56,608 nucleotides of DNA from Hondaea fermentalgiana (Eukaryota; Sar; Bigyra; Thraustochytrida; Thraustochytriidae): assembly GCA_014084085.1 (NCBI GenBank), contig NPFB01000187.1, forward strand, positions 4,317 to 60,924, in the 5' to 3' direction. The notes under the pieces were generated by a model that was given only the letters and a program-made list of their open reading frames with translations, did not search any database and was not told where the DNA came from. Shown piece after piece: positions 1-56,608 of the stretch (the stretch's first letter is position 1; the number at the start of each line of letters is the position of its first letter). The translations under genes and the position numbers were made by a program.

Positions 1-35
1 TTGACGAACGCAATGGCGGCTGCGCGATCTCACAG

Positions 36-1216
36 AGGGCGACAGCGAATGGGTCAAGTTCTGGAATTCACGTCTGGAAGAGCCCGTGGTGGCCGAGGCC
101 CGCTTCGACTTTATCAATATCCGCGACATCAACATCAACAACAGCACCTTTAAATCGAAGCTCCTCGTCTACATTCGCGTGAACATGGAAGATCTCGGCA
201 TCTCCAACTCGGACCGCATTCCTCGGCCTCGCAACCAGCACTATCTCATCGATGGCAGCAAGAAAATCTCGCAGTGGACGCCGTGGCTCCAGTTCCTTGG
301 CGAAGTCTCCAAGCACTCCGAGTGGGTTCGTGAAAAGAATGGCAAGCTCACCTATGCCTACGAGTGGGACGGCGTCTTCCCGCTGGGCGAGCGCGGTGCC
401 TGGTTCCCCTTTGACTTTCACGAGCTCAACGTAGCCATCACGAGCAATTGGGACGACTCCAAGTTCATTCTCGCGCCCTGGGCTGACTCCAAGCTCCGCC
501 GCTCCGTGTGGAGCGAGGAGTGTGCTGTTGCTGCCCTCGAAAACGAGGTCACCCTCGTCGATAGCGGGTGCTCGCGCGTGCGCGACGAAGAGGTCATCCT
601 CGTCCTTCGCAACCGCTTCAAGTGGAATAGCACGCCGCGCCTCACCTTTGGCTCCTCTCGTGGTTTCACGGATTTGCGCTACAGTCAGGCCACGGCTTCT
701 GTTCTTGTCGATCGCCGCGCCACCTTTGTCCAGCACATCATTTACGAGCTCCTTCGTCCCTTTCTGCTGGCCGTTCTCGCGCCTCTCTCAGTTTTGTTCT
801 TTGAGGATGCTGCCACTCGTCTGAACTACTGCGTTACCCTTCTCGTCGCCATGAGTCTTGCGTTTCTGCGCAGCACTGGCGATCGCGTTACCTTTTCCGA
901 CTACTACAAGTTGGGCATGTTTCTTTACGCCGCGATCGCTCTTGTACTTTCCTCCTTTGACAACATCATCAAGGACCTCAACAACATCAATGTTCAGCTC
1001 AGCGCTTGGGTGGTCTTTCTCGTTTTTCACGCGCTATACTACGTTGCCTACCTCAAGTACACCTGGGAGTCCCGATCCACGCACAAGCAATACAGGACAA
1101 AGGTCAAGACGTACGAGGTTGTCACCAACAAGCTCCAGAAAGACGTCGATAACCACTTTGCCAGTGTCGTTGCGGTCAGTATTCAGCAACCGGATAGCGA
1201 CGATAAAGACGAGTAG
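36..1216 (+). CDS. Pentameric ligand-gated ion channel-like protein, copy 1 (5' partial)
   Basis: Probable plasma-membrane channel subunit of the Cys-loop (pLGIC) superfamily. The beta-rich extracellular half carries the hallmark FPFDFHEL, matching the family FPFD motif. Four hydrophobic segments follow: TM1 after HIIYELLRP, TM2 with a leading Arg (RLNYCVTLLVAM), TM3 after TFSDYY, and TM4 starting at SAWVV. The two cysteines of a classical Cys-loop are not apparent, as in bacterial relatives such as GLIC and ELIC. The window opens inside intron 1: an AG acceptor ends at 35 and the exon continues in phase to TAG at 1214-1216, so the initiating exon lies outside. It is a tandem paralogue of the gene at 1769-3107. 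The superfamily call rests on motif and topology by eye; ligand and ion selectivity cannot be read. Confidence 0.62.
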
Positions 1217-1768
1217 GCTGTCAAGGCTAATGGCGGTACGCAATTCATTTGTTCTTCTTCTCCTGTCACTCTTGTTGATTTCTTTTCCTGTCATTGCTAG
1301 AAAAGTGGGCTTCCGGCCTCTTGCGCTCGCGCTTGGCGACGCATAACCACAGCTAATCATGCCATGTTTAGGGAGTGACAACGCCAATGAGTGCATCTCC
1401 GACATGGACAACTTCTTGCCCAACCTAGTAGAAGCGTTCTCTTTTTCAAAACTATAGGCGACTAGGGGCCCGGCCGAATCGCCACGTTACTAACCCCTCA
1501 ACTGGGCTCTCTCTATTTTAAACCGCGAGACAATTTACGGGAACCCTTCTACGCATGATGTCATGCGTGCTAAAATCGAGCGGACGCCACAAAACCACAT
1601 GAGCAGCGCCTACTCGACGTGAAGCCTGCCCATCCGCTCCAACGCCCGTCCGCCCAGCCGGCCGCCCGCTCGCTCACTCGCCCAGATCCCCAAACCTGTT
1701 GACGGCTGCGCGCTTGGACGTCCAGACACGCTCGAACGATAATGGGAAGGAGCAAACGAAGTGAAACG
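1217..1768. other. Intergenic region between the two channel genes
   Basis: This 0.55 kb holds the 3' flank of channel copy 1 and the promoter/5' leader of copy 2. I see no convincing coding sequence. GC-rich overlapping frames near 1570-2040 on the minus strand lack domain character. Confidence 0.6.
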
Positions 1769-3107
1769 ATGCAGCTCAGCGACGAGGTCTTCGAAGGTAC
1801 GTGACGCCTGACGGGGGCGGGCGGCCAGGCGGGCCAGGCGGGCCAGGCGGCTGGGCACCTTGACGTGCTCGAGACAGCTCAAGCTTGAGATTAAAAGATC
1901 GCGACTGACTCGCTGACTGACTGGTTGACGAACGCAATGGCGGCTGCGCGATCTCACAGAGGGCGACAGCGAATGGGTCAAGTTCTGGAATTCACGCCTG
2001 GAAGATCCCGTGGTGGCCGAAACCCGCTTCGACTTTGCCAACATCTACGACATCGACATCAACAGTCGCACTTTCAAGTCCAAGCTCCTCGTCTACGTTC
2101 GCGTGGAAATGGGAGATCTTGGCATCTCTATCTCGGACCGCATCCCTCGGCCTCGCAACCAGCACTATCTCATCCATGGCAGCAAGAAAATCTCGCAGTG
2201 GACGCCTTGGATCGTATTTCGAGGCAAGGTGTTGGAGCACTCCGAATGGGTTCGCGAAAAAAATGGCAACCTCACCTATACCTACGAATATGATGGCATC
2301 TTCCCGTTGGGCGAGCGCGGTGCTTGGTTTCCCTTTGATTTTCACGAGCTCAACGTGGCAATCACAAGCAACTGGAGCAGAAGCAAGCTATATCTCGTGC
2401 CCTGGGCTGAATCCAAGCTCCGCCGCACCGTGTGGAGCGAGGAGTGTGCTGTTGTTGCCTTCGAATCCGGGGTCACCCTCGTCGACAGTGAGTGCGCGCG
2501 CGTGCGCGACGAAGAAGTCATCCTCGTCCTCGGCAACCGTTTCAAATGGGGTGGCACACCGCGTCTTGTCTTTCGTTCGCCGCGTAAATTTGCAGAGGAT
2601 CTTCTTTACAGTTGGGTGACAGCTACTGTAATCGTTGCTCGCCGCCCTTCCTTTGATCAGCACGTCATCTACGAGCTCCTTTGGCCCCTGATGCTTGCAA
2701 TCCTCGCACCACTTTCCATGCTGATCTCTGAGGATGCCGCCGCACGTCTCAGCTACTGCGTTGCTTTGCTCGTCGCCATGAGTCTCTCGTTTTTGCGCAG
2801 CACAAGCACTCGCGTCACCTTTTCCGACTTCTACAAGCTTGCAATGTTCTTATTCGTCTGCATCACTCTTATTTTTTCCTCCCTTGACAAGGTTTTTAAC
2901 AGCATTGACGTGCAGCGCAGCGCCTGGATCATTTTTATCGTCATCCACATTCTCTTTTACGCTGCCTACCTCAGGTACATTTGGAAGTCTCGATCCACGC
3001 ACAGGCAATACACAACAAAGGTCAAGACGTACGAGGCTGTCACCAAGAAGCTCCAAGAAGACGTCGAGAACCACTTTAGCCAAATCGTTGCAGTCAGCAT
3101 TAATTGA
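1769..3107 (+). CDS. Pentameric ligand-gated ion channel-like protein, copy 2 (two exons)
   Basis: Full-length paralogue of copy 1. I model join(1769..1796, 1960..3107), giving 391 residues. The short first exon encodes MQLSDEVFE and ends at a GTACGT donor (1797). The 163-bp intron ends in CACAG at 1959, and reading phase joins exactly to ...EGDSEWVKFW. Domains: extracellular beta-sandwich about 20-240 with FPFDFHEL at 133-140; TM1 about 244-266; TM2 about 272-292; TM3 about 303-325; TM4 about 332-354; short Lys-rich cytoplasmic tail. The intron end and the start of exon 2 are almost identical to copy 1, whereas the rest has diverged. The superfamily assignment is from motifs; agonist and ion selectivity are unknown. 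The in-frame GTG at 2010 is not needed as a start. Confidence 0.65.
1797..1959 (+). other. Intron 1 of channel copy 2
   Basis: Donor GTACGT at 1797 and acceptor CACAG ending at 1959. Removing it restores an ATG-initiated frame, because the downstream ORF alone has no upstream ATG. The last ~35 bases are identical to bases 1-35 of the window, which are the same intron of copy 1. Confidence 0.65.
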
Positions 3108-3380
3108 AAATAATCGGACAGCGACCACGATCAAGACAGTAGGCCCTACAGCCAGGCCTCGGATGAGATAAAAGAAAGAATTGGATCCTCGTCTTCTCTT
3201 TTTTGCACGATTCCCTACTACGTAGATCTTGCGCCCATCCAGCCATGATGAGCATTCTCTTTCCGTAACGATCGCCCCAAGGCTTATTCCATTCAGAGGG
3301 CAGTAAGTCACTCTTGCTTGCAAACTGGCTCAATCGCCGGGACACCTCGCGTCACCTCAGCGCGCGGCGTGAAAAAAAAA

Positions 3381-5114
3381 ATGCTTTGCTTTTTTTTCCA
3401 CATCGAAAAGAAACAACGACTCCGTTGCAAGCAAGCAAGCCTCGTCGAGAGGACCTCGAGACCTCCCACAAAACCCAATGGGATGGGGGTTCGCACGCGG
3501 AGACAAACTGCGAGCGCAGTCAAGCGTGAGGAGGACAGCAACGGGGACGCGGTCAGTGACCGCGCTGAGAAAGAATCTACGCGCTCGAAGGACCGGGACA
3601 ACGCGAACTTGAACAGGGTCGAGAACCATGACAAAGACGAGCAACTCGTCGAGACGGCGCGCGAGCGCGCCTGTCAGGTGATTCGAGAGGCGCACGAGAC
3701 CAAACGCAGTACTTTCCATCGTCTCTTTCTCAAGCATCAGCCGCCTAAGCCAGTCGCCTGGGCCCTCTGCGTGGTTGCCCTTCCTGTTCTCCTCGTCGTC
3801 GGTCTTGTACTTCTCTTGTGCCGATTGCTAATGCGCATCGAAGCGCTCGCGAAGTTCTTCAGTGACATCATTCCTGTGGCCATGCACGAAACCTTCCACG
3901 TTTTCCCCGATCTCGAGTCCATTACCCTGCAAGAGTTTCTCATGCGTCATGGCACGGACAAGGCCAATGACGAGGCCAAGGGCACTGCTTGCTGCAGTGC
4001 TGCTCCTCTCGGCGCGAAGCCAGTCGAGACTGCAAATCTGAACTGGGCTTATCCCTGGCAGCCCGATGTTCGCATGTATTGGTTCGGGCTCGGTCGCGTC
4101 TGTGGCGCTGGGCCAGAGTGCGAATACTTTGACGCAAGTAAGCCCACCATCATTTATGTGCACGGCTGGCAGCCGGGCGTTACCGAGCGAGGATTTCGCG
4201 AAACGATCAACTGGGTCAATCCGCCAGGTACCACCTCGTCGCTACCAGACACGCAGGTCGTCGACCTATGGGTCGCTCGCGGATACAACGTTGGCGTCTT
4301 TTACTGGAACCAGCTCGCCGATGAACCAACTGTTTCCGAGGCCGAGCGCAAGATCTACAACGCCACGGACGGCACGCGCTTGCGCTGGCGCCGTCGCAAT
4401 GCCGATGGATCAACGATGTTTGTCGATCATGCGGGACTCTTTGACACCGATCACTGTGTTGCCGACATGCTTGTCAAGTCTTACCTCGCCCATTTTCCTC
4501 CAAGGTCAACAGCACACTATGGCGCCGTACACTTTCTCGGTCACTCGCTCGGAGCCCAGCTCACGCTCGAGTTTCTGCGTCGGTTGCTGCTTGGCCAGAC
4601 CTCGTATTATGGCACGGCAAAAGCCAGTCCAATCTGCTACCCGGAGCGGCTGACTCTCGTTGATCCGTTCTTCACCTCGGACTGCAAGTCGTATGGCCCT
4701 TTAGATGGCTTGCGACCTTCACAGCGAGCCACTGAAAACTTGCACCTTGTGCGTGAGGCTCTTCCGAAGCTACTCGTGGAGACGTACGAGACCTCGCTCA
4801 TTGGCGCTGGCGCGCTCGGGGATTCGTGCCCGCGTCTCAAGCGACATTCAGTCTACCACGTCGTCGACATTGAGCAGATCCCGTGGACCGACGTTAGTCT
4901 TCGCCATTGTGCCGCGCCTTTTGTATATTTCTGCAGTATACTTCGCAAAGACGCCGAGCAGTGGCGGCCCAATCTCTTTAATGCTGCAGTGACCTACGCA
5001 GATTTGCTCGACAAGATGCCACCGCATGCGACCCATGAAGGCCCTCTGCACGATCATCTCCGTCCTGGCCAGGCGCTCTTGGCGTCCGCGTCGCTTCTCG
5101 TCGCGCCCCAATAG
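3381..5114 (+). CDS. Membrane-anchored lipase of the alpha/beta-hydrolase fold
   Basis: A 577-residue protein if started at the ATG at 3381; the ATG at 3483 (543 residues, good context) is equally plausible. It has a charged N-terminal region and one strong hydrophobic segment (about 124-149, VALPVLLVVGLVLLL), then a lipase-like domain. The oxyanion segment YVHGW is near residue 260, the nucleophile elbow GHSLGAQ has Ser389, and an acid candidate sits in LTLVDPFFTSD. The GHSLGAQ/VHGW pairing resembles the pancreatic-lipase superfamily. Predicted role is hydrolysis of acylglycerols or other carboxyl esters at a membrane, probably as a type II protein with the catalytic domain lumenal or extracellular. 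The catalytic His is not assigned with certainty. Substrate is unknown. Confidence 0.65.
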   Translation: MLCFFFHIEKKQRLRCKQASLVERTSRPPTKPNGMGVRTRRQTASAVKREEDSNGDAVSDRAEKESTRSKDRDNANLNRVENHDKDEQLVETARERACQVIREAHETKRSTFHRLFLKHQPPKPVAWALCVVALPVLLVVGLVLLLCRLLMRIEALAKFFSDIIPVAMHETFHVFPDLESITLQEFLMRHGTDKANDEAKGTACCSAAPLGAKPVETANLNWAYPWQPDVRMYWFGLGRVCGAGPECEYFDASKPTIIYVHGWQPGVTERGFRETINWVNPPGTTSSLPDTQVVDLWVARGYNVGVFYWNQLADEPTVSEAERKIYNATDGTRLRWRRRNADGSTMFVDHAGLFDTDHCVADMLVKSYLAHFPPRSTAHYGAVHFLGHSLGAQLTLEFLRRLLLGQTSYYGTAKASPICYPERLTLVDPFFTSDCKSYGPLDGLRPSQRATENLHLVREALPKLLVETYETSLIGAGALGDSCPRLKRHSVYHVVDIEQIPWTDVSLRHCAAPFVYFCSILRKDAEQWRPNLFNAAVTYADLLDKMPPHATHEGPLHDHLRPGQALLASASLLVAPQ

Positions 5115-5775
5115 GGTCATCAAGCGCATGTATTTGTGTGTGAGAGAGAGAGAGAGAGGGAGAGCGTGCCGAGAAGCAGTATACACAATGGAGTCCAACG
5201 AGCGAAAGTGAGTGGTAGTGTACTCGCATTTCACATTGATTCTTCATTTTCGGCATTCGCAAGGTGAGGTGGCGCAAGAAGATGTGTTTTCGATTCTACA
5301 ACTTCAAAACTCTCGCCACCCAGCTGCTAGCAACGAGGATTCCTTGCGAAGATCAACGAACCACGACAGAGAAACCAGTACGTCTGGACAGCAAGGCAAG
5401 AGCCGAAAAATAGAGACAAATGGAGAAAGAGCAAATTTGATATGTTGATGGCAGCGCAAAGGAGGAGACGACTTTCGTAGGCCTCCAGCCCCTAGAAAAA
5501 ATAGCGCAATATCCCACCTACTTTGACAATCCCATGGATGTGATAATCATCATTATGCATGGGAAACGTCTGATGTGTATAACAGAGAGAGAAGGAGAGA
5601 GAAATGAAGGTCTTGATGTATACGTGTTGTGTGTGACCAAACCAATAAATGGCAGGGCGCGTAGACGCGCGTGACGTCGAGACTACCCGACTTACGAAAG
5701 ATTACGAAGAAGTCGCGCTGGGAGCTTTTCTTTCTTTTCTTTTTCCTTTTGACCATAAAAGTGGCCGCAAACAGT
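5115..5775. other. Convergent 3' intergenic region
   Basis: Lies between the 3' ends of the lipase gene (+) and the methyltransferase gene (-). It contains a (GA)n microsatellite at about 5142-5164 and AT-richer 3'-UTR-like sequence. I see no gene. Confidence 0.6.
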
Positions 5776-6303
5776 TCATGCCTCCCAATAAAACATGGAA
5801 GAGGTGTACAGGATGGTCTCAATAAGAGGCAAGTAGTACCAGTCCGGGCAGTCGTTCCAGCTAAAGATGAACATGCCCCATACTGTCAGGATGGCGCCGA
5901 GGTATTGTGGGTGAGAAAAGTGGCTGTAGGGAAACTTGGTGCACCAGGGAATGTTGCGACCAAAGCACGAGCCGTAGCAGACGCCGTCGATGCCGATCCG
6001 GTACCACACCATGGCGTTGAGAATTTGACCAAAAATAAGAACCGGGGCGCCAATAAGAAACTGCGTCCAGCTGAGCGAGGGCAGCGTGGTGCCGTAGTGC
6101 GTGTAATACCATGTGCTAAAGACGTACATTTGCACGAGCTTGAAGGCGCGCACAAAGTTGAAGATCATCTCGGGCTCCTTTTGCTTCATACCCACCATCT
6201 GCGCAGCCTTGGCCACGGTCTGTGGCTTCTTCCAAACGACGCCGTACGCGAGTCGCTCCATGGAGAGGAGCACAGCAAAGCTCGCGTAGTCCATGGTGGC
6301 CAT
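5776..6303 (-). CDS. Phospholipid N-methyltransferase (PEMT family)
   Basis: A 175-residue polytopic protein of about the size of single-domain phosphatidylethanolamine or phospholipid N-methyltransferases (PEMT, Opi3), which use S-adenosylmethionine to methylate PE toward phosphatidylcholine in the ER. Several hydrophobic helices are visible. The C-terminal half has the family-like run GIDGVCYGSCFG, FPYSHFSHPQYLGA and a terminal VEEV-like acidic position (LIETI). Two ATGs lie at the start, 6303 and 6294; the second sits in a perfect GCCACCATGG context and may be the one used. Single exon. Whether it performs all three methylations or only the later ones cannot be told. Confidence 0.66.
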   Translation of the reverse strand: MATMDYASFAVLLSMERLAYGVVWKKPQTVAKAAQMVGMKQKEPEMIFNFVRAFKLVQMYVFSTWYYTHYGTTLPSLSWTQFLIGAPVLIFGQILNAMVWYRIGIDGVCYGSCFGRNIPWCTKFPYSHFSHPQYLGAILTVWGMFIFSWNDCPDWYYLPLIETILYTSSMFYWEA

Positions 6304-8645
6304 TCTCGTTTCTCCCTCTAAGCGTCCTTTTGCTCGCTTGCTGCCTCTGTCCTCGTCTGTCCACGTGCTCGAGTGCGCTGCGCTGCACTGTGTCCACTTT
6401 GCCTGTCCCTGTTCTTCCGCTACCGCCGATCGATCGGTCGTGCGGCTTCCAGGTCCTCGTCACAACGGGCCTCGGGCTCCCCGCCGCTCGCTCTGTTCTG
6501 CCTCGAGAAGCTAGCGACCTCGCGCGGCTGGACGCGACGCGACGATCCTCGGCAATGCGGATCGTTTGCTGCTTTGCCTGTTTGTCTCAAGCCGCAATCG
6601 ATTGGGCGATCGAGCGATCGTCGTTTTTTGTCTGCTTCGCTTGTTTGTTTGGACTCTGCATCGTGGATTCCGTGCTTGCCGCGCCTGGGGGCGGACGTGC
6701 GGGCTACCCCCTTGGGCGGCGGCCCCTCTGCGGCGCCAGAGGGGCAGGCCTCGTGGCGGCGGGAGGGGGGGGGCACGCAGGGCGCGCCGGAGACACGCAT
6801 GAGTGCCCTCTTCTTGAGCGCACCGCCGCGTATCGCCGCGCATTCATTTCATTCATTCATTCATTCATTCATCCATTCCTCGACAGCGGACGCCGCCGCC
6901 GCCGCCGCCGCCGCCGCACATCTCGATCGAGGCCGCGGCAGGAGCGGAGGCCTTGCCGGCGCAGGGAAGCGGCGCGGGCACCCGGGATGCGCTTGAGCCG
7001 AGCGAATCTTGGCGAAAGATTCGCTCGGCCCAGGTGTGCGTTACGCTGCTTCCGACAGGACAGGCTGACTGTAGTAAGCTGCTGCATTTCCAAAGTCCGA
7101 ACCCGGACGGCCGCCGTTGCAGTGGCAGGCGAGACCTCGCTTGGAGCCCAAGCCTCGGTCGCGGCGCGCACGGTCTTGCGACGGAGACGAGACCGCCGGC
7201 TGCGGAGGATGGCGCCGCGATGCGACGCTGGTCGGCGCGCCCCAGGAGGCGAGAATTATGGGAAAGCGCAGATGCCAGTGTGCCCTGCTCGCCGCTAGGA
7301 CACGCGTAGGCGCTTCTTCCGGGTCCATCTAGCGAAACAAGAAGATCGTCGCGTGTCGCGTCGATCCTCAGGTAAGTAAGATAGATGCGCTCTCCGGCTG
7401 AATGGCGGCTGGACGGCCGGTCGGTAGTAAACGAACAGGACCTCAGCTACTCGAAGCGTAGCGAGGCAGGAGAAGTTGCGCTTTCTTTGTCAATGGTAGT
7501 AGTGGTCGAGTTGACCTGGATCGCTTCTTCGGCGCGACGAGGCCGAGGACGAGAAGTATTCTCTAATGAGTTAGTACTAGTAATAGGGAGAAAAAGAGGG
7601 CCAGGGTTTTACCGGTCAGCTGAGGCCTAGATGCGATCGCAGCGGTGAAGGCCTACCCAGTTTTGTGTTGCTGTAGCTTGCTGCACTACGTGCGGGGTGG
7701 AGTAGTGGTAGGCCTTGGTGGTGATCGGGACTGGGAGATGAGACAAGAGAGATCGATCGCAACAAGCACGGCATAATTATAAAATTAAAAAAAAGCAAAG
7801 AGCTCTGCTGCTGATTGGAGAAGGAAGCTTGCGTTCGCAGTCACCAACTAGACAAGCCTTGGTCATCATTCCGAATGGAGTTGACCTCGCTGACGATGGA
7901 GTCGACTCATAATCGTCGAGAGGAAGCAGCATCAGTCAGTTTGCCCGTTTGCTGATCTGAGTGTTTCCTGCGAGTGAAAAGTGCGTTTTGCCCACCTAAC
8001 CCATCCCTGCCCTGTCGACGCAGCGTGACGGCAGGATTAGGCCTCGCGTAACGCCAAACCTAGCGTGCGTTCAACCAAGATTCGCGTGGCTGTGGGCCTG
8101 CGAGATGCGCTGGGCGCTGCGATCGATCCACTGATCACTAGACACGAAGAGACCTAAATAGCGAGACCTCGCACAGAAAAGACCTATAAAACGGCTACGA
8201 GATGAGTCGCCGGCGTCCAGCGTTTACAGTTAGTATGTTACCACGATCTCCCTCTTGCCAGAGAGAGATTACATCCGTCCTCAACGCGAAGCCTTCGATG
8301 GGTTCCCCAGTCGCAAGTCGGGGAAGGTATACAGCTACCCAAGCAGCTGCAGCTGGCTCGGCCAGCACCTGCAGCCACACCGCGAACCAAAGGAGCTTGG
8401 AGAGCCAGATGGACGCATGGGAACCATGGCCAGTTCCTCCGCACGTGCACCACCATACCTACGACTTTCATGCCAGCGCCCACCTCTAAGCAAGTCCTAC
8501 GTTTCGCCTAGCCAGGGGGGCTGCGCCTAGCTTCGAGTAATGGGAAGCGAGGACACTCACTGTGAACACCAAACTGGTTTTTCACGTGGACGACGATTTT
8601 TGATCAGAGTGGCCTGCACCAAAAGTCAAACGCAAGCCAGCCAAG
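6304..8645. other. Divergent promoter region with simple repeats
   Basis: 2.3 kb between the divergent methyltransferase (-) and LRR-GT49 (+) genes. It holds an ATTC repeat (about 6841-6875), a GCC repeat (about 6891-6917) and a perfect 14-bp inverted repeat at 6997-7029. A long plus-strand frame (6222-7298) is GC-driven, Arg-rich and without domains, so I do not call it a gene. No exon with convincing splice signals was found. Confidence 0.5.
6997..7029. repeat. Perfect 14-bp inverted repeat (hairpin)
   Basis: Arms 6997-7010 and 7016-7029 are exact reverse complements separated by the 5-base loop GGCGA. The stem begins GCCGAGCG. It lies in the divergent promoter region and could form an RNA hairpin or DNA cruciform, or be a palindromic protein-binding site. 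Confidence 0.8.
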
Positions 8646-11600
8646 ATGGGCACAGGCGCGAGCTCGCAGCGCAAGGCGCTTGCAAAGGGAGCGCTGCCCG
8701 CCGAGCAAGAACGCAAGGTCCAAGACCTACTGGTCGCGCGGCGCGAGCGCGACACCGATGTTCTCTTCTTGGCCGTGGGCTACGCCAGCACCTCGAGCGA
8801 GCAGACCAAGCTGAACAAGGGCAAGAGCGTCGTGGTCGTGAACTGCTACCGCGTCTATCTGTTCAGAGGGTCCTGGACGACCAAGTTTAAAGTCACATGG
8901 AGCGTCCCCGTGGTCCATATTGCGAAAATTGCCATCCTTGGCGATAGTGATGGCGATGGCGCAAAGGGATCCAAAAAGGTAGACGCCTTTCGCGTACGCC
9001 TCACACTCATCAATGGTAGCTCGCAAGACCTCCTCGTGAGCGACCCAGAAAGCTTTGCTCGATCCGTGCAAACGGCGCACGCCATGGCGTCGTATGGCGT
9101 GCCTTGGGCCTTTGTCATGCCCCCTCAGCTGGAGTCGCCCAGACCCATCATTCCTGGGGCCAACCCCGTAATCGATGTTCCTCCTTTCCTCGCGCTCTTT
9201 CGCATTTACGCCAACATAATTTCCGGAAGCGGCGTCTTGGCCCAACAAGTCCTCGATGCTGGCGCCACCCCAATCACCACTCCCGACGACGGCCTCGGAC
9301 CGATCTCGATGCGCCTGTCTCCCACCGAGCGTCTGGGCGGCGACACAGCATGGCAGCCCGCTGCCGCCGTGGTGATTCAGGCGCTCACCGCTCTGACCCT
9401 GGCGGCCACCTATGACGCATCTGTGAAGAAGGTGAGCCTGAACGGTCTTGACGATGCGCTGCTGAAGCAGAACCCAGACTTTAGACTTGCCATCTGGGAG
9501 CTCCTGCGCTGGAATGTTGGTATCGAAGCGCTCGAGCTTTGCCAAATAGAATGCGAGCCCGCATTCTGGTCAGTTCTCTCGCAGGCTCTCCTCGCAAACC
9601 CACGGCCGAGCATGGGTGTGCATTTTATGCTCGATCGCTGCAACGTCGACTCGGGCTCCGGCCTTGCACTTGCCATGCAACGCGCATATTACTTTGCCTC
9701 CCCGCTTTCGCTGCGTGTGCACCAGTTCCTAAAGGCAGGCCAGGAGAACGTGGACCCCAATGCCGAGGGAGCAAGCTGGATCTTTGAGGTTTTCAACGGT
9801 GACTACCTTCCCTCACTCGACGCCACGCGTCCGCTACCGCTTCCATATCTGGGCATGTTGCAAGAATTGGACCTTACGGGGACTGTCATTCCCGTCGCTA
9901 GCTTCGAAGCCGCCAACGCCTCCCTCTCGGGCTGTGCGTCGCTGCGCAAGCTCGTCCTTGCTGGATCCCTTCAGGAACTCGCCTCGCAGGGCCTCGTGGA
10001 AGACCTTCTCAAGGCGCTCCCCGCCAGTCCTCTTGCAACCCTTGACCTGAGCGACAACAGCAATCTTTTTGCGGTCCCCGGCTCTCGTTTTGTTGATGCT
10101 CTTGCCGACTTTGTCTACAACCGCCTCGGCTCGCTGGTCAGTATCGTGTTGACGTCAACCAACATTAGCGGCAATGAGCTCCTCGCCCTCTGTAAGGTGC
10201 TCTGCGACGACGACCAAGATGCGCTTGCTCTGCGCCGCAAAAAGTTCGCAGCTACGCGCCGTCTGGTTCCTGCCGTGCAGTGGACGCGCGAGCTCATTGC
10301 GCAAGCAGCCATCACGCTTTGCGTCGGCTCCAACGAGTCATTGACCAATATTCTTGAAGCGGAATCAATGCCAAAGCTTCCCATTGGATTTTCGCTCGTT
10401 GCGAACAACCTGACCTGGAGTCGACTCGCGCAAAAGTCCATCCTCCAGTCGTTGCACACTACCGAGAGCGCGACTTTGGACTTTTCCCTCGATGAGGCCA
10501 ATGCGCAATTCGACCTTCACGTCGTTGCAACGGACTATCCGCATTTGCAGGCATTTCCGCACATGGACCCACTTCTCTACCGGGGCGGCGTTTACGCTGC
10601 TCAGGCCACTGGCCAACCCTCTGCTGGCCTTCCAGGGGGAATGACCATCTTTGCGCTCGCCAGCAACATTGTCGACAGAATTCCGTACTCTATTATCCAG
10701 CAAATTGACGTTTGGTCCAGGACTGACATCGAGACGCAAGTCTTTGACAGCGAGCCAGAGCGTGAGCTCTGCCAACTCGTTGGAGATACGGCTCTATCCT
10801 GCGAAGACCTATGGAAATTGAGTTTGCGTAACTGGCGTCTAGGACCCATGGCCTCTGCATTCTTTGAGGAGGGTGTCGCACTTAACAAGACACTTCTCTC
10901 CCTCGACATTACAGGCAACTACATTGGAGACCGGGGCGCCGAGGCCCTTGGCCGAGCGCTACGCACCAATCGCACGCTCGTGTCGCTGCACATGGATGAC
11001 AACCACGTCGGCCTTGATGGCTGGAAGGCCATCCGAGGGGCGCTCTATGGCAACCGTAAGATCGCGGAGTTCACGTATCCAGCAAAGGACGTAGCCCGGC
11101 GCAACGCACGGCTCAATCAGCAAATTGCTCTTGGCGACGAGATTTACAAGGTCGGCAAGCTCGATATCAAGAGAACCTATAATTCCTATTCCTTGAAACC
11201 GCGAAGCGTCGAGGTCATCAAGTATGGCAAGAAGCTCCGCCGCCATGCTCTTGCGCACGCCCAAAAGATTCAAGATACTCTGTCCCAAATTCTTGCCGCT
11301 GTGGCCGACAACGCCAATGGGTGGGGTGACAAATTCGCTCCAAAGCAAGACAAGCAGCGTGCCAAGGCCCAGGACCGCATCGTCTCCAAGGTCGCACGAA
11401 AGCAAGCCAAGCTTCTTGCCAAGATGACCCGCCTTCTGAGCAAGTCCGCCGCAAAGGGTCGACGCAATAAGCGGGGCAATCCGTACGTACCCTCGGCGAT
11501 TGATCCTCTGCGCCGCGGCCCCGTCCTCTCCACTGATCCCGTCTACGATTACGATGACTACCTTGGTGAGACGTATCCCAACGATGTGAACAGACTGCTT

Positions 11601-13577
11601 CCCTATCGTTATCGTGGCAGGCGACGTCGCTATATCGATCGCGCATCCGCCCACCACGACGGGCACGTGAATGGTGGCAATGATGGCAGGGACAGCGACA
11701 GTGACAGCAGCGATGACCACGATGATCATGTCGACCATGTCAACGATAATGATCGCGAAATGGAGGGGGGTCGCTCTACGAGTGAGCAACAGGACTCGGG
11801 ACGTGACCGCGAATTCGCAACGGCGGAAACAGCCGCGGCCGCCATTCTCGCGCTCGGCGCGGCCGCATTTCTTGCCGCAAACCTCGACCAGCTGCAAGCC
11901 CAGGCAGCGATGCTTGACCCTTCTGTGCAGGCGCAAATGAACGAGCTCATTGATGAGGGTCGTGAAACTACCGAGCTGTTGAATGAAAATACTGCCATGT
12001 GGGGGCCCGGAGCTGCCGAGGCGACGGCCGGCGCCCTTGATGATGCTGTCGATTCACCGGATTTGAGTGGACTCGACCTCGATGGAGATGCCGGAGCGGA
12101 TAATGACGATGACAACGATGATGATGATGACATGGACGATGTCGAAATGTACGCCGGGGCTGGGCCGGATCAACGGGATGGTGACTTCCGTGCACCTCCG
12201 CGCGCCCCTCGCGTGCTGAGCGGATCACAAGGCCCCATCTTGCATGCAGCGGCACGGGGTACAGTCGAATACGCTGTGCAAGGGTCCGATTGCTCGGCCG
12301 ACAGAGATCTCGAGCGATTGCGCGTCGAGTTCACAGACTGGTTTGCTGAGCAGGAGCGTCTCTTTGCTCAGGTCGACGCGGACCTCAAGCAGGCATCAGC
12401 GCGTGCAAAGGTCGAAGCTATTTTGAACCGGGGGCAGTTCTGGAAGACTCCCTCTTCGTACTCGTCACAAATCTTGTGGACGCTTTCGAGTGAGCAAAAA
12501 CAGACTGACCAACGCGACTGGTGTGTGCTTTGCACGCAATTGAGCGCAGACCGTTGGCCGCGTTTCGAGCGTCTTGCGCGATCTTGGAACGGAGCTCTCA
12601 GCGCCGCCGTTTACCTTCCCAACGACGACGAGACTGCCATTCCCGTCGCCGCACGATTGCGGGCGAGCTGCGAAGCACTCGTCAAGGCACAACCGCGCCT
12701 TCGTCTCCACGTGGTCCTTGTCACGCCATCGACCCTTCAAACGTGGTATCCCATCAACATGCTGCGCAATGCGGCCCTCGTTGGAGCGCGCTCCGCGTTT
12801 GCGCCTGTTGCCACGCATGTTTTTCTGCTTGATGTCGACTTTATGGTGGACCACATGCTTGCGGATCGCCTTCGCGACGACGAGGATCTCCGCACCCATG
12901 TGCGCGAGGCACGAGACACGGCCTTTGTCGTCCCGGCGTTTGAGAACGTCCAGGAAGAACTTCGTAAGGGTCCGTTTGCGTGCTTGGACACGAGAGACGT
13001 GCGCGCAAGTTTTGCCACTGGACGTACAACTGGCTTTCACGTGGAGAACTTTCCTAAGGGGCATGGGCCGACGAACTTTGCTCGCTGGGCCGACGCACAA
13101 GAGCACCACTTGCGCATGTCTTACGCGGTGAGTTACGAGGATTGCTTTGAGCCATATGTCATTGTCCGCGTGGAAGACGTTCCCCTTTACGACGAGCGTT
13201 TTACTGGCTATGGCATGAACAAGATCAGCCACTTGTTTTCGCTGTCGCGACGTGTATCCAAGTTCCGAGTGCTCTTTGACCATTGTGTTGTGGCCGATCC
13301 TCACCCGCGCAGCGACGAGTGGGCACGAACATCCTCGACAAGAGATCGTTTGGCTTATCTCAAGGCACTCTACATTAGTTTTAAGCGCAGTGGAGGTCGC
13401 AAGATTGTCGTCTCGGCCACCACAACTACCGCCACGGCTCGCTTGGACGCTGAGCAGCGTAAGAAGACCTGCGCTCCTGAAGATTATCTGGAGAATCTGC
13501 TGCGTACGGGTCACGAGGCGAGCGACATGCAATCTACCAATGATGCCCCGTCGTGGGTCGCGATGGATCTCAAGTAA
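8646..13577 (+). CDS. CARMIL-like PH/LRR protein fused to a LARGE-type GT49 glycosyltransferase
   Basis: Single-exon 1643-residue protein. The N terminus MGTGASS fits an N-myristoylation signal. Residues about 30-165 look like the PH-like domain that opens CARMIL proteins. An RNI/CARMIL-style leucine-rich-repeat region runs about 290-840 (clear repeats near 730-810, with LDITGNYIGDRGAEALG). Then come a basic linker (about 880-945), a DDD-rich stretch, a hydrophobic Ala/Leu helix near 1060-1082 that could span a membrane, and an acidic run (about 1145-1175). From about 1290 to 1600 the match to GT49 (LARGE C-terminal domain, B4GAT1) is strong: WCVLCTQLSADRW, INMLRNAAL, the DxD metal site D1396-V-D1398 in FLLDVDF, GHGPTNFARW, YDERFTGYGMNK. 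GT49 enzymes transfer glucuronic acid in the Golgi lumen. If the helix is a signal-anchor, the LRR half would be cytosolic and the transferase lumenal. Confidence 0.72.
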   Translation: MGTGASSQRKALAKGALPAEQERKVQDLLVARRERDTDVLFLAVGYASTSSEQTKLNKGKSVVVVNCYRVYLFRGSWTTKFKVTWSVPVVHIAKIAILGDSDGDGAKGSKKVDAFRVRLTLINGSSQDLLVSDPESFARSVQTAHAMASYGVPWAFVMPPQLESPRPIIPGANPVIDVPPFLALFRIYANIISGSGVLAQQVLDAGATPITTPDDGLGPISMRLSPTERLGGDTAWQPAAAVVIQALTALTLAATYDASVKKVSLNGLDDALLKQNPDFRLAIWELLRWNVGIEALELCQIECEPAFWSVLSQALLANPRPSMGVHFMLDRCNVDSGSGLALAMQRAYYFASPLSLRVHQFLKAGQENVDPNAEGASWIFEVFNGDYLPSLDATRPLPLPYLGMLQELDLTGTVIPVASFEAANASLSGCASLRKLVLAGSLQELASQGLVEDLLKALPASPLATLDLSDNSNLFAVPGSRFVDALADFVYNRLGSLVSIVLTSTNISGNELLALCKVLCDDDQDALALRRKKFAATRRLVPAVQWTRELIAQAAITLCVGSNESLTNILEAESMPKLPIGFSLVANNLTWSRLAQKSILQSLHTTESATLDFSLDEANAQFDLHVVATDYPHLQAFPHMDPLLYRGGVYAAQATGQPSAGLPGGMTIFALASNIVDRIPYSIIQQIDVWSRTDIETQVFDSEPERELCQLVGDTALSCEDLWKLSLRNWRLGPMASAFFEEGVALNKTLLSLDITGNYIGDRGAEALGRALRTNRTLVSLHMDDNHVGLDGWKAIRGALYGNRKIAEFTYPAKDVARRNARLNQQIALGDEIYKVGKLDIKRTYNSYSLKPRSVEVIKYGKKLRRHALAHAQKIQDTLSQILAAVADNANGWGDKFAPKQDKQRAKAQDRIVSKVARKQAKLLAKMTRLLSKSAAKGRRNKRGNPYVPSAIDPLRRGPVLSTDPVYDYDDYLGETYPNDVNRLLPYRYRGRRRRYIDRASAHHDGHVNGGNDGRDSDSDSSDDHDDHVDHVNDNDREMEGGRSTSEQQDSGRDREFATAETAAAAILALGAAAFLAANLDQLQAQAAMLDPSVQAQMNELIDEGRETTELLNENTAMWGPGAAEATAGALDDAVDSPDLSGLDLDGDAGADNDDDNDDDDDMDDVEMYAGAGPDQRDGDFRAPPRAPRVLSGSQGPILHAAARGTVEYAVQGSDCSADRDLERLRVEFTDWFAEQERLFAQVDADLKQASARAKVEAILNRGQFWKTPSSYSSQILWTLSSEQKQTDQRDWCVLCTQLSADRWPRFERLARSWNGALSAAVYLPNDDETAIPVAARLRASCEALVKAQPRLRLHVVLVTPSTLQTWYPINMLRNAALVGARSAFAPVATHVFLLDVDFMVDHMLADRLRDDEDLRTHVREARDTAFVVPAFENVQEELRKGPFACLDTRDVRASFATGRTTGFHVENFPKGHGPTNFARWADAQEHHLRMSYAVSYEDCFEPYVIVRVEDVPLYDERFTGYGMNKISHLFSLSRRVSKFRVLFDHCVVADPHPRSDEWARTSSTRDRLAYLKALYISFKRSGGRKIVVSATTTTATARLDAEQRKKTCAPEDYLENLLRTGHEASDMQSTNDAPSWVAMDLK

Positions 13578-13866
13578 AAGTTTGATGATGGCTAGAAATA
13601 AAAGAGAGAGAAAAGAGACTGAGTTTGGTTTTCCTTTGGCTCGAAGGCGTGCGACCCCTACATTCTTGAGTTGGCCACGAGAAGACTAAATCGAAAGATT
13701 TGCAGCGCCCATTGTTTTCTTTTCTTTTCTTTTTTTTCCAAGCCTTTGAAAAAACAAAACAAAAAAACGGATCAATTCCCATGGGTGTGCTTGCTGTGAG
13801 CAGCTTGACGTGCTTGCTGTGAGCAGCGAGCGGATCGTAGATTCCAAAGCAGTCGCACGACACACA
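13578..13866. other. Short intergenic region with an 18-bp direct repeat
   Basis: 3' flank of the GT49 fusion gene (AATAAA-like element near 13597) and 5' flank of the ankyrin gene. The 18-base word starting GTGCTTGCTG occurs twice at about 13786 and 13809, just upstream of the ankyrin start. Confidence 0.5.
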
Positions 13867-14640
13867 ATGGACCAGCTCGTGTATCATGCTGTTGCCACGG
13901 GCAACCTCGGGCAGGTCCTGGAGCTCGTAGCGGAGAAAAACTCGTGGAGTTGGACGCCCCATGATGAAAAGGTCGAAACACAACGCTTGGGCGATGTTGT
14001 AGACCTTGGTAAAGGTCATGGTCCCAATGAGACGACCTTGCTGCACGTATGCAGCGCGAAAAGCCACGTTCGTACCGCCAAGGTTCTGCTTGACATGCTC
14101 GCGGGAAGCACAGACGCAGCTACGCGACGACGCATTGTCAATAGGCGAGAATGCAGCAAGATTGGTGGGTATACGCCACTTCATCTGGCTTGCCTCAGCA
14201 AGTGCACGACCGCCGCAGACATGGCGGAGCTCTTGATACAGTATGGTGCCGATCCTGACGTAAAGGACGCCAATTGCTCCTTTACGGCACTCCATCTTGC
14301 CGTGCGCTCACATGCCTTCGAGGTTGCTCGCGTGCTTGTGCGTGCTGGCGCCGACTTGTTGGCGCGTGACAAGTTTGGCAACAACCCAGCTTTTTGGCTC
14401 AAAGAACTTTACCCCGACGCTACCAGTTCAATGCGAGACTTGCTTGGTCCGCCGAAATCAGCAAGCATAGAGGAAAAGTTCTTTGCCTTGCACCGGGATC
14501 GAACGGCACGGGGACTCCCGACAAACACTCTACCAGCAGCAAATCCGATGGCTGCACCGCGGTACAAAGCCTTTGTCAAGGCCAAGGGAAAAGGAGGGAA
14601 AGCCGGAAGCAAAAAGAAGAAGACGAAGAAAAAGAAATAA
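13867..14640 (+). CDS. Ankyrin-repeat protein with a poly-lysine tail
   Basis: 257 residues from the first in-frame ATG (13867, MDQLVYHAVATGNLGQV); the open frame extends upstream to 13810 without an ATG. About four ankyrin repeats are visible: an N-terminal divergent one, then HVCSAKSHVRTAKVLL, GGYTPLHLACLSK, and FTALHLAVRSHAFEVARVLVRAGADLLARD. The end is highly basic (KKKKTKKKK) and resembles a nuclear or nucleolar localisation or RNA-binding tail. Ankyrin repeats are protein-interaction scaffolds; no enzymatic domain is present and I cannot name an orthologue. Confidence 0.7.
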   Translation: MDQLVYHAVATGNLGQVLELVAEKNSWSWTPHDEKVETQRLGDVVDLGKGHGPNETTLLHVCSAKSHVRTAKVLLDMLAGSTDAATRRRIVNRRECSKIGGYTPLHLACLSKCTTAADMAELLIQYGADPDVKDANCSFTALHLAVRSHAFEVARVLVRAGADLLARDKFGNNPAFWLKELYPDATSSMRDLLGPPKSASIEEKFFALHRDRTARGLPTNTLPAANPMAAPRYKAFVKAKGKGGKAGSKKKKTKKKK

Positions 14641-14950
14641 GATTCGTTGCGTGACACGGCTCTTGCATTTTGATATAGATAAGCACCGATTCGATATGTC
14701 TTTATGAGTACACGCGGCGCCCTCATGTCAAATTTGCATCGATACAAGCCCTGACAGCATGGATATCAGTCCGTCAGCGCCGTCGTCCTCATACGCGAGG
14801 GGGGGGGGCAATTGACTTTCGCGAGATTCAGATGGGCGCCAAGCGCAGCACTTTGCCAGCTTAAAACATTTTCCTCTACCAGCAAGGAAGCAAGCAAACA
14901 AGCAAGCAAAACCTCACATGGTCGTTCTCTTGCCATGACAAGCGTTTTGC
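14641..14950. other. Convergent 3' intergenic region
   Basis: Between the 3' ends of the ankyrin (+) and MCU-like (-) genes. It contains a short homopurine/G run (about 14803) and a (CAAG)n-like tract near 14885-14910. No gene seen. Confidence 0.55.
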
Positions 14951-16456
14951 TCACGGGTGCTCGTTTGGCTTTCCGGGGCCGTTAAGATCTTTTGCGGCTT
15001 CCGCGGCATTTTCCACATCTTCGTCAGAAAGTGAGGCAAAGATGCGCTCGTTCTCCTCGATCGCGGCTGCAGACCAGAGCGAGCGCGGTGGCTGCAGGAC
15101 GACAAGCTGGCGCTCAAACTTGAGCGCAAGCGATTGAAGCTCTGTGTAGCGCGAGATGTCAAATCCATTGCGCACGTAGAGCTTGGTGGCCCTTCGCTGG
15201 GTAAGGAGTGCCGCGAGTGCCGGATAGGAATACTCGATCTTGTGATATTGAAAGAAGACAAGTCCGAGGATGGCCGTGCCAAAGGTGATAAAGTAGGTGA
15301 TGGGCTCCATGACGTCCCAGCCGAAGCGAGAGAAAAAGGTGAGCTTGGCAATGACGGCCGCTTGGGAAAGAAGATAAAGGAGGCAAACTGTGAGCACGCG
15401 CTTGGTGTGGCGCGCAGCCTGGGCGTCGAGAGGACGTTTTTCACGCTCCATGGAGGCTAGCTCGACAAGCGTGTCGTGAAGTCGCTCCTGTTTGTGTTCA
15501 ATAACGTCAGCTGTGCGTCCCTCGGGCTGCAGCGTAAGACGATATCGCATACCATTGATGGAGACGTGCAGGCCCTCATTTTCGTCGGCCATGGCGCTAA
15601 ATTGCTGTACCGAGAGCGGGATTTCAACATTAAGCGCACTTGGTTCCTGGAACTCGAGACCTGCCTCTGCCAACGACTTTTTGCGCAAGAAAGCTTCCCA
15701 TTCCGCGTTGCTAACACGCCCATCGCCATCGGTGTCGGCAAGTAGAAACTCTTGAAAATCCATCTCTGATCTGCTTTTCAAATGTGCAAAACGTCTTGAG
15801 AAGAGATCGTGTGCGCCGCCAGACTTGTTCTCCTCGTCCATGCGTTCGAGCATGCGCATGATGCGCAAGCGTGAGTCAAGGCTCAAGCCCTTCTTTTTAC
15901 GGGCACCATTTTCCTCGAGAAAACGGTCCTGGATGGACAGGTGAAGGGGCTTTGAGTTGTTGATGCCAAATCCCCCATCCTTGCCCGATTGCGGCGCCGC
16001 TGCGTCCGCGGCAGCAGAGGCTACGGACGTGGATGTGGCCGGGTCAAATGACGGGGGTGGCGACCCCGAAGTCGTACCTCTCGTCGAAGAAGTCGTCGAC
16101 GACGATGATGACGAGGACGACGACGACGACGACGACGACGGTGGAGATGGTGATGAAGAGGTTGACGAGGAGGAAGAGAATGAACGTGCTGTACCGGCAA
16201 AAGGCACGCTCTGTTTGTAAGTCTTGCCGTTTCCAGAGACTCGTGTGCAGCGAAGTTCCTCCCCCTCGCGTCGCGCTCCAACGACTGGCACTTGACGGTC
16301 CCTACGCCTACGCTTTCTGCATGCGCCGCCTGCCCTGGCCCCGGGCCACGCGTCCTCGCTCGCTACGACGACCAGTGCTCGTGCGAGGCTGACAGCCGGC
16401 GTTGGCGTTGCTGGGCCCAGAGGCCTCAACGCCGCGCGCGTCCAGGCGCTCAGCAT
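14951..16456 (-). CDS. MCU: Mitochondrial calcium uniporter pore subunit with an EF-hand
   Basis: 501 residues from the ATG at 16456. An upstream in-frame ATG at 16603 adds a low-complexity Arg-rich stretch and is less likely. The N terminus (MLSAWTRAALRPLG...) is a typical amphipathic mitochondrial presequence. A Ser/Pro-rich linker (about 95-125) follows, then one canonical EF-hand, DTDGDGRVSNAE, starting near residue 240. Next are an MCU-type beta/coiled-coil region and two transmembrane helices bracketing the selectivity motif WDVMEP (W near 379) followed by ITYFITFG. The WDxxEP signature identifies the pore-forming subunit of the inner-membrane uniporter. The odd feature is the EF-hand in the same chain: calcium sensing is normally supplied by MICU proteins. 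Confidence 0.85.
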   Translation of the reverse strand: MLSAWTRAALRPLGPATPTPAVSLARALVVVASEDAWPGARAGGACRKRRRRDRQVPVVGARREGEELRCTRVSGNGKTYKQSVPFAGTARSFSSSSSTSSSPSPPSSSSSSSSSSSSSSTTSSTRGTTSGSPPPSFDPATSTSVASAAADAAAPQSGKDGGFGINNSKPLHLSIQDRFLEENGARKKKGLSLDSRLRIMRMLERMDEENKSGGAHDLFSRRFAHLKSRSEMDFQEFLLADTDGDGRVSNAEWEAFLRKKSLAEAGLEFQEPSALNVEIPLSVQQFSAMADENEGLHVSINGMRYRLTLQPEGRTADVIEHKQERLHDTLVELASMEREKRPLDAQAARHTKRVLTVCLLYLLSQAAVIAKLTFFSRFGWDVMEPITYFITFGTAILGLVFFQYHKIEYSYPALAALLTQRRATKLYVRNGFDISRYTELQSLALKFERQLVVLQPPRSLWSAAAIEENERIFASLSDEDVENAAEAAKDLNGPGKPNEHP

Positions 16457-17652
16457 GTCTGTTCTCCGCGGGCGCGCGCCTGCCGCACGCGCTGCGCGGC
16501 ACCCAGAGCCGTCTGCCGGCCGGCCTGCCTGCCTGCCTCCCTGCCTGTCTGCAGGCGTGCTGCGCGGGTCCTCGCGAGCCTCGCGCTGCGGCGCCCGCTG
16601 CACTCGCGCGCGCAGGGGGTTGGTTATTGCTGTCTTTTGCGTGCTTGCTTTCGCGCTTTCTTGCTTTCAAGTTGGGCCCCCGGAAACAAGGCGAGCGAAG
16701 GAGAAGAAGGAGAAGAAGAAGGAGAAGAAGTCGTTCACGTTGGTATGGAAGTCTCTCACGGTCAGTCGGTGGCACAAGCGCACGTGGCGTGGCATCATGA
16801 TCGCGCCATGGATGGCTGCGGTGCCCGTGGCGTACGCAGCGAAGAGCCATGGCTGCACGGCATTGCATTACACTTGTCTGCGTTGCATTGCATCGCATTG
16901 CACAGCTCTCTGTGCATTGCAGGCATTGCACTTACTGTGAGTTTTGGTAGGTCAGGTGCGGCGCAGTGCAGTGCAGTGCAGAGCAGTGCAGCGCGGCGCA
17001 GCGCGGTCGAGGGAGGGGGAGCGCGCGGCACGAAAGGGGCTGCAAATGTCATTTCGCACGCCTGCGCGCTTGGACGATGAGGAAAAGGCAGCGACGGCGA
17101 CGATTTTTCTTCACTGTCAATTTGCTTGCGCAAGCCCATGATTTTGTGAAAGGTGCAACTGCGCGGGCGAGGGAAGAGGCGGGCGGGCAGGCAGGCGGGC
17201 GATGATGGCGTCGACGTTGCAAATTGGCAAACGTAGGGCGCGTGGCTGGGATGTCTTGTCTCGTAGATGCGTCATCAGCATGAGTTCTGGATCCGCTTGG
17301 TATCGCGCGAACGAAGGAGAGGAAGGGAGGAAGATCTTTGGCAGAGAGACGAGAGAGAAAAGGGCCCAAGGCTGCGAGCATCCTCTTTCAAGTCTTGAGG
17401 CAAAAAAAGTTTGGGCAAGGCTGCGCAAGAGAAATTTCTCGAGATGGCATTGAGATTGGATGGACACGGTACCATGAAGTGAAATGAAGAAGCAAGAAGC
17501 AGAACATGGCAGCGAGAGACAATCTTACTTTTATTTACGATAATAATAAAAACCAAGTGAGTTGTTCCACGAATAAAGATGAGCAACCCTTGCAAACAAA
17601 CTAGGTTCGGGTGATAAAGTTGCTTTGGAGCACAGTGTGCGCCGTCGACTGA
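16457..17652. other. Intergenic region with TGCAT-type repeats
   Basis: 5' flank of the MCU gene and 3' flank of the membrane-protein gene. It contains degenerate pentamer tracts (TGCAT/GTGCA-like) at about 16855-16995 and poly-purine GAAGGA runs at about 16700-16730. Overlapping frames on both strands are repeat-driven; no gene called. Confidence 0.5.
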
Positions 17653-18231
17653 CTATTCCTTGCGCTTGCTGGGGTCCGTGGGCAGATACTGGATCTTGAC
17701 GTTGAGAAGGGCGACCTCCTCGACAAGGATGATGATGGGCAGGGGCACCATCATGACCTCGAAGAACAGACACGAGCTCAGCACCAGACCATAGAGGAGA
17801 GCGAAGATCCTGATGCGAATGTTCATGCCCGGAAGGTACGTGATGATGACGAGCGCGGCGCACATGAGGTAGGCAAACTCATCGGCCTCTTCGTAGCCCA
17901 TATCGCGCAGGAACATGATGGCGATGACGCTGCCGAGTGCCGTGATGGCGAGACCGCATTCTCCCAGAGGGGCCTCCTTGCGGAGATAGAGCGAAACGAT
18001 GTACATGACCTGCTGCGGCACGAAGACGGCGAGCAGGTGCATCTGGTGCGTGGGGTCAAACTCTGGAACAATGCTCGCGGCCGCGAGCACGGAGGAGACC
18101 GCGGTCCATGCCGACCCGATGCCAATGCTTGTCTGGTGCGGCATGAGCAGATGCTCCATGCCGATCTTGCGCAGGCCGATGAAGGTCACCATCGTCAGGG
18201 CGACGAGCACGGCGCCGATAGGGACGTCCAT
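17653..18231 (-). CDS. Uncharacterised polytopic membrane protein
   Basis: 192 residues, ending TAG at 17653-17655. I count about five or six hydrophobic helices, e.g. IGAVLVALTMVTFIGL, WTAVSSVLAAASIV, MHLLAVFVPQQVMYIVSLYL, LAITALGSVIAIMFL, LMCAALVIITYL and FALLYGLVLSSCLFFEVMMV, with a short basic C-terminal tail. I do not recognise the family. The frame stays open upstream of the ATG with coding-like composition (STSTAPEEEHARANLDI), and a pyrimidine-rich tract ending in CACAG lies near 18312-18320 (minus sense). An additional upstream exon is therefore possible and the ATG at 18231 may be internal. Confidence 0.55.
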   Translation of the reverse strand: MDVPIGAVLVALTMVTFIGLRKIGMEHLLMPHQTSIGIGSAWTAVSSVLAAASIVPEFDPTHQMHLLAVFVPQQVMYIVSLYLRKEAPLGECGLAITALGSVIAIMFLRDMGYEEADEFAYLMCAALVIITYLPGMNIRIRIFALLYGLVLSSCLFFEVMMVPLPIIILVEEVALLNVKIQYLPTDPSKRKE

Positions 18232-19322
18232 GATGTCGAGGTTGGCGCGTGCGTGCTCCTCCTCTGGGGCAGTCGACGTGGAGAGCGCGGGCGCGAGGGT
18301 GCGCGGTGAAAGCTGTGCACGCGCGGTCGAGGCGGGCGGTCGAGGCGAGCGGGCGGCGAAAGCGAGCGAACGTGCGTGCGGGCGGGCGGGCGCGGGGTCC
18401 AGGCGGGCACCAAGGCACGAGACCGCGAAAAGATGCAGCTTTGGCCTTTATTTGACCCGCCTTGTTCTGGAAGGGCGGATTCGTTGTGCACACACCGACA
18501 CACACGTCTTCGCCTCTACTTTCCATAAAAGTTCCAAAGGATCTAGCAGTCTCTCCCATGTTGAGAAACCGGGATCCCGCGCACGCGAGTGCTCTCAAGC
18601 CACCCTCTTGCTCGTATACGCGTGTCCGGAGCCTTTCCAAGTTTATAGCAAAAAGGTTCACTCGCTCGCCAGGGTTTTAGTAGTAGTACAGATGGGCAAT
18701 GTCGAGGCTCGACGTTGCACCTACATCTGCAGCTGCTGATCAAATGTCCACAAAATGTGGGCAAGGAAACTTTGCCCTGCACGCTCGCATGCCATGCCAT
18801 GCGATCCCTTCAAGTTGATGACGTCCTGCCTCCGCGCGCCCGTCCGCGTCCCTCCCCGGCTAGCCCGCTACGCCCCATCCCATCGCCTCGTCGCGTCCCT
18901 GCAAGTAAGCGATCCGTGTCCGCCCCGGGCCGGGTCTCTTTCTTCGCCTGGGCAGGATCCCACCGTCTCACCTCCCCGTCTCTCGCTGCGTCCGCGGCAG
19001 CCCTCCGAGGTCTGCTCGCCGCGCGTCAGATCGCCGCTGCTGTGCTGCTGCCGCTGCCGCTGCTGGCGACGGCCTCCGCGCACGCAAGCTTTGCTGCGAG
19101 GCGGGGCGGTGTTGCGCATGCTGGCGAAGGTGGCGGGCGAATGACAGCGCGATCGAAAGCGATTACAGGCCGCTCGCCAAGTGCACTTTCGCGCGGCGCG
19201 CAAGTGGAGCAAAGGCCGCCGGCAAGTGCGGCTGCGCTCTGTGCTGCGTGGCCGGAGGACTTGGGCTACGCCAAGCTTGGATCCGGCCACTGGGACTCGC
19301 TCGCAGCAGACCTGCAAGCTGG

Positions 19323-19355
<33 letters not shown>

Positions 19356-19415
19356 TGAGCGCGAGCAGCAGCAGCGCAGACGCCGCGCCGAGACAAGCGG
19401 AAGGAACCAGGCACG
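18232..19415. other. Divergent promoter region
   Basis: Between the membrane-protein gene (-) and hydratase gene (+). GC-rich, with a CGAGCA-type tract at about 19322-19360 just before the hydratase start. Long frames here (e.g. 18715-19686, +) are compositional. It may hide a first exon of the minus-strand gene. Confidence 0.45.
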
Positions 19416-20586
19416 ATGGCCGAGGAGGAGATCGTCGAGACGGAGCCCTTCCTCAACAAGTGGACTGAGCAAAAGGTCGCGTACGTGTAGAGAGAGCATG
19501 GCAGGCATTCATTGGAGTCCTGCGTGCGGAGCGAGGGGAGGCAAGGGCGACGCGGCGCGGGGCACCGAGAGAGAGAGAGAGAAAGCACGCGAGACGGAGA
19601 ACGCGAGCACGATTACGTTGCGAGATGTGTCTCGTTCGCGCGAGGCGCAAAGAGAATCGCGTTTTCGCGCGTTATCAAGAAGGTAGAATGAACAAGACGG
19701 ACTGACTGCGTATTATCTGTGAACTTGTGTCGTTGACATTGACTTACGAAGGTACAACCAGCGCGATCTCCTGCTGTACGCCGTGGGCATCGGCTGCGAC
19801 GAGCTCAACTTTACGTACGAGCACGATGAGGACTTTGAGGCGTTCCCGCTGTACCCGATCGTGCTCGGTTTCAAGGGCACGGACCAGGACGTTGTCTCCT
19901 TCCCGTCCGAGGCCATGTCGGAGGGTCCGCCGATGCCGCCCCTCCCGGGCATCAAGGTCGGTCTTGACGGTGAGCGCTACATTGAAAAGCTCGCCCCTCT
20001 CGACCCGGAGGGCGCCGAGCTCACGTGCAAGGCCCGCATCATTGGCGTGCACAAGCGCGGCAGCGGCGCCTCGGTGGAGCGCGAGGACCTGATCCAGGAC
20101 GCCAACGGAAAGACCATTTACCGGATTGTGAGCGGGTCCTTTCTCGTGGGCGCCAAGAACTTTAAGGACTCTGGCGAGACCAACTCGGAAAAGGTGGACG
20201 TCCCCAAGCGCGCTCCGGACGCCTCGCTCGAGATGCCGACGACCGAGACGCAGGCGCACGTCTACCGTCTGAGCGGTGACTACAACCCGCTGCACATTGA
20301 CCCGTCGTTCGCCCAGATGTCTGGCTTCAAGAAGCCCATTCTCCACGGTCTTTGCTCGCTTGGCATCACCACGCGCGCCGTCATTCAGCAGTACTGCGAT
20401 GGCAAGGCCGAGAAGTTCCGCTCCATCAAGGCTCGCTTCGCCAAGCCGGTGCTCCCCGGCGATACCCTCGTCGTCGAGATGTGGAAGGAGGGCAACAAGG
20501 TCATTGTTCAGACCAAGAACAAGACGACTGGCGATGTCTGCATCAACAATGCCTACGTCATGCTCAACCCGGACGCCAAGCTCTAA
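19416..20586 (+). CDS. Peroxisomal 2-enoyl-CoA hydratase 2 / MaoC-like dehydratase (two exons)
   Basis: Modelled as join(19416..19480, 19752..20586), 299 residues. Exon 1 encodes MAEEEIVETEPFLNKWTEQKV plus two bases. Donor GTACGT (19481) and acceptor ACGAAG (19751) restore the frame as ...KVAYNQRDLLLYAVGIG, which fits the family N terminus; reading through the donor meets a stop at once. A double hot-dog fold is expected. The C-terminal half has the hydratase-2 signature LSGDYNPLHIDP (Asp198, His203) followed by GFKKPILHGLCSLG. The last residues AKL are a peroxisomal targeting signal type 1. Role: hydration of trans-2-enoyl-CoA to (R)-3-hydroxyacyl-CoA, the step done by the hydratase part of multifunctional enzyme 2, here as a stand-alone protein. 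Confidence 0.85.
19481..19751 (+). other. Intron of the hydratase 2 gene
   Basis: A 271-bp intron starting GTACGT and ending CGAAG. Splicing gives an uninterrupted 299-codon frame from a good ATG. Confidence 0.75.
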
Positions 20587-21622
20587 ATTGCATTTTTCTT
20601 TTTCGTCTCCTAACATCTCGAGCCATAAGGGAGCACGTATGCTTTCTTGTTTTCCGACACCTTTTTCTTTATTCAACACCTCACTCACTTCAGAGAACCA
20701 ATTTTATAAAATTCTTACCTCTGCGAGATTTCTTTTTCGAAACGGCATACGTCTAGACTCGTGCGTGTGCGGACGCAAAACTCAAACGGAGCAAATGCGT
20801 GAATCTTGCGTCGTAGTTCGATGCATTCGGACACAAACGCGCCCAGTTCAAGCAAACACATTTCTTGAATCTGTGTTGCTGCATTTTTTTTTCGAAACGA
20901 AATGACATTATACGAGACTTGTGCGTGTGCGTGTGCGGGCGTCAAACGTAAACGGAAGGAATACGTGAAGCTTGCGTAATTTCAATACATTCGGACAAGC
21001 ACGTCAGGCTCGCACACTTCATGCAAATACATTGTTGTTTGGATGAGGCTCTCGTGCAAGTGCATTCTTCGCTGCATGTGCATGCGGCCAAGAAAGCGTT
21101 TCAATGCCCTAAACGCAAGTTCCTCCTTCCTATCGTCAGCAAGAGTTTTGCGAAGAGAATCTCGCCGTGAGTGGGGACACGTGCTCTACAGAAGATGATT
21201 TGTGTGTGTGCGTCCACAACGATGGGTTCCTTGTTTTCCTTTTCAACAGAGAAGATTTTGTCGTCTTGATTTGCCTCTTCTTGAGGGTTGATGCGAGGAC
21301 GCCAGTCTACAAATATGTTAACGTTCTTGTTCTCTTTCATTAACCAAACAATCAGACCTTGAAGAGAAAGGAATGGAGCAAAAGCGTGGACCCGTACATT
21401 TTACAGAATTTGACTTGACCGGGGGGTGATTGGGGGACCATTGGCCGACTGCGGCGAACTTTTTATCTCCTTTTCCCTTCTTCTTTTCTTCGTTTTCTCG
21501 TGGAGATGGAAGACGGGCAATTGCGATGGGAGCACTCTCGCGACGCAAACAGAGGCTTACCTCGCTCTTGCTGCGTTTGCGATTGCCCCCGCAAAGGACA
21601 AACACGGGGAGGTCTGCGCGCG
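20587..21622. other. 3' intergenic region with a diverged tandem repeat
   Basis: Downstream of the hydratase gene. Two related units of about 150 bp lie at roughly 20729-20880 and 20886-21030; both begin TTTTTCGAAACG and contain GTGCGTGTGCG and ACATTCGGACA-like words. No coding sequence recognised. Confidence 0.5.
20729..21030. repeat. Two-unit diverged direct repeat (~150 bp each)
   Basis: The order of shared words (TTCGAAACG, CTTGTGCGTGTGCG or similar, AAACGGA, CGTGAA, GCTTGCGT, CATTCGGACA) is the same in both halves with many substitutions and small indels, indicating an old tandem duplication. Confidence 0.5.
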
Positions 21623-21918
21623 CTATGGCATATTTGGAGCGTCGGAGGCTGCATTGCCCCCGAGGCCGGCGTCCTCAATACCGCCTCCTCCACTGGCATG
21701 GCCGTTCGCGTGGCCCAGCCCAGCCAGCTGCTTGGAGCGCAGCTCTCTTCGTCGCGCGTTGATTTCGTCGAGCTTCTTTTGCTGTCTGGCGCGCAGGGCC
21801 ACGGCCTGCTCCTTGCGGACCTCGATGCCGTCCTTCCACTGCTTGTACCCCACATACGAGCCCAAAACGCCAACGCCAACGCCAACGCCAACGCAGACGG
21901 CGAGGGCGAGGGCGACGG
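21623..21918 (-). CDS. C-terminal part of a small single-pass membrane protein (cut by a gap)
   Basis: About 98 residues are readable from the gap edge to TAG at 21623-21625. A hydrophobic Ala/Val/Gly segment (VALALAVCVGVGVGVGVLG, partly from a GCCAAC hexamer repeat) is followed by a charged helical region (YKQWKDGIEVRKEQ...LRARQQKKLDEINARRRELRSKQL), then a Gly/Asn/Ala tail ending PNMP. This looks like a membrane anchor with a short cytosolic or matrix coiled coil. The start lies in or beyond the 100-N gap, and the open frame past the gap is low complexity and should not be joined. No family recognised. Confidence 0.42.
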
Positions 21919-22018
21919 NNNNNNNNNNNNNNNNNNNNNNNNNNNNNNNNNNNNNNNNNNNNNNNNNNNNNNNNNNNNNNNNNNNNNNNNNNNNNNNNNN
22001 NNNNNNNNNNNNNNNNNN
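21919..22018. other. 100-N assembly gap
   Basis: Exactly 100 N, the usual placeholder for a gap of unknown size. It interrupts the 5' part of the minus-strand gene at 21623. Confidence 0.98.
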
Positions 22019-23245
22019 CGCCCGCCGCTCCCTCCCTCGCCCCCTCGCCGCGCGCGCTCCCTCCCGCGCCGCCTGCGTGCGCTCGCCGCGCGGTGCAGCG
22101 CGGTGCAGCGGGGCCGCGTGTTTCAGGTTCTGAACGAGCCTGCTCCCTGCGCAGGCGCTCTGCACTGGCCTCGTCCTTCTAGCAGCCAGGCAGGGCGTCC
22201 AGACGTCGGAGATGAATGAAAGGTGAACTTGCAACCAGCAGCCTGCGAAGCGAGCGAGCGAGCGAGCACGCGACGCGAGCGCGCAGAGCCCGGCAGCCCG
22301 ACGGAGACGACGCCCAGACGACGACTCGCCTCGCCTCGAGCGGGCATCAGCAGGGCCTGGCCGCGGTGGACCTGCGTCTCGAGAGCGCCGACGCGGGCGA
22401 GGGCTGCGCTGCGTCGCAGCGGCGAAGAGGCCGCGGAGGAAAGGAGGCAAGCAGGCAGGCAGGCAGGAGGAGAGAGCGAGGAAACACGCGCCGGCGCGAG
22501 CAGGCGAGGCGCCTCGGCGGGCGAGAGTCGCGCGCGACCTGCCTGCCTGCCGCACGGAGCGGCCCGGCGGGGCGGCTGCGCGGGGGCAGAGGCGAGGGCG
22601 CCGGAGGCGAGGCAGCGGGCGAGGCAGCGGCGAGCGAGGGGGGAGGGCCCGCGCGGCGCGACGGGGACGCAGGGCAGGCCGCGAACAGACTGGTTCTTCG
22701 CGGGAGCAGGAACCAGGTCCCTTTTCCGTGGGGCCTGGGCCGATTGCGGCGCGGGCCTGGCGGGAGGATGTGGCTCGCATTCGCATATGACAGACAGGCA
22801 GACAGGCAGGCAGACAGGCAGACAGACAGTCAGGCGAGCAAGGAGCGCTGCAGGGGAAGGCGGCGCGCACACGGCCGGCGCAGCAAGCAGGCAAGAAGGA
22901 GGCTCGAAAAGGAGGAAACAGGGGGGGATCAAAAGTGGCTGTGCCTGACGTCAGCATTTCTCGGATGAGCATACGTACGTAGCTAGTAGGGGCGTACGTA
23001 CGTATGTATGTATACGCGCGTTGGGGATGGTCGCAAGCTGGCTGCTGCGTTTTGTCTTCAGAGAAGAAGACAGACCACTGGTGGTTGCAGCGGTGATGAA
23101 TGATCGTCATCATCCATTTTATTTACGAAGTCCTGAAATCCAACTGACAGAACGACATCAACAACAACTTCATCTTCATCATCGTCGTCAGCATCATCAC
23201 TCAGACTTTCACAGGTGACTAGGGAAGAAAAAGAAGAAAAAAAAA
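22019..23245. other. GC-rich gene-free stretch
   Basis: Contains (CGAG)n near 22248, CAGG-type tracts near 22445 and 22795-22825, and a TACG/TATG run near 22970-23015. Long frames on both strands are Arg/Ala/Pro-rich, lack domains, and are not supported. Confidence 0.5.
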
Positions 23246-26200
23246 CTAATAATAGCGACTAGAACGCGGCGAGACTGACCCGGGCGTGCGTGGAGATGGT
23301 CGCCCCGAAGGCGTTGGCGAGGCAGAAGATACTCGGGAACGCGGCGAGGAAGCCCGCGAGGCAGATCGCAGAGAACTCACAAGACCGGGACTATCGACCT
23401 CTGATACAATGTGCCACTTGGGCTCGCGTCTGGGATGCTTGTTCTGGGGCACGAGCTCAAGAGCAGGAAGTGGATCAGCCATAATGACGCCTGCAGGTGT
23501 GGCACCCACACGTCGATAGGCCTGATCAAAGATGGGCTTGACGTAGGGCCACTGCCCCCCTGCCGTGGCCTCCTGCGTGGGACAAGGACTGTCGCACATT
23601 TCGCACGTGAGACGATTTGCACGCGATTGCTTGTAGAAACACACCGGGCAGTCCCAACGATCTTTCGGAGCAGCCGGGGCCGGATCAAACGATGATCCTG
23701 GCTTGAGCACGCTCCGAAGACGCACGTTCGCGGCAGTCTCTTCATTCTCTAGATTGTCACGGAGTGGTGCGACAACGTCCCCGCCACAAGCCTGAGCCAT
23801 GGCACGCTGGAGATGCTTGAACTTGCGCTGTTGCTGCACGGTAGCCTGTGTGCTGAGCCAAGCCTCGACATTCCGTGGATTCCACACTTCGTCACGGTCC
23901 AATCGCTTCGCCGGAGCACCGCCGTGCGCTCCGCCTGCAATCGCCGCAAGCCGACCCTGGTACCGCGCACCGGCTCGCGCTAGCGTCGAGAGACAAAAGT
24001 CGCGATACCGCACGCTCGACCCGTCGGCAAAGAGATCCGCCAAGGCAGAGATCTCGGTATCTCCAAAGGGCATTTCGAGATCACGGCAGCCGCGGTAAAA
24101 GGCGTGCCTTGGCAAAGCGCCCACGGGCCGACGACGTCCCTCGAGCACCTCAAAGGCTGCGACGGGATCCACTTGGTCTCGCTGCAGCGCATCCAAATGG
24201 CGCCCTGCGCGGACCTCGAGGTCCTCAATTTCGGTGCCATCGTACTCGATGAAGCGAGAGAACTCAAAATAGTCCACAGCACCACTACCATTGGTGTCAA
24301 AACGTTGCAGCAAGAGTTCGAGCTCATTCTCAGAGAGCGCAAGGCCAAGACGGTCGCAAGCCTGCTGGAAATCGCGCCGCGAGACCTTGCCATGACCCCC
24401 GGCATCGAAAAGCGCAAAGGCCTTTTTCAAGTCCACGGGACCGCCTCTGCTACGACTTGCGACACCACGCACCTTGTCGCGAACCTTGGCCTCCAGCGCA
24501 AGCATTTCGATCTCCGACGGAGCGCAAAGCTCGCAAAAAGCCTGGTAGTCGACGCGCCCGTTGCGAGCGGGATCAAAACGATCCATGAGCCGTCGCACTT
24601 CTCGGTTGCTCAAGCGGCGACCAGGAGGCAGGAGCTGATCCAGGCACTTGCGGAATTCGCGACGGCTCAACTGACCGTCGCCATTGGCGTCTGCCTGAGC
24701 AAAGTTTTCCTCGAGACGCGTGCCCATGCGCGCCTGCTCGCGCAGCTCCTCCTTGACCCGTACGACCAATTCGTCGACGTCTACGTCTCTGAGTTCCACG
24801 AGGACGGCGAGCTCGCTGACGTCGATTCGACCGCTTTGATCATGGTCAAAGTGCTCAATCACGGTTTGAAGCTCGCCTGGCGTGAGCTCTAACCCACCTA
24901 AAAGTCGTGGAAGAGCGCGCGCCAGCACCGTTGCCGACACCTTGCCATCACCGTCGTGATCGAGACGAGCAAGCTCATCGTCAAGGTCGTGACCGTCTGC
25001 AAAGCCTTCGGCTCGAACTGCATTACGGATCTTCGTTTCAACCTCTTCGAACGTGGGCATCCGCGTCCCATCGTGGCCATCGACACCAGCCTCAAATTCC
25101 GATGCCGTCATTGCCCCCCCGTGCTGTGCGTCCCTGGGTTGAAGCAGATGGGCAAAAAAATGCTCGTAATTGACGCGCTGCCCACCGTCGCGCAATGCAG
25201 CCATGATATGTGCCACGGCGCGCAGTTTCGCAGGGGGCAGAGAGCAATCACAAGCTCGCAATACACGTCCCAAATCGCGAAGTCGGATGCACCCAGAGCC
25301 GTCCTGGTCGTAGCGCCTCGCAGCGGTTTCCCAAGCGAATTTGCCCCTGAGTACAGCTTCTTTGACGCAGCGTGCCACATAATCTCTGGCTAGATCCGCC
25401 TCGGCTGCCGTTTCGGGATCGTCGAAATCGTTTTCATCCGTCTCGTCCGTGGGACGGTGGCGACCGCGTGGCGAGGCTCCATGGCCAGCAGCGAAAACAA
25501 GATTGCACAGCTCCTTGCTCGTGCGAACGGCCATGTCGTTCCAATCGCGACGCGAAAGCGCGGGAAGACCGGCATCTTGAAGCATTTCGTTGACATCTGC
25601 CCGCGACAGTCGACCATCTGGGTTGCAGTACTCGTGAAGGGCGCGCATGAGCCGGGCTGGTGCTCTGTACTCGCGACGGATCACGGGAACTGCTGCGGGG
25701 AGGTCTTGGTCATCCAGGCCATCGCTGTCGCTGCCAAAAAAGCTCCCGGTACCGTCTTCAATGTCGTCCCCGTCGTCACTTTGCACGCGACGGCGTCGGC
25801 GGCGACTTTGACGACCTCTGCGTCGGTCGCTTCGCGGCGACTGGCTGGGGCTAAAGTCGCCAAAGCGGCCGTCACTGTCATCGCCGGATCCTCCTCGACG
25901 CACCCTCTGCCGCCGCGCGTGGTCCACCCAGGCAAGGAGCGCTTCGTAGTCGATGGCGTCGCGCGTGGTCTCCGAGACAAAAGCCCGCGCGAGTCCGCGC
26001 GCCTCGCGCGAAGAAACGCCAAGGCGGCGAACGGCCTGCACAAAGGCGGACTCGATGACAAGACCTGTGCCGCGCGCGTCGAGCTCGTGCATGGCCTGCT
26101 GCAAGGCGCGGCCGTGGGCCACGAGGGTGGCCCGCAGACGATGTGGGACGCGCAGCTGCGGGGAAACAAGAGCCGTGCGCGCTGCGCCGGGAACGCCACG

Positions 26201-29200
26201 CGCGAGAAAGCGCGCAAAGTGACGTTTGCGCACGAGACCAGCGTTGGCAATGTCCATGCGGCGAAAGACTTGCTGGAATTGAGCTGCAGAAAGCTGGACC
26301 TCTTGCGGGACAAGTCCGAGGCGCCGAAGACCGGTCTCGAGACCATCAAGGGCAAAGCCTCGGGCAAGAGGACTACCGCTGCCGCGTGTGTGGCTTTCCT
26401 CTTGCTCGTGGTCTGTACAGAACTTGGCAAAGAGCTGGTCCACAGAGTGATGGTTGACAAGGTGGAGCTTGCGCAGCGCAGAGAAGACGTAGAGGACGCG
26501 CGCGTCGTCGAGCTTTCGCTCCTCTTCATCAAGAAGAGCGTCGCGCGCGGCGCGGCGCGCACGGTCGGCGCTCTCGATAAAGTGCAAAAACTCCTCGAGG
26601 TCGACGGCGCCGTCACCATCCTGGTCGAATCGCTGAACAATCTGGTTGACCTCTTTGGCGCTGAGTTGAATGCGCTGCCCGTCGACTTCAAGAGCTTTAA
26701 GGCCCGCGGCAAAGTTTGCTCTGGAGAGACGGCCGTTGCCCTCGGCATCGAGTTGGCGGAAGAACCGACGTGTCTCGACCTTGAGCGCGGCATCGACGAT
26801 GCGATTGAGCACCGCGTCCAAGTATGTTGATGATGTGCAAAAATCAATGAGTTTTGTGCGCGAAGTCCCAGTACGGAGCAGGAGCATGGCGATCTCCTTG
26901 TCTGAGAGCGAGAGCTTGAACTCTTTGGACAGGACCTGGCGCACGCGATCTCGCGAGAGACGGTCCTTGTCACGGCCTCCAAGCAAGGCATCGCAGGCTT
27001 TGCCCATGTCAAGATCGGGCCCAGCGAGACTCCGCGCAAATGCCCGTAGCTTGCGTGCCGCCACCTCGACGTTTACAAAAGTTTTTGCGGCGGGGTCGCT
27101 AGGGGACGCGAGGCCTTCATCGTCGCTCGCATTGTTGGCCTCGCGTAGAGTGCGAATCGTGCGCCACAGTGCATCCGTAAGGTCTTTGGCATCGACGAGA
27201 CCGACGCCGTGTTTGTCGAATCGGCCCATGAGAGCCTTGAAATCCTCGGCCGAAAGACGGACACCAACGCGTTTGAGGGCGCGCGCGAGGTCTTTGGGGG
27301 AGATGGACGACATGGCGGACGCGGACGAGGCCGAGGTTGCGCTGCGGCGACGGGCATTACGCTGCGGCGCGGCAACGTCCTTTGCGGTGGATGTTGCGAG
27401 CCAGCGACGAAGTGCGGTGCGGGAGTCAATGTCGCGCTTGCGCTGCGCAGTGGCCACGGTGCGTAAGATGCGTTGCACTTGCGCCGGGTTGAAGGCGATG
27501 AAGTCGACAAATTCTTCGCGGTCGATGCGTCCGTCCCGGTTGATGTCGAGCAGGTCGACGACCTGTTCAATGTCTCGGGCTTCGAGACCAAGCTTGAGAT
27601 CGCGTGCGATAAGTCGATAAAAGTGTTTGCGCGGAAGCCAGCCTCTGTCGCGACGGTCGTAGCGGTCCCAGAGCGCCTCAACATCGATGGCATTGTCGGC
27701 TGCAAGGCGGCGCAATTTGGAGCGGACGATACGAGCGAGCTGTGCGTATGGCCCTTCGTCTTGCTGAAAGTGGTCCTTGAGGTACCAGAGGAAGACTTGG
27801 GCGCCGCGGTTCCCTGCGTTGAGGTCACCGTCGACGCGTTTGAAGCCGCGGCAGGGCGGCGTCCACAGTTGGCTGGAAAGGTCGCGTTTGCGTCCTGCTG
27901 TGACGGCGAGATCCAAGATGGGATTAGTATCTTTGGCGTTACGACGGACCCAGAGATATTGTCTACGCGCAAACCAGGCGCCTTGGCTCGTACTGTAGGG
28001 CTCTACACACTGATATCCTAGTGCGAGCAAGGTGGCGTCCTTGTTGGATCGCGAGAGTGTAATATCAGTGACGCGGGCGCGCATAAAGGCTTCCTCGTCT
28101 GCAAAGGCAGACGTATTAGCGCGGCGGACAAAAAGGTGCAGACGATGACCCCTGCCGCCGCCATTGAGACTTGAGACTAGTCGCGTGAAGCCTTGTGAGA
28201 AGAGAGCCTCTTCCTGGTCTTTGCGCTTCTTGGAGGAGCCGAGGATCGCAAGTCGAAGGTCGACGACGACGGCGTCATTTTTTTCGTTGTCAACTTGACG
28301 GTCATCTGCTTTCGACTCTTCCTCGACTTGGCCGTGGATGTTGTTCTCGTCGTCACCGTCGTCTTCGTCCGAGTTTTCTTGTGCGTCATATTCGTCGTTG
28401 GCGCTTCCATCGGAGACGTTGCTTTTGTTTGTCGTGGTGATTTTTGCTTTGCGCGTTTGGGAACGCTGCGTTTTACGGTTCGCGGGAGGTTCAAGAAAGA
28501 GCTGAAAGTCTGAGATGTCGATGAAGCCCTTGCCGTGGTGATCGAGGAATCCCATGAGACCTTGACGCTCGCCATCGGTCATGACCTCTGCGCCGACTTT
28601 GACTTGGTGCACAAGAGCCTTGAAGTCTTGGGGATAGATGGCGTTGTGCTTTGCGTTGCAATAGCGCGCAAAGAGGTTTACAGCGGAGCCATCGCAGTCG
28701 TCGCGTAGACGTTTGAGGAGTGCGGTGCGGAGCTTGCGCGCCGTGGCGGCGATGGTGGCGCGGTCGAGCGAGACGAAGCTGACGAACTCATCGTAGGATA
28801 CTTGTCCATTGTGGTCTGTGTCGGCGTGCATGCGTTTGAGAAGGGTTGCGGCGTCCTCGGATGCAACATCGCGTCCACCGAGAACGGCGACGAGGAGTTG
28901 TCGGAATTCTTCTGCGTTAATGAAGCCTTTTCGAGCCTTGTCCAGGCTCTCGAAGCGCACTTTGATGAGACGCATGACATCGTCGCCGGTGTGGGCCTGC
29001 TCGCGCAGAGTCTTGCATACTTCTGTCGCGAGCGCCTCGCTTGGTGTTTGATGTTGTTGTACGGCATGACTGGCAGCGCTTTGCGAGGAGGCCTCTGGGT
29101 TTGGGCTTGAGAGGGGCGTGCTCGCCTCGTCGCCGCTGCTGCTCCCGTCGTCCTCGGTGCTCGGACTCAGGCTCGCGGAGACTTGCTCATCCTCCTCGTC

Positions 29201-29290
29201 CTCTTCCTCTCCGTCATCGTCCTCGCTGGTGAGCGAGAGCGGGCCTGCGCTGTAGGCTGCGTCCGAGCCCGCGCGCGTCCGTCGCAGCAT
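23246..29290 (-). CDS. Giant multi-EF-hand protein with MABP-like domain and RanBP2-type zinc finger
   Basis: 2014 residues from the first in-frame ATG (29290); the frame continues upstream only to a GTG. An out-of-frame ATG lies at 29343. By eye there are about 20 EF-hand-like motifs. Near-canonical calcium loops include DTDHNGQVSYDE, DINRDGRIDREE, DQDGDGAVDLEE, DHDQSGRIDVSE, DANGDGQLSRRE and DTNGSGAVDYFE; others are degenerate. Between the early and later EF-hands sits a region resembling an MABP (MVB12-associated beta-prism) domain: LALGYQCVEPY, then RVDGDLNAGNRGAQVFLWY. Near the C terminus WDCPVC...LTCEMC is a RanBP2-type zinc finger, a ubiquitin- or RNA-binding module. A Ser/Pro/Arg-rich tail ends the protein. 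Likely a calcium-responsive scaffold linked to membranes or ubiquitin; no enzymatic domain seen. Single exon, 6 kb. Confidence 0.78.
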   Translation of the reverse strand: MLRRTRAGSDAAYSAGPLSLTSEDDDGEEEDEEDEQVSASLSPSTEDDGSSSGDEASTPLSSPNPEASSQSAASHAVQQHQTPSEALATEVCKTLREQAHTGDDVMRLIKVRFESLDKARKGFINAEEFRQLLVAVLGGRDVASEDAATLLKRMHADTDHNGQVSYDEFVSFVSLDRATIAATARKLRTALLKRLRDDCDGSAVNLFARYCNAKHNAIYPQDFKALVHQVKVGAEVMTDGERQGLMGFLDHHGKGFIDISDFQLFLEPPANRKTQRSQTRKAKITTTNKSNVSDGSANDEYDAQENSDEDDGDDENNIHGQVEEESKADDRQVDNEKNDAVVVDLRLAILGSSKKRKDQEEALFSQGFTRLVSSLNGGGRGHRLHLFVRRANTSAFADEEAFMRARVTDITLSRSNKDATLLALGYQCVEPYSTSQGAWFARRQYLWVRRNAKDTNPILDLAVTAGRKRDLSSQLWTPPCRGFKRVDGDLNAGNRGAQVFLWYLKDHFQQDEGPYAQLARIVRSKLRRLAADNAIDVEALWDRYDRRDRGWLPRKHFYRLIARDLKLGLEARDIEQVVDLLDINRDGRIDREEFVDFIAFNPAQVQRILRTVATAQRKRDIDSRTALRRWLATSTAKDVAAPQRNARRRSATSASSASAMSSISPKDLARALKRVGVRLSAEDFKALMGRFDKHGVGLVDAKDLTDALWRTIRTLREANNASDDEGLASPSDPAAKTFVNVEVAARKLRAFARSLAGPDLDMGKACDALLGGRDKDRLSRDRVRQVLSKEFKLSLSDKEIAMLLLRTGTSRTKLIDFCTSSTYLDAVLNRIVDAALKVETRRFFRQLDAEGNGRLSRANFAAGLKALEVDGQRIQLSAKEVNQIVQRFDQDGDGAVDLEEFLHFIESADRARRAARDALLDEEERKLDDARVLYVFSALRKLHLVNHHSVDQLFAKFCTDHEQEESHTRGSGSPLARGFALDGLETGLRRLGLVPQEVQLSAAQFQQVFRRMDIANAGLVRKRHFARFLARGVPGAARTALVSPQLRVPHRLRATLVAHGRALQQAMHELDARGTGLVIESAFVQAVRRLGVSSREARGLARAFVSETTRDAIDYEALLAWVDHARRQRVRRGGSGDDSDGRFGDFSPSQSPRSDRRRGRQSRRRRRRVQSDDGDDIEDGTGSFFGSDSDGLDDQDLPAAVPVIRREYRAPARLMRALHEYCNPDGRLSRADVNEMLQDAGLPALSRRDWNDMAVRTSKELCNLVFAAGHGASPRGRHRPTDETDENDFDDPETAAEADLARDYVARCVKEAVLRGKFAWETAARRYDQDGSGCIRLRDLGRVLRACDCSLPPAKLRAVAHIMAALRDGGQRVNYEHFFAHLLQPRDAQHGGAMTASEFEAGVDGHDGTRMPTFEEVETKIRNAVRAEGFADGHDLDDELARLDHDGDGKVSATVLARALPRLLGGLELTPGELQTVIEHFDHDQSGRIDVSELAVLVELRDVDVDELVVRVKEELREQARMGTRLEENFAQADANGDGQLSRREFRKCLDQLLPPGRRLSNREVRRLMDRFDPARNGRVDYQAFCELCAPSEIEMLALEAKVRDKVRGVASRSRGGPVDLKKAFALFDAGGHGKVSRRDFQQACDRLGLALSENELELLLQRFDTNGSGAVDYFEFSRFIEYDGTEIEDLEVRAGRHLDALQRDQVDPVAAFEVLEGRRRPVGALPRHAFYRGCRDLEMPFGDTEISALADLFADGSSVRYRDFCLSTLARAGARYQGRLAAIAGGAHGGAPAKRLDRDEVWNPRNVEAWLSTQATVQQQRKFKHLQRAMAQACGGDVVAPLRDNLENEETAANVRLRSVLKPGSSFDPAPAAPKDRWDCPVCFYKQSRANRLTCEMCDSPCPTQEATAGGQWPYVKPIFDQAYRRVGATPAGVIMADPLPALELVPQNKHPRREPKWHIVSEVDSPGLVSSLRSASRASSPRSRVSSASPTPSGRPSPRTPGSVSPRSSRYY

Positions 29291-30857
29291 GGTTGCTCGC
29301 TTTCGTTTGTGCTCGCAAGCTGGGCTCGAGCCTCGCTCGCCATGACGTGACAGGGTGCTTGTCACTCACCTTTTTATTTTTTCGGCATCGTAACGGTCAT
29401 CTCCCCGTGTTCCCTCCGTTGCTTTGACTTGAAAGAAAAAAGTATTCCCTATAAAAAAGGGTGGGAGTCCGATGCAAAGTCTTGTTTCTTATTCCAAGCA
29501 ATGATCACAAGCCATGAAAAGTTGTGAGGATAGCCTCGTTGTAACTAAAGGATGGAGAGAGGGCGATAGACAAGAACGAACAGGGGCCTCCGACTTTTAC
29601 CATGGCAAGCAAGCAAGGATGGCAAACAAGCAAACTTGCCGCCGCTGCCGCGATCGTCTCCTCTGCTTTCCTCTGCTTCCCTCTTCCCGCTCCCGTTGAG
29701 GAAGCTAGCTACCTTCTAGTTCGCGTCGCGCTTGCCACGCTGACTCTCGATTTGGCTATGAGGAGGTAGAAGAAGGTATCCGCGCAGAGAAGAAAGTATC
29801 CTCCCGAATCGTCCCGCTCTGGCTGCACGAGACCCATGCCGCCACGACGAGGGGCGCCCGGCTGCGCAGCTCCGAGCACCTCGTCCCTTCCTGGTCTTGG
29901 CGAATGCAAGCTTTTACGCTGCTCCAGCCCGGACGAGACGGGCAAGGCAAGGCATGGACTGGGAGTCATTGTTCGGCATCACGACGGATGGCATGCTCGG
30001 GTCGCTTGCTCGTTCCAGGCGCAAAGAGGAGGCTTGACAGTGAATGCGCAGCGCGTGATCCTTTTCGAATTTTAAGGGTCCCGAACAACTCGGGCCGCGC
30101 CGCCAGGGACTGAATAACTCAAGACGCACTCGCTGCGCGGCGCGCGCACGACAGTCATGCGCGCGGCGCGGGCAGCAGCAGCGTGTCTGGGCGCGGTCGT
30201 GATCGCCCTTCGCTGATCCCTGCCTCGGCTGACCGCGAGCGGAGCAGAGCAGAGCAGCAGCTGCAGCACCCGGCATCATGCGCGCACGGTGAGAACGCAC
30301 GGTCGCAGTCTCGCCATAATGTATAGCAGCTGCAGCATAAAAGCAAGCTGTATCAAAGGCGACGTGACCAGGGCGAGGCGAGGTGTTCGAGAGAGAGGGA
30401 GCGAGAGACAGAGATGGAGATGCCAGAGGCGAACGCGCATCTGTGCAGGGGCCTGAGCGGGGCCTGAGCGGTCGCGGCGGGGGGCAGCGCGGGCGGAGCG
30501 GCGGCATCGGGGAAAAGCGAGCGGGCGGAGGGCGGACGGGATCTCGACCGGCTGCGGGCCAGATGGTAGCTGGGCGCTGTGGCGGATGTGCGGGCAGGGG
30601 CGGGCGGGGACAGCCCGCGGCAGTCCACGCAGAGAGGTGCAGCGTGCTCCTCGCGTGGTCTCCCGCAATTGCGACACCCGACTGCGTTTGTTTGTTCCTT
30701 TATTCGTTCAATCGTTCTCTGTCGCAATCAGTCGTACATAAATTCATTTATTCATTCATTCGTTCACTGTGGCCTGAACACTGATCAGGAAAGCAAGCAA
30801 GAAAAGCATGCATGCGACAGCGATGACTGCATGCGGCAGCGGCAGGCTTACGAGTAT
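29291..30857. other. Gene-poor region, first part
   Basis: 5' flank of the EF-hand gene and beyond. Contains a short GAGCA tract (about 30238-30260), ATTCATT repeats (about 30735-30765) and a TCTA run (about 30855). No convincing gene. Confidence 0.45.
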
Positions 30858-31523
30858 CTATCTATCTATACATGCACGCATACCGCCAAAATCCATTCGA
30901 GGCGCCAATCCAAAATCCACTCCAGACGCCATTTGAAGCCGTTGCCAATTGTTTGTGCAGTGCTGCTGTTCGCGGGGGCAAACGACTCGTGATTCACCAT
31001 GGCAGGCCAGCACCGCGACGGTTTCCTTCCTTTCCAATTCTGCCAAGAAGGCCCTCAAGAAGGCTTTCCTACTCGAGTTGTGAAACTTTGAGATCGAGGT
31101 ATACCTGCACTGCTGCTTGAGACGCTCATTTGTAAAGTCCTGCGTCTTCTTTGGCTTGGAGTGCACCTCTTCTTTGGCCTTTCTAAAAAATAAGCTCAAG
31201 CTCGAGTTCACCTCCTTTTTGGTGGCCGCCTCGAGCAGTCTCTTCCTTTCCAACTTTTTATCTCTCTTGCGCTTGAAGGATGGTGAGTATGATGATAGGG
31301 GTGGGAAGGAGTCTTGCTCTCGCTTTCTCTATTTTGCAATCGATAGTTGCTGTTGATCGAATGGGACAGGATGGGGCTCATCGTCGCTATCCTCATCGGA
31401 ATGCTCATCGGCATGCTCTTGCTCTTTGCTTCTCGAACACCTCTTCCCTCGATCGATCAGCCTCGCCCTCGTCGTCCACAAGAGACAATCGGCAAGCGAG
31501 GCCGGTGGAGATGTCGGTCTCAT
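30858..31523 (-). CDS. Candidate Lys/Asp-rich protein interrupted by one in-frame TAG or a mini-intron
   Basis: One minus-strand frame has strongly coding-like composition on both sides of a single stop. From an ATG at 31523 it reads through an acidic Ser/His segment (EHADEHSDEDSDDEPHP), meets TAG at 31329-31331, then continues in the same frame as a basic helical segment (FKRKRDKKLERKRLLEAATKKEV...SKPKKTQDFTNERLKQ...SSRKAFLRAFLAELERKE) to the stop at 30858. A 39-nt segment starting GTCCC and ending in that TAG is a multiple of three and could be spliced out, or this may be a pseudogene. The charge pattern suggests a nuclear protein, but no family is recognised. Confidence 0.3.
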
Positions 31524-34500
31524 GATCGTCTTCTGCACTTCTGCCTGCAGCAGCAGCTACTGCTGCATCCTGCTCCTGCTTCTCGTGATTCCTGCCACCT
31601 GAATCGAATCTCAACGACCCCCAGGCTGTCCTGCCGTAGAATCTTGTGCTGCGGCAGGCCTGAGGGGCCGAAAGAACTCGGCGCAGAGCGCCAGGAAGGC
31701 CGGCAGAAGGAGCCTTGCTCGGCCGATCGACAGGCTCGGGCGGGATGCACGACAGAGGCCGAGGGCGCGGAACTGCGAAGGCACTGATGGTGCGAGGCGG
31801 CAGCCAGGCCGCGGAGGCGGGCGGCGGGAGAGTCAGGCTGGAGAAAAGCAAGAGGAAGATGCGCGGCAGCGGGGAGGAAGCTGGCGCGGCGCGGGAAGGC
31901 GCGCACGCAAGTAAAAACATTAGACAGGGCGGAGCGGACGGAGCGGGGCAGGGAGAAATTTTGAGCTAACCGCCAACGAACTGCGATTTGGTTGGACGGT
32001 CTGTGGAAAAGGTATTCATTCATTCGTTCATGCATGCTAAAGGATACATCCATTCGGGTTGGTCGCCTGCACATGCCGTTCGTTTGTTGGTTCATTCGCT
32101 GTGTCATGTGACTGACTGACTGACTGACTGCCTGCGACTGCCTGACGCGAGGGAAGCGCGAGGTGAGACGAGCTGAGCGGAGGCGGGACTGGGACCTCCT
32201 CGCCTCGTCCCTCTGGCCCGGCGAGGCCTGTCTCTGCCAGGAACGAGCGGTCGAGATGCCTCGACGGTCGCGCAGGCGCGGTGGAGACGAGGCGAAGCGG
32301 AGCGGAGACGCAGTCGGGGCGAAGCGAAGCGCAAGTGGCAGTGGCCGCGGCTCTGGGCAGGCAGGCAGGCAGGCAGGCAGGCAGGCGGGAGCGTAACTTC
32401 TGCCTGTGTGGCCGACTGACTGAGCTAGCCAGCTTGTTGTGTGCCTGGCCGGTTGATAGATTTTCTGCGCGAGTGTCGTTGTTATCTGCCTGGCAGATGC
32501 GGCGGAAGGGAGAGGAAGGAGGGAAGCGAGGGTAGCGAGGGAGGGGGGGAGGAAGAAGAGCAGCAGCGGCGGCGGGCGCTGCGCTGAGTGCGTGGCCCGA
32601 GCCGCCAAGCGAGAAGGAAATGGACGGTCGCCAGGGCCAGCAGAGGGGAGGAGGAGCTTTCGAGCTTGAAAGGAAAGTGAAAGAACGGAAAGTGAAAAGA
32701 AAATGAAAAGAAAGAAAGTCCAACGGGCCTGGCGTCTCCAACCTGCCACTCACTGTCAGCCAGGTGGACTGGCGCGGGTGGCCCGCTTGCCTCGCGCTTG
32801 CCTCCTGCTCCTGCTGCTGCGAGTCCAAGCGCGAGGCCGCGAGGCCGCGAGCGCAAGACGCAGGGCCCGGCCCGGCCCTGCCCAGCCCAGTCCAGCGCCG
32901 AGCAGAGCAGAGTAGAGCAGAGCGGCGCTGGCTTGTGCCGAGGAGGAGGGGGCAGGCGGGGAGACAAGGGGGTGTGCGACGAGACCATCCTGCTGCCTGC
33001 CTGAACGTACGTGTCCAGCAGGCGACCCGGCGACCCGCCCGGCGTGGCGGGTGGCATGGCCGCCGCCGAGGGGGAGGGAGGGAAGAGGGAGGGCCGGCCA
33101 GCCTGGCCGCGAGCCGCTGCCGCTCCGCGCGCTTCGCGTCCTCGGTCCGTCGGTCCCGCCCTGGCTACCTGCGTGCATGCCTCGGCGTTTCCCGCGCAGC
33201 GAGTTCATGCAAGGCGCCGCCGCGCGAGGCTGCGAAGACACTGCAGTGGCGGTCACTCTGGCTGGTGGGCGAGGCGGCCACGCGCGCGGCGACCCGGGCT
33301 GCCCCTCGCGTCCCCTCCCTCGCCTCGAGCTCCGGCCGGGTTGAGAGGATAGGATAGAACAGAGGAGGGGCGGTGGTTTCTTTCTTTCTTTCTTTCTTTC
33401 TTTTCTTTCTTTCTTTTCGAGTCCTCCTGAAAACCAACGACTTGGTCGGGGCTGGCAGGCCGCGGCGCCAGGAAGGCCGACGACACGCGACCGCGACCGT
33501 CGCTTCGCTGCCGCCGCAGCCGAAAAAATCGCGCGCCCGCAAGGGGAGGAGGAGGGGGGGGGGCGCGAGGGAGGACGGGCGAGCACAGTGGACGAGTAAA
33601 AAATAGATCGCGCCGTGGAGACTCCTAGATTGGTTTTAACCGATCGATTGAGAGAGGCGAGGCTGACCGCGGAGTCGTAATAAAGAGGGCGAGAAAGAAA
33701 AAAAAAAAAGGAAAAAAGAAAGAAAGCACAGCCTAATTTGAAAAGCAAACAACAATCGTCGCCCCGGCGACGAGTGCGAGCATTGCGGAGCAGAGCAGAG
33801 CAGAGCAGCGAGTGCAGAGCGGAGCGAGCGCGGCCTGAGCTCGTTGTCTGCGCGCATCCACGCGCAGCGCCTGCAGCAGAAGAAGCGCGGCTACGGCACG
33901 CGAGAGCAGCGCCATGGAGGCTCAAGGTACGTGCAAGTGAGGAATGGACGAGTGAACGAGGGCACCGGTCCTCGTGCCCTTTCCCCGCCTGCAGCGCGCG
34001 GGAGGCAGGCAAGGGGAGCAAGAGGCGAGGCGAGACGAAGACGCGGGCGGAGAGACGAGCGCGCGCGATTCTACGGCCAGCCTGCGAGCGGAGCGCGCCG
34101 CGCCCTTCGCAGGTTCATGGCCCCTGGCCGTGGCCCAGATAAAGTTACCGCCCCTGCTTTTTGCGCTCCTGCTCCGCGAGGCTTCGTGGTGGACATCAAG
34201 CAAACAAGCAGGCAGGCAAGGAGAGAAGGAGGGGGTCGGGATTGCGTACATCGAGGTACGATAAGCGGCGCGGGCCCGACCCGTGCAAGGGTCGGTCGCC
34301 ATCTTGGGTTCCTCTCTTTCTCTTTGTCCGGCATTGTGTTTTATCAATCTGGCCAGGGTGTGTGCAGTGATGAGAGAGCAGCTCATGATGCGCGCAATGA
34401 TGGTGGACGGACGCCCTGCGCCGCGAAGGAATGCGTGCGTGCGTGCTTGGCGGCGCGTACCGCAGGGCGGCGCGTACCGCAGCGCGGGGTAACTGCGCGA

Positions 34501-34822
34501 GACGCGCCATCGCGTCCGTAACAGCCAAGTCTCGAGTCGCTAGGAGGGAGGCAGGGAGGGAGGGGGTGAGAGAAAAGACCGGTAGATGAATGGTTATAGC
34601 CAGAGAAAGACGGTGGGTAGCGCGGTAAGCAATACTAGGCGCTCTCAAGCGGGTCGTCATCGTCGCAAAGCTAAGCTAAGCTGCGCTGCAATGCGAGGTG
34701 ATGCAATGTGATGCGATACGCGGCGCTGCCTGCCTGCCTGCCTGCCTGCTTGCCTGCCTGCCTGCCTGCCTGCCTGCGCAGGACGGCCAACGGCCACGGC
34801 CCCGTCTCTCCCTCCCCCCCCC
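31524..34822. other. Repeat-rich gene-poor region, second part
   Basis: Contains CAGG repeats (about 32356-32390), GAGCA pentamers (about 32893-32925 and 33786-33812), a TTTC repeat (33377-33417), ATTC words (about 32010) and CCTG repeats (34727-34778). Overlapping long frames on both strands are Arg/Ser/Pro-rich and compositional. Confidence 0.45.
33914..33926 (+). other. Candidate 13-nt coding micro-exon of the cysteine synthase fusion
   Basis: ATGGAGGCTCAAG followed by a GTACGT donor at 33927, in good start context (GCGCCATGG). Spliced to an ACACAG acceptor at 35524 it would give MEAQAKEVEAKEVEEEK then the MNSQYG start of the 35563 frame, in phase. The intron (1.6 kb, spanning the N gap) is inferred only from splice words and phase. 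Confidence 0.35.
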
Positions 34823-34922
34823 NNNNNNNNNNNNNNNNNNNNNNNNNNNNNNNNNNNNNNNNNNNNNNNNNNNNNNNNNNNNNNNNNNNNNNNNNNNNNN
34901 NNNNNNNNNNNNNNNNNNNNNN
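34823..34922. other. 100-N assembly gap
   Basis: Exactly 100 N in a low-complexity C-rich tract, upstream of (or inside the first intron of) the cysteine synthase fusion gene. Confidence 0.98.
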
Positions 34923-35261
34923 GGCCTTTTGTTTGCTCTCCTTCTCGCCTTCCTGCGACCCTTCCCTCCTTCCTTTCTTCCTTCCTTCCTTCCTTCCTCT
35001 CCCCTTTCCTTTCTCTCTCTAATGGCCCCCTCTCCCACTCTGTCTCTCTGTCTCTTGGAGAAGGGAGGAAGGAGGAGAGCAGCAGGAGCCGGCCGGCCGC
35101 CTGGAGAGGGGAGGAAGGGGGAGAGAGGAAGGGCGGCGAAAGGCGGCGGGAACGAGGAGGAAAAAGGAGAGGGAGGCGCAGCGCAGTGCCGCGCCGCGAG
35201 CGAGCGAGAGGCAAAGCAGAATCAGGAGTCGAGACCGCCACGAGTGAGTCGAGGCGAACAG

Positions 35262-35292
35262 AGCAGAGCAGAGCAGAGCAGAGCAGAGCAGC
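35262..35292 (+). repeat. (GAGCA)n pentanucleotide repeat
   Basis: About six uninterrupted units, about 270 bp upstream of the cysteine synthase fusion ATG; shorter copies lie at about 30240, 32895 and 33786. Confidence 0.85.
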
Positions 35293-35562
35293 GCGCGCGC
35301 GAGAGAGAGCGAGCGAGGCCGGGAGCGAGAAGAGCTGGAGGTGTGCCGTCGCCGGCTAGCCGAGCTAGCTGGCCGCCCTCACATTTAAGTGCGAGCGAGG
35401 CGACGCCAAAGACGGAGTTTTGGTTGGCCTTTCGTTCGCCTTGGCCACACGAGAGAGAGCAGCGAAAGACTGACGTAGACGCGGACGCAACCAACCAAAC
35501 AAACAACCAAACAAACAAACACAGCAAAGGAGGTCGAGGCCAAAGAGGTCGAAGAAGAAAAA

Positions 35563-37893
35563 ATGAACTCGCAATATGGCGCGTCGCAGCAGACGGTGGT
35601 CCGCAAGCAGGCGAGCAAGATGGAGGCCGCCAAGGCCGTCCGCAACCGCAAGGTCGATCCCGAAGTCGAGACCATGCGAGGAGCCGCACCCGAAATGGAC
35701 CTGCCCACCCAGCGTGCAAGCGCCATCTTCAGCAGCCCCGAAACCGAGACGCCCGACGTGCGCCTCCCCACCGAGACGTACGGCGACTTTATGGGCGAGA
35801 CCCCGCTCGTGGAACTCACCCAGCTCGTGCGGTCCTTCAAGAACCCCAACGTGCGCGTCTTCGCCAAGGTCGAGTACTTTAACCCAAGTCTCTCCATCAA
35901 GGACCGCATCGTCATGAACATCTTCAACGAAGCAGAGGCCGACGGCCGATTAAAACCCGGCATGACCGTCGTCGCCGCCTCGAGTGGCAACACCGGCGCC
36001 TCGTGCGCCATGGTCTGCGCCATGCGCGGCTACCCATGCATCATCACAACCTCGCCCAAGTGCAGCGCAGAAAAGATGAATGCCATCCGCGCTTACGGCG
36101 CCAAGCTCGTCGTCTCGCCCCCCGGCGCCAAGGAGGGCTCTCCGGACCACTACATGGAAATCGCGCGCCTCCTCGCCGAGGAAAACGCCGAAAAGTACTT
36201 TGACGTCAACCAATACGACACCCAGTCCAACCCGGCTGGACATTACAAGACGCTTGGCCCCGAACTCATTGAGCAGACCAGCGGCAGCATCACCCACTTT
36301 GTCGCCGCCGGCAGCACCGGCGGCACCATCAGCGGCGTCGGGCGCTACCTCAAGGAGCGCAAGCCCGACGTCAAGGTTGTCCTCGCCGACCCGGTGGGCT
36401 CCGTCTTCACAAACTACTTTCGCACCGGCAAGCTCGGCACGCCAGGCAAATTCCTCGTCGAGGGCGTGGGCAAGGGCTCAATACCCGGCGCCATGGACAT
36501 GGGCCTCATCGACGAGGTCTTTCCCGTCTCGGACGAGCAGGCCTTTAGCATGTGCCACGCGCTCGCCCGCACCGAGGGTATCTGCGCCGGCGGCTCGGCC
36601 GGTCTCAACGTCTTTGCCGCTCTCGAGCTCGCCGCAAATTGCGAGGACGACGCCGTCATTTGTACTGTCATGCCCGACTGCGGGCCCAAGAACCTCAGCA
36701 AGGTCTACAACGAGGCCTGGCTCGAGGAAAACGGCCTCAAGTGCTCGCCCGACCAGGTCGCCGTGTGCCGCAACCCGGGCACGCCCCCCGTCTCTCCCGA
36801 GGCGCGCCTGCGTCTCGCCGACGAGGGCCTCCTTCCTGAGAACGCGAGCTCGTTCTCGGTGGCCAAGGCCACCCGCCAGATCGCAGGCTGCGATGCCTGC
36901 CTGTACAAGGACTTGGTCGGCTCCACGCCGCTCATTGACATCACCTCGGTCGCCGGCAAGCTCGGCCACCCGGACACCCGCATCTACGCCAAGGTGGAGT
37001 ACTTTAACCCCTCCTTTAGCATCAAGGACCGTATGGTCGCCTACGTGCTCGACAAGGCCGAGCGCGAGGGCCGCCTCCGCCCCGGTATGACCGTCGTCGC
37101 CGCCTCGAGCGGGAATACGGGCGCATCATGTGCTATGATGTGCGCCATGCGCGGCTACCCGTGCATCATCACCACGTCGCCCAAGTGCTCGCAGGAAAAG
37201 ATCCAGAACATTCGCGCCTATGGCGCCGAGCTCCGCATCTCCCCCTCGGGCGTGGCCGAGAGCGACCCGCGCTCTTACATGAGCATGGCCGCCGCTCTTG
37301 CGCGCGACGAGCCGGAAAAGTACTACGACTTTGATCAGTACAACATCAAGGAGAACGCCGAGGCATACTACTACGGTCTCGGCCCCGAAATTTACGAGCA
37401 GACCAAGGGCCGCGTCACGGCCTTTGTCGCTGGTGGCAGCACCGGCGGCACCGTCTCCGGCACGGGCCGCTTCCTCAAGGAGCAGAACTCGGAGATCCGC
37501 GCCATTCTCGCCGATCCCAAGGGTTCTGTCTTTGCTGGCTTTTTCAAGACGGGCTCATGTCCCGCCCCAGAAAAGTTCCTCATTGAGGGTGTCGGCAAGC
37601 AAAATATCCCCGGCTCCTTTGACACCTCTGTGGTTGACGAAGTCATTACACGGACGGACCAGGAGGCTGTCGACATGTGCCACAAGCTCAGCCGCACTAC
37701 GGGAGCATGTGGCGGCGGTTCCTCGGGCCTCAACGTGGCCGCTGCCGTTCACTTTGCCGAGGAGAGCGTAAATCCCGAGGTCATTGTTACCGTGCTCTGC
37801 GACCTTGGTGCAAAATACCTGTCCAAGATCTACAACCCAGAATGGCTCCAGGAGAATGGTCTCGTCGCACCACCCACCCCGGACGTGGTCTAA
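35563..37893 (+). CDS. Tandem two-domain cysteine synthase/CBS-family PLP enzyme
   Basis: 776 residues with two complete fold-type II PLP domains of the O-acetylserine sulfhydrylase / cystathionine beta-synthase family. Domain 1 (about 75-400): Schiff-base Lys113 in SIKDRIV, substrate-loop SSGNTGAS, phosphate loop GSTGGTISG, and GGSAGLN. Domain 2 (about 450-770): Lys488 in SIKDRMV, SSGNTGAS, GGSTGGTVSG, GGGSSGLN. All cofactor contacts are present in both, so both halves may be active in cysteine or related sulfur amino-acid synthesis. The two halves are clearly an internal duplication. The usual TSGNTG loop is SSGNTG here. I use the ATG at 35563, but the frame is open upstream (KEVEAKEVEEEK) to an ACACAG acceptor at 35524, so a short upstream exon is possible. 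No heme-binding or C-terminal CBS regulatory domain is seen. Confidence 0.85.
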   Translation: MNSQYGASQQTVVRKQASKMEAAKAVRNRKVDPEVETMRGAAPEMDLPTQRASAIFSSPETETPDVRLPTETYGDFMGETPLVELTQLVRSFKNPNVRVFAKVEYFNPSLSIKDRIVMNIFNEAEADGRLKPGMTVVAASSGNTGASCAMVCAMRGYPCIITTSPKCSAEKMNAIRAYGAKLVVSPPGAKEGSPDHYMEIARLLAEENAEKYFDVNQYDTQSNPAGHYKTLGPELIEQTSGSITHFVAAGSTGGTISGVGRYLKERKPDVKVVLADPVGSVFTNYFRTGKLGTPGKFLVEGVGKGSIPGAMDMGLIDEVFPVSDEQAFSMCHALARTEGICAGGSAGLNVFAALELAANCEDDAVICTVMPDCGPKNLSKVYNEAWLEENGLKCSPDQVAVCRNPGTPPVSPEARLRLADEGLLPENASSFSVAKATRQIAGCDACLYKDLVGSTPLIDITSVAGKLGHPDTRIYAKVEYFNPSFSIKDRMVAYVLDKAEREGRLRPGMTVVAASSGNTGASCAMMCAMRGYPCIITTSPKCSQEKIQNIRAYGAELRISPSGVAESDPRSYMSMAAALARDEPEKYYDFDQYNIKENAEAYYYGLGPEIYEQTKGRVTAFVAGGSTGGTVSGTGRFLKEQNSEIRAILADPKGSVFAGFFKTGSCPAPEKFLIEGVGKQNIPGSFDTSVVDEVITRTDQEAVDMCHKLSRTTGACGGGSSGLNVAAAVHFAEESVNPEVIVTVLCDLGAKYLSKIYNPEWLQENGLVAPPTPDVV

Positions 37894-38082
37894 GACGACG
37901 ACGACGGTGATGACGAAACGTTGTCTCCTTTTTTTTGCCTTGCTGCTCTTCCGCCCTACCATTTTTCCTCTCCCCTCTTCCATCCATCACAAACAAACTT
38001 AGGCTTAGCCCTCTGTCACTCGTAAAGCTTTTTTATATATGTCTCGTGCCACCTATGGTGGTGCGATGCTTTTGCATTTCTT

Positions 38083-38131
<49 letters not shown>

Positions 38132-38492
38132 GCTTTCTCTTTCTTTTCTGTTTAGCATTGGCTTATGTGTGCGGGGCGCGTGAGATTGTGATGAGGGAGC
38201 GCAATTCTCAACTCAAAATTCGGACACATTTCCTGGCAGTGTAGTGGCCTTGCCCGCCACTGACGAGCGCTACTCATCGAGTACCTAGTCCTGATAGATG
38301 ATCCTATTCTGGTGGTGGACAAAGTGAAAAAAAACGTTCTTTTTTGTTGTTGTTGACAATCAGACGGAGTGGGTAGTAAAAGTACGGTCAAAGGCACCGG
38401 AGAGACGGAACGATCAAAAGAGGAGGAGGGGGGGAAACGGCAATCCACACCATCGGCACCGGCACCAGTCAAAAGGGCTGCGAGCGCGACTC
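37894..38492. other. Convergent 3' intergenic region with CT/CA microsatellite
   Basis: Lies between the 3' ends of the cysteine synthase fusion (+) and the BTB-GTPase (-). A (CT)n tract (about 38087-38110) runs directly into (CA)n (about 38111-38131). No gene. Confidence 0.6.
38087..38131. repeat. Compound (CT)n(CA)n microsatellite
   Basis: About 12 CT units followed immediately by about 10 CA units. Confidence 0.9.
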
Positions 38493-40199
38493 TTACATGA
38501 CAGTGCAGCCAGCAGTGGCGACAGTGCGCACAAAACCGGCGAGCAGGGCAATTTTGTTCGTGTACGCGGAACGAGCCCGGAAATCATGGTCACGGATGCG
38601 GTTTGTATGGTCGTCGGCCATGTTGTTAAAGATGCGCTTCATCTCACGACGCTTACGAGCCTCGCGACCAACGAGCTCGAGCTGATAAATCTTTTCGTCG
38701 CGGTTTCGAATCAGCTGCGCCGCAACGGAACGCATCGTAGCCTCGTCCTCGCGCAAAAAGGTTAAATCCTCGGTGACAATGCGCGTGGAGCCGCGATCGA
38801 GCGTATCGAGTGCCTTTTCGCGGTAGAACCTGTAAAGCACGCTAATGTGCGGGTCGAGCGCGCCCTCTTCGCGATCCTCCTGCTGAATACCGTCGAGGTT
38901 GTACATGAAGAGGATACGAGCTTCGAAAAAGGCCAAAAAGGTGCCCATCTTGGAGAAGGCACCGCCGTCCATCTCGTTGGCGAGCGCACCAATCACGTAC
39001 TGGCAAAAGCTCCGGTACATTTCCTCGTAGCTGGGTGGCTCCTCGTCGATTTCCTCTTCGGTCTCGGCACGCTTCCAGCGGCGAACCCAGTCTCGCAAGG
39101 GTTTGTTCCACTCGACCTGGACAGCGTTCGTGTTCCACTTGGTGAAGACAAGAAAGCACGAGCGGCGCAGCTCGGAAAATAGTTCCATGAGAGTGAGCTG
39201 GTTCGCCATCATGGCCGGCGTGGTGCGCGAGTTGACGTCGAAACTGATGAGAATGTTGTTGATGATACCCATTTGCAACACACTTTCCGTGGCGACCATG
39301 ATTTGTGAAAGAAGCTCGGTGTCTGAGACGCTCGTATCAGCGCCGAGGCCCTGCGTGTCGATATACGAGACAAAGTGATCCTGATCAAGCTTGGCATCGC
39401 GCAAGACGGTCCCGCGGGTGCCTTGTGCCTGCGCACCACTCACGAGACAGGCCTGGGAGTCGAGCAAGGTGTTGAGACTCGAGCTCTTGCCGCTGCCGCT
39501 GGTGCCGACGATCAAAAGGTTGTAGCGCAGCTCGCGGCCGTGCTCGCGCTCGCGGATACTGTTGTGCTCGGCTTCAAGCTGCACCTTGTGAAGCTCCATG
39601 GTAAGAAGGTCCTTGGCGCGCTCGTCAAGGTCGCCGCTGCTGGTGTCAGCGAGACGGCGTTCGATTTCGCGGGCGCGCGCGTCGAGCTCGGCGCGCATTT
39701 TGGCAATGTGCTCGAGCTCCTCGCGCTCGGCGCGCTCCTCGGGCGACATATCGTCGCTGGGCGGGGGCACGTCAACGTTCTCGGACAAGGCCTCGGCCTC
39801 TTCGGCGTCGGCGGCCAGCTCAGCGTCAATTTCGTCCATGCGGTCGGCAAGTTTGAAAATGCCAAAGTAGTCAACCTCGCGGCGCAGCGTGGTCCATTCG
39901 GGAGAGCCTGCCTCGGGAAAGTCTGCATCGCCATCGCGCAAATAGTTGAGAATGACGGCGAACTGCGAGCCATCGCGGTCAAAGAAGAATCGCCCCTCGG
40001 CGTCACGGCCCACCCTGCTCTCGGACTCATGGTCTGCAAAGAGTTGCTCCAGTCGTGAGCCCTCGGCGCTGAGAAGGGTGCCCCGGGTCGTCATGAAGAC
40101 GTGCCCGCCCACGTTCAGTTCCACGACATCGTCCCCGTTCGCCTCGGCGAGCTTGCTCTTGCTCCTGGTCTTGCCCAGGCTCAGGAGACCCTTGCGCAT
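38493..40199 (-). CDS. BTB/T1 (KCTD-like) domain fused to an AIG1/GIMAP-like GTPase with a CaaX tail
   Basis: 568 residues, single exon. Residues about 24-115 form a potassium-channel-tetramerisation (T1/BTB) domain: VVELNVGGHVFMTTRGTLL, FFFDRDGSQFAVILNYLRDG, LRREVDYFGI. A Glu/Ala-rich coiled coil follows (about 125-215). A P-loop GTPase begins at about 225: G1 GTSGSGKSS (near 232), G3-like DTQGLG, G4-like FTKWN, closest in appearance to AIG1/GIMAP septin-like GTPases. The C-terminal third is helical and basic. The protein ends CTVM, a CaaX box with X=Met, predicting farnesylation. Inference: a lipid-anchored GTPase oligomerised by its T1 domain, possibly a Cul3 adaptor or membrane scaffold. 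This domain order is unusual. Confidence 0.75.
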   Translation of the reverse strand: MRKGLLSLGKTRSKSKLAEANGDDVVELNVGGHVFMTTRGTLLSAEGSRLEQLFADHESESRVGRDAEGRFFFDRDGSQFAVILNYLRDGDADFPEAGSPEWTTLRREVDYFGIFKLADRMDEIDAELAADAEEAEALSENVDVPPPSDDMSPEERAEREELEHIAKMRAELDARAREIERRLADTSSGDLDERAKDLLTMELHKVQLEAEHNSIREREHGRELRYNLLIVGTSGSGKSSSLNTLLDSQACLVSGAQAQGTRGTVLRDAKLDQDHFVSYIDTQGLGADTSVSDTELLSQIMVATESVLQMGIINNILISFDVNSRTTPAMMANQLTLMELFSELRRSCFLVFTKWNTNAVQVEWNKPLRDWVRRWKRAETEEEIDEEPPSYEEMYRSFCQYVIGALANEMDGGAFSKMGTFLAFFEARILFMYNLDGIQQEDREEGALDPHISVLYRFYREKALDTLDRGSTRIVTEDLTFLREDEATMRSVAAQLIRNRDEKIYQLELVGREARKRREMKRIFNNMADDHTNRIRDHDFRARSAYTNKIALLAGFVRTVATAGCTVM

Positions 40200-40720
40200 T
40201 CTCTTTTAGCGAGTCCTCGTCCCTCTCCGCGGCAAAGTGCGGCGCGACGCAGCCGCAGCGCACGGGGTGCCGTCTGGGTCCCGCTTGTCGCCGCTCGCCT
40301 CGCCCGCCTCGCGCGCCCCCGCGCGTGCACCACGTATGTTTGTTTGTTCGTCGGCCTGGTTGTTGGTTTGCACCCCGCGCTGAGTCTCCGGCTGGCTCCG
40401 CTGATCCTGCTTGCTTTTTGATCAATTTCTGCTCCTCTGGTTGCCTAGTAGGCTGCTAGGAGGGGCCTAGCCAGTGGTAGGGCAGCGACTGCGAGTACCT
40501 CGAATCGGAGCTCGATCGAGACTGGCGCTTCCTTGCGCACCCCGATTCATGGAGATCGGTCCAGCAGCAGCAGCAGCAGCATCACGCCCGCCGTGCCTAT
40601 GAGCTTGCAGGAGCCAGAGGGCGGAGCAGCTAGCTGCTACTGCTGCCACTGCTGTTGCAGTGTTGCTATTGTTGCAGTGACAGTGAGATTGGAGCGAGAG
40701 TAAAAAGTTAGGCCAGTGGA

Positions 40721-40768
<48 letters not shown>

Positions 40769-41045
40769 AGCAAGCACGAGCGGCAGCAAGCAAATTTGAA
40801 GGTCCAGTCGCGGCGCCTTTCCACTCACTGGTCACCACCAAAGGTCACAGGTCTGCCACATGCCATCATGAACAAAAACGCCGTCAGCCACACCAGCGCA
40901 GGCAGCAGCAGCTGCTTCTGCTTCTGCTGCTGCAGACTGGAGGCAGCAGCCCACCTACTGGTACTGCCAGCAGCAGTTGAAAGCACGTGTGCGTGCACGT
41001 GCGGCCCCTTTCTTGTGCCTAATAACAATCAGCGTTCATGCTGGC
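40200..41045. other. Divergent promoter region with GAAA microsatellite
   Basis: Between the BTB-GTPase (-) and the kinase-like gene (+). Contains a (GAAA)n repeat (about 40719-40769) and CAG/CTG clusters (about 40563-40680 and 40905-40980). No gene. Confidence 0.55.
40719..40769. repeat. (GAAA)n microsatellite
   Basis: About 12 uninterrupted GAAA units. Confidence 0.9.
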
Positions 41046-42431
41046 ATGGCCAGCAAGTGTGCTGATGATGAAGCAGTTCCTTTCGATCATCGAGCGAGGG
41101 AAGGGAAGCGCGAAGAGCGCAGGCGCCTGCGAATGACGGAGCCGAGCGATGCCGAGCTCGCAGAGGCCGTGGCGGCCGCGGTCGCTGGGCGCGAGGACCT
41201 GGAGTCCGACGCCGCGGCGCTGACGAGGGCCATCGCGGACGACCACTTTTTGTGGAAAGTACGCACGCAGCGCGTGCAGGCGGTGCTGGACGCCCGCGCG
41301 GCGGCCAAGGTCCCGCCGCGCAAGGTCCCGGACGAGCTCTTCGTCTTGGACTGGGCCAACGCCACGCCAGGCGATGTCCTTGCGCCCCTGCGCGCAGATG
41401 CTTTCCGCGTTGAGGGCGTGCACCACGCACAGGGCGGCCTCGGGTCTCTTGGTTGCTTTCTCGTCAAGCTCGCGGACCTGAACGGCGGCGCTGGCGGCGC
41501 TGGCGGCGGCGTTGTGGTCCTCAAGCAAAAGCCTGTGCTCGGCGTCACACACGAGTTCGTCGCCCATGGCCTCCTCCGCCAGCTCGGCGTGTCTGTGCCG
41601 TCAATGCGCGTTTTGGGCCAGACAGAGTTGGACCAACTCATTTTCGAGCTCCGCGACGCACCCGTCACGGCACACGGAACCTGCGACGAGATCCACGCGC
41701 CTCGATTTCGTGAGGCAGGGGCCGTGCTGATGTCCTTTGAGCCGGGCCGTAATCTCGAAGAGGAGCCACTCAAGGGACGGCGCGCTGGGGCCCTCGATGC
41801 GCTGGACTGGAGGTGCCTTGGCGCCGTTCTCGTCGCGGATGCTATCTTTAACAATAGCGACCGTGTGCCGTCCATTTGGCGTTCCGAGGGAAATGCCGGT
41901 AACCTCATTGTCGACGAGCGCCGTCCCGCGGGCCAACGTATTGTGGCTATCGACCAAACGGTTAGCGTGATCATGAACGAAGCCAACCGTCTCAAGTACT
42001 TTGTACGCGTCGGCGATCTGCTCTCTGTAGCAAGTTTGAAGCGCGTTGATGAGTTCTTTGATCTCGAGGGCGCTTTGGGCTCAGAGGCCGCAGCCGCCGC
42101 AATCCTCTCGATCCGTGAAGGCGCCAGCGAAGCGATTATGCGGCTCAACGATAATGCGGAGGCTTTGGTATCGAGTGCCATCGAAGAGGCTGTTGCTGAG
42201 GCAAAGGAGGATACCTTTGACGCGCGCGCCGTCAAGGACTTTCTTTTGCAGGCCATTTCGGCGCTTCCCGAGGTCGATCTGCGCGACGCCCACCCGGAGC
42301 AGGACGAAGAAGAAGGTCTTTTGCAATACATTTTGAGCTTTTGCAGCTCGACTGCCGACGACGAGGCTGATTCCGAGGCTGCGGGTGTAGGCTCGACGGC
42401 CATTGAGTCTCGGCCCGCCTGGTGGTCATAA
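41046..42431 (+). CDS. Actin-fragmin-kinase-like protein
   Basis: 461 residues from the ATG at 41046, or 432 from the ATG at 41133 (MTEPSDAELAEAV), which may be the real start because an out-of-frame ATG precedes 41046. The core (about residues 125-340) matches the catalytic domain of Physarum actin-fragmin kinase, an atypical kinase: GGVVVLKQKPV with the nucleotide-binding Lys, THEFVAHGLLRQLGVSVPSMRVL, MSFEPGRNLEEEPL, LGAVLVADAIFNNSDRVPSIW with the catalytic-type D..N.DR.P, EGNAGNLIV, and VAIDQTVSVI with the metal-binding Asp. That kinase phosphorylates actin bound to fragmin. There is no C-terminal kelch domain here, unlike the Physarum enzyme; the tail is acidic. The actual substrate is unknown. 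Confidence 0.68.
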   Translation: MASKCADDEAVPFDHRAREGKREERRRLRMTEPSDAELAEAVAAAVAGREDLESDAAALTRAIADDHFLWKVRTQRVQAVLDARAAAKVPPRKVPDELFVLDWANATPGDVLAPLRADAFRVEGVHHAQGGLGSLGCFLVKLADLNGGAGGAGGGVVVLKQKPVLGVTHEFVAHGLLRQLGVSVPSMRVLGQTELDQLIFELRDAPVTAHGTCDEIHAPRFREAGAVLMSFEPGRNLEEEPLKGRRAGALDALDWRCLGAVLVADAIFNNSDRVPSIWRSEGNAGNLIVDERRPAGQRIVAIDQTVSVIMNEANRLKYFVRVGDLLSVASLKRVDEFFDLEGALGSEAAAAAILSIREGASEAIMRLNDNAEALVSSAIEEAVAEAKEDTFDARAVKDFLLQAISALPEVDLRDAHPEQDEEEGLLQYILSFCSSTADDEADSEAAGVGSTAIESRPAWWS

Positions 42432-43110
42432 AGGAAAGGAAGAATAGAAGGAGAAAATTGTCTTCTTGTTTCGGCCCGCGGCGATGACAAATACGGAGTC
42501 CATGAGAACGTTGGCGCCAGGCCCTTTCTTTTGCTTTTGAGTGGTGGGTGCTCTCGCGGGTGAGGCCCTAAGCGGCCAATGTGTTTCATCCACGCGCAGC
42601 ATTTGGCGGACGAAGGGGAGAATTGGCGTGCTTTTATGATAACTTATAACCAAAATCTGACGAGTAGGTAATGAGCACATTCCATCCTGTTTGGTGGGGG
42701 CCAGACGTACACGGACCTTGGTGATGGGTTTTGTGATTGTGCAAAACCTTTGTACTTTCCGCTCAATCGAGGTGGATGTGGTAAGGGTTTTGTGATTGTG
42801 CAAAATCTTTGTACTTTCCGCTCAATCGAGGTAGATGCGGTAAGAAATCGCTGGCATCAGTACGGCTGGCTGGTGCATCGTTTGAATGCTACGTGCCATC
42901 GCATTTTTTTGTAAAAAGTATGCACTAGGTTCGGCGTGAGGACGTCCATCATGATTCGCAAGTTTTATTTTTTTTGTTTTTTGTTTTTTCTAACGCTGCC
43001 GAAGCTGCACGCTTTGACGTCAAGAACGACAAAGACCCCAAAAGAGATACGACAATACGAAAAAAAATTGGGCTCCGAAAAAAGGTAAAATAATGACAGG
43101 ACGAAAGAAT
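42432..43110. other. Convergent 3' intergenic region with a 59-bp tandem duplication
   Basis: Between the kinase-like gene (+) and ferrochelatase (-). A 59-bp unit occurs twice (42726-42784, 42785-42843). AT-rich tracts with T runs lie at about 42960-43000. No gene. Confidence 0.6.
42726..42843. repeat. Two tandem 59-bp units
   Basis: Both units begin GGGTTTTGTGATTGTG and end GGTAA, with only about three or four differences, showing a recent duplication in the 3' flank of the kinase-like gene. Confidence 0.85.
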
Positions 43111-44322
43111 TCAAAAGGCCGGGTTCATGATCTGGCGGCAAAGCGGCTTTTGGCAGGTAAGACACTTCATCTTGTACTGAGGCGAGTAATTCTGCTTGGC
43201 GTCGAGATGATTCTTGACAACGTCAGCGAGAGCATTGCAAAATGTCTCAGAGCCGTTGAGACCTTCAGTGAAGCGAAAGTCGGCGATGCCCGCCTTTTCG
43301 GCATCCTCGGCGTACTCCATGCCGATTTCGAAAAGAGTTTCGATATGGTCCGAAGTAAAGGCAACGGGAACGACGAGAACAGATTTGTGGCCACGCTTGC
43401 CCAGGTTCTTGAGGACCGACTCCGTACTTGGCACCATCCAAGGAAGAAAACCAACCTTGCTCTGCCACGCGAGCACGTGCTTGTTGACGGTGCGCAAGCC
43501 AGGAATCTTGCCCTCGCCAACGACCTTGGTGTCGAGGCGCTCCATGACGGCCTTGACGCTAGCAGCAATTTCGTTGACGTAATGATCACCTTTTTCCACT
43601 ACCTTCATGGGCACCGAGTGTGCGCTAAAGACAATGACAACGTTCTTGCGGGTCTTTTCGTTGAACTCGAGAAGGCGCTCCGTGATTCGCTCGGTGACGG
43701 CTTCCAGAAATCCCTCATGGAGGGGCCAGCGGTCGATGATGCTCCAGCGGAAGTTGTCTTGCAGCCCGAGGCGGCGCGTCTCGCGCCAGAGCTCGTTCAT
43801 GCTCGAGCCGCTCGTGGTGCATGACCACTGGGGGAACTGTGAAAAGGCAATGGCATGCTCGACGCCGTCCCTCTTCATCTCTTCCAAGGCGACGTCTGTG
43901 AGCGGAGAAGCGTAGCGAAAGGCCGTGTAGGCCTTGTGCGGCGCACTCTCGGGACGAATTTCGTCTAGAATGGCCGCCATGCGCTTGCCCTGGTACTCGG
44001 TCCACTTGCGAATGGGGCTACCGCCAATCTCCTCGTATTGCTTTTCTACCTTGGGGGTCCGCATGCGCGCCACCACCGTACCGAAGACCTCTTGCATCTG
44101 GCCGCCGCCCAGGTCAATGATATCTGTGTCCCGGAACAGACGATTCAGGAACGGCCCGGTCTCCTCGGGCTTCGACGGTCCGCCCATGTTAAGCATGAGG
44201 ATCCCGGTCTTGACCTTTTTCGCAGGCTCTTCGCCGCTGCCGTTCGCCGCCGTCGCCGCTGCCGCCAGTCCGCGCGCGCCCTGCGTGCGGAGCAGCAGTC
44301 GCGAGCTTCGCAGCGCCATCAT
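43111..44322 (-). CDS. Ferrochelatase, mitochondrial, with [2Fe-2S] cysteine ligands
   Basis: 403 residues from ATG at 44322. It catalyses insertion of ferrous iron into protoporphyrin IX, the last step of heme synthesis. Basic/Ala-rich presequence (about 1-30) predicts mitochondrial import. Family motifs: ILMLNMGGP, GGSPI, FSQFPQWSC, IIDRW, the catalytic-His segment VFSAHSVPM, and FTSDHIETLFEI. The C terminus has Cys387-x2-Cys390-x4-Cys395 and an internal Cys168 in WSCTTSGSS. This spacing equals the four [2Fe-2S] ligands of human ferrochelatase (Cys196, 403, 406, 411), so an iron-sulfur cluster is predicted. Single exon. The upstream region carries a GAGCA repeat about 190 bp from the start. 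Confidence 0.93.
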   Translation of the reverse strand: MMALRSSRLLLRTQGARGLAAAATAANGSGEEPAKKVKTGILMLNMGGPSKPEETGPFLNRLFRDTDIIDLGGGQMQEVFGTVVARMRTPKVEKQYEEIGGSPIRKWTEYQGKRMAAILDEIRPESAPHKAYTAFRYASPLTDVALEEMKRDGVEHAIAFSQFPQWSCTTSGSSMNELWRETRRLGLQDNFRWSIIDRWPLHEGFLEAVTERITERLLEFNEKTRKNVVIVFSAHSVPMKVVEKGDHYVNEIAASVKAVMERLDTKVVGEGKIPGLRTVNKHVLAWQSKVGFLPWMVPSTESVLKNLGKRGHKSVLVVPVAFTSDHIETLFEIGMEYAEDAEKAGIADFRFTEGLNGSETFCNALADVVKNHLDAKQNYSPQYKMKCLTCQKPLCRQIMNPAF

Positions 44323-46068
44323 GCTTGCTCGCTCTCTCTATCCTTGCCGCCGACTTGACTGTGACCGGCCGCGCGAGGGCTGACGGCCAACTGGCTGGCT
44401 GGCGTGCGTGCGGGCGGGCGGGTTGGTCGGCTGCCGGTCCGCGTCCGTGGCCGGGATGGCCTGGCACGCCCTTGCGCCCTTGCGCTGCTCTTCGTTTGGC
44501 TTGGCGCTCTGCTCTGCTCTGCTCTGCTCTGCTCTGCTCTGCTCTGCTTTCCTTGTTCGGGATTGGAGGGAAAGAAAGGGTCATTCGTTGCCTCTTGCCA
44601 GTGGAGACACGCGACATGAAAGAGTCTGCGGACAGAGGACGCGCAGAGCAAGGGACGGCAGAGCAGGCGGAGAGCGCAGAGAGCGCAGCGAGCGGTCACG
44701 GCGCGGCGAGCTATCGCAGCTGCCAGGGGCCGGCCGTCGCAGCAGCGCAGCGCAGCGCAACGCGCAACGCGGCGGAACGTGGCGGCGCGCAAACCTCGAA
44801 CCCCTCCCTTCCCATGCGCCCTCGCCGCGGCGTGCGCCGGCTGCCACGATGCCACTGTCCCCGCAGAGCTTCGGCGCGTTGCGCAGTCCGCGGGGCCGGG
44901 CGCAGCGGTCTTGCTCTGCTCGACGAAAGCAGCGGCGTCTGTGATTGACACTCGACCGTCCCGTGGCGGCACCGGCCAGTGCAGACAGCAGCTGCGCGTG
45001 CAGGGATGTCATCGACGGACACCAGCCAGCCAGCCGGCCAGCCAGTCTGGCTGCGTGGTGAGAGATCAGTATACGGTCAAGTCTGAGTCCAATCCGAGGG
45101 TGGATAGCTCGATGAGTGGCATGCAGCCGCGCTCTCACTCATTGTCCATGCCGCCACTTGATTGTTTCTGTGGTGGGCCTTCTTTTCTACCGGCCGGCCG
45201 CAGTCAGCATGGTTGGCTGGCCGGCTTTCCTCCACGCCTCCATCACCGTTTGGGCTGCAGCGCATACTCGATGAGGCCTGCTGCAGAGTTGGAACAAGTT
45301 CGGCGCTCGTCGTCGGGTCGTACTCAATATGTGGGCCCGTGCATGCTGGGCTGCTCGTAAATCGAAGACGCCTTTATACGTTGAGCGGAAAAGGCCTGCC
45401 CTATCGTCTTTCGCACATTTCCTTGCTGCTGGAAATACGTAGTAGTTTGCTGTAGCCAGTGCCAGAGCGACTCGCTTCCGTTGGCGGCATGGCTTTTTGA
45501 CCACTGAGAGCGGGCCTGTTGTGTAAACAGTGGCAGTATGGCCAGCAACGTCTGTCTGCGACAGCGGCTCCAACAATGAATGTAAGAAAAATGCCTAGCC
45601 GCCTGAAGCCCAACCTGCTGCAGCTGCCACTGCTGCTGACTGTTCAAGTCTCTCCCTGATACTATTACTGTCAGTTAGTTGTCAAGCGTGGCTGCGCGAT
45701 CCTATCCTCCTCGCCCTCCCAACTCCACTATCACCAGAGCCTTTGACATGCAGCAACAGCAGCGGCAGCAGCCAGCTGCAGCAGCAGGAGACACAATTTC
45801 AAGTATACGTATAGCAAAGTGTGCAGTGAGTAAAACTTCCGACTTGCCGTTATGGCGGGCAAGCGCTGCTTGACTGTCTGGCTGGCCATGGCTGGCCGGC
45901 ATCACAGGCTGCGTCCAGCAACAGATCACAGCGGCCAAGCAGCCAGGCGCACGGGCGCAGGGATCGCTCGCTCGCCATCGGTGGCGGGCGGCGGCGGCAA
46001 ATCCGATTCATGCTCGCGAGCGCTAGAGGGAGAGAGCGCTAGAGGGAGGGAGAGAACAAGCTCAGCTC
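44323..46068. other. Divergent promoter region
   Basis: 1.75 kb between ferrochelatase (-) and the S1 protease (+). A GAGCA pentamer tract (minus-strand sense) lies at about 44508-44550. Other frames are GC-driven. No RNA or protein gene recognised. Confidence 0.5.
44508..44550 (-). repeat. (GAGCA)n pentanucleotide repeat
   Basis: About eight units, read as GAGCA on the coding strand of ferrochelatase. The same unit in the same gene-sense orientation occurs upstream of the cysteine synthase fusion at about 35262-35292. Confidence 0.85.
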
Positions 46069-47382
46069 ATGGTGGTGAAGGCCGCACAGTGGACAGCCAT
46101 CGCAGCTGTCGCAGTGCTGTGCGCCACCCAGACGACGGAGGTTTGCTGCGCAACAGATGATGATGCCGTACAAAGCGTGACATCACCACTTTGGGGCAAT
46201 ATCGTCAATGGCGAGGCTGCTAGCGAAGCGCCCTCGTGGATGGTGTCTCTGCAGGGCGAAAAGTCCGGCCACTTTTGCGGCGGGACTCTTATTGATCCCA
46301 GCTGGGTGCTCACAGCCGCCCACTGCTTGCCTGGTGGCGCGGTACCAGGGCGCATGGTGCTTGGCGCGAGCGATCTCAATGACGAGAGCGCCCCAGCTCA
46401 GGTCCGGGTCGTGGGCAGAGAGAGCGATCGAAAATTCACCACCTATGTGCACCCCGACTTTACAGGAACTGCAGGCAAGAACGACATCGCCCTTGTACAC
46501 GTAACGCCGCCGTTTCAAGTCACATCGGACGACATCATGATTCTAAATGCTGACCCCGCCGCTGAAGATGCAGAATCTGATCTTTGGCCGACGGTGACGG
46601 GCTGGGGCACCATCAAATTTGGATCCAGCGAAATGGAAACGGAGCTTCGCACCGCAGACATACCCCTCGTGCCCATTCAAGACTGTCGAAGCCTCTATGG
46701 AAGTACGCTTGTCCTCGACTCTAACCTGTGCGCTGCAGGGGGCGACACGAGCGCCTGTCAGGGCGATAGTGGCAGTCCCCTTTTCCGTACGCGAGACGAT
46801 GATCGCGCTGTGCAGCTTGGCATTGTAGCCTGGGGTCACGGGTGCGGCTGGGTGGGTTACTACGGCGTCTATGTCAAGGTGCGCTCGTTTCGGTCGTTTA
46901 TTTTGGAATACGTACCCAATGCGATCTTTTCCGACGATATTGATGACGATGACGATGACGACGATGATGGAACTGATACGGCGCTGAAACTATACCAAAA
47001 CCAGGAGGATGCTTGCCGAAAGCTCTCGCGTCGCCGCTGTAAGAACCGAGCCAATCGCGCGACCTGCCACTATGCGGGCAAGCGCTGCCGGGCGCACCCA
47101 ATTGAGGGCATGCTGGTCTCCACATTCTGCGCAGTGATGAGCATAAGTCGCAGCTGGTGCTCTCTCGATCGCTTCGCGCAAAACTGCTACTGGGACAGCG
47201 GAATTTGCTCTGCGATTCAAACGCCAAGCCCAACACCAATGCCAACCATGAGTCCAACAATAGGGAGTTGCAAAAAATACAAGTCAGACCGTCAAGCTTG
47301 CGAGGCGGATTGGTCGTGTCAGTGGAATGGAAACAGCTTCCGACCCATCCGACGACGCTGCTCGCGCCGAGCAGGACTTTGA
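46069..47382 (+). CDS. Secreted chymotrypsin-fold serine protease with Cys-rich C-terminal modules
   Basis: 437 residues. A signal peptide (about 1-27, AAVAVLCATQT) is followed by a mature N terminus at IVNGEAA, like the IVGG activation site of S1 proteases. The triad is complete: His85 in TAAHC, Asp139 in NDIALV, Ser234 in GDSGSP. The residue six before the catalytic Ser (the S1-pocket 189 position) is Ser rather than the Asp of trypsin, so chymotrypsin-like preference is inferred. After the protease domain come a run of Asp, then two or three short Cys-rich modules (ACRKL...C...C and SCKKY...C...CQW...C) separated by a Thr/Pro linker, probably an extracellular binding region. Predicted to act outside the cell. 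Confidence 0.82.
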   Translation: MVVKAAQWTAIAAVAVLCATQTTEVCCATDDDAVQSVTSPLWGNIVNGEAASEAPSWMVSLQGEKSGHFCGGTLIDPSWVLTAAHCLPGGAVPGRMVLGASDLNDESAPAQVRVVGRESDRKFTTYVHPDFTGTAGKNDIALVHVTPPFQVTSDDIMILNADPAAEDAESDLWPTVTGWGTIKFGSSEMETELRTADIPLVPIQDCRSLYGSTLVLDSNLCAAGGDTSACQGDSGSPLFRTRDDDRAVQLGIVAWGHGCGWVGYYGVYVKVRSFRSFILEYVPNAIFSDDIDDDDDDDDDGTDTALKLYQNQEDACRKLSRRRCKNRANRATCHYAGKRCRAHPIEGMLVSTFCAVMSISRSWCSLDRFAQNCYWDSGICSAIQTPSPTPMPTMSPTIGSCKKYKSDRQACEADWSCQWNGNSFRPIRRRCSRRAGL

Positions 47383-47932
47383 ATACAAGCACTTTGATTA
47401 TCGAGAAGTTGCCTTCCCGGTGTTCCATTTATTTATTCGTCAAACGAATTCAAAAGTTATGCACTGGCAGGTAAGGGGAGTTGCTGCGCTAATGCATGGA
47501 AACCACAATGACCCTGGGAGAACCAGCGCAAGGCGTCTCGTCTAAGTTGGTCGTTACAAAGCTTTTACGAGGACTCTGCGTTACTTATGCGATGTGAAGG
47601 ATAAATTTGCAAGGACGTATTTACAAGGCCTTTTTGCCGCCGAGCCTGTCAGACTGACGCGGATAAGAAAATAGAATACAGCTTCGACAAGATCACGACC
47701 CTAGTGTCCCGGTAAAATTGCCCGTTTCGCGTTCCAGCAAGCAATGTCTATTTCTTACCACCCTCTTTTCCGATGAGAATGTCACCCAAACCTTGCGGTG
47801 AATAATACTTTGTAAAGATGAAAGTTTTGATTCGACTCACTCGAGTTTTCTGATTTTTCCTTATCCCTCTTTCGATTCGAGGATCTGGACTCGGCTGTAT
47901 TGATTGCCGGCGCTTTTTGCCTCCCCTCCTCT
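47383..47932. other. Convergent 3' intergenic region
   Basis: Between the S1 protease (+) and the LRR-kinase-RBR gene (-). AT-richer than the genes. No gene found. Confidence 0.6.
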
Positions 47933-50900
47933 CTACAGGTGAAAATTGTCGCCGACGATATCCGGGGTGAGCAGCGGCTGCAGCAGATTACGCACTTTGC
48001 TGCGTGTCTCTTGATCTTCGATCTTGCCCGACATGTACTGACGAAGACGCTGCGCGCGGATGCGGGCCCATGCTTGGCGCACAATGGCAATGTCGCTAAA
48101 GTATGGATCCGCATCTTCGTCGTCGGGCTTTTCCGGGCAGTTGGCCACGTGGAAATGACAACCGTCTGCATTGTCGCCCGCGTCATGCAAACACCATGCG
48201 CAGAAACGGCACGGACACTTGCTGCACTTGAGCGCACAGCAGCCCTCAAAGTCATTAAACGTCGTGGAGCAGCGGGGGCATGCCAGGTTTAAAACCTCAT
48301 TTTCAATGACGCGAAGGTGCCCCTGCGTCGTGGTGTCCAGGCCATGCTCGCGGAGCAGCGAGTCGACCCGAAGCTGCACCTGTCGATCCTGCTCGGCCGC
48401 CGCATCTCGCTCAAAGTGCTCGCGCACAATGACGAGCAAGGCCGCAAAGTCCTCATCCGGTACGGCAGTTGCAAGGGTTCGTCCTGGGATCAAGAGCTCG
48501 CAGTCCGGGGAGACACAGCACATACTTCCGTCGCGCAGCACCTTGACGTGGGCGTCGGGCTTGGTCGCGGCGCGCACCGACTGGCTCAGGCAATCTTTGC
48601 AGGTAAAATGGCCATCGGCGCAAGACACTCCCTTTGTAAGAGGAAAGATGTCGAGACAAATTGTGCACGAGTCCACGGGGACGGGCTGGACCTGAAAGGC
48701 CTCGTGATGCATGGACTGCAGCGCAGAGGGGCGTTGATCTGGATTTGCTGAGCACAGCGCGGTAATGAGCGATTGAAGAGGCCCGTTGGGGGCCGCAAGT
48801 CCGCCAAAGAGCTCCGCGAGTACAACTCCTACAGAGAACATGTCCACTGCAGACCCGACCTTGCTGATGTTGCCCTGGCGTAGCTCAGGGGCAAGGTACT
48901 TGATGGTGGTTTGCAAAGGCTGGGTCATGGTCACGTCGAGGGCTTGCACGCCATCAAAGTCCCCGAGCACGGGCGAGAGACCGGGCGCGAGAAAGACGTT
49001 CTCGGGCTTGACGTCGCAGTGGATTAGGTCTCGAGAATGCAAATCATGAAGACCCGAAAGAAGGCCAATGGCAATGTGTCTGCGCGTCGCCACGTCTGCA
49101 TGCGGGTTGTCGCGGATCCAGGCGGCAAGGTCGCCGCCTGGATAGTACGGCATAAGGATGCACCCGTGCCGGCCGTCCTCCCAAAAGGCTCCCTGGATGC
49201 GAACAATGTAGGCCGAATGAATCTTGACGAGCGCAGCGACTTGGCGATAAAAGCGGCCATTCCATTCGTCGTTACCCACATGAAAGGATTTAAGAACCAA
49301 GTCCCGACCATCGGGGGCCCGCACACGAAGCACTGTCTTGCCAGGCTTGAAGGCCAGCTCGGCGAGAACCTTGAAGTCCTTGCGCTTGGCGTTGGTCAGC
49401 CAGAGCCCCATCTTGGATAACTCCTGCGGGACTTGATCTGCCATGCCGATGCTCTTGAGCCACTTTTGGTCCTGAAGCAGCTCCGGATAGTGTGCCTCTG
49501 CGTGTTGCAACACCCGCGCGCGCTCCTTGCGGAGCTCGCTGTCGAGCTTGTAGATGCTTTCGACCTGCGTCAGCTCTTTCTCAAGAGCAGGAACCGCGAT
49601 TTGAGCCTGCGCATCGCCGTCATTTGCATCCTCGCGGGCAAACTTGAGATCTTGCTCCAGACGCTCCCGCTTGCGTGAGATTTTGCGGATCTCAGCGACA
49701 ATCTTTGTGACACGCGCCGTGTTCAACTTGTGGCGTCCACGCGCAAGATGCGCGAGAAACGATCTGAGACGGCTGTCCTGGGTTTCCAAACGCGAGACCT
49801 CATTTGCGATGGTGCGCGTGTAAAAGGAGACGGCAAAGCCGAATGCGCGCTGTATCTCCTTGAAGGGAGCGTCGTCCAATCGATCGGCTTTGAGCAAAGT
49901 GTCGAATTCTGCTTTGAAAGCTTGTTGCACGCTTTCGAGTTCCCTCGTGAGCTCCTGAATCTTTTCGGGATGCCGCAACGACAAGAAGACGGACGGCTGG
50001 ACGCCAAAGCGCCGCGTACTCTCCTCGAGCGCATCAAGGGCTGCAATCGTGCGCTCATGCGCAGCGCTCGCGTCGTGTCGAGCCTCCCACGCCTCGAGGG
50101 CTTTGCGTGCAGCTTGTGCTGCCTGCTGCACCTCTGCAAAGGGGACTTGGGATGTTGCGACCATTTCAAGAGTGGTTTGCCCAAGGGAGTCGCTCGCTTC
50201 GGAGGATTCGCGTAAGATGTCCTGCCACAGCTTGAGACAGGTGTCCACCACTTTTTCGGGCTCATGGCGCTCGCGTAGCATCTTGAGCTGGTCTTGCACG
50301 TTACCGGAGAGCGTCTTTCGAAGATATGCCACCAGATTGCGTCGAGCTGTGTCGCGCTTTGAGGCTATGGCTGCGTCGGATACAACAGCCTTTTGTAGCT
50401 CCGTAAAGTTTTGGACAAACTTGCAGGCCTGCGCCTGCTTGTGGGCAAAGTCCTCAAGCACCGCGAGCGGATTCTTGCGGGAAAGCTGCTCGGCCAGAAC
50501 CTTGTGCAGCATCGGGTGAAGCACGGGCTTGTCTTTGCCGCGCAACGTGCGTGCAAAAGATACCTTGGCAGCAAGCGCCTCGACCTTGGTCGTTTGCTCG
50601 GGGTATGCAAACGTTTGCAAGAGCACCTGACACTCCTTGACAGAGACGAGGCCCATCTCTCGAAGAAGAGCGGGCGTGAGATCTCGGGCGTCTTTGGCGG
50701 TTCGCACGCCTTTGTCGAAGAGCGTGACGATGACCGCTCTCGAGTCGGTTGTTTTGAGCTGCACGAGAGGCAGTGGCTGTACGAACGAAAGAAAGGCCGC
50801 AAGATCTGGGCACTCCCGCGAGATGGCGTGGGCGCGCGCCTGATCAATGCCAAGTCTCTCGCTGGACAGACCTGTGCCATGCTCGAAGAGAAGCTTGGCC

Positions 50901-52407
50901 AAGACTAGGCTTTTGGTATCATCATTGGCCTCGCAAGCGTGAAAGAGAGCTGTTTTGCCCATGCTGTCGCGGGCATCGGCTCGCACGCCGCCAGAGAGGA
51001 GTCTTTTTGCAGCAGGAATGTCGAAGCTTCTGCACGCCTTCATGAGCGGAGTAAGGCGCTTTGCGTACAGCTTATGATTGCGCTGGAGAGCGGCTTTCAG
51101 CTGAGGGGTATTGATGTCCAGACTGTGCGGTTGACGCGAGAGTGAGTGAGTGAGTCGTGTGCTGGCGCCATCACCCTTTGATTGACAGTAACTTACACTA
51201 GAGTCTGTAGCGTGCTGTTCTTTGCAAGTACGTCTGTCAGCGCCACAGTTCCGTCCTGGCTGATCTTGTTACTCTGGAGACTGCGTGCACGATTAGGTGA
51301 GTTGCTTGTTGTCTGTGGGGTTATGCATGCTTGGTGCAACGTACTTGAGCGTATGCAGCGTGACGTTTCGCGAGAGCGCGGTTGCTAAAGGCGTGGCGCC
51401 TTCGTCAGCAATGGCGTTCTCAGAAAGGCTGGGTTATTGAATTTTAATTGGCATGTCAGTCGATCTCTTGCTCGGGCACAGGGTAGAAAACATATCGGCG
51501 ATTACTTACTCGAGCGTCTGCACAGACTTGTTCCTTGCGAGGCCGATTGCCAGCCCCGCGGCACCCTCGTCGCCAATTCTGTTGCGTGCAAGGCTGTATT
51601 TGGAAGTATATGCGACGTCATTTTGGAACGGTTCGAATCTCTTGTGAGTTGCGTGGTTTTTGTTGCAAGGAGAAGGGCCCTTTGGGAACTTACGAAAGCG
51701 TCGATAGCGACTTGTTGCTCATGAGAGCGTTTGCCAGCGCCTTGGCGCCCACGTCCCCGATTTCGTTGTAGGACAGACTACGCAAGCTCTTGTCAGTTGT
51801 TGGTGCGCGCCCGGTGCAGGTGGACCTTGCGGCTTTATTATTAGTATGGAAGTAGCTTCCAAGAACGGACGAATCGAGACCAGTCTCGATTCTTCAGCCC
51901 TTGATGTCTTGTCCAAACTGATTAACCAGCAGGCTCGAGGCTCAATCTCTGCCCTGTTTCTGTACTGTAAACTTACGAAAGCGACTCTAGGGTCTTGTGA
52001 CCCGCAAGGACTTTGGCCAAGGCAGAGACGCCCACAGGGCCGATCTCTGTGCATGACAGACTATGTGTGTGCGAATGATTAGCAGTACGCGTTGATTGTC
52101 AGTGAGCGATTGCGGTGGGGTCGCTTTTCTCTTGATGTTACGTACTCGAGCGTCTTTAGCGACTCGTTCGCGGCGAGCGCGCCCGCGAGTGTCGTGGCAC
52201 CCTTGTCGCCAATCTTGTTGCTCCCAAGACTGTGTGTTCATTGGTTTTCGATGTCAGCGTGAAAAGCATGATGGCAAGCGCATCGGTTAGTGACAAGTGC
52301 ATATCTGGCACGGCTCGAGTTCGCTCGTTCACCTACTTGATTTCCGTCTCGCCCCGGGCCAGGGCTTTAGTGGCCCTTGCGACAGGGTCCTCACCTGAAG
52401 GCTCCAT
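47933..52407 (-). CDS. LRR-ankyrin-kinase-RBR E3 ligase fusion (eight exons)
   Basis: Modelled on the minus strand as 52337-52407, 52146-52229, 51977-52060, 51694-51777, 51510-51593, 51345-51428, 51197-51280, 47933-51122; total 3765 nt, 1254 residues. Exon 1 starts MEPSGEDPVARATKAL. Each of the six middle exons is 84 bp and encodes one 28-residue RNI-type repeat (e.g. LGSNKIGDKGATTLAGAL), with GTACGT, GTAAGT or (after exon 1) GTAGGT donors. The last exon has ankyrin repeats (about 215-290), a long helical region, and a protein kinase with HCDVKPEN (about 892), DFDGV in place of DFG (about 912) and YLAPE. A RING (CTICLDIF, about 1009) and an RBR RING2-like domain follow (CPRC...GCCALKCSKC...CAWC, about 1140-1184). 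Inference: a cytosolic sensor that couples phosphorylation to ubiquitin transfer. A paralogue lies at 56346. Kinase activity is not proven given the altered HRD and DFG. Confidence 0.75.
51197..52229 (-). repeat. Six 84-bp LRR exons of identical phase
   Basis: Exons 52146-52229, 51977-52060, 51694-51777, 51510-51593, 51345-51428 and 51197-51280 are each exactly 84 bp and begin with the third base of a codon. They share the core LxxNxIGDxGAxxLAxAL...NxSLxTL. Introns are 64-199 bp. Confidence 0.85.
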
Positions 52408-52699
52408 CCGTTTTGAATCGAGGTTTTCGAAAAAAAGCTCTTGTTGGTTTGAATTTTCCTGCCGTCAAGTCTTGAGCTTCAGCCAAGAGCGAGAAGCAAG
52501 ACGAGCCGAGCGCGTCAGAGTTCGTTCACCTCTTTTTCCTTCGCGAGCTGCAGCGAAGCAGCTTGCTCTTGACGAGCGCGCGCGAGAGGAGACCTAGCTC
52601 AGGCCTTGTTCGAGAAAACGACCAAGTCGGCACGGAACCCAAGGCAGACGAAAGGGCACGAAGGCAACCGCCCCGCCCCTTTTCGTTGCAGCAGTTGCG

Positions 52700-52759
52700 A
52701 GACGCAGCGAGGTCGAACAAGACGCAGTGGAGTCGAGCAAGACGCAGCGGAGTCGAGTG
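52700..52759. repeat. Three 20-bp tandem units
   Basis: Units at 52700, 52720 and 52740 all begin GACGCAG and differ at a few positions. They lie about 300 bp upstream of the LRR-kinase-RBR start. Confidence 0.7.
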
Positions 52760-53364
52760 AGGTCCAGCGAGACGCGAGACAGCGTTGCGCGTTTGCGGAG
52801 CGTTGCTGGCAACGTCGCGTCTTGGCCCACCTTTTCAGAACTTTTGAACGCTTGACTGTTTCCGCCAATGCCTCCAGTACATTTGGGAGGCAAGAAAGTG
52901 AAAGAGACGTCAGTGCCAAGTAGAAAGTTGTCTGGCGACGGTTGCCGACGTGAAGGCTGGACGTTATCGGCCAGGTCCCCAGCGCTAACTCCCGGTGGCC
53001 CAACGCACGAACGTTTGCGGCTGGGGAAATCGTAACAACGTCCGAGCATCTTCTTTCTTGGGTCATCTTAGCAAGCTCGTCGGTTGAAGACGGATGGCTG
53101 AATACGTTCGGGCCAGCCACTCCGGGACAATTTCATGAAGGCCGATCGTTCGTTGCAAGCTGGCGCAGAACTTTCCTCGTCTTTTGGGGTTCGCGCGTTC
53201 ACCTCATCATCGACGTTCTGCCTTTGCGTTTGCGCTTGATGCGCTGGCAGCGTGGCCTCTTTGCCGTTTTCAATTTTGGCGCATGGAAGCAGAGAGCAGT
53301 CTAAGTGAAAGAATGAATGGCTGATAAGAGTGCGTCATCCGATGGCTGCAAGGTCACGCATGCA

Positions 53365-53740
53365 CTTTTATCGAGATGAGCATAGGATCATTCGGCCCCC
53401 CTTTGTGGCTCGTTGATTGCTGCCAAGATCAAGGTGGCTCTCCCCCTTGAGAAGAGACCCGGGGATGCGAAACAACCAGCACACCAAGAACTTTTATCGA
53501 GATGAGCACAGGATCATTCGCCCCCCCTTTGTGGCTCGTTGATTGCTGCCAAGATCAAGGTGGCTCTCCCCCTTGAGAAGAAACCCTGAGATGCAAAACG
53601 ACCAGCACACCAAGAACTTTTATCGAGATGAGCATAGGATCATTCGGCCCCCCTTTGTGGCTCGTTGATTGCTGCCAAGATCAAGGTGGCTCTCCCCCTT
53701 GAGAAGAGACCCGGGGATGCGAAACAACCAGCACTCCAAG
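53365..53740. repeat. Three 126-bp tandem units (minisatellite)
   Basis: Units start at 53365, 53491 and 53617 with CTTTTATCGAGATGAGCA, giving a period of exactly 126 bp and only a few substitutions between copies. 126 is a multiple of three, but the frames across the units show no recognisable protein. Confidence 0.9.
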
Positions 53741-56345
53741 CGATGCAGAGGCCTCGTTTGCGTTGTAGCAGCGGTTTTACCTCTGGGTCTCTCGGCAATG
53801 CAACCGAAACTTGACATTCAGAAAGACGCTTGACCAAGAACAAGGCGTCTTTGTCTGCTTTGGGGCGCTGAAACCAGGTGCACATTTGTCCGAATCGCCA
53901 AGTGTAGGTTTGGGTAGATTGATGGCATCGGAATGGATTTGCTCAAGCTTGAGCATCACTCGCGCAATCATGACTTTTAGTGTCTTTGCTTCCCTCGACA
54001 ACCTGTGTTGCGTGCAGGACCGCGCAAGGCCGTGTATTCTGATTTTCCGCAAGGCGAATGAGATGAGGAGTTGCCCACGTGGTCTAATCAAATGCATGAT
54101 GACTTCGGAGGCTGGTCATTACCTTGCAGACGTCGCGATCTTGGCAATGCTACAAGGGTGGCGTGCGACACATGGGTGGACGACGCTGCCATTGCGTAGA
54201 CTGTGGCCACCACAAGGTGGTCGTAAGTTTTGATCTGCACTAAAACGCCGCTCCGTCAACGCGGAAAAAGAGATACACATACTCATTCACTCGCTTGACG
54301 ATTATTTGGCAACGTGTCAGTGCAAAACATGTAGCTTGGTTCGGCAGGAAGGAAAGTCTGCTCTTCTAGCGCTCAAGAGGCTTGGGACCATGTGAACATG
54401 CCATTGGTTCGGCTTGGGGCCTCCGCTCGTTTCGACTCACTCCTTTAGCCGGCCCGAAAAGGAGCACATTCAAATCGTGCTCAAGAGGCGTGCTCAAGTT
54501 CGATCAAAACCCGAATACCGACACCATGGGCGTCGATTTCACCAACGATTTTCCAGCGATCATGGAGAGTTCTTACAAGGTTGTACTGGGTGTACATTGA
54601 ACGCAAGGATAGCTGGGATCAAGCAGCGAGGTGACTGCGTAAGAACACCGTTCGGCACAGGTCGGCTCAGGGCCCTTTGCCGGTCGCCGACCCGGGACAG
54701 GTTTTATATCAAGATATGGCGCGCGCAAGCGGCGCGCGCAAGAGGCGACGCAACCGTGCAGCAAATCTTGCTCTCATAATCTAGGGCGCGCTTCCGGCAA
54801 AAAGATTGTGCAAAAAAACGCACTTTCGACAGTGGCAAGTCTGCCGCAGTCGAAGGTGAAGGAACTTGTCGAAGGTGAAGGAACTTTCGTCTTTTCTTCG
54901 TCGCTCATCACAATAACTTCGAGATGTGGAGATGAGACACTATCTGAAGAGACGGTGCCGCCCTTGCTCGCTTGTTCTCCGCGGCGGCGACTCGGAATAA
55001 GCTTACTCAAGCGCCGTCACGTTCACTTGCTGATAAAAGTTCACGCAATGTGGCGCCGCGCGCAGTCGCGTTCTTGCTGCTCGTGGAGCGCGCGTCCGCG
55101 ACTACAGGCGACAGTTGGACGGGCGGCTTCGGGTTCTACTCTGCTGCGCAAGACACCGCCCGGCCGGGTCGACGCGCGTTTGCAGCTGCACCTGCCAGAC
55201 GACGAGATGGGTTCCCACTTACTGCCTGATGCCCTGCTGCGTTCGACTTGCGAAGCAGCTCATAATTTGCGTTGCGCAGAATGCGTTGCGCGGACAAAGC
55301 ACCTGACAGTGAGCGCAAGAAGTTCGTTTTGCAGCCTGACTGACAGTGGGGGAAAGTAAATAAGCGCGACTGAGAGCACGTGCGCTTTCAGTTGTCCGCG
55401 TGCGGCGTGCGGCGTGCGGCGTGCGGCGCATTTGAAAAAGGTGAATCGTTGGCGTGTGTCCCGAGAATGTGCGCGCGCGCAGCACGTCACCTACAGTAGA
55501 TGGACATTCTCTTTTTCACGTCACTTCCGACGTGTTCAACGTCGTGTGAAGAGGGAAGCCCGAGCAAGCATGCGCGCACGAGAGCAGCTAGACAACCGTG
55601 GCCATGGCCTCAAGCAAAAACTGCCCAAATCTGTCAGCAGCAGGCCCGAGCTTTAAGCAGAAACGCAAATTCTATTCAACGAAAATATTCGACCTTTGCC
55701 GTAACCACGATCATTCTCAGCAAAAGGGCTGTCCAGTCTTACGTTTGAATGATATCTCAATACTGCCGCACCAACTTTGGCCATCCCAACTTCCTCTCAG
55801 CTCTAGCTTCCATGCCTTTGCACGTATCGCAAGTCCTCAACGTCGTCAGGAAACTCGCAGAGGTCATTGAAAAATGCCGAGGCACTCGGTCTCTACGCCA
55901 AAAATTCTTGTCAAACTTTTACAGCCCAAGCTCGGCGGGACGAACACCTCCATCCAAAAGATACTCGTGTTTTTTTTATTTATAAAAGATAAAAAATGGA
56001 AGAAAAAAAACACATTCACATGTCAACACCGGGACTTCGCGTGCAGTCCCCTATCACACTACTAACCCGGCCCTACGTGACTTTTCTGCTCAGTGCGAAT
56101 GAGATGAGGAGTTGCCCACGTGGTATGATCGAATGTGAAAAGCTTGAGAGTTTTGATCTTATATATTACTAGTTCAAAGTTGGCCACTTTCCCCAAAAGT
56201 ATGATCGTTGCGAAGCCGTGCGCCACGCGGCGGCGGCGCCGGGCAATCGCATGAATCCTTATGTAATAGTTGTCAGAAAACGTCTGGCCCCTCGAGAAGA
56301 CGTAAGTCGAACATGAGAAGCAAAGCGAAAACTGGTAACTATGTT

Positions 56346-56608
56346 TTAGGAAAAAGTAAAATTGTCGCCGACAACATCCGGGGTAAGGAGTGGGTGCAGC
56401 TTGGCCAGGACGTTGGCACGCATGCTTGTGCCTTCAATCTTTTCCGCCATGTAGCGACGAAGCCGTTGTGCACGAAGCCGAGCCCACGCTTGTTTTACAA
56501 CAGCAAAATCGCTAAAGAATGGATCTTCATCGCCAGCAGGCTTTGACGCGCATGTTGCAACGTGCTGATGACAAGCGTCTGCATCATTGCCTGTATCCTG
56601 CAGACACC
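56346..56608 (-). CDS. 3' end of a second LRR-kinase-RBR paralogue (partial)
   Basis: The last 86 codons plus TAA (56346-56348) of a gene entering from beyond the window. The readable C terminus, from a Cys/His segment (ACHQHVATC) through FFSDFAVVKQAWARLRAQRLRRYM to LLTPDVVGDNF, aligns without gaps through most of its length with the C terminus of the gene at 47933 (YFSDIAIVRQAWARIRAQRLRQYM, LLTPDIVGDNF). It therefore ends in the same RBR RING2 region and tail. Same strand and head-to-tail order imply a tandem gene array. Confidence 0.85.
   Translation of the reverse strand, partial: CLQDTGNDADACHQHVATCASKPAGDEDPFFSDFAVVKQAWARLRAQRLRRYMAEKIEGTSMRANVLAKLHPLLTPDVVGDNFTFS

What the first reader, a model, noticed from the sequence alone, without database searches (positions are those of the whole stretch)
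47933..52407. A single gene combining LRR sensor, ankyrin repeats, protein kinase and RBR-type E3 ligase
The sequence shows exon-by-exon LRRs joined in phase to one long exon with ankyrin, kinase (HCDVKPEN, DFD, YLAPE) and RING/RING2-like cysteine clusters. LRRs of the RNI class and RBR ligases are well-known families, but I know of no described protein with this order. An NLR-like recognition region wired to both a kinase and a ubiquitin ligase would be a compact immune or stress-signalling receptor. The function is inference.
Basis: partly seen in the sequence, partly recalled or inferred. Interest (0 to 1): 0.85.

Follow-up and report, generated by a model that had tools for sequence, protein, structure and literature searches.

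The report
LRR-kinase fused to an E3 ligase
A marine protist gene joins a leucine-rich-repeat sensor, short ankyrin repeats, a protein kinase and a shortened ubiquitin-ligase-like part in one protein, and it belongs to a family in which different sensors sit on the same kinase-plus-ligase core.

Summary
The minus-strand gene 52407-47933 has eight exons and encodes 1254 aa: six 84-bp phase-2 LRR exons, then one exon with a short ankyrin stretch, a helical middle, a kinase and two RING-type zinc domains. The genome is Hondaea fermentalgiana, a thraustochytrid. Fusion is supported by the same LRR-to-long-exon junction in four paralogs and by two LRR-kinase-RING proteins from other sources, one in a single reading frame, one transcriptome-derived. 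The ligase part is RBR-related: a family profile hits RNF216 RING1 and cullin-9 RING2, the fold model hits RBR ligases, and the RING2 catalytic-position cysteine is invariant in 32 of 32 chosen rows. But no IBR lies between; a helical linker does, so it is not a canonical RBR. Seventeen loci, this one included, carry the gene or large parts of it. LRR and ANK front ends are interleaved on the core tree (AU p 0.0009). Similar LRR exons also head two ROCO-like genes. Most likely a receptor with kinase and ubiquitin-ligase output. Activity and any immune role are inference; positive selection on LRRs was tested and not shown.

The parts
52337..52407 (-). Exon 1: start codon and N-terminal cap
   Evidence: ATG with upstream in-frame stop, GT donor; resembles the N-terminus of P0109 by eye
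52146..52229 (-). LRR exon 1, 84 bp, phase 2
   Evidence: LRR_6
51977..52060 (-). LRR exon 2, 84 bp, phase 2
51694..51777 (-). LRR exon 3, 84 bp, phase 2
51510..51593 (-). LRR exon 4, 84 bp, phase 2
51345..51428 (-). LRR exon 5, 84 bp, phase 2
51197..51280 (-). LRR exon 6, 84 bp, phase 2
47933..51122 (-). Long last exon: LRR half repeat, ankyrin, helical middle, kinase, RING1, linker, RING2, C-tail, stop
   Evidence: same junction in L012, L013, L015, L025
50876..51064 (-). Ankyrin stretch (about two repeats)
   Evidence: Ank_2 29.1 bits, cut-off 27.3
48695..49393 (-). Protein kinase: K803, Q819 in place of the alpha-C Glu, D895, N900, D913 (GDFD), APE
   Evidence: Pkinase 95.7 bits, cut-off 31.7; alignments; kinase fold
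48500..48667 (-). RING1-like domain C-x2-C-x11-C-x3-H-x2-C-x2-C-x24-C-x4-C
48281..48499 (-). Cysteine-free helical linker where an RBR ligase has its IBR
   Evidence: 73 aa, 0 Cys; helices in model mbe52e8003d0f
48137..48280 (-). RING2-like domain; putative catalytic Cys 1153 at 48239-48241
   Evidence: Family profile to cullin-9 RING2, E 2.3e-4; Cys in 32 of 32 chosen rows; RING2 of the canonical RBR P0141 is of this type
56358..56606 (-). C-terminal piece of a second family copy cut by the window end
   Evidence: 63% identity to residues 1026-1109 of the long exon (C98:60674-60922)

Best explanation
It is one apparently intact gene of a multigene family in Hondaea fermentalgiana. It encodes a probably intracellular receptor whose N-terminal RNI-type LRR array (with a short ankyrin stretch) recognises a ligand. 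Its output is a kinase directly followed by an IBR-less relative of the RBR ubiquitin ligases: RING1, helical linker, RING2 with a cysteine at the catalytic place. Proposed working: ligand binding on the LRR relieves restraint through the helical middle; the kinase phosphorylates itself, the adjoining ligase or a bound partner; RING1 binds E2~ubiquitin, ubiquitin passes to Cys1153 of RING2 and then to a substrate held by or near the sensor. Shown here: gene structure, domain order, family membership, RBR-related sequence and predicted fold, conserved catalytic positions, interleaving of sensors on the core tree. Inferred: ligand binding, location, kinase activity, thioester chemistry, the order of steps and the cellular role.
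Confidence: 0.62

Rival explanations
1. The kinase is a pseudokinase that only switches the ligase: ATP or partner binding to the kinase fold positions RING1, and ubiquitylation is the sole catalytic output.
For: alpha-C Glu replaced by Gln in 22 of 32 rows, no recognisable glycine loop, DFD instead of DFG in 32 of 32.
Against: beta-3 Lys 30 of 32, catalytic Asp 31 of 32, Asn 32 of 32, first Asp of DFx 31 of 32; kinase dN/dS median 0.15. These fit selection to keep catalysis.
Confidence: 0.3
2. The last two zinc domains are a structural or protein-binding pair without ligase activity, a decayed RBR.
For: IBR missing, Ala instead of His at +2; Pfam RING/IBR below cut-off.
Against: RING2 ligands and the extra cysteine kept in 32 of 32 chosen rows from several sources; two relatives carry an N-terminal ubiquitin domain (P0111, P0130). 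RNF216 has Arg at +2 in the (sub-threshold) alignment, yet PMC9834252 describes an RNF216 transthiolation complex (passage).
Confidence: 0.2
3. Ordinary housekeeping stress or quality-control ligase family; the LRRs bind fixed cellular partners, with no immune or recognition role.
For: No positive selection shown on LRR surfaces; the window's own LRR introns are not recent duplicates (about 31% identity).
Against: 17 loci, copies with stops and loose fragments, recent exon-plus-intron duplication in L012 (introns about 88% identical over their first 60 bases), sensor interleaving.
Confidence: 0.3
4. Two neighbouring genes: LRR exons form one gene, the long exon another that starts at an internal ATG, as in the 1009-aa database protein P0002.
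For: A database protein identical to residues 103-1111 of the long-exon frame omits the LRR part.
Against: Phase-2 junction conserved in four paralogs; P0109 and P0139 carry the parts in one frame.
Confidence: 0.04

Closest known systems
RBR (RING1-IBR-RING2) E3 ligases: RNF216, parkin, HHARI/ARIH1, HOIP, cullin-9
   Same: RING1 sequence pattern and fold, helix after RING1, RING2-type domain with a cysteine at the catalytic place
   Different: No IBR domain; Ala two residues after the catalytic-place Cys; behind a protein kinase with LRR or ANK in front
LRR-ROCO proteins of brown algae (PMC11378527, passages read)
   Same: One LRR per exon, all phase 2, exon shuffling; in this Hondaea genome similar 84-bp exons precede two ROCO-like frames (L033, L034)
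   Different: 72-bp exons with another LRR consensus there, and a GTPase output instead of kinase plus ligase
NLR receptors (P0016 is named NLRC3 by its source)
   Same: RNI-type LRR_6 repeats, one per exon
   Different: No NACHT or NB-ARC found; LRRs are N-terminal; output is kinase and ligase
PINK1-parkin pair (recalled)
   Same: A kinase and an RBR-type ligase acting together; two relatives (P0111, P0130) also carry a ubiquitin domain
   Different: Here kinase and ligase are one chain; no evidence that the kinase acts on ubiquitin
RIP kinases and other ankyrin-kinase proteins (recalled)
   Same: Kinase with ankyrin repeats
   Different: No RING1-RING2 part, different order (recalled)

Membership tests
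Protein kinase (Pkinase) | Profile match above curated cut-off and kinase fold | tested here: met
Protein kinase (Pkinase) | beta-3 Lys, HxD Asp, Asn, DFx Asp | tested here: met
   Present in the window; 30, 31, 32 and 31 of 32 rows; 5 of 37 given rows dropped for lack of the search motif
Protein kinase (Pkinase) | alpha-C Glu and glycine-rich loop | tested here: not met
   Gln at the Glu position in the window and in 22 of 32 rows in all; no GxGxxG seen in the window
Protein kinase (Pkinase) | Phosphotransfer activity | not testable with these tools
   Needs protein
RBR E3 ligase | RING1 | tested here: met
RBR E3 ligase | IBR domain between the RINGs | tested here: not met
   Linker of 69-82 aa with 0-4 Cys, 0 in the window; helices in the model. 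So not filed as a canonical RBR
RBR E3 ligase | RING2 with catalytic Cys | tested here: met
   Cullin-9 RING2 E 2.3e-4 with cysteines aligned (that this one is catalytic in cullin-9 is recalled); 32 of 32 rows, rows without a RING2 match having been left out
RBR E3 ligase | Ubiquitin thioester on that Cys | not testable with these tools
   Needs protein
NLR | Leucine-rich repeats | tested here: met
   LRR_6 118.2 bits, 6 stretches
NLR | NACHT or NB-ARC nucleotide-binding domain | tested here: not met
   None listed by Pfam at E 10 for the long exon nor at E 0.1 for the N-terminal 296 aa
ROCO | ROC-COR domains | tested here: not met
   None listed by Pfam at E 10 for the long exon
Ankyrin repeat protein | Ank profile above cut-off | tested here: met
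   Ank_2 29.1 bits against 27.3, 35.2 in the spliced N-terminus; only about two repeats
LRR receptor-like kinase | Signal peptide and transmembrane helix between LRR and kinase | not tested
   No topology tool used

The most novel reading that the evidence does not exclude
A receptor class not yet described: protist 'kinase-ligase receptors' in which interchangeable sensors (LRR arrays built from phase-2 exons, ankyrin arrays, ubiquitin-like domains) control a single-chain kinase plus IBR-less RBR-type ligase. The kinase gates the ligase in cis, as PINK1 gates parkin in trans, and the Hondaea expansion serves as a recognition repertoire alongside LRR-ROCO genes built from a similar exon type.
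Probability: 0.27. Interest if true: 0.87.

Novelty: new variant of a known kind. Interest (0 to 1): 0.68.

Why it matters
It points to a ligase layout without the IBR, one of the three domains by which RBR ligases are defined (abstract of PMC5758712, listing), yet with the catalytic-place cysteine kept in all rows compared. That makes the need for the IBR directly testable. [quoted passage not shown] the adjoining kinase is an obvious candidate. It also suggests that unicellular eukaryotes hold expanded, sensor-swapping receptor families that lack the NLR nucleotide-binding domain and would be missed by NLR searches.

Tried and rejected
Positive selection on LRR surfaces: the position table looked like it (in L012, differences at positions 2, 3 and 8 all non-synonymous), but a site-corrected count gave exposed pN below pS in all six loci, with bootstrap intervals spanning zero; rejected as evidence. 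What remains is weaker constraint there than in the framework (L012 pN/pS 0.49/0.55 against 0.11/0.30).

Subtelomeric location: by my count 11 of 17 loci lie within 10 kb of a contig end (about 13% expected; binomial p 1.2e-6). In ten loci at or near contig ends none of four TTAGGG-type words occurred more than three times. Assembly breaks at near-identical copies explain the edge excess as well. Left open.

Viral carriage: one scan of viral contigs with A3 matched 31 stretches, none confirmed. Only one short pattern was used, so this is weak.

The last domain as an IBR rather than RING2: rejected, because the cullin-9 match and the canonical RBR P0141 place it at RING2, though Pfam's nearest models are called IBR_1 and IBR_2. 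The 512-residue model's fold list holds kinases only, which says nothing on the ligase.

dN/dS: 13 loci tried, 11 had a usable frame, plus the window; 34 to 66 of 66 pairs were kept per segment (dS under 3); dS is near saturation (medians 0.86-1.70), so the ratios are rough. RING1 and C-tail ranges reach 0.54 and 0.58.

Motif patterns for RING2 were wrong and were corrected. There 9 of 28 rows gave no RING2 match (P0001, P0008, P0010-P0014, P0016, P0021); by eye P0008 has the domain with one residue changed. All nine were left out of A4, as were most further hits. Literature: searches were seen as listings with abstract beginnings; PMC9834252, PMC11378527 and PMC3019232 by passages only.

Full report
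What is there. On the minus strand, 52407 to 47933, a gene of eight exons encodes 1254 residues. Exon 1 gives a short cap. Exons 2-7 are each 84 bp, each in phase 2, each flanked by AG and GT, and each encodes one RNI-type LRR. The last exon completes a half repeat and runs on through a short ankyrin stretch, a long helical middle, a kinase and two zinc domains. Pfam confirms LRR_6 (118.2 bits), Ank_2 (29.1 and 35.2 bits) and Pkinase (95.7 bits) above their cut-offs. The exon scan finds 6 hits on this strand, none on the other and none in 100 dinucleotide shuffles.

Where it is. Paralogs in the same genome lie on contigs whose lengths equal those of Hondaea fermentalgiana records: 198954, 152151, 24068, 13626, 239891, 10774, 111168 and 541080. 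The window's own contig is 60924 bases here against 64982 for the record that holds P0002, and C206 and C12 also differ, perhaps because of withheld or trimmed stretches. I take the window to be from this thraustochytrid. A 1009-aa database protein, P0002, identical to residues 103-1111 of the long-exon frame, leaves out the LRR exons.

One gene or two. In L012, L013, L015 and L025 (11, 2, 1 and 4 LRR exons detected; three of these loci start at contig edges) the last LRR exon is followed after 59-64 bp by an acceptor that opens the same half repeat in the same phase. Other acceptors further in are open too, but only the first gives the matching half repeat. P0109, on a 4357-bp contig of unnamed source, has LRRs, kinase, RING1 and RING2 in one 1240-aa frame. 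P0139, whose source name is of a transcriptome assembly, has LRR_6, kinase and the RING2-type domain in one 1415-aa protein; its RING1 looks irregular by eye.

Conservation of the active parts. In 32 chosen rows the RING2 ligands and the catalytic-place cysteine are invariant, and RING1 positions are kept in 29-32. Rows without a RING2 match were not in that set. The position two after the cysteine is Ala in 32 of 32; cullin-9 has His there and RNF216 Arg. For the kinase, 32 of 37 given rows had the search motif. Lys, Asp, Asn and the first Asp of DFx are kept in 30, 31, 32 and 31; DFD replaces DFG in all 32; the alpha-C Glu is Gln in 22, Glu in 9 and His in 1; no glycine loop is visible in the window. 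An active but atypical kinase is the likelier reading; a pseudokinase is not excluded.

The family. One search lists 46 matching places. By my count 17 loci, this one included and C139 taken as one, carry more than 400 residues of the long exon at 29-68% identity, five of them with one or two stops in the match, plus loose RING2 fragments. Only two contigs carry IBR domains above the Pfam cut-off (4 matches, C91 and C172), so canonical RBRs seem to be outnumbered. Outside Hondaea the kinase-RING core occurs in P0018, P0019, P0109 and P0110 (unnamed sources), which join Hondaea in one clade (100/100), and in Chromera velia (P0023), Polarella glacialis (P0111) and further unnamed sources. The front end varies: RNI-type LRR, another LRR class (P0115), ANK, ubiquitin domain, or ubiquitin plus ANK. 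RING1-RING2 or its RING2 also occurs in helicase proteins without the kinase (P0114 and others).

Sensor interchange. On a tree of 28 cores (12 of 25 inner branches well supported, 7 open) the fewest LRR/ANK changes are 7 over 18 labelled rows. The labels are coarse: LRR copies also carry the short ankyrin stretch. Holding the five LRR-bearing Hondaea copies together against seven others (one of unknown front) is rejected, AU p 0.0009. Gene conversion among cores could give the same picture. Constraint is strongest in kinase and linker+RING2 (median dN/dS 0.15) and weaker in ANK and the first middle part (0.40, 0.35), with dS near saturation. In L012 the LRR exons sit in units whose introns are about 88% identical over their first 60 and 85% over their last 60 bases, so whole exon-intron units were duplicated recently; in the window gene the introns between LRR exons are unlike each other (about 31%). 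Similar 84-bp phase-2 LRR exons occur at four further fetched loci. Two (L033, L034) run into a frame with a Ras-like P-loop typical of ROC domains, read by eye; for L031 and L032 no output domain was identified. Brown algal ROCO genes show the same principle with 72-bp phase-2 exons (PMC11378527, passages).

How it most likely works. By analogy, the LRR or ANK part binds a ligand, the helical middle transmits, the kinase phosphorylates, and RING1-RING2 passes ubiquitin through Cys1153. Only the anatomy, kinship and conservation are shown here. An immune role is one of several options: the family's size, copies with stops and sensor interleaving favour recognition of variable targets, whereas the failed test for positive selection and the lack of expression data speak for caution.

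Novelty. The pieces are known. The combination, and an IBR-less RING1-RING2 pair behind a kinase, were not found described in the listings. The Phytophthora kinome paper (PMC3019232, passages) lists kinases with ankyrin and other domains; the word RING does not occur in its main text. I rate the gene a new variant of a known kind, with a receptor class of its own as the bold reading.

Noticed in passing
L033 (C170) 3893-1260 minus; L034 (C110) 7133-2385 minus: ROCO-like P-loop frames (by eye) preceded by 84-bp phase-2 LRR exons (16 and 5 found), so two output types use a similar kind of LRR exon.
   Followed up: partly
L031 (C28) and L032 (C133): Arrays of 11 and 10 such LRR exons with no output domain identified; part of L031 reads N.
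   Followed up: no
P0111 and P0130 (database proteins): Ubiquitin domain, kinase and RING1-RING2 in one chain, a PINK1-plus-parkin-like set of parts. By eye the place of ubiquitin Ser65 is Asp in P0111 and Ser in P0130 (ubiquitin sequence recalled).
   Followed up: no
P0114, P0116-P0120 and others: The RING2-type module in proteins with helicase domains and no listed kinase, mostly from unnamed sources.
   Followed up: no
P0141: A canonical RBR with RRM and CCCH domains whose RING2 is of this family's type: a possible link between canonical and IBR-less forms.
   Followed up: partly
window 53369-53740: About three tandem copies of a roughly 120-bp unit beginning ttttatcgagatgagca, seen by eye.
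   Followed up: no
window 46027-47382 plus: Trypsin-like serine protease reading frame with an Asp-rich stretch and a cysteine-rich tail, next to the gene (by eye).
   Followed up: no
window 43111-44337 minus: Ferrochelatase-like reading frame (by eye).
   Followed up: no
window 56018-56135 minus: 5S rRNA gene (Rfam RF00001, 78.2 bits).
   Followed up: no
C222, C88, C31, C128:13074, C175:196909, C193:210, C12:238734: Loose RING2 and C-tail fragments of this family, some near contig ends: relics or pieces split by the assembly.
   Followed up: no
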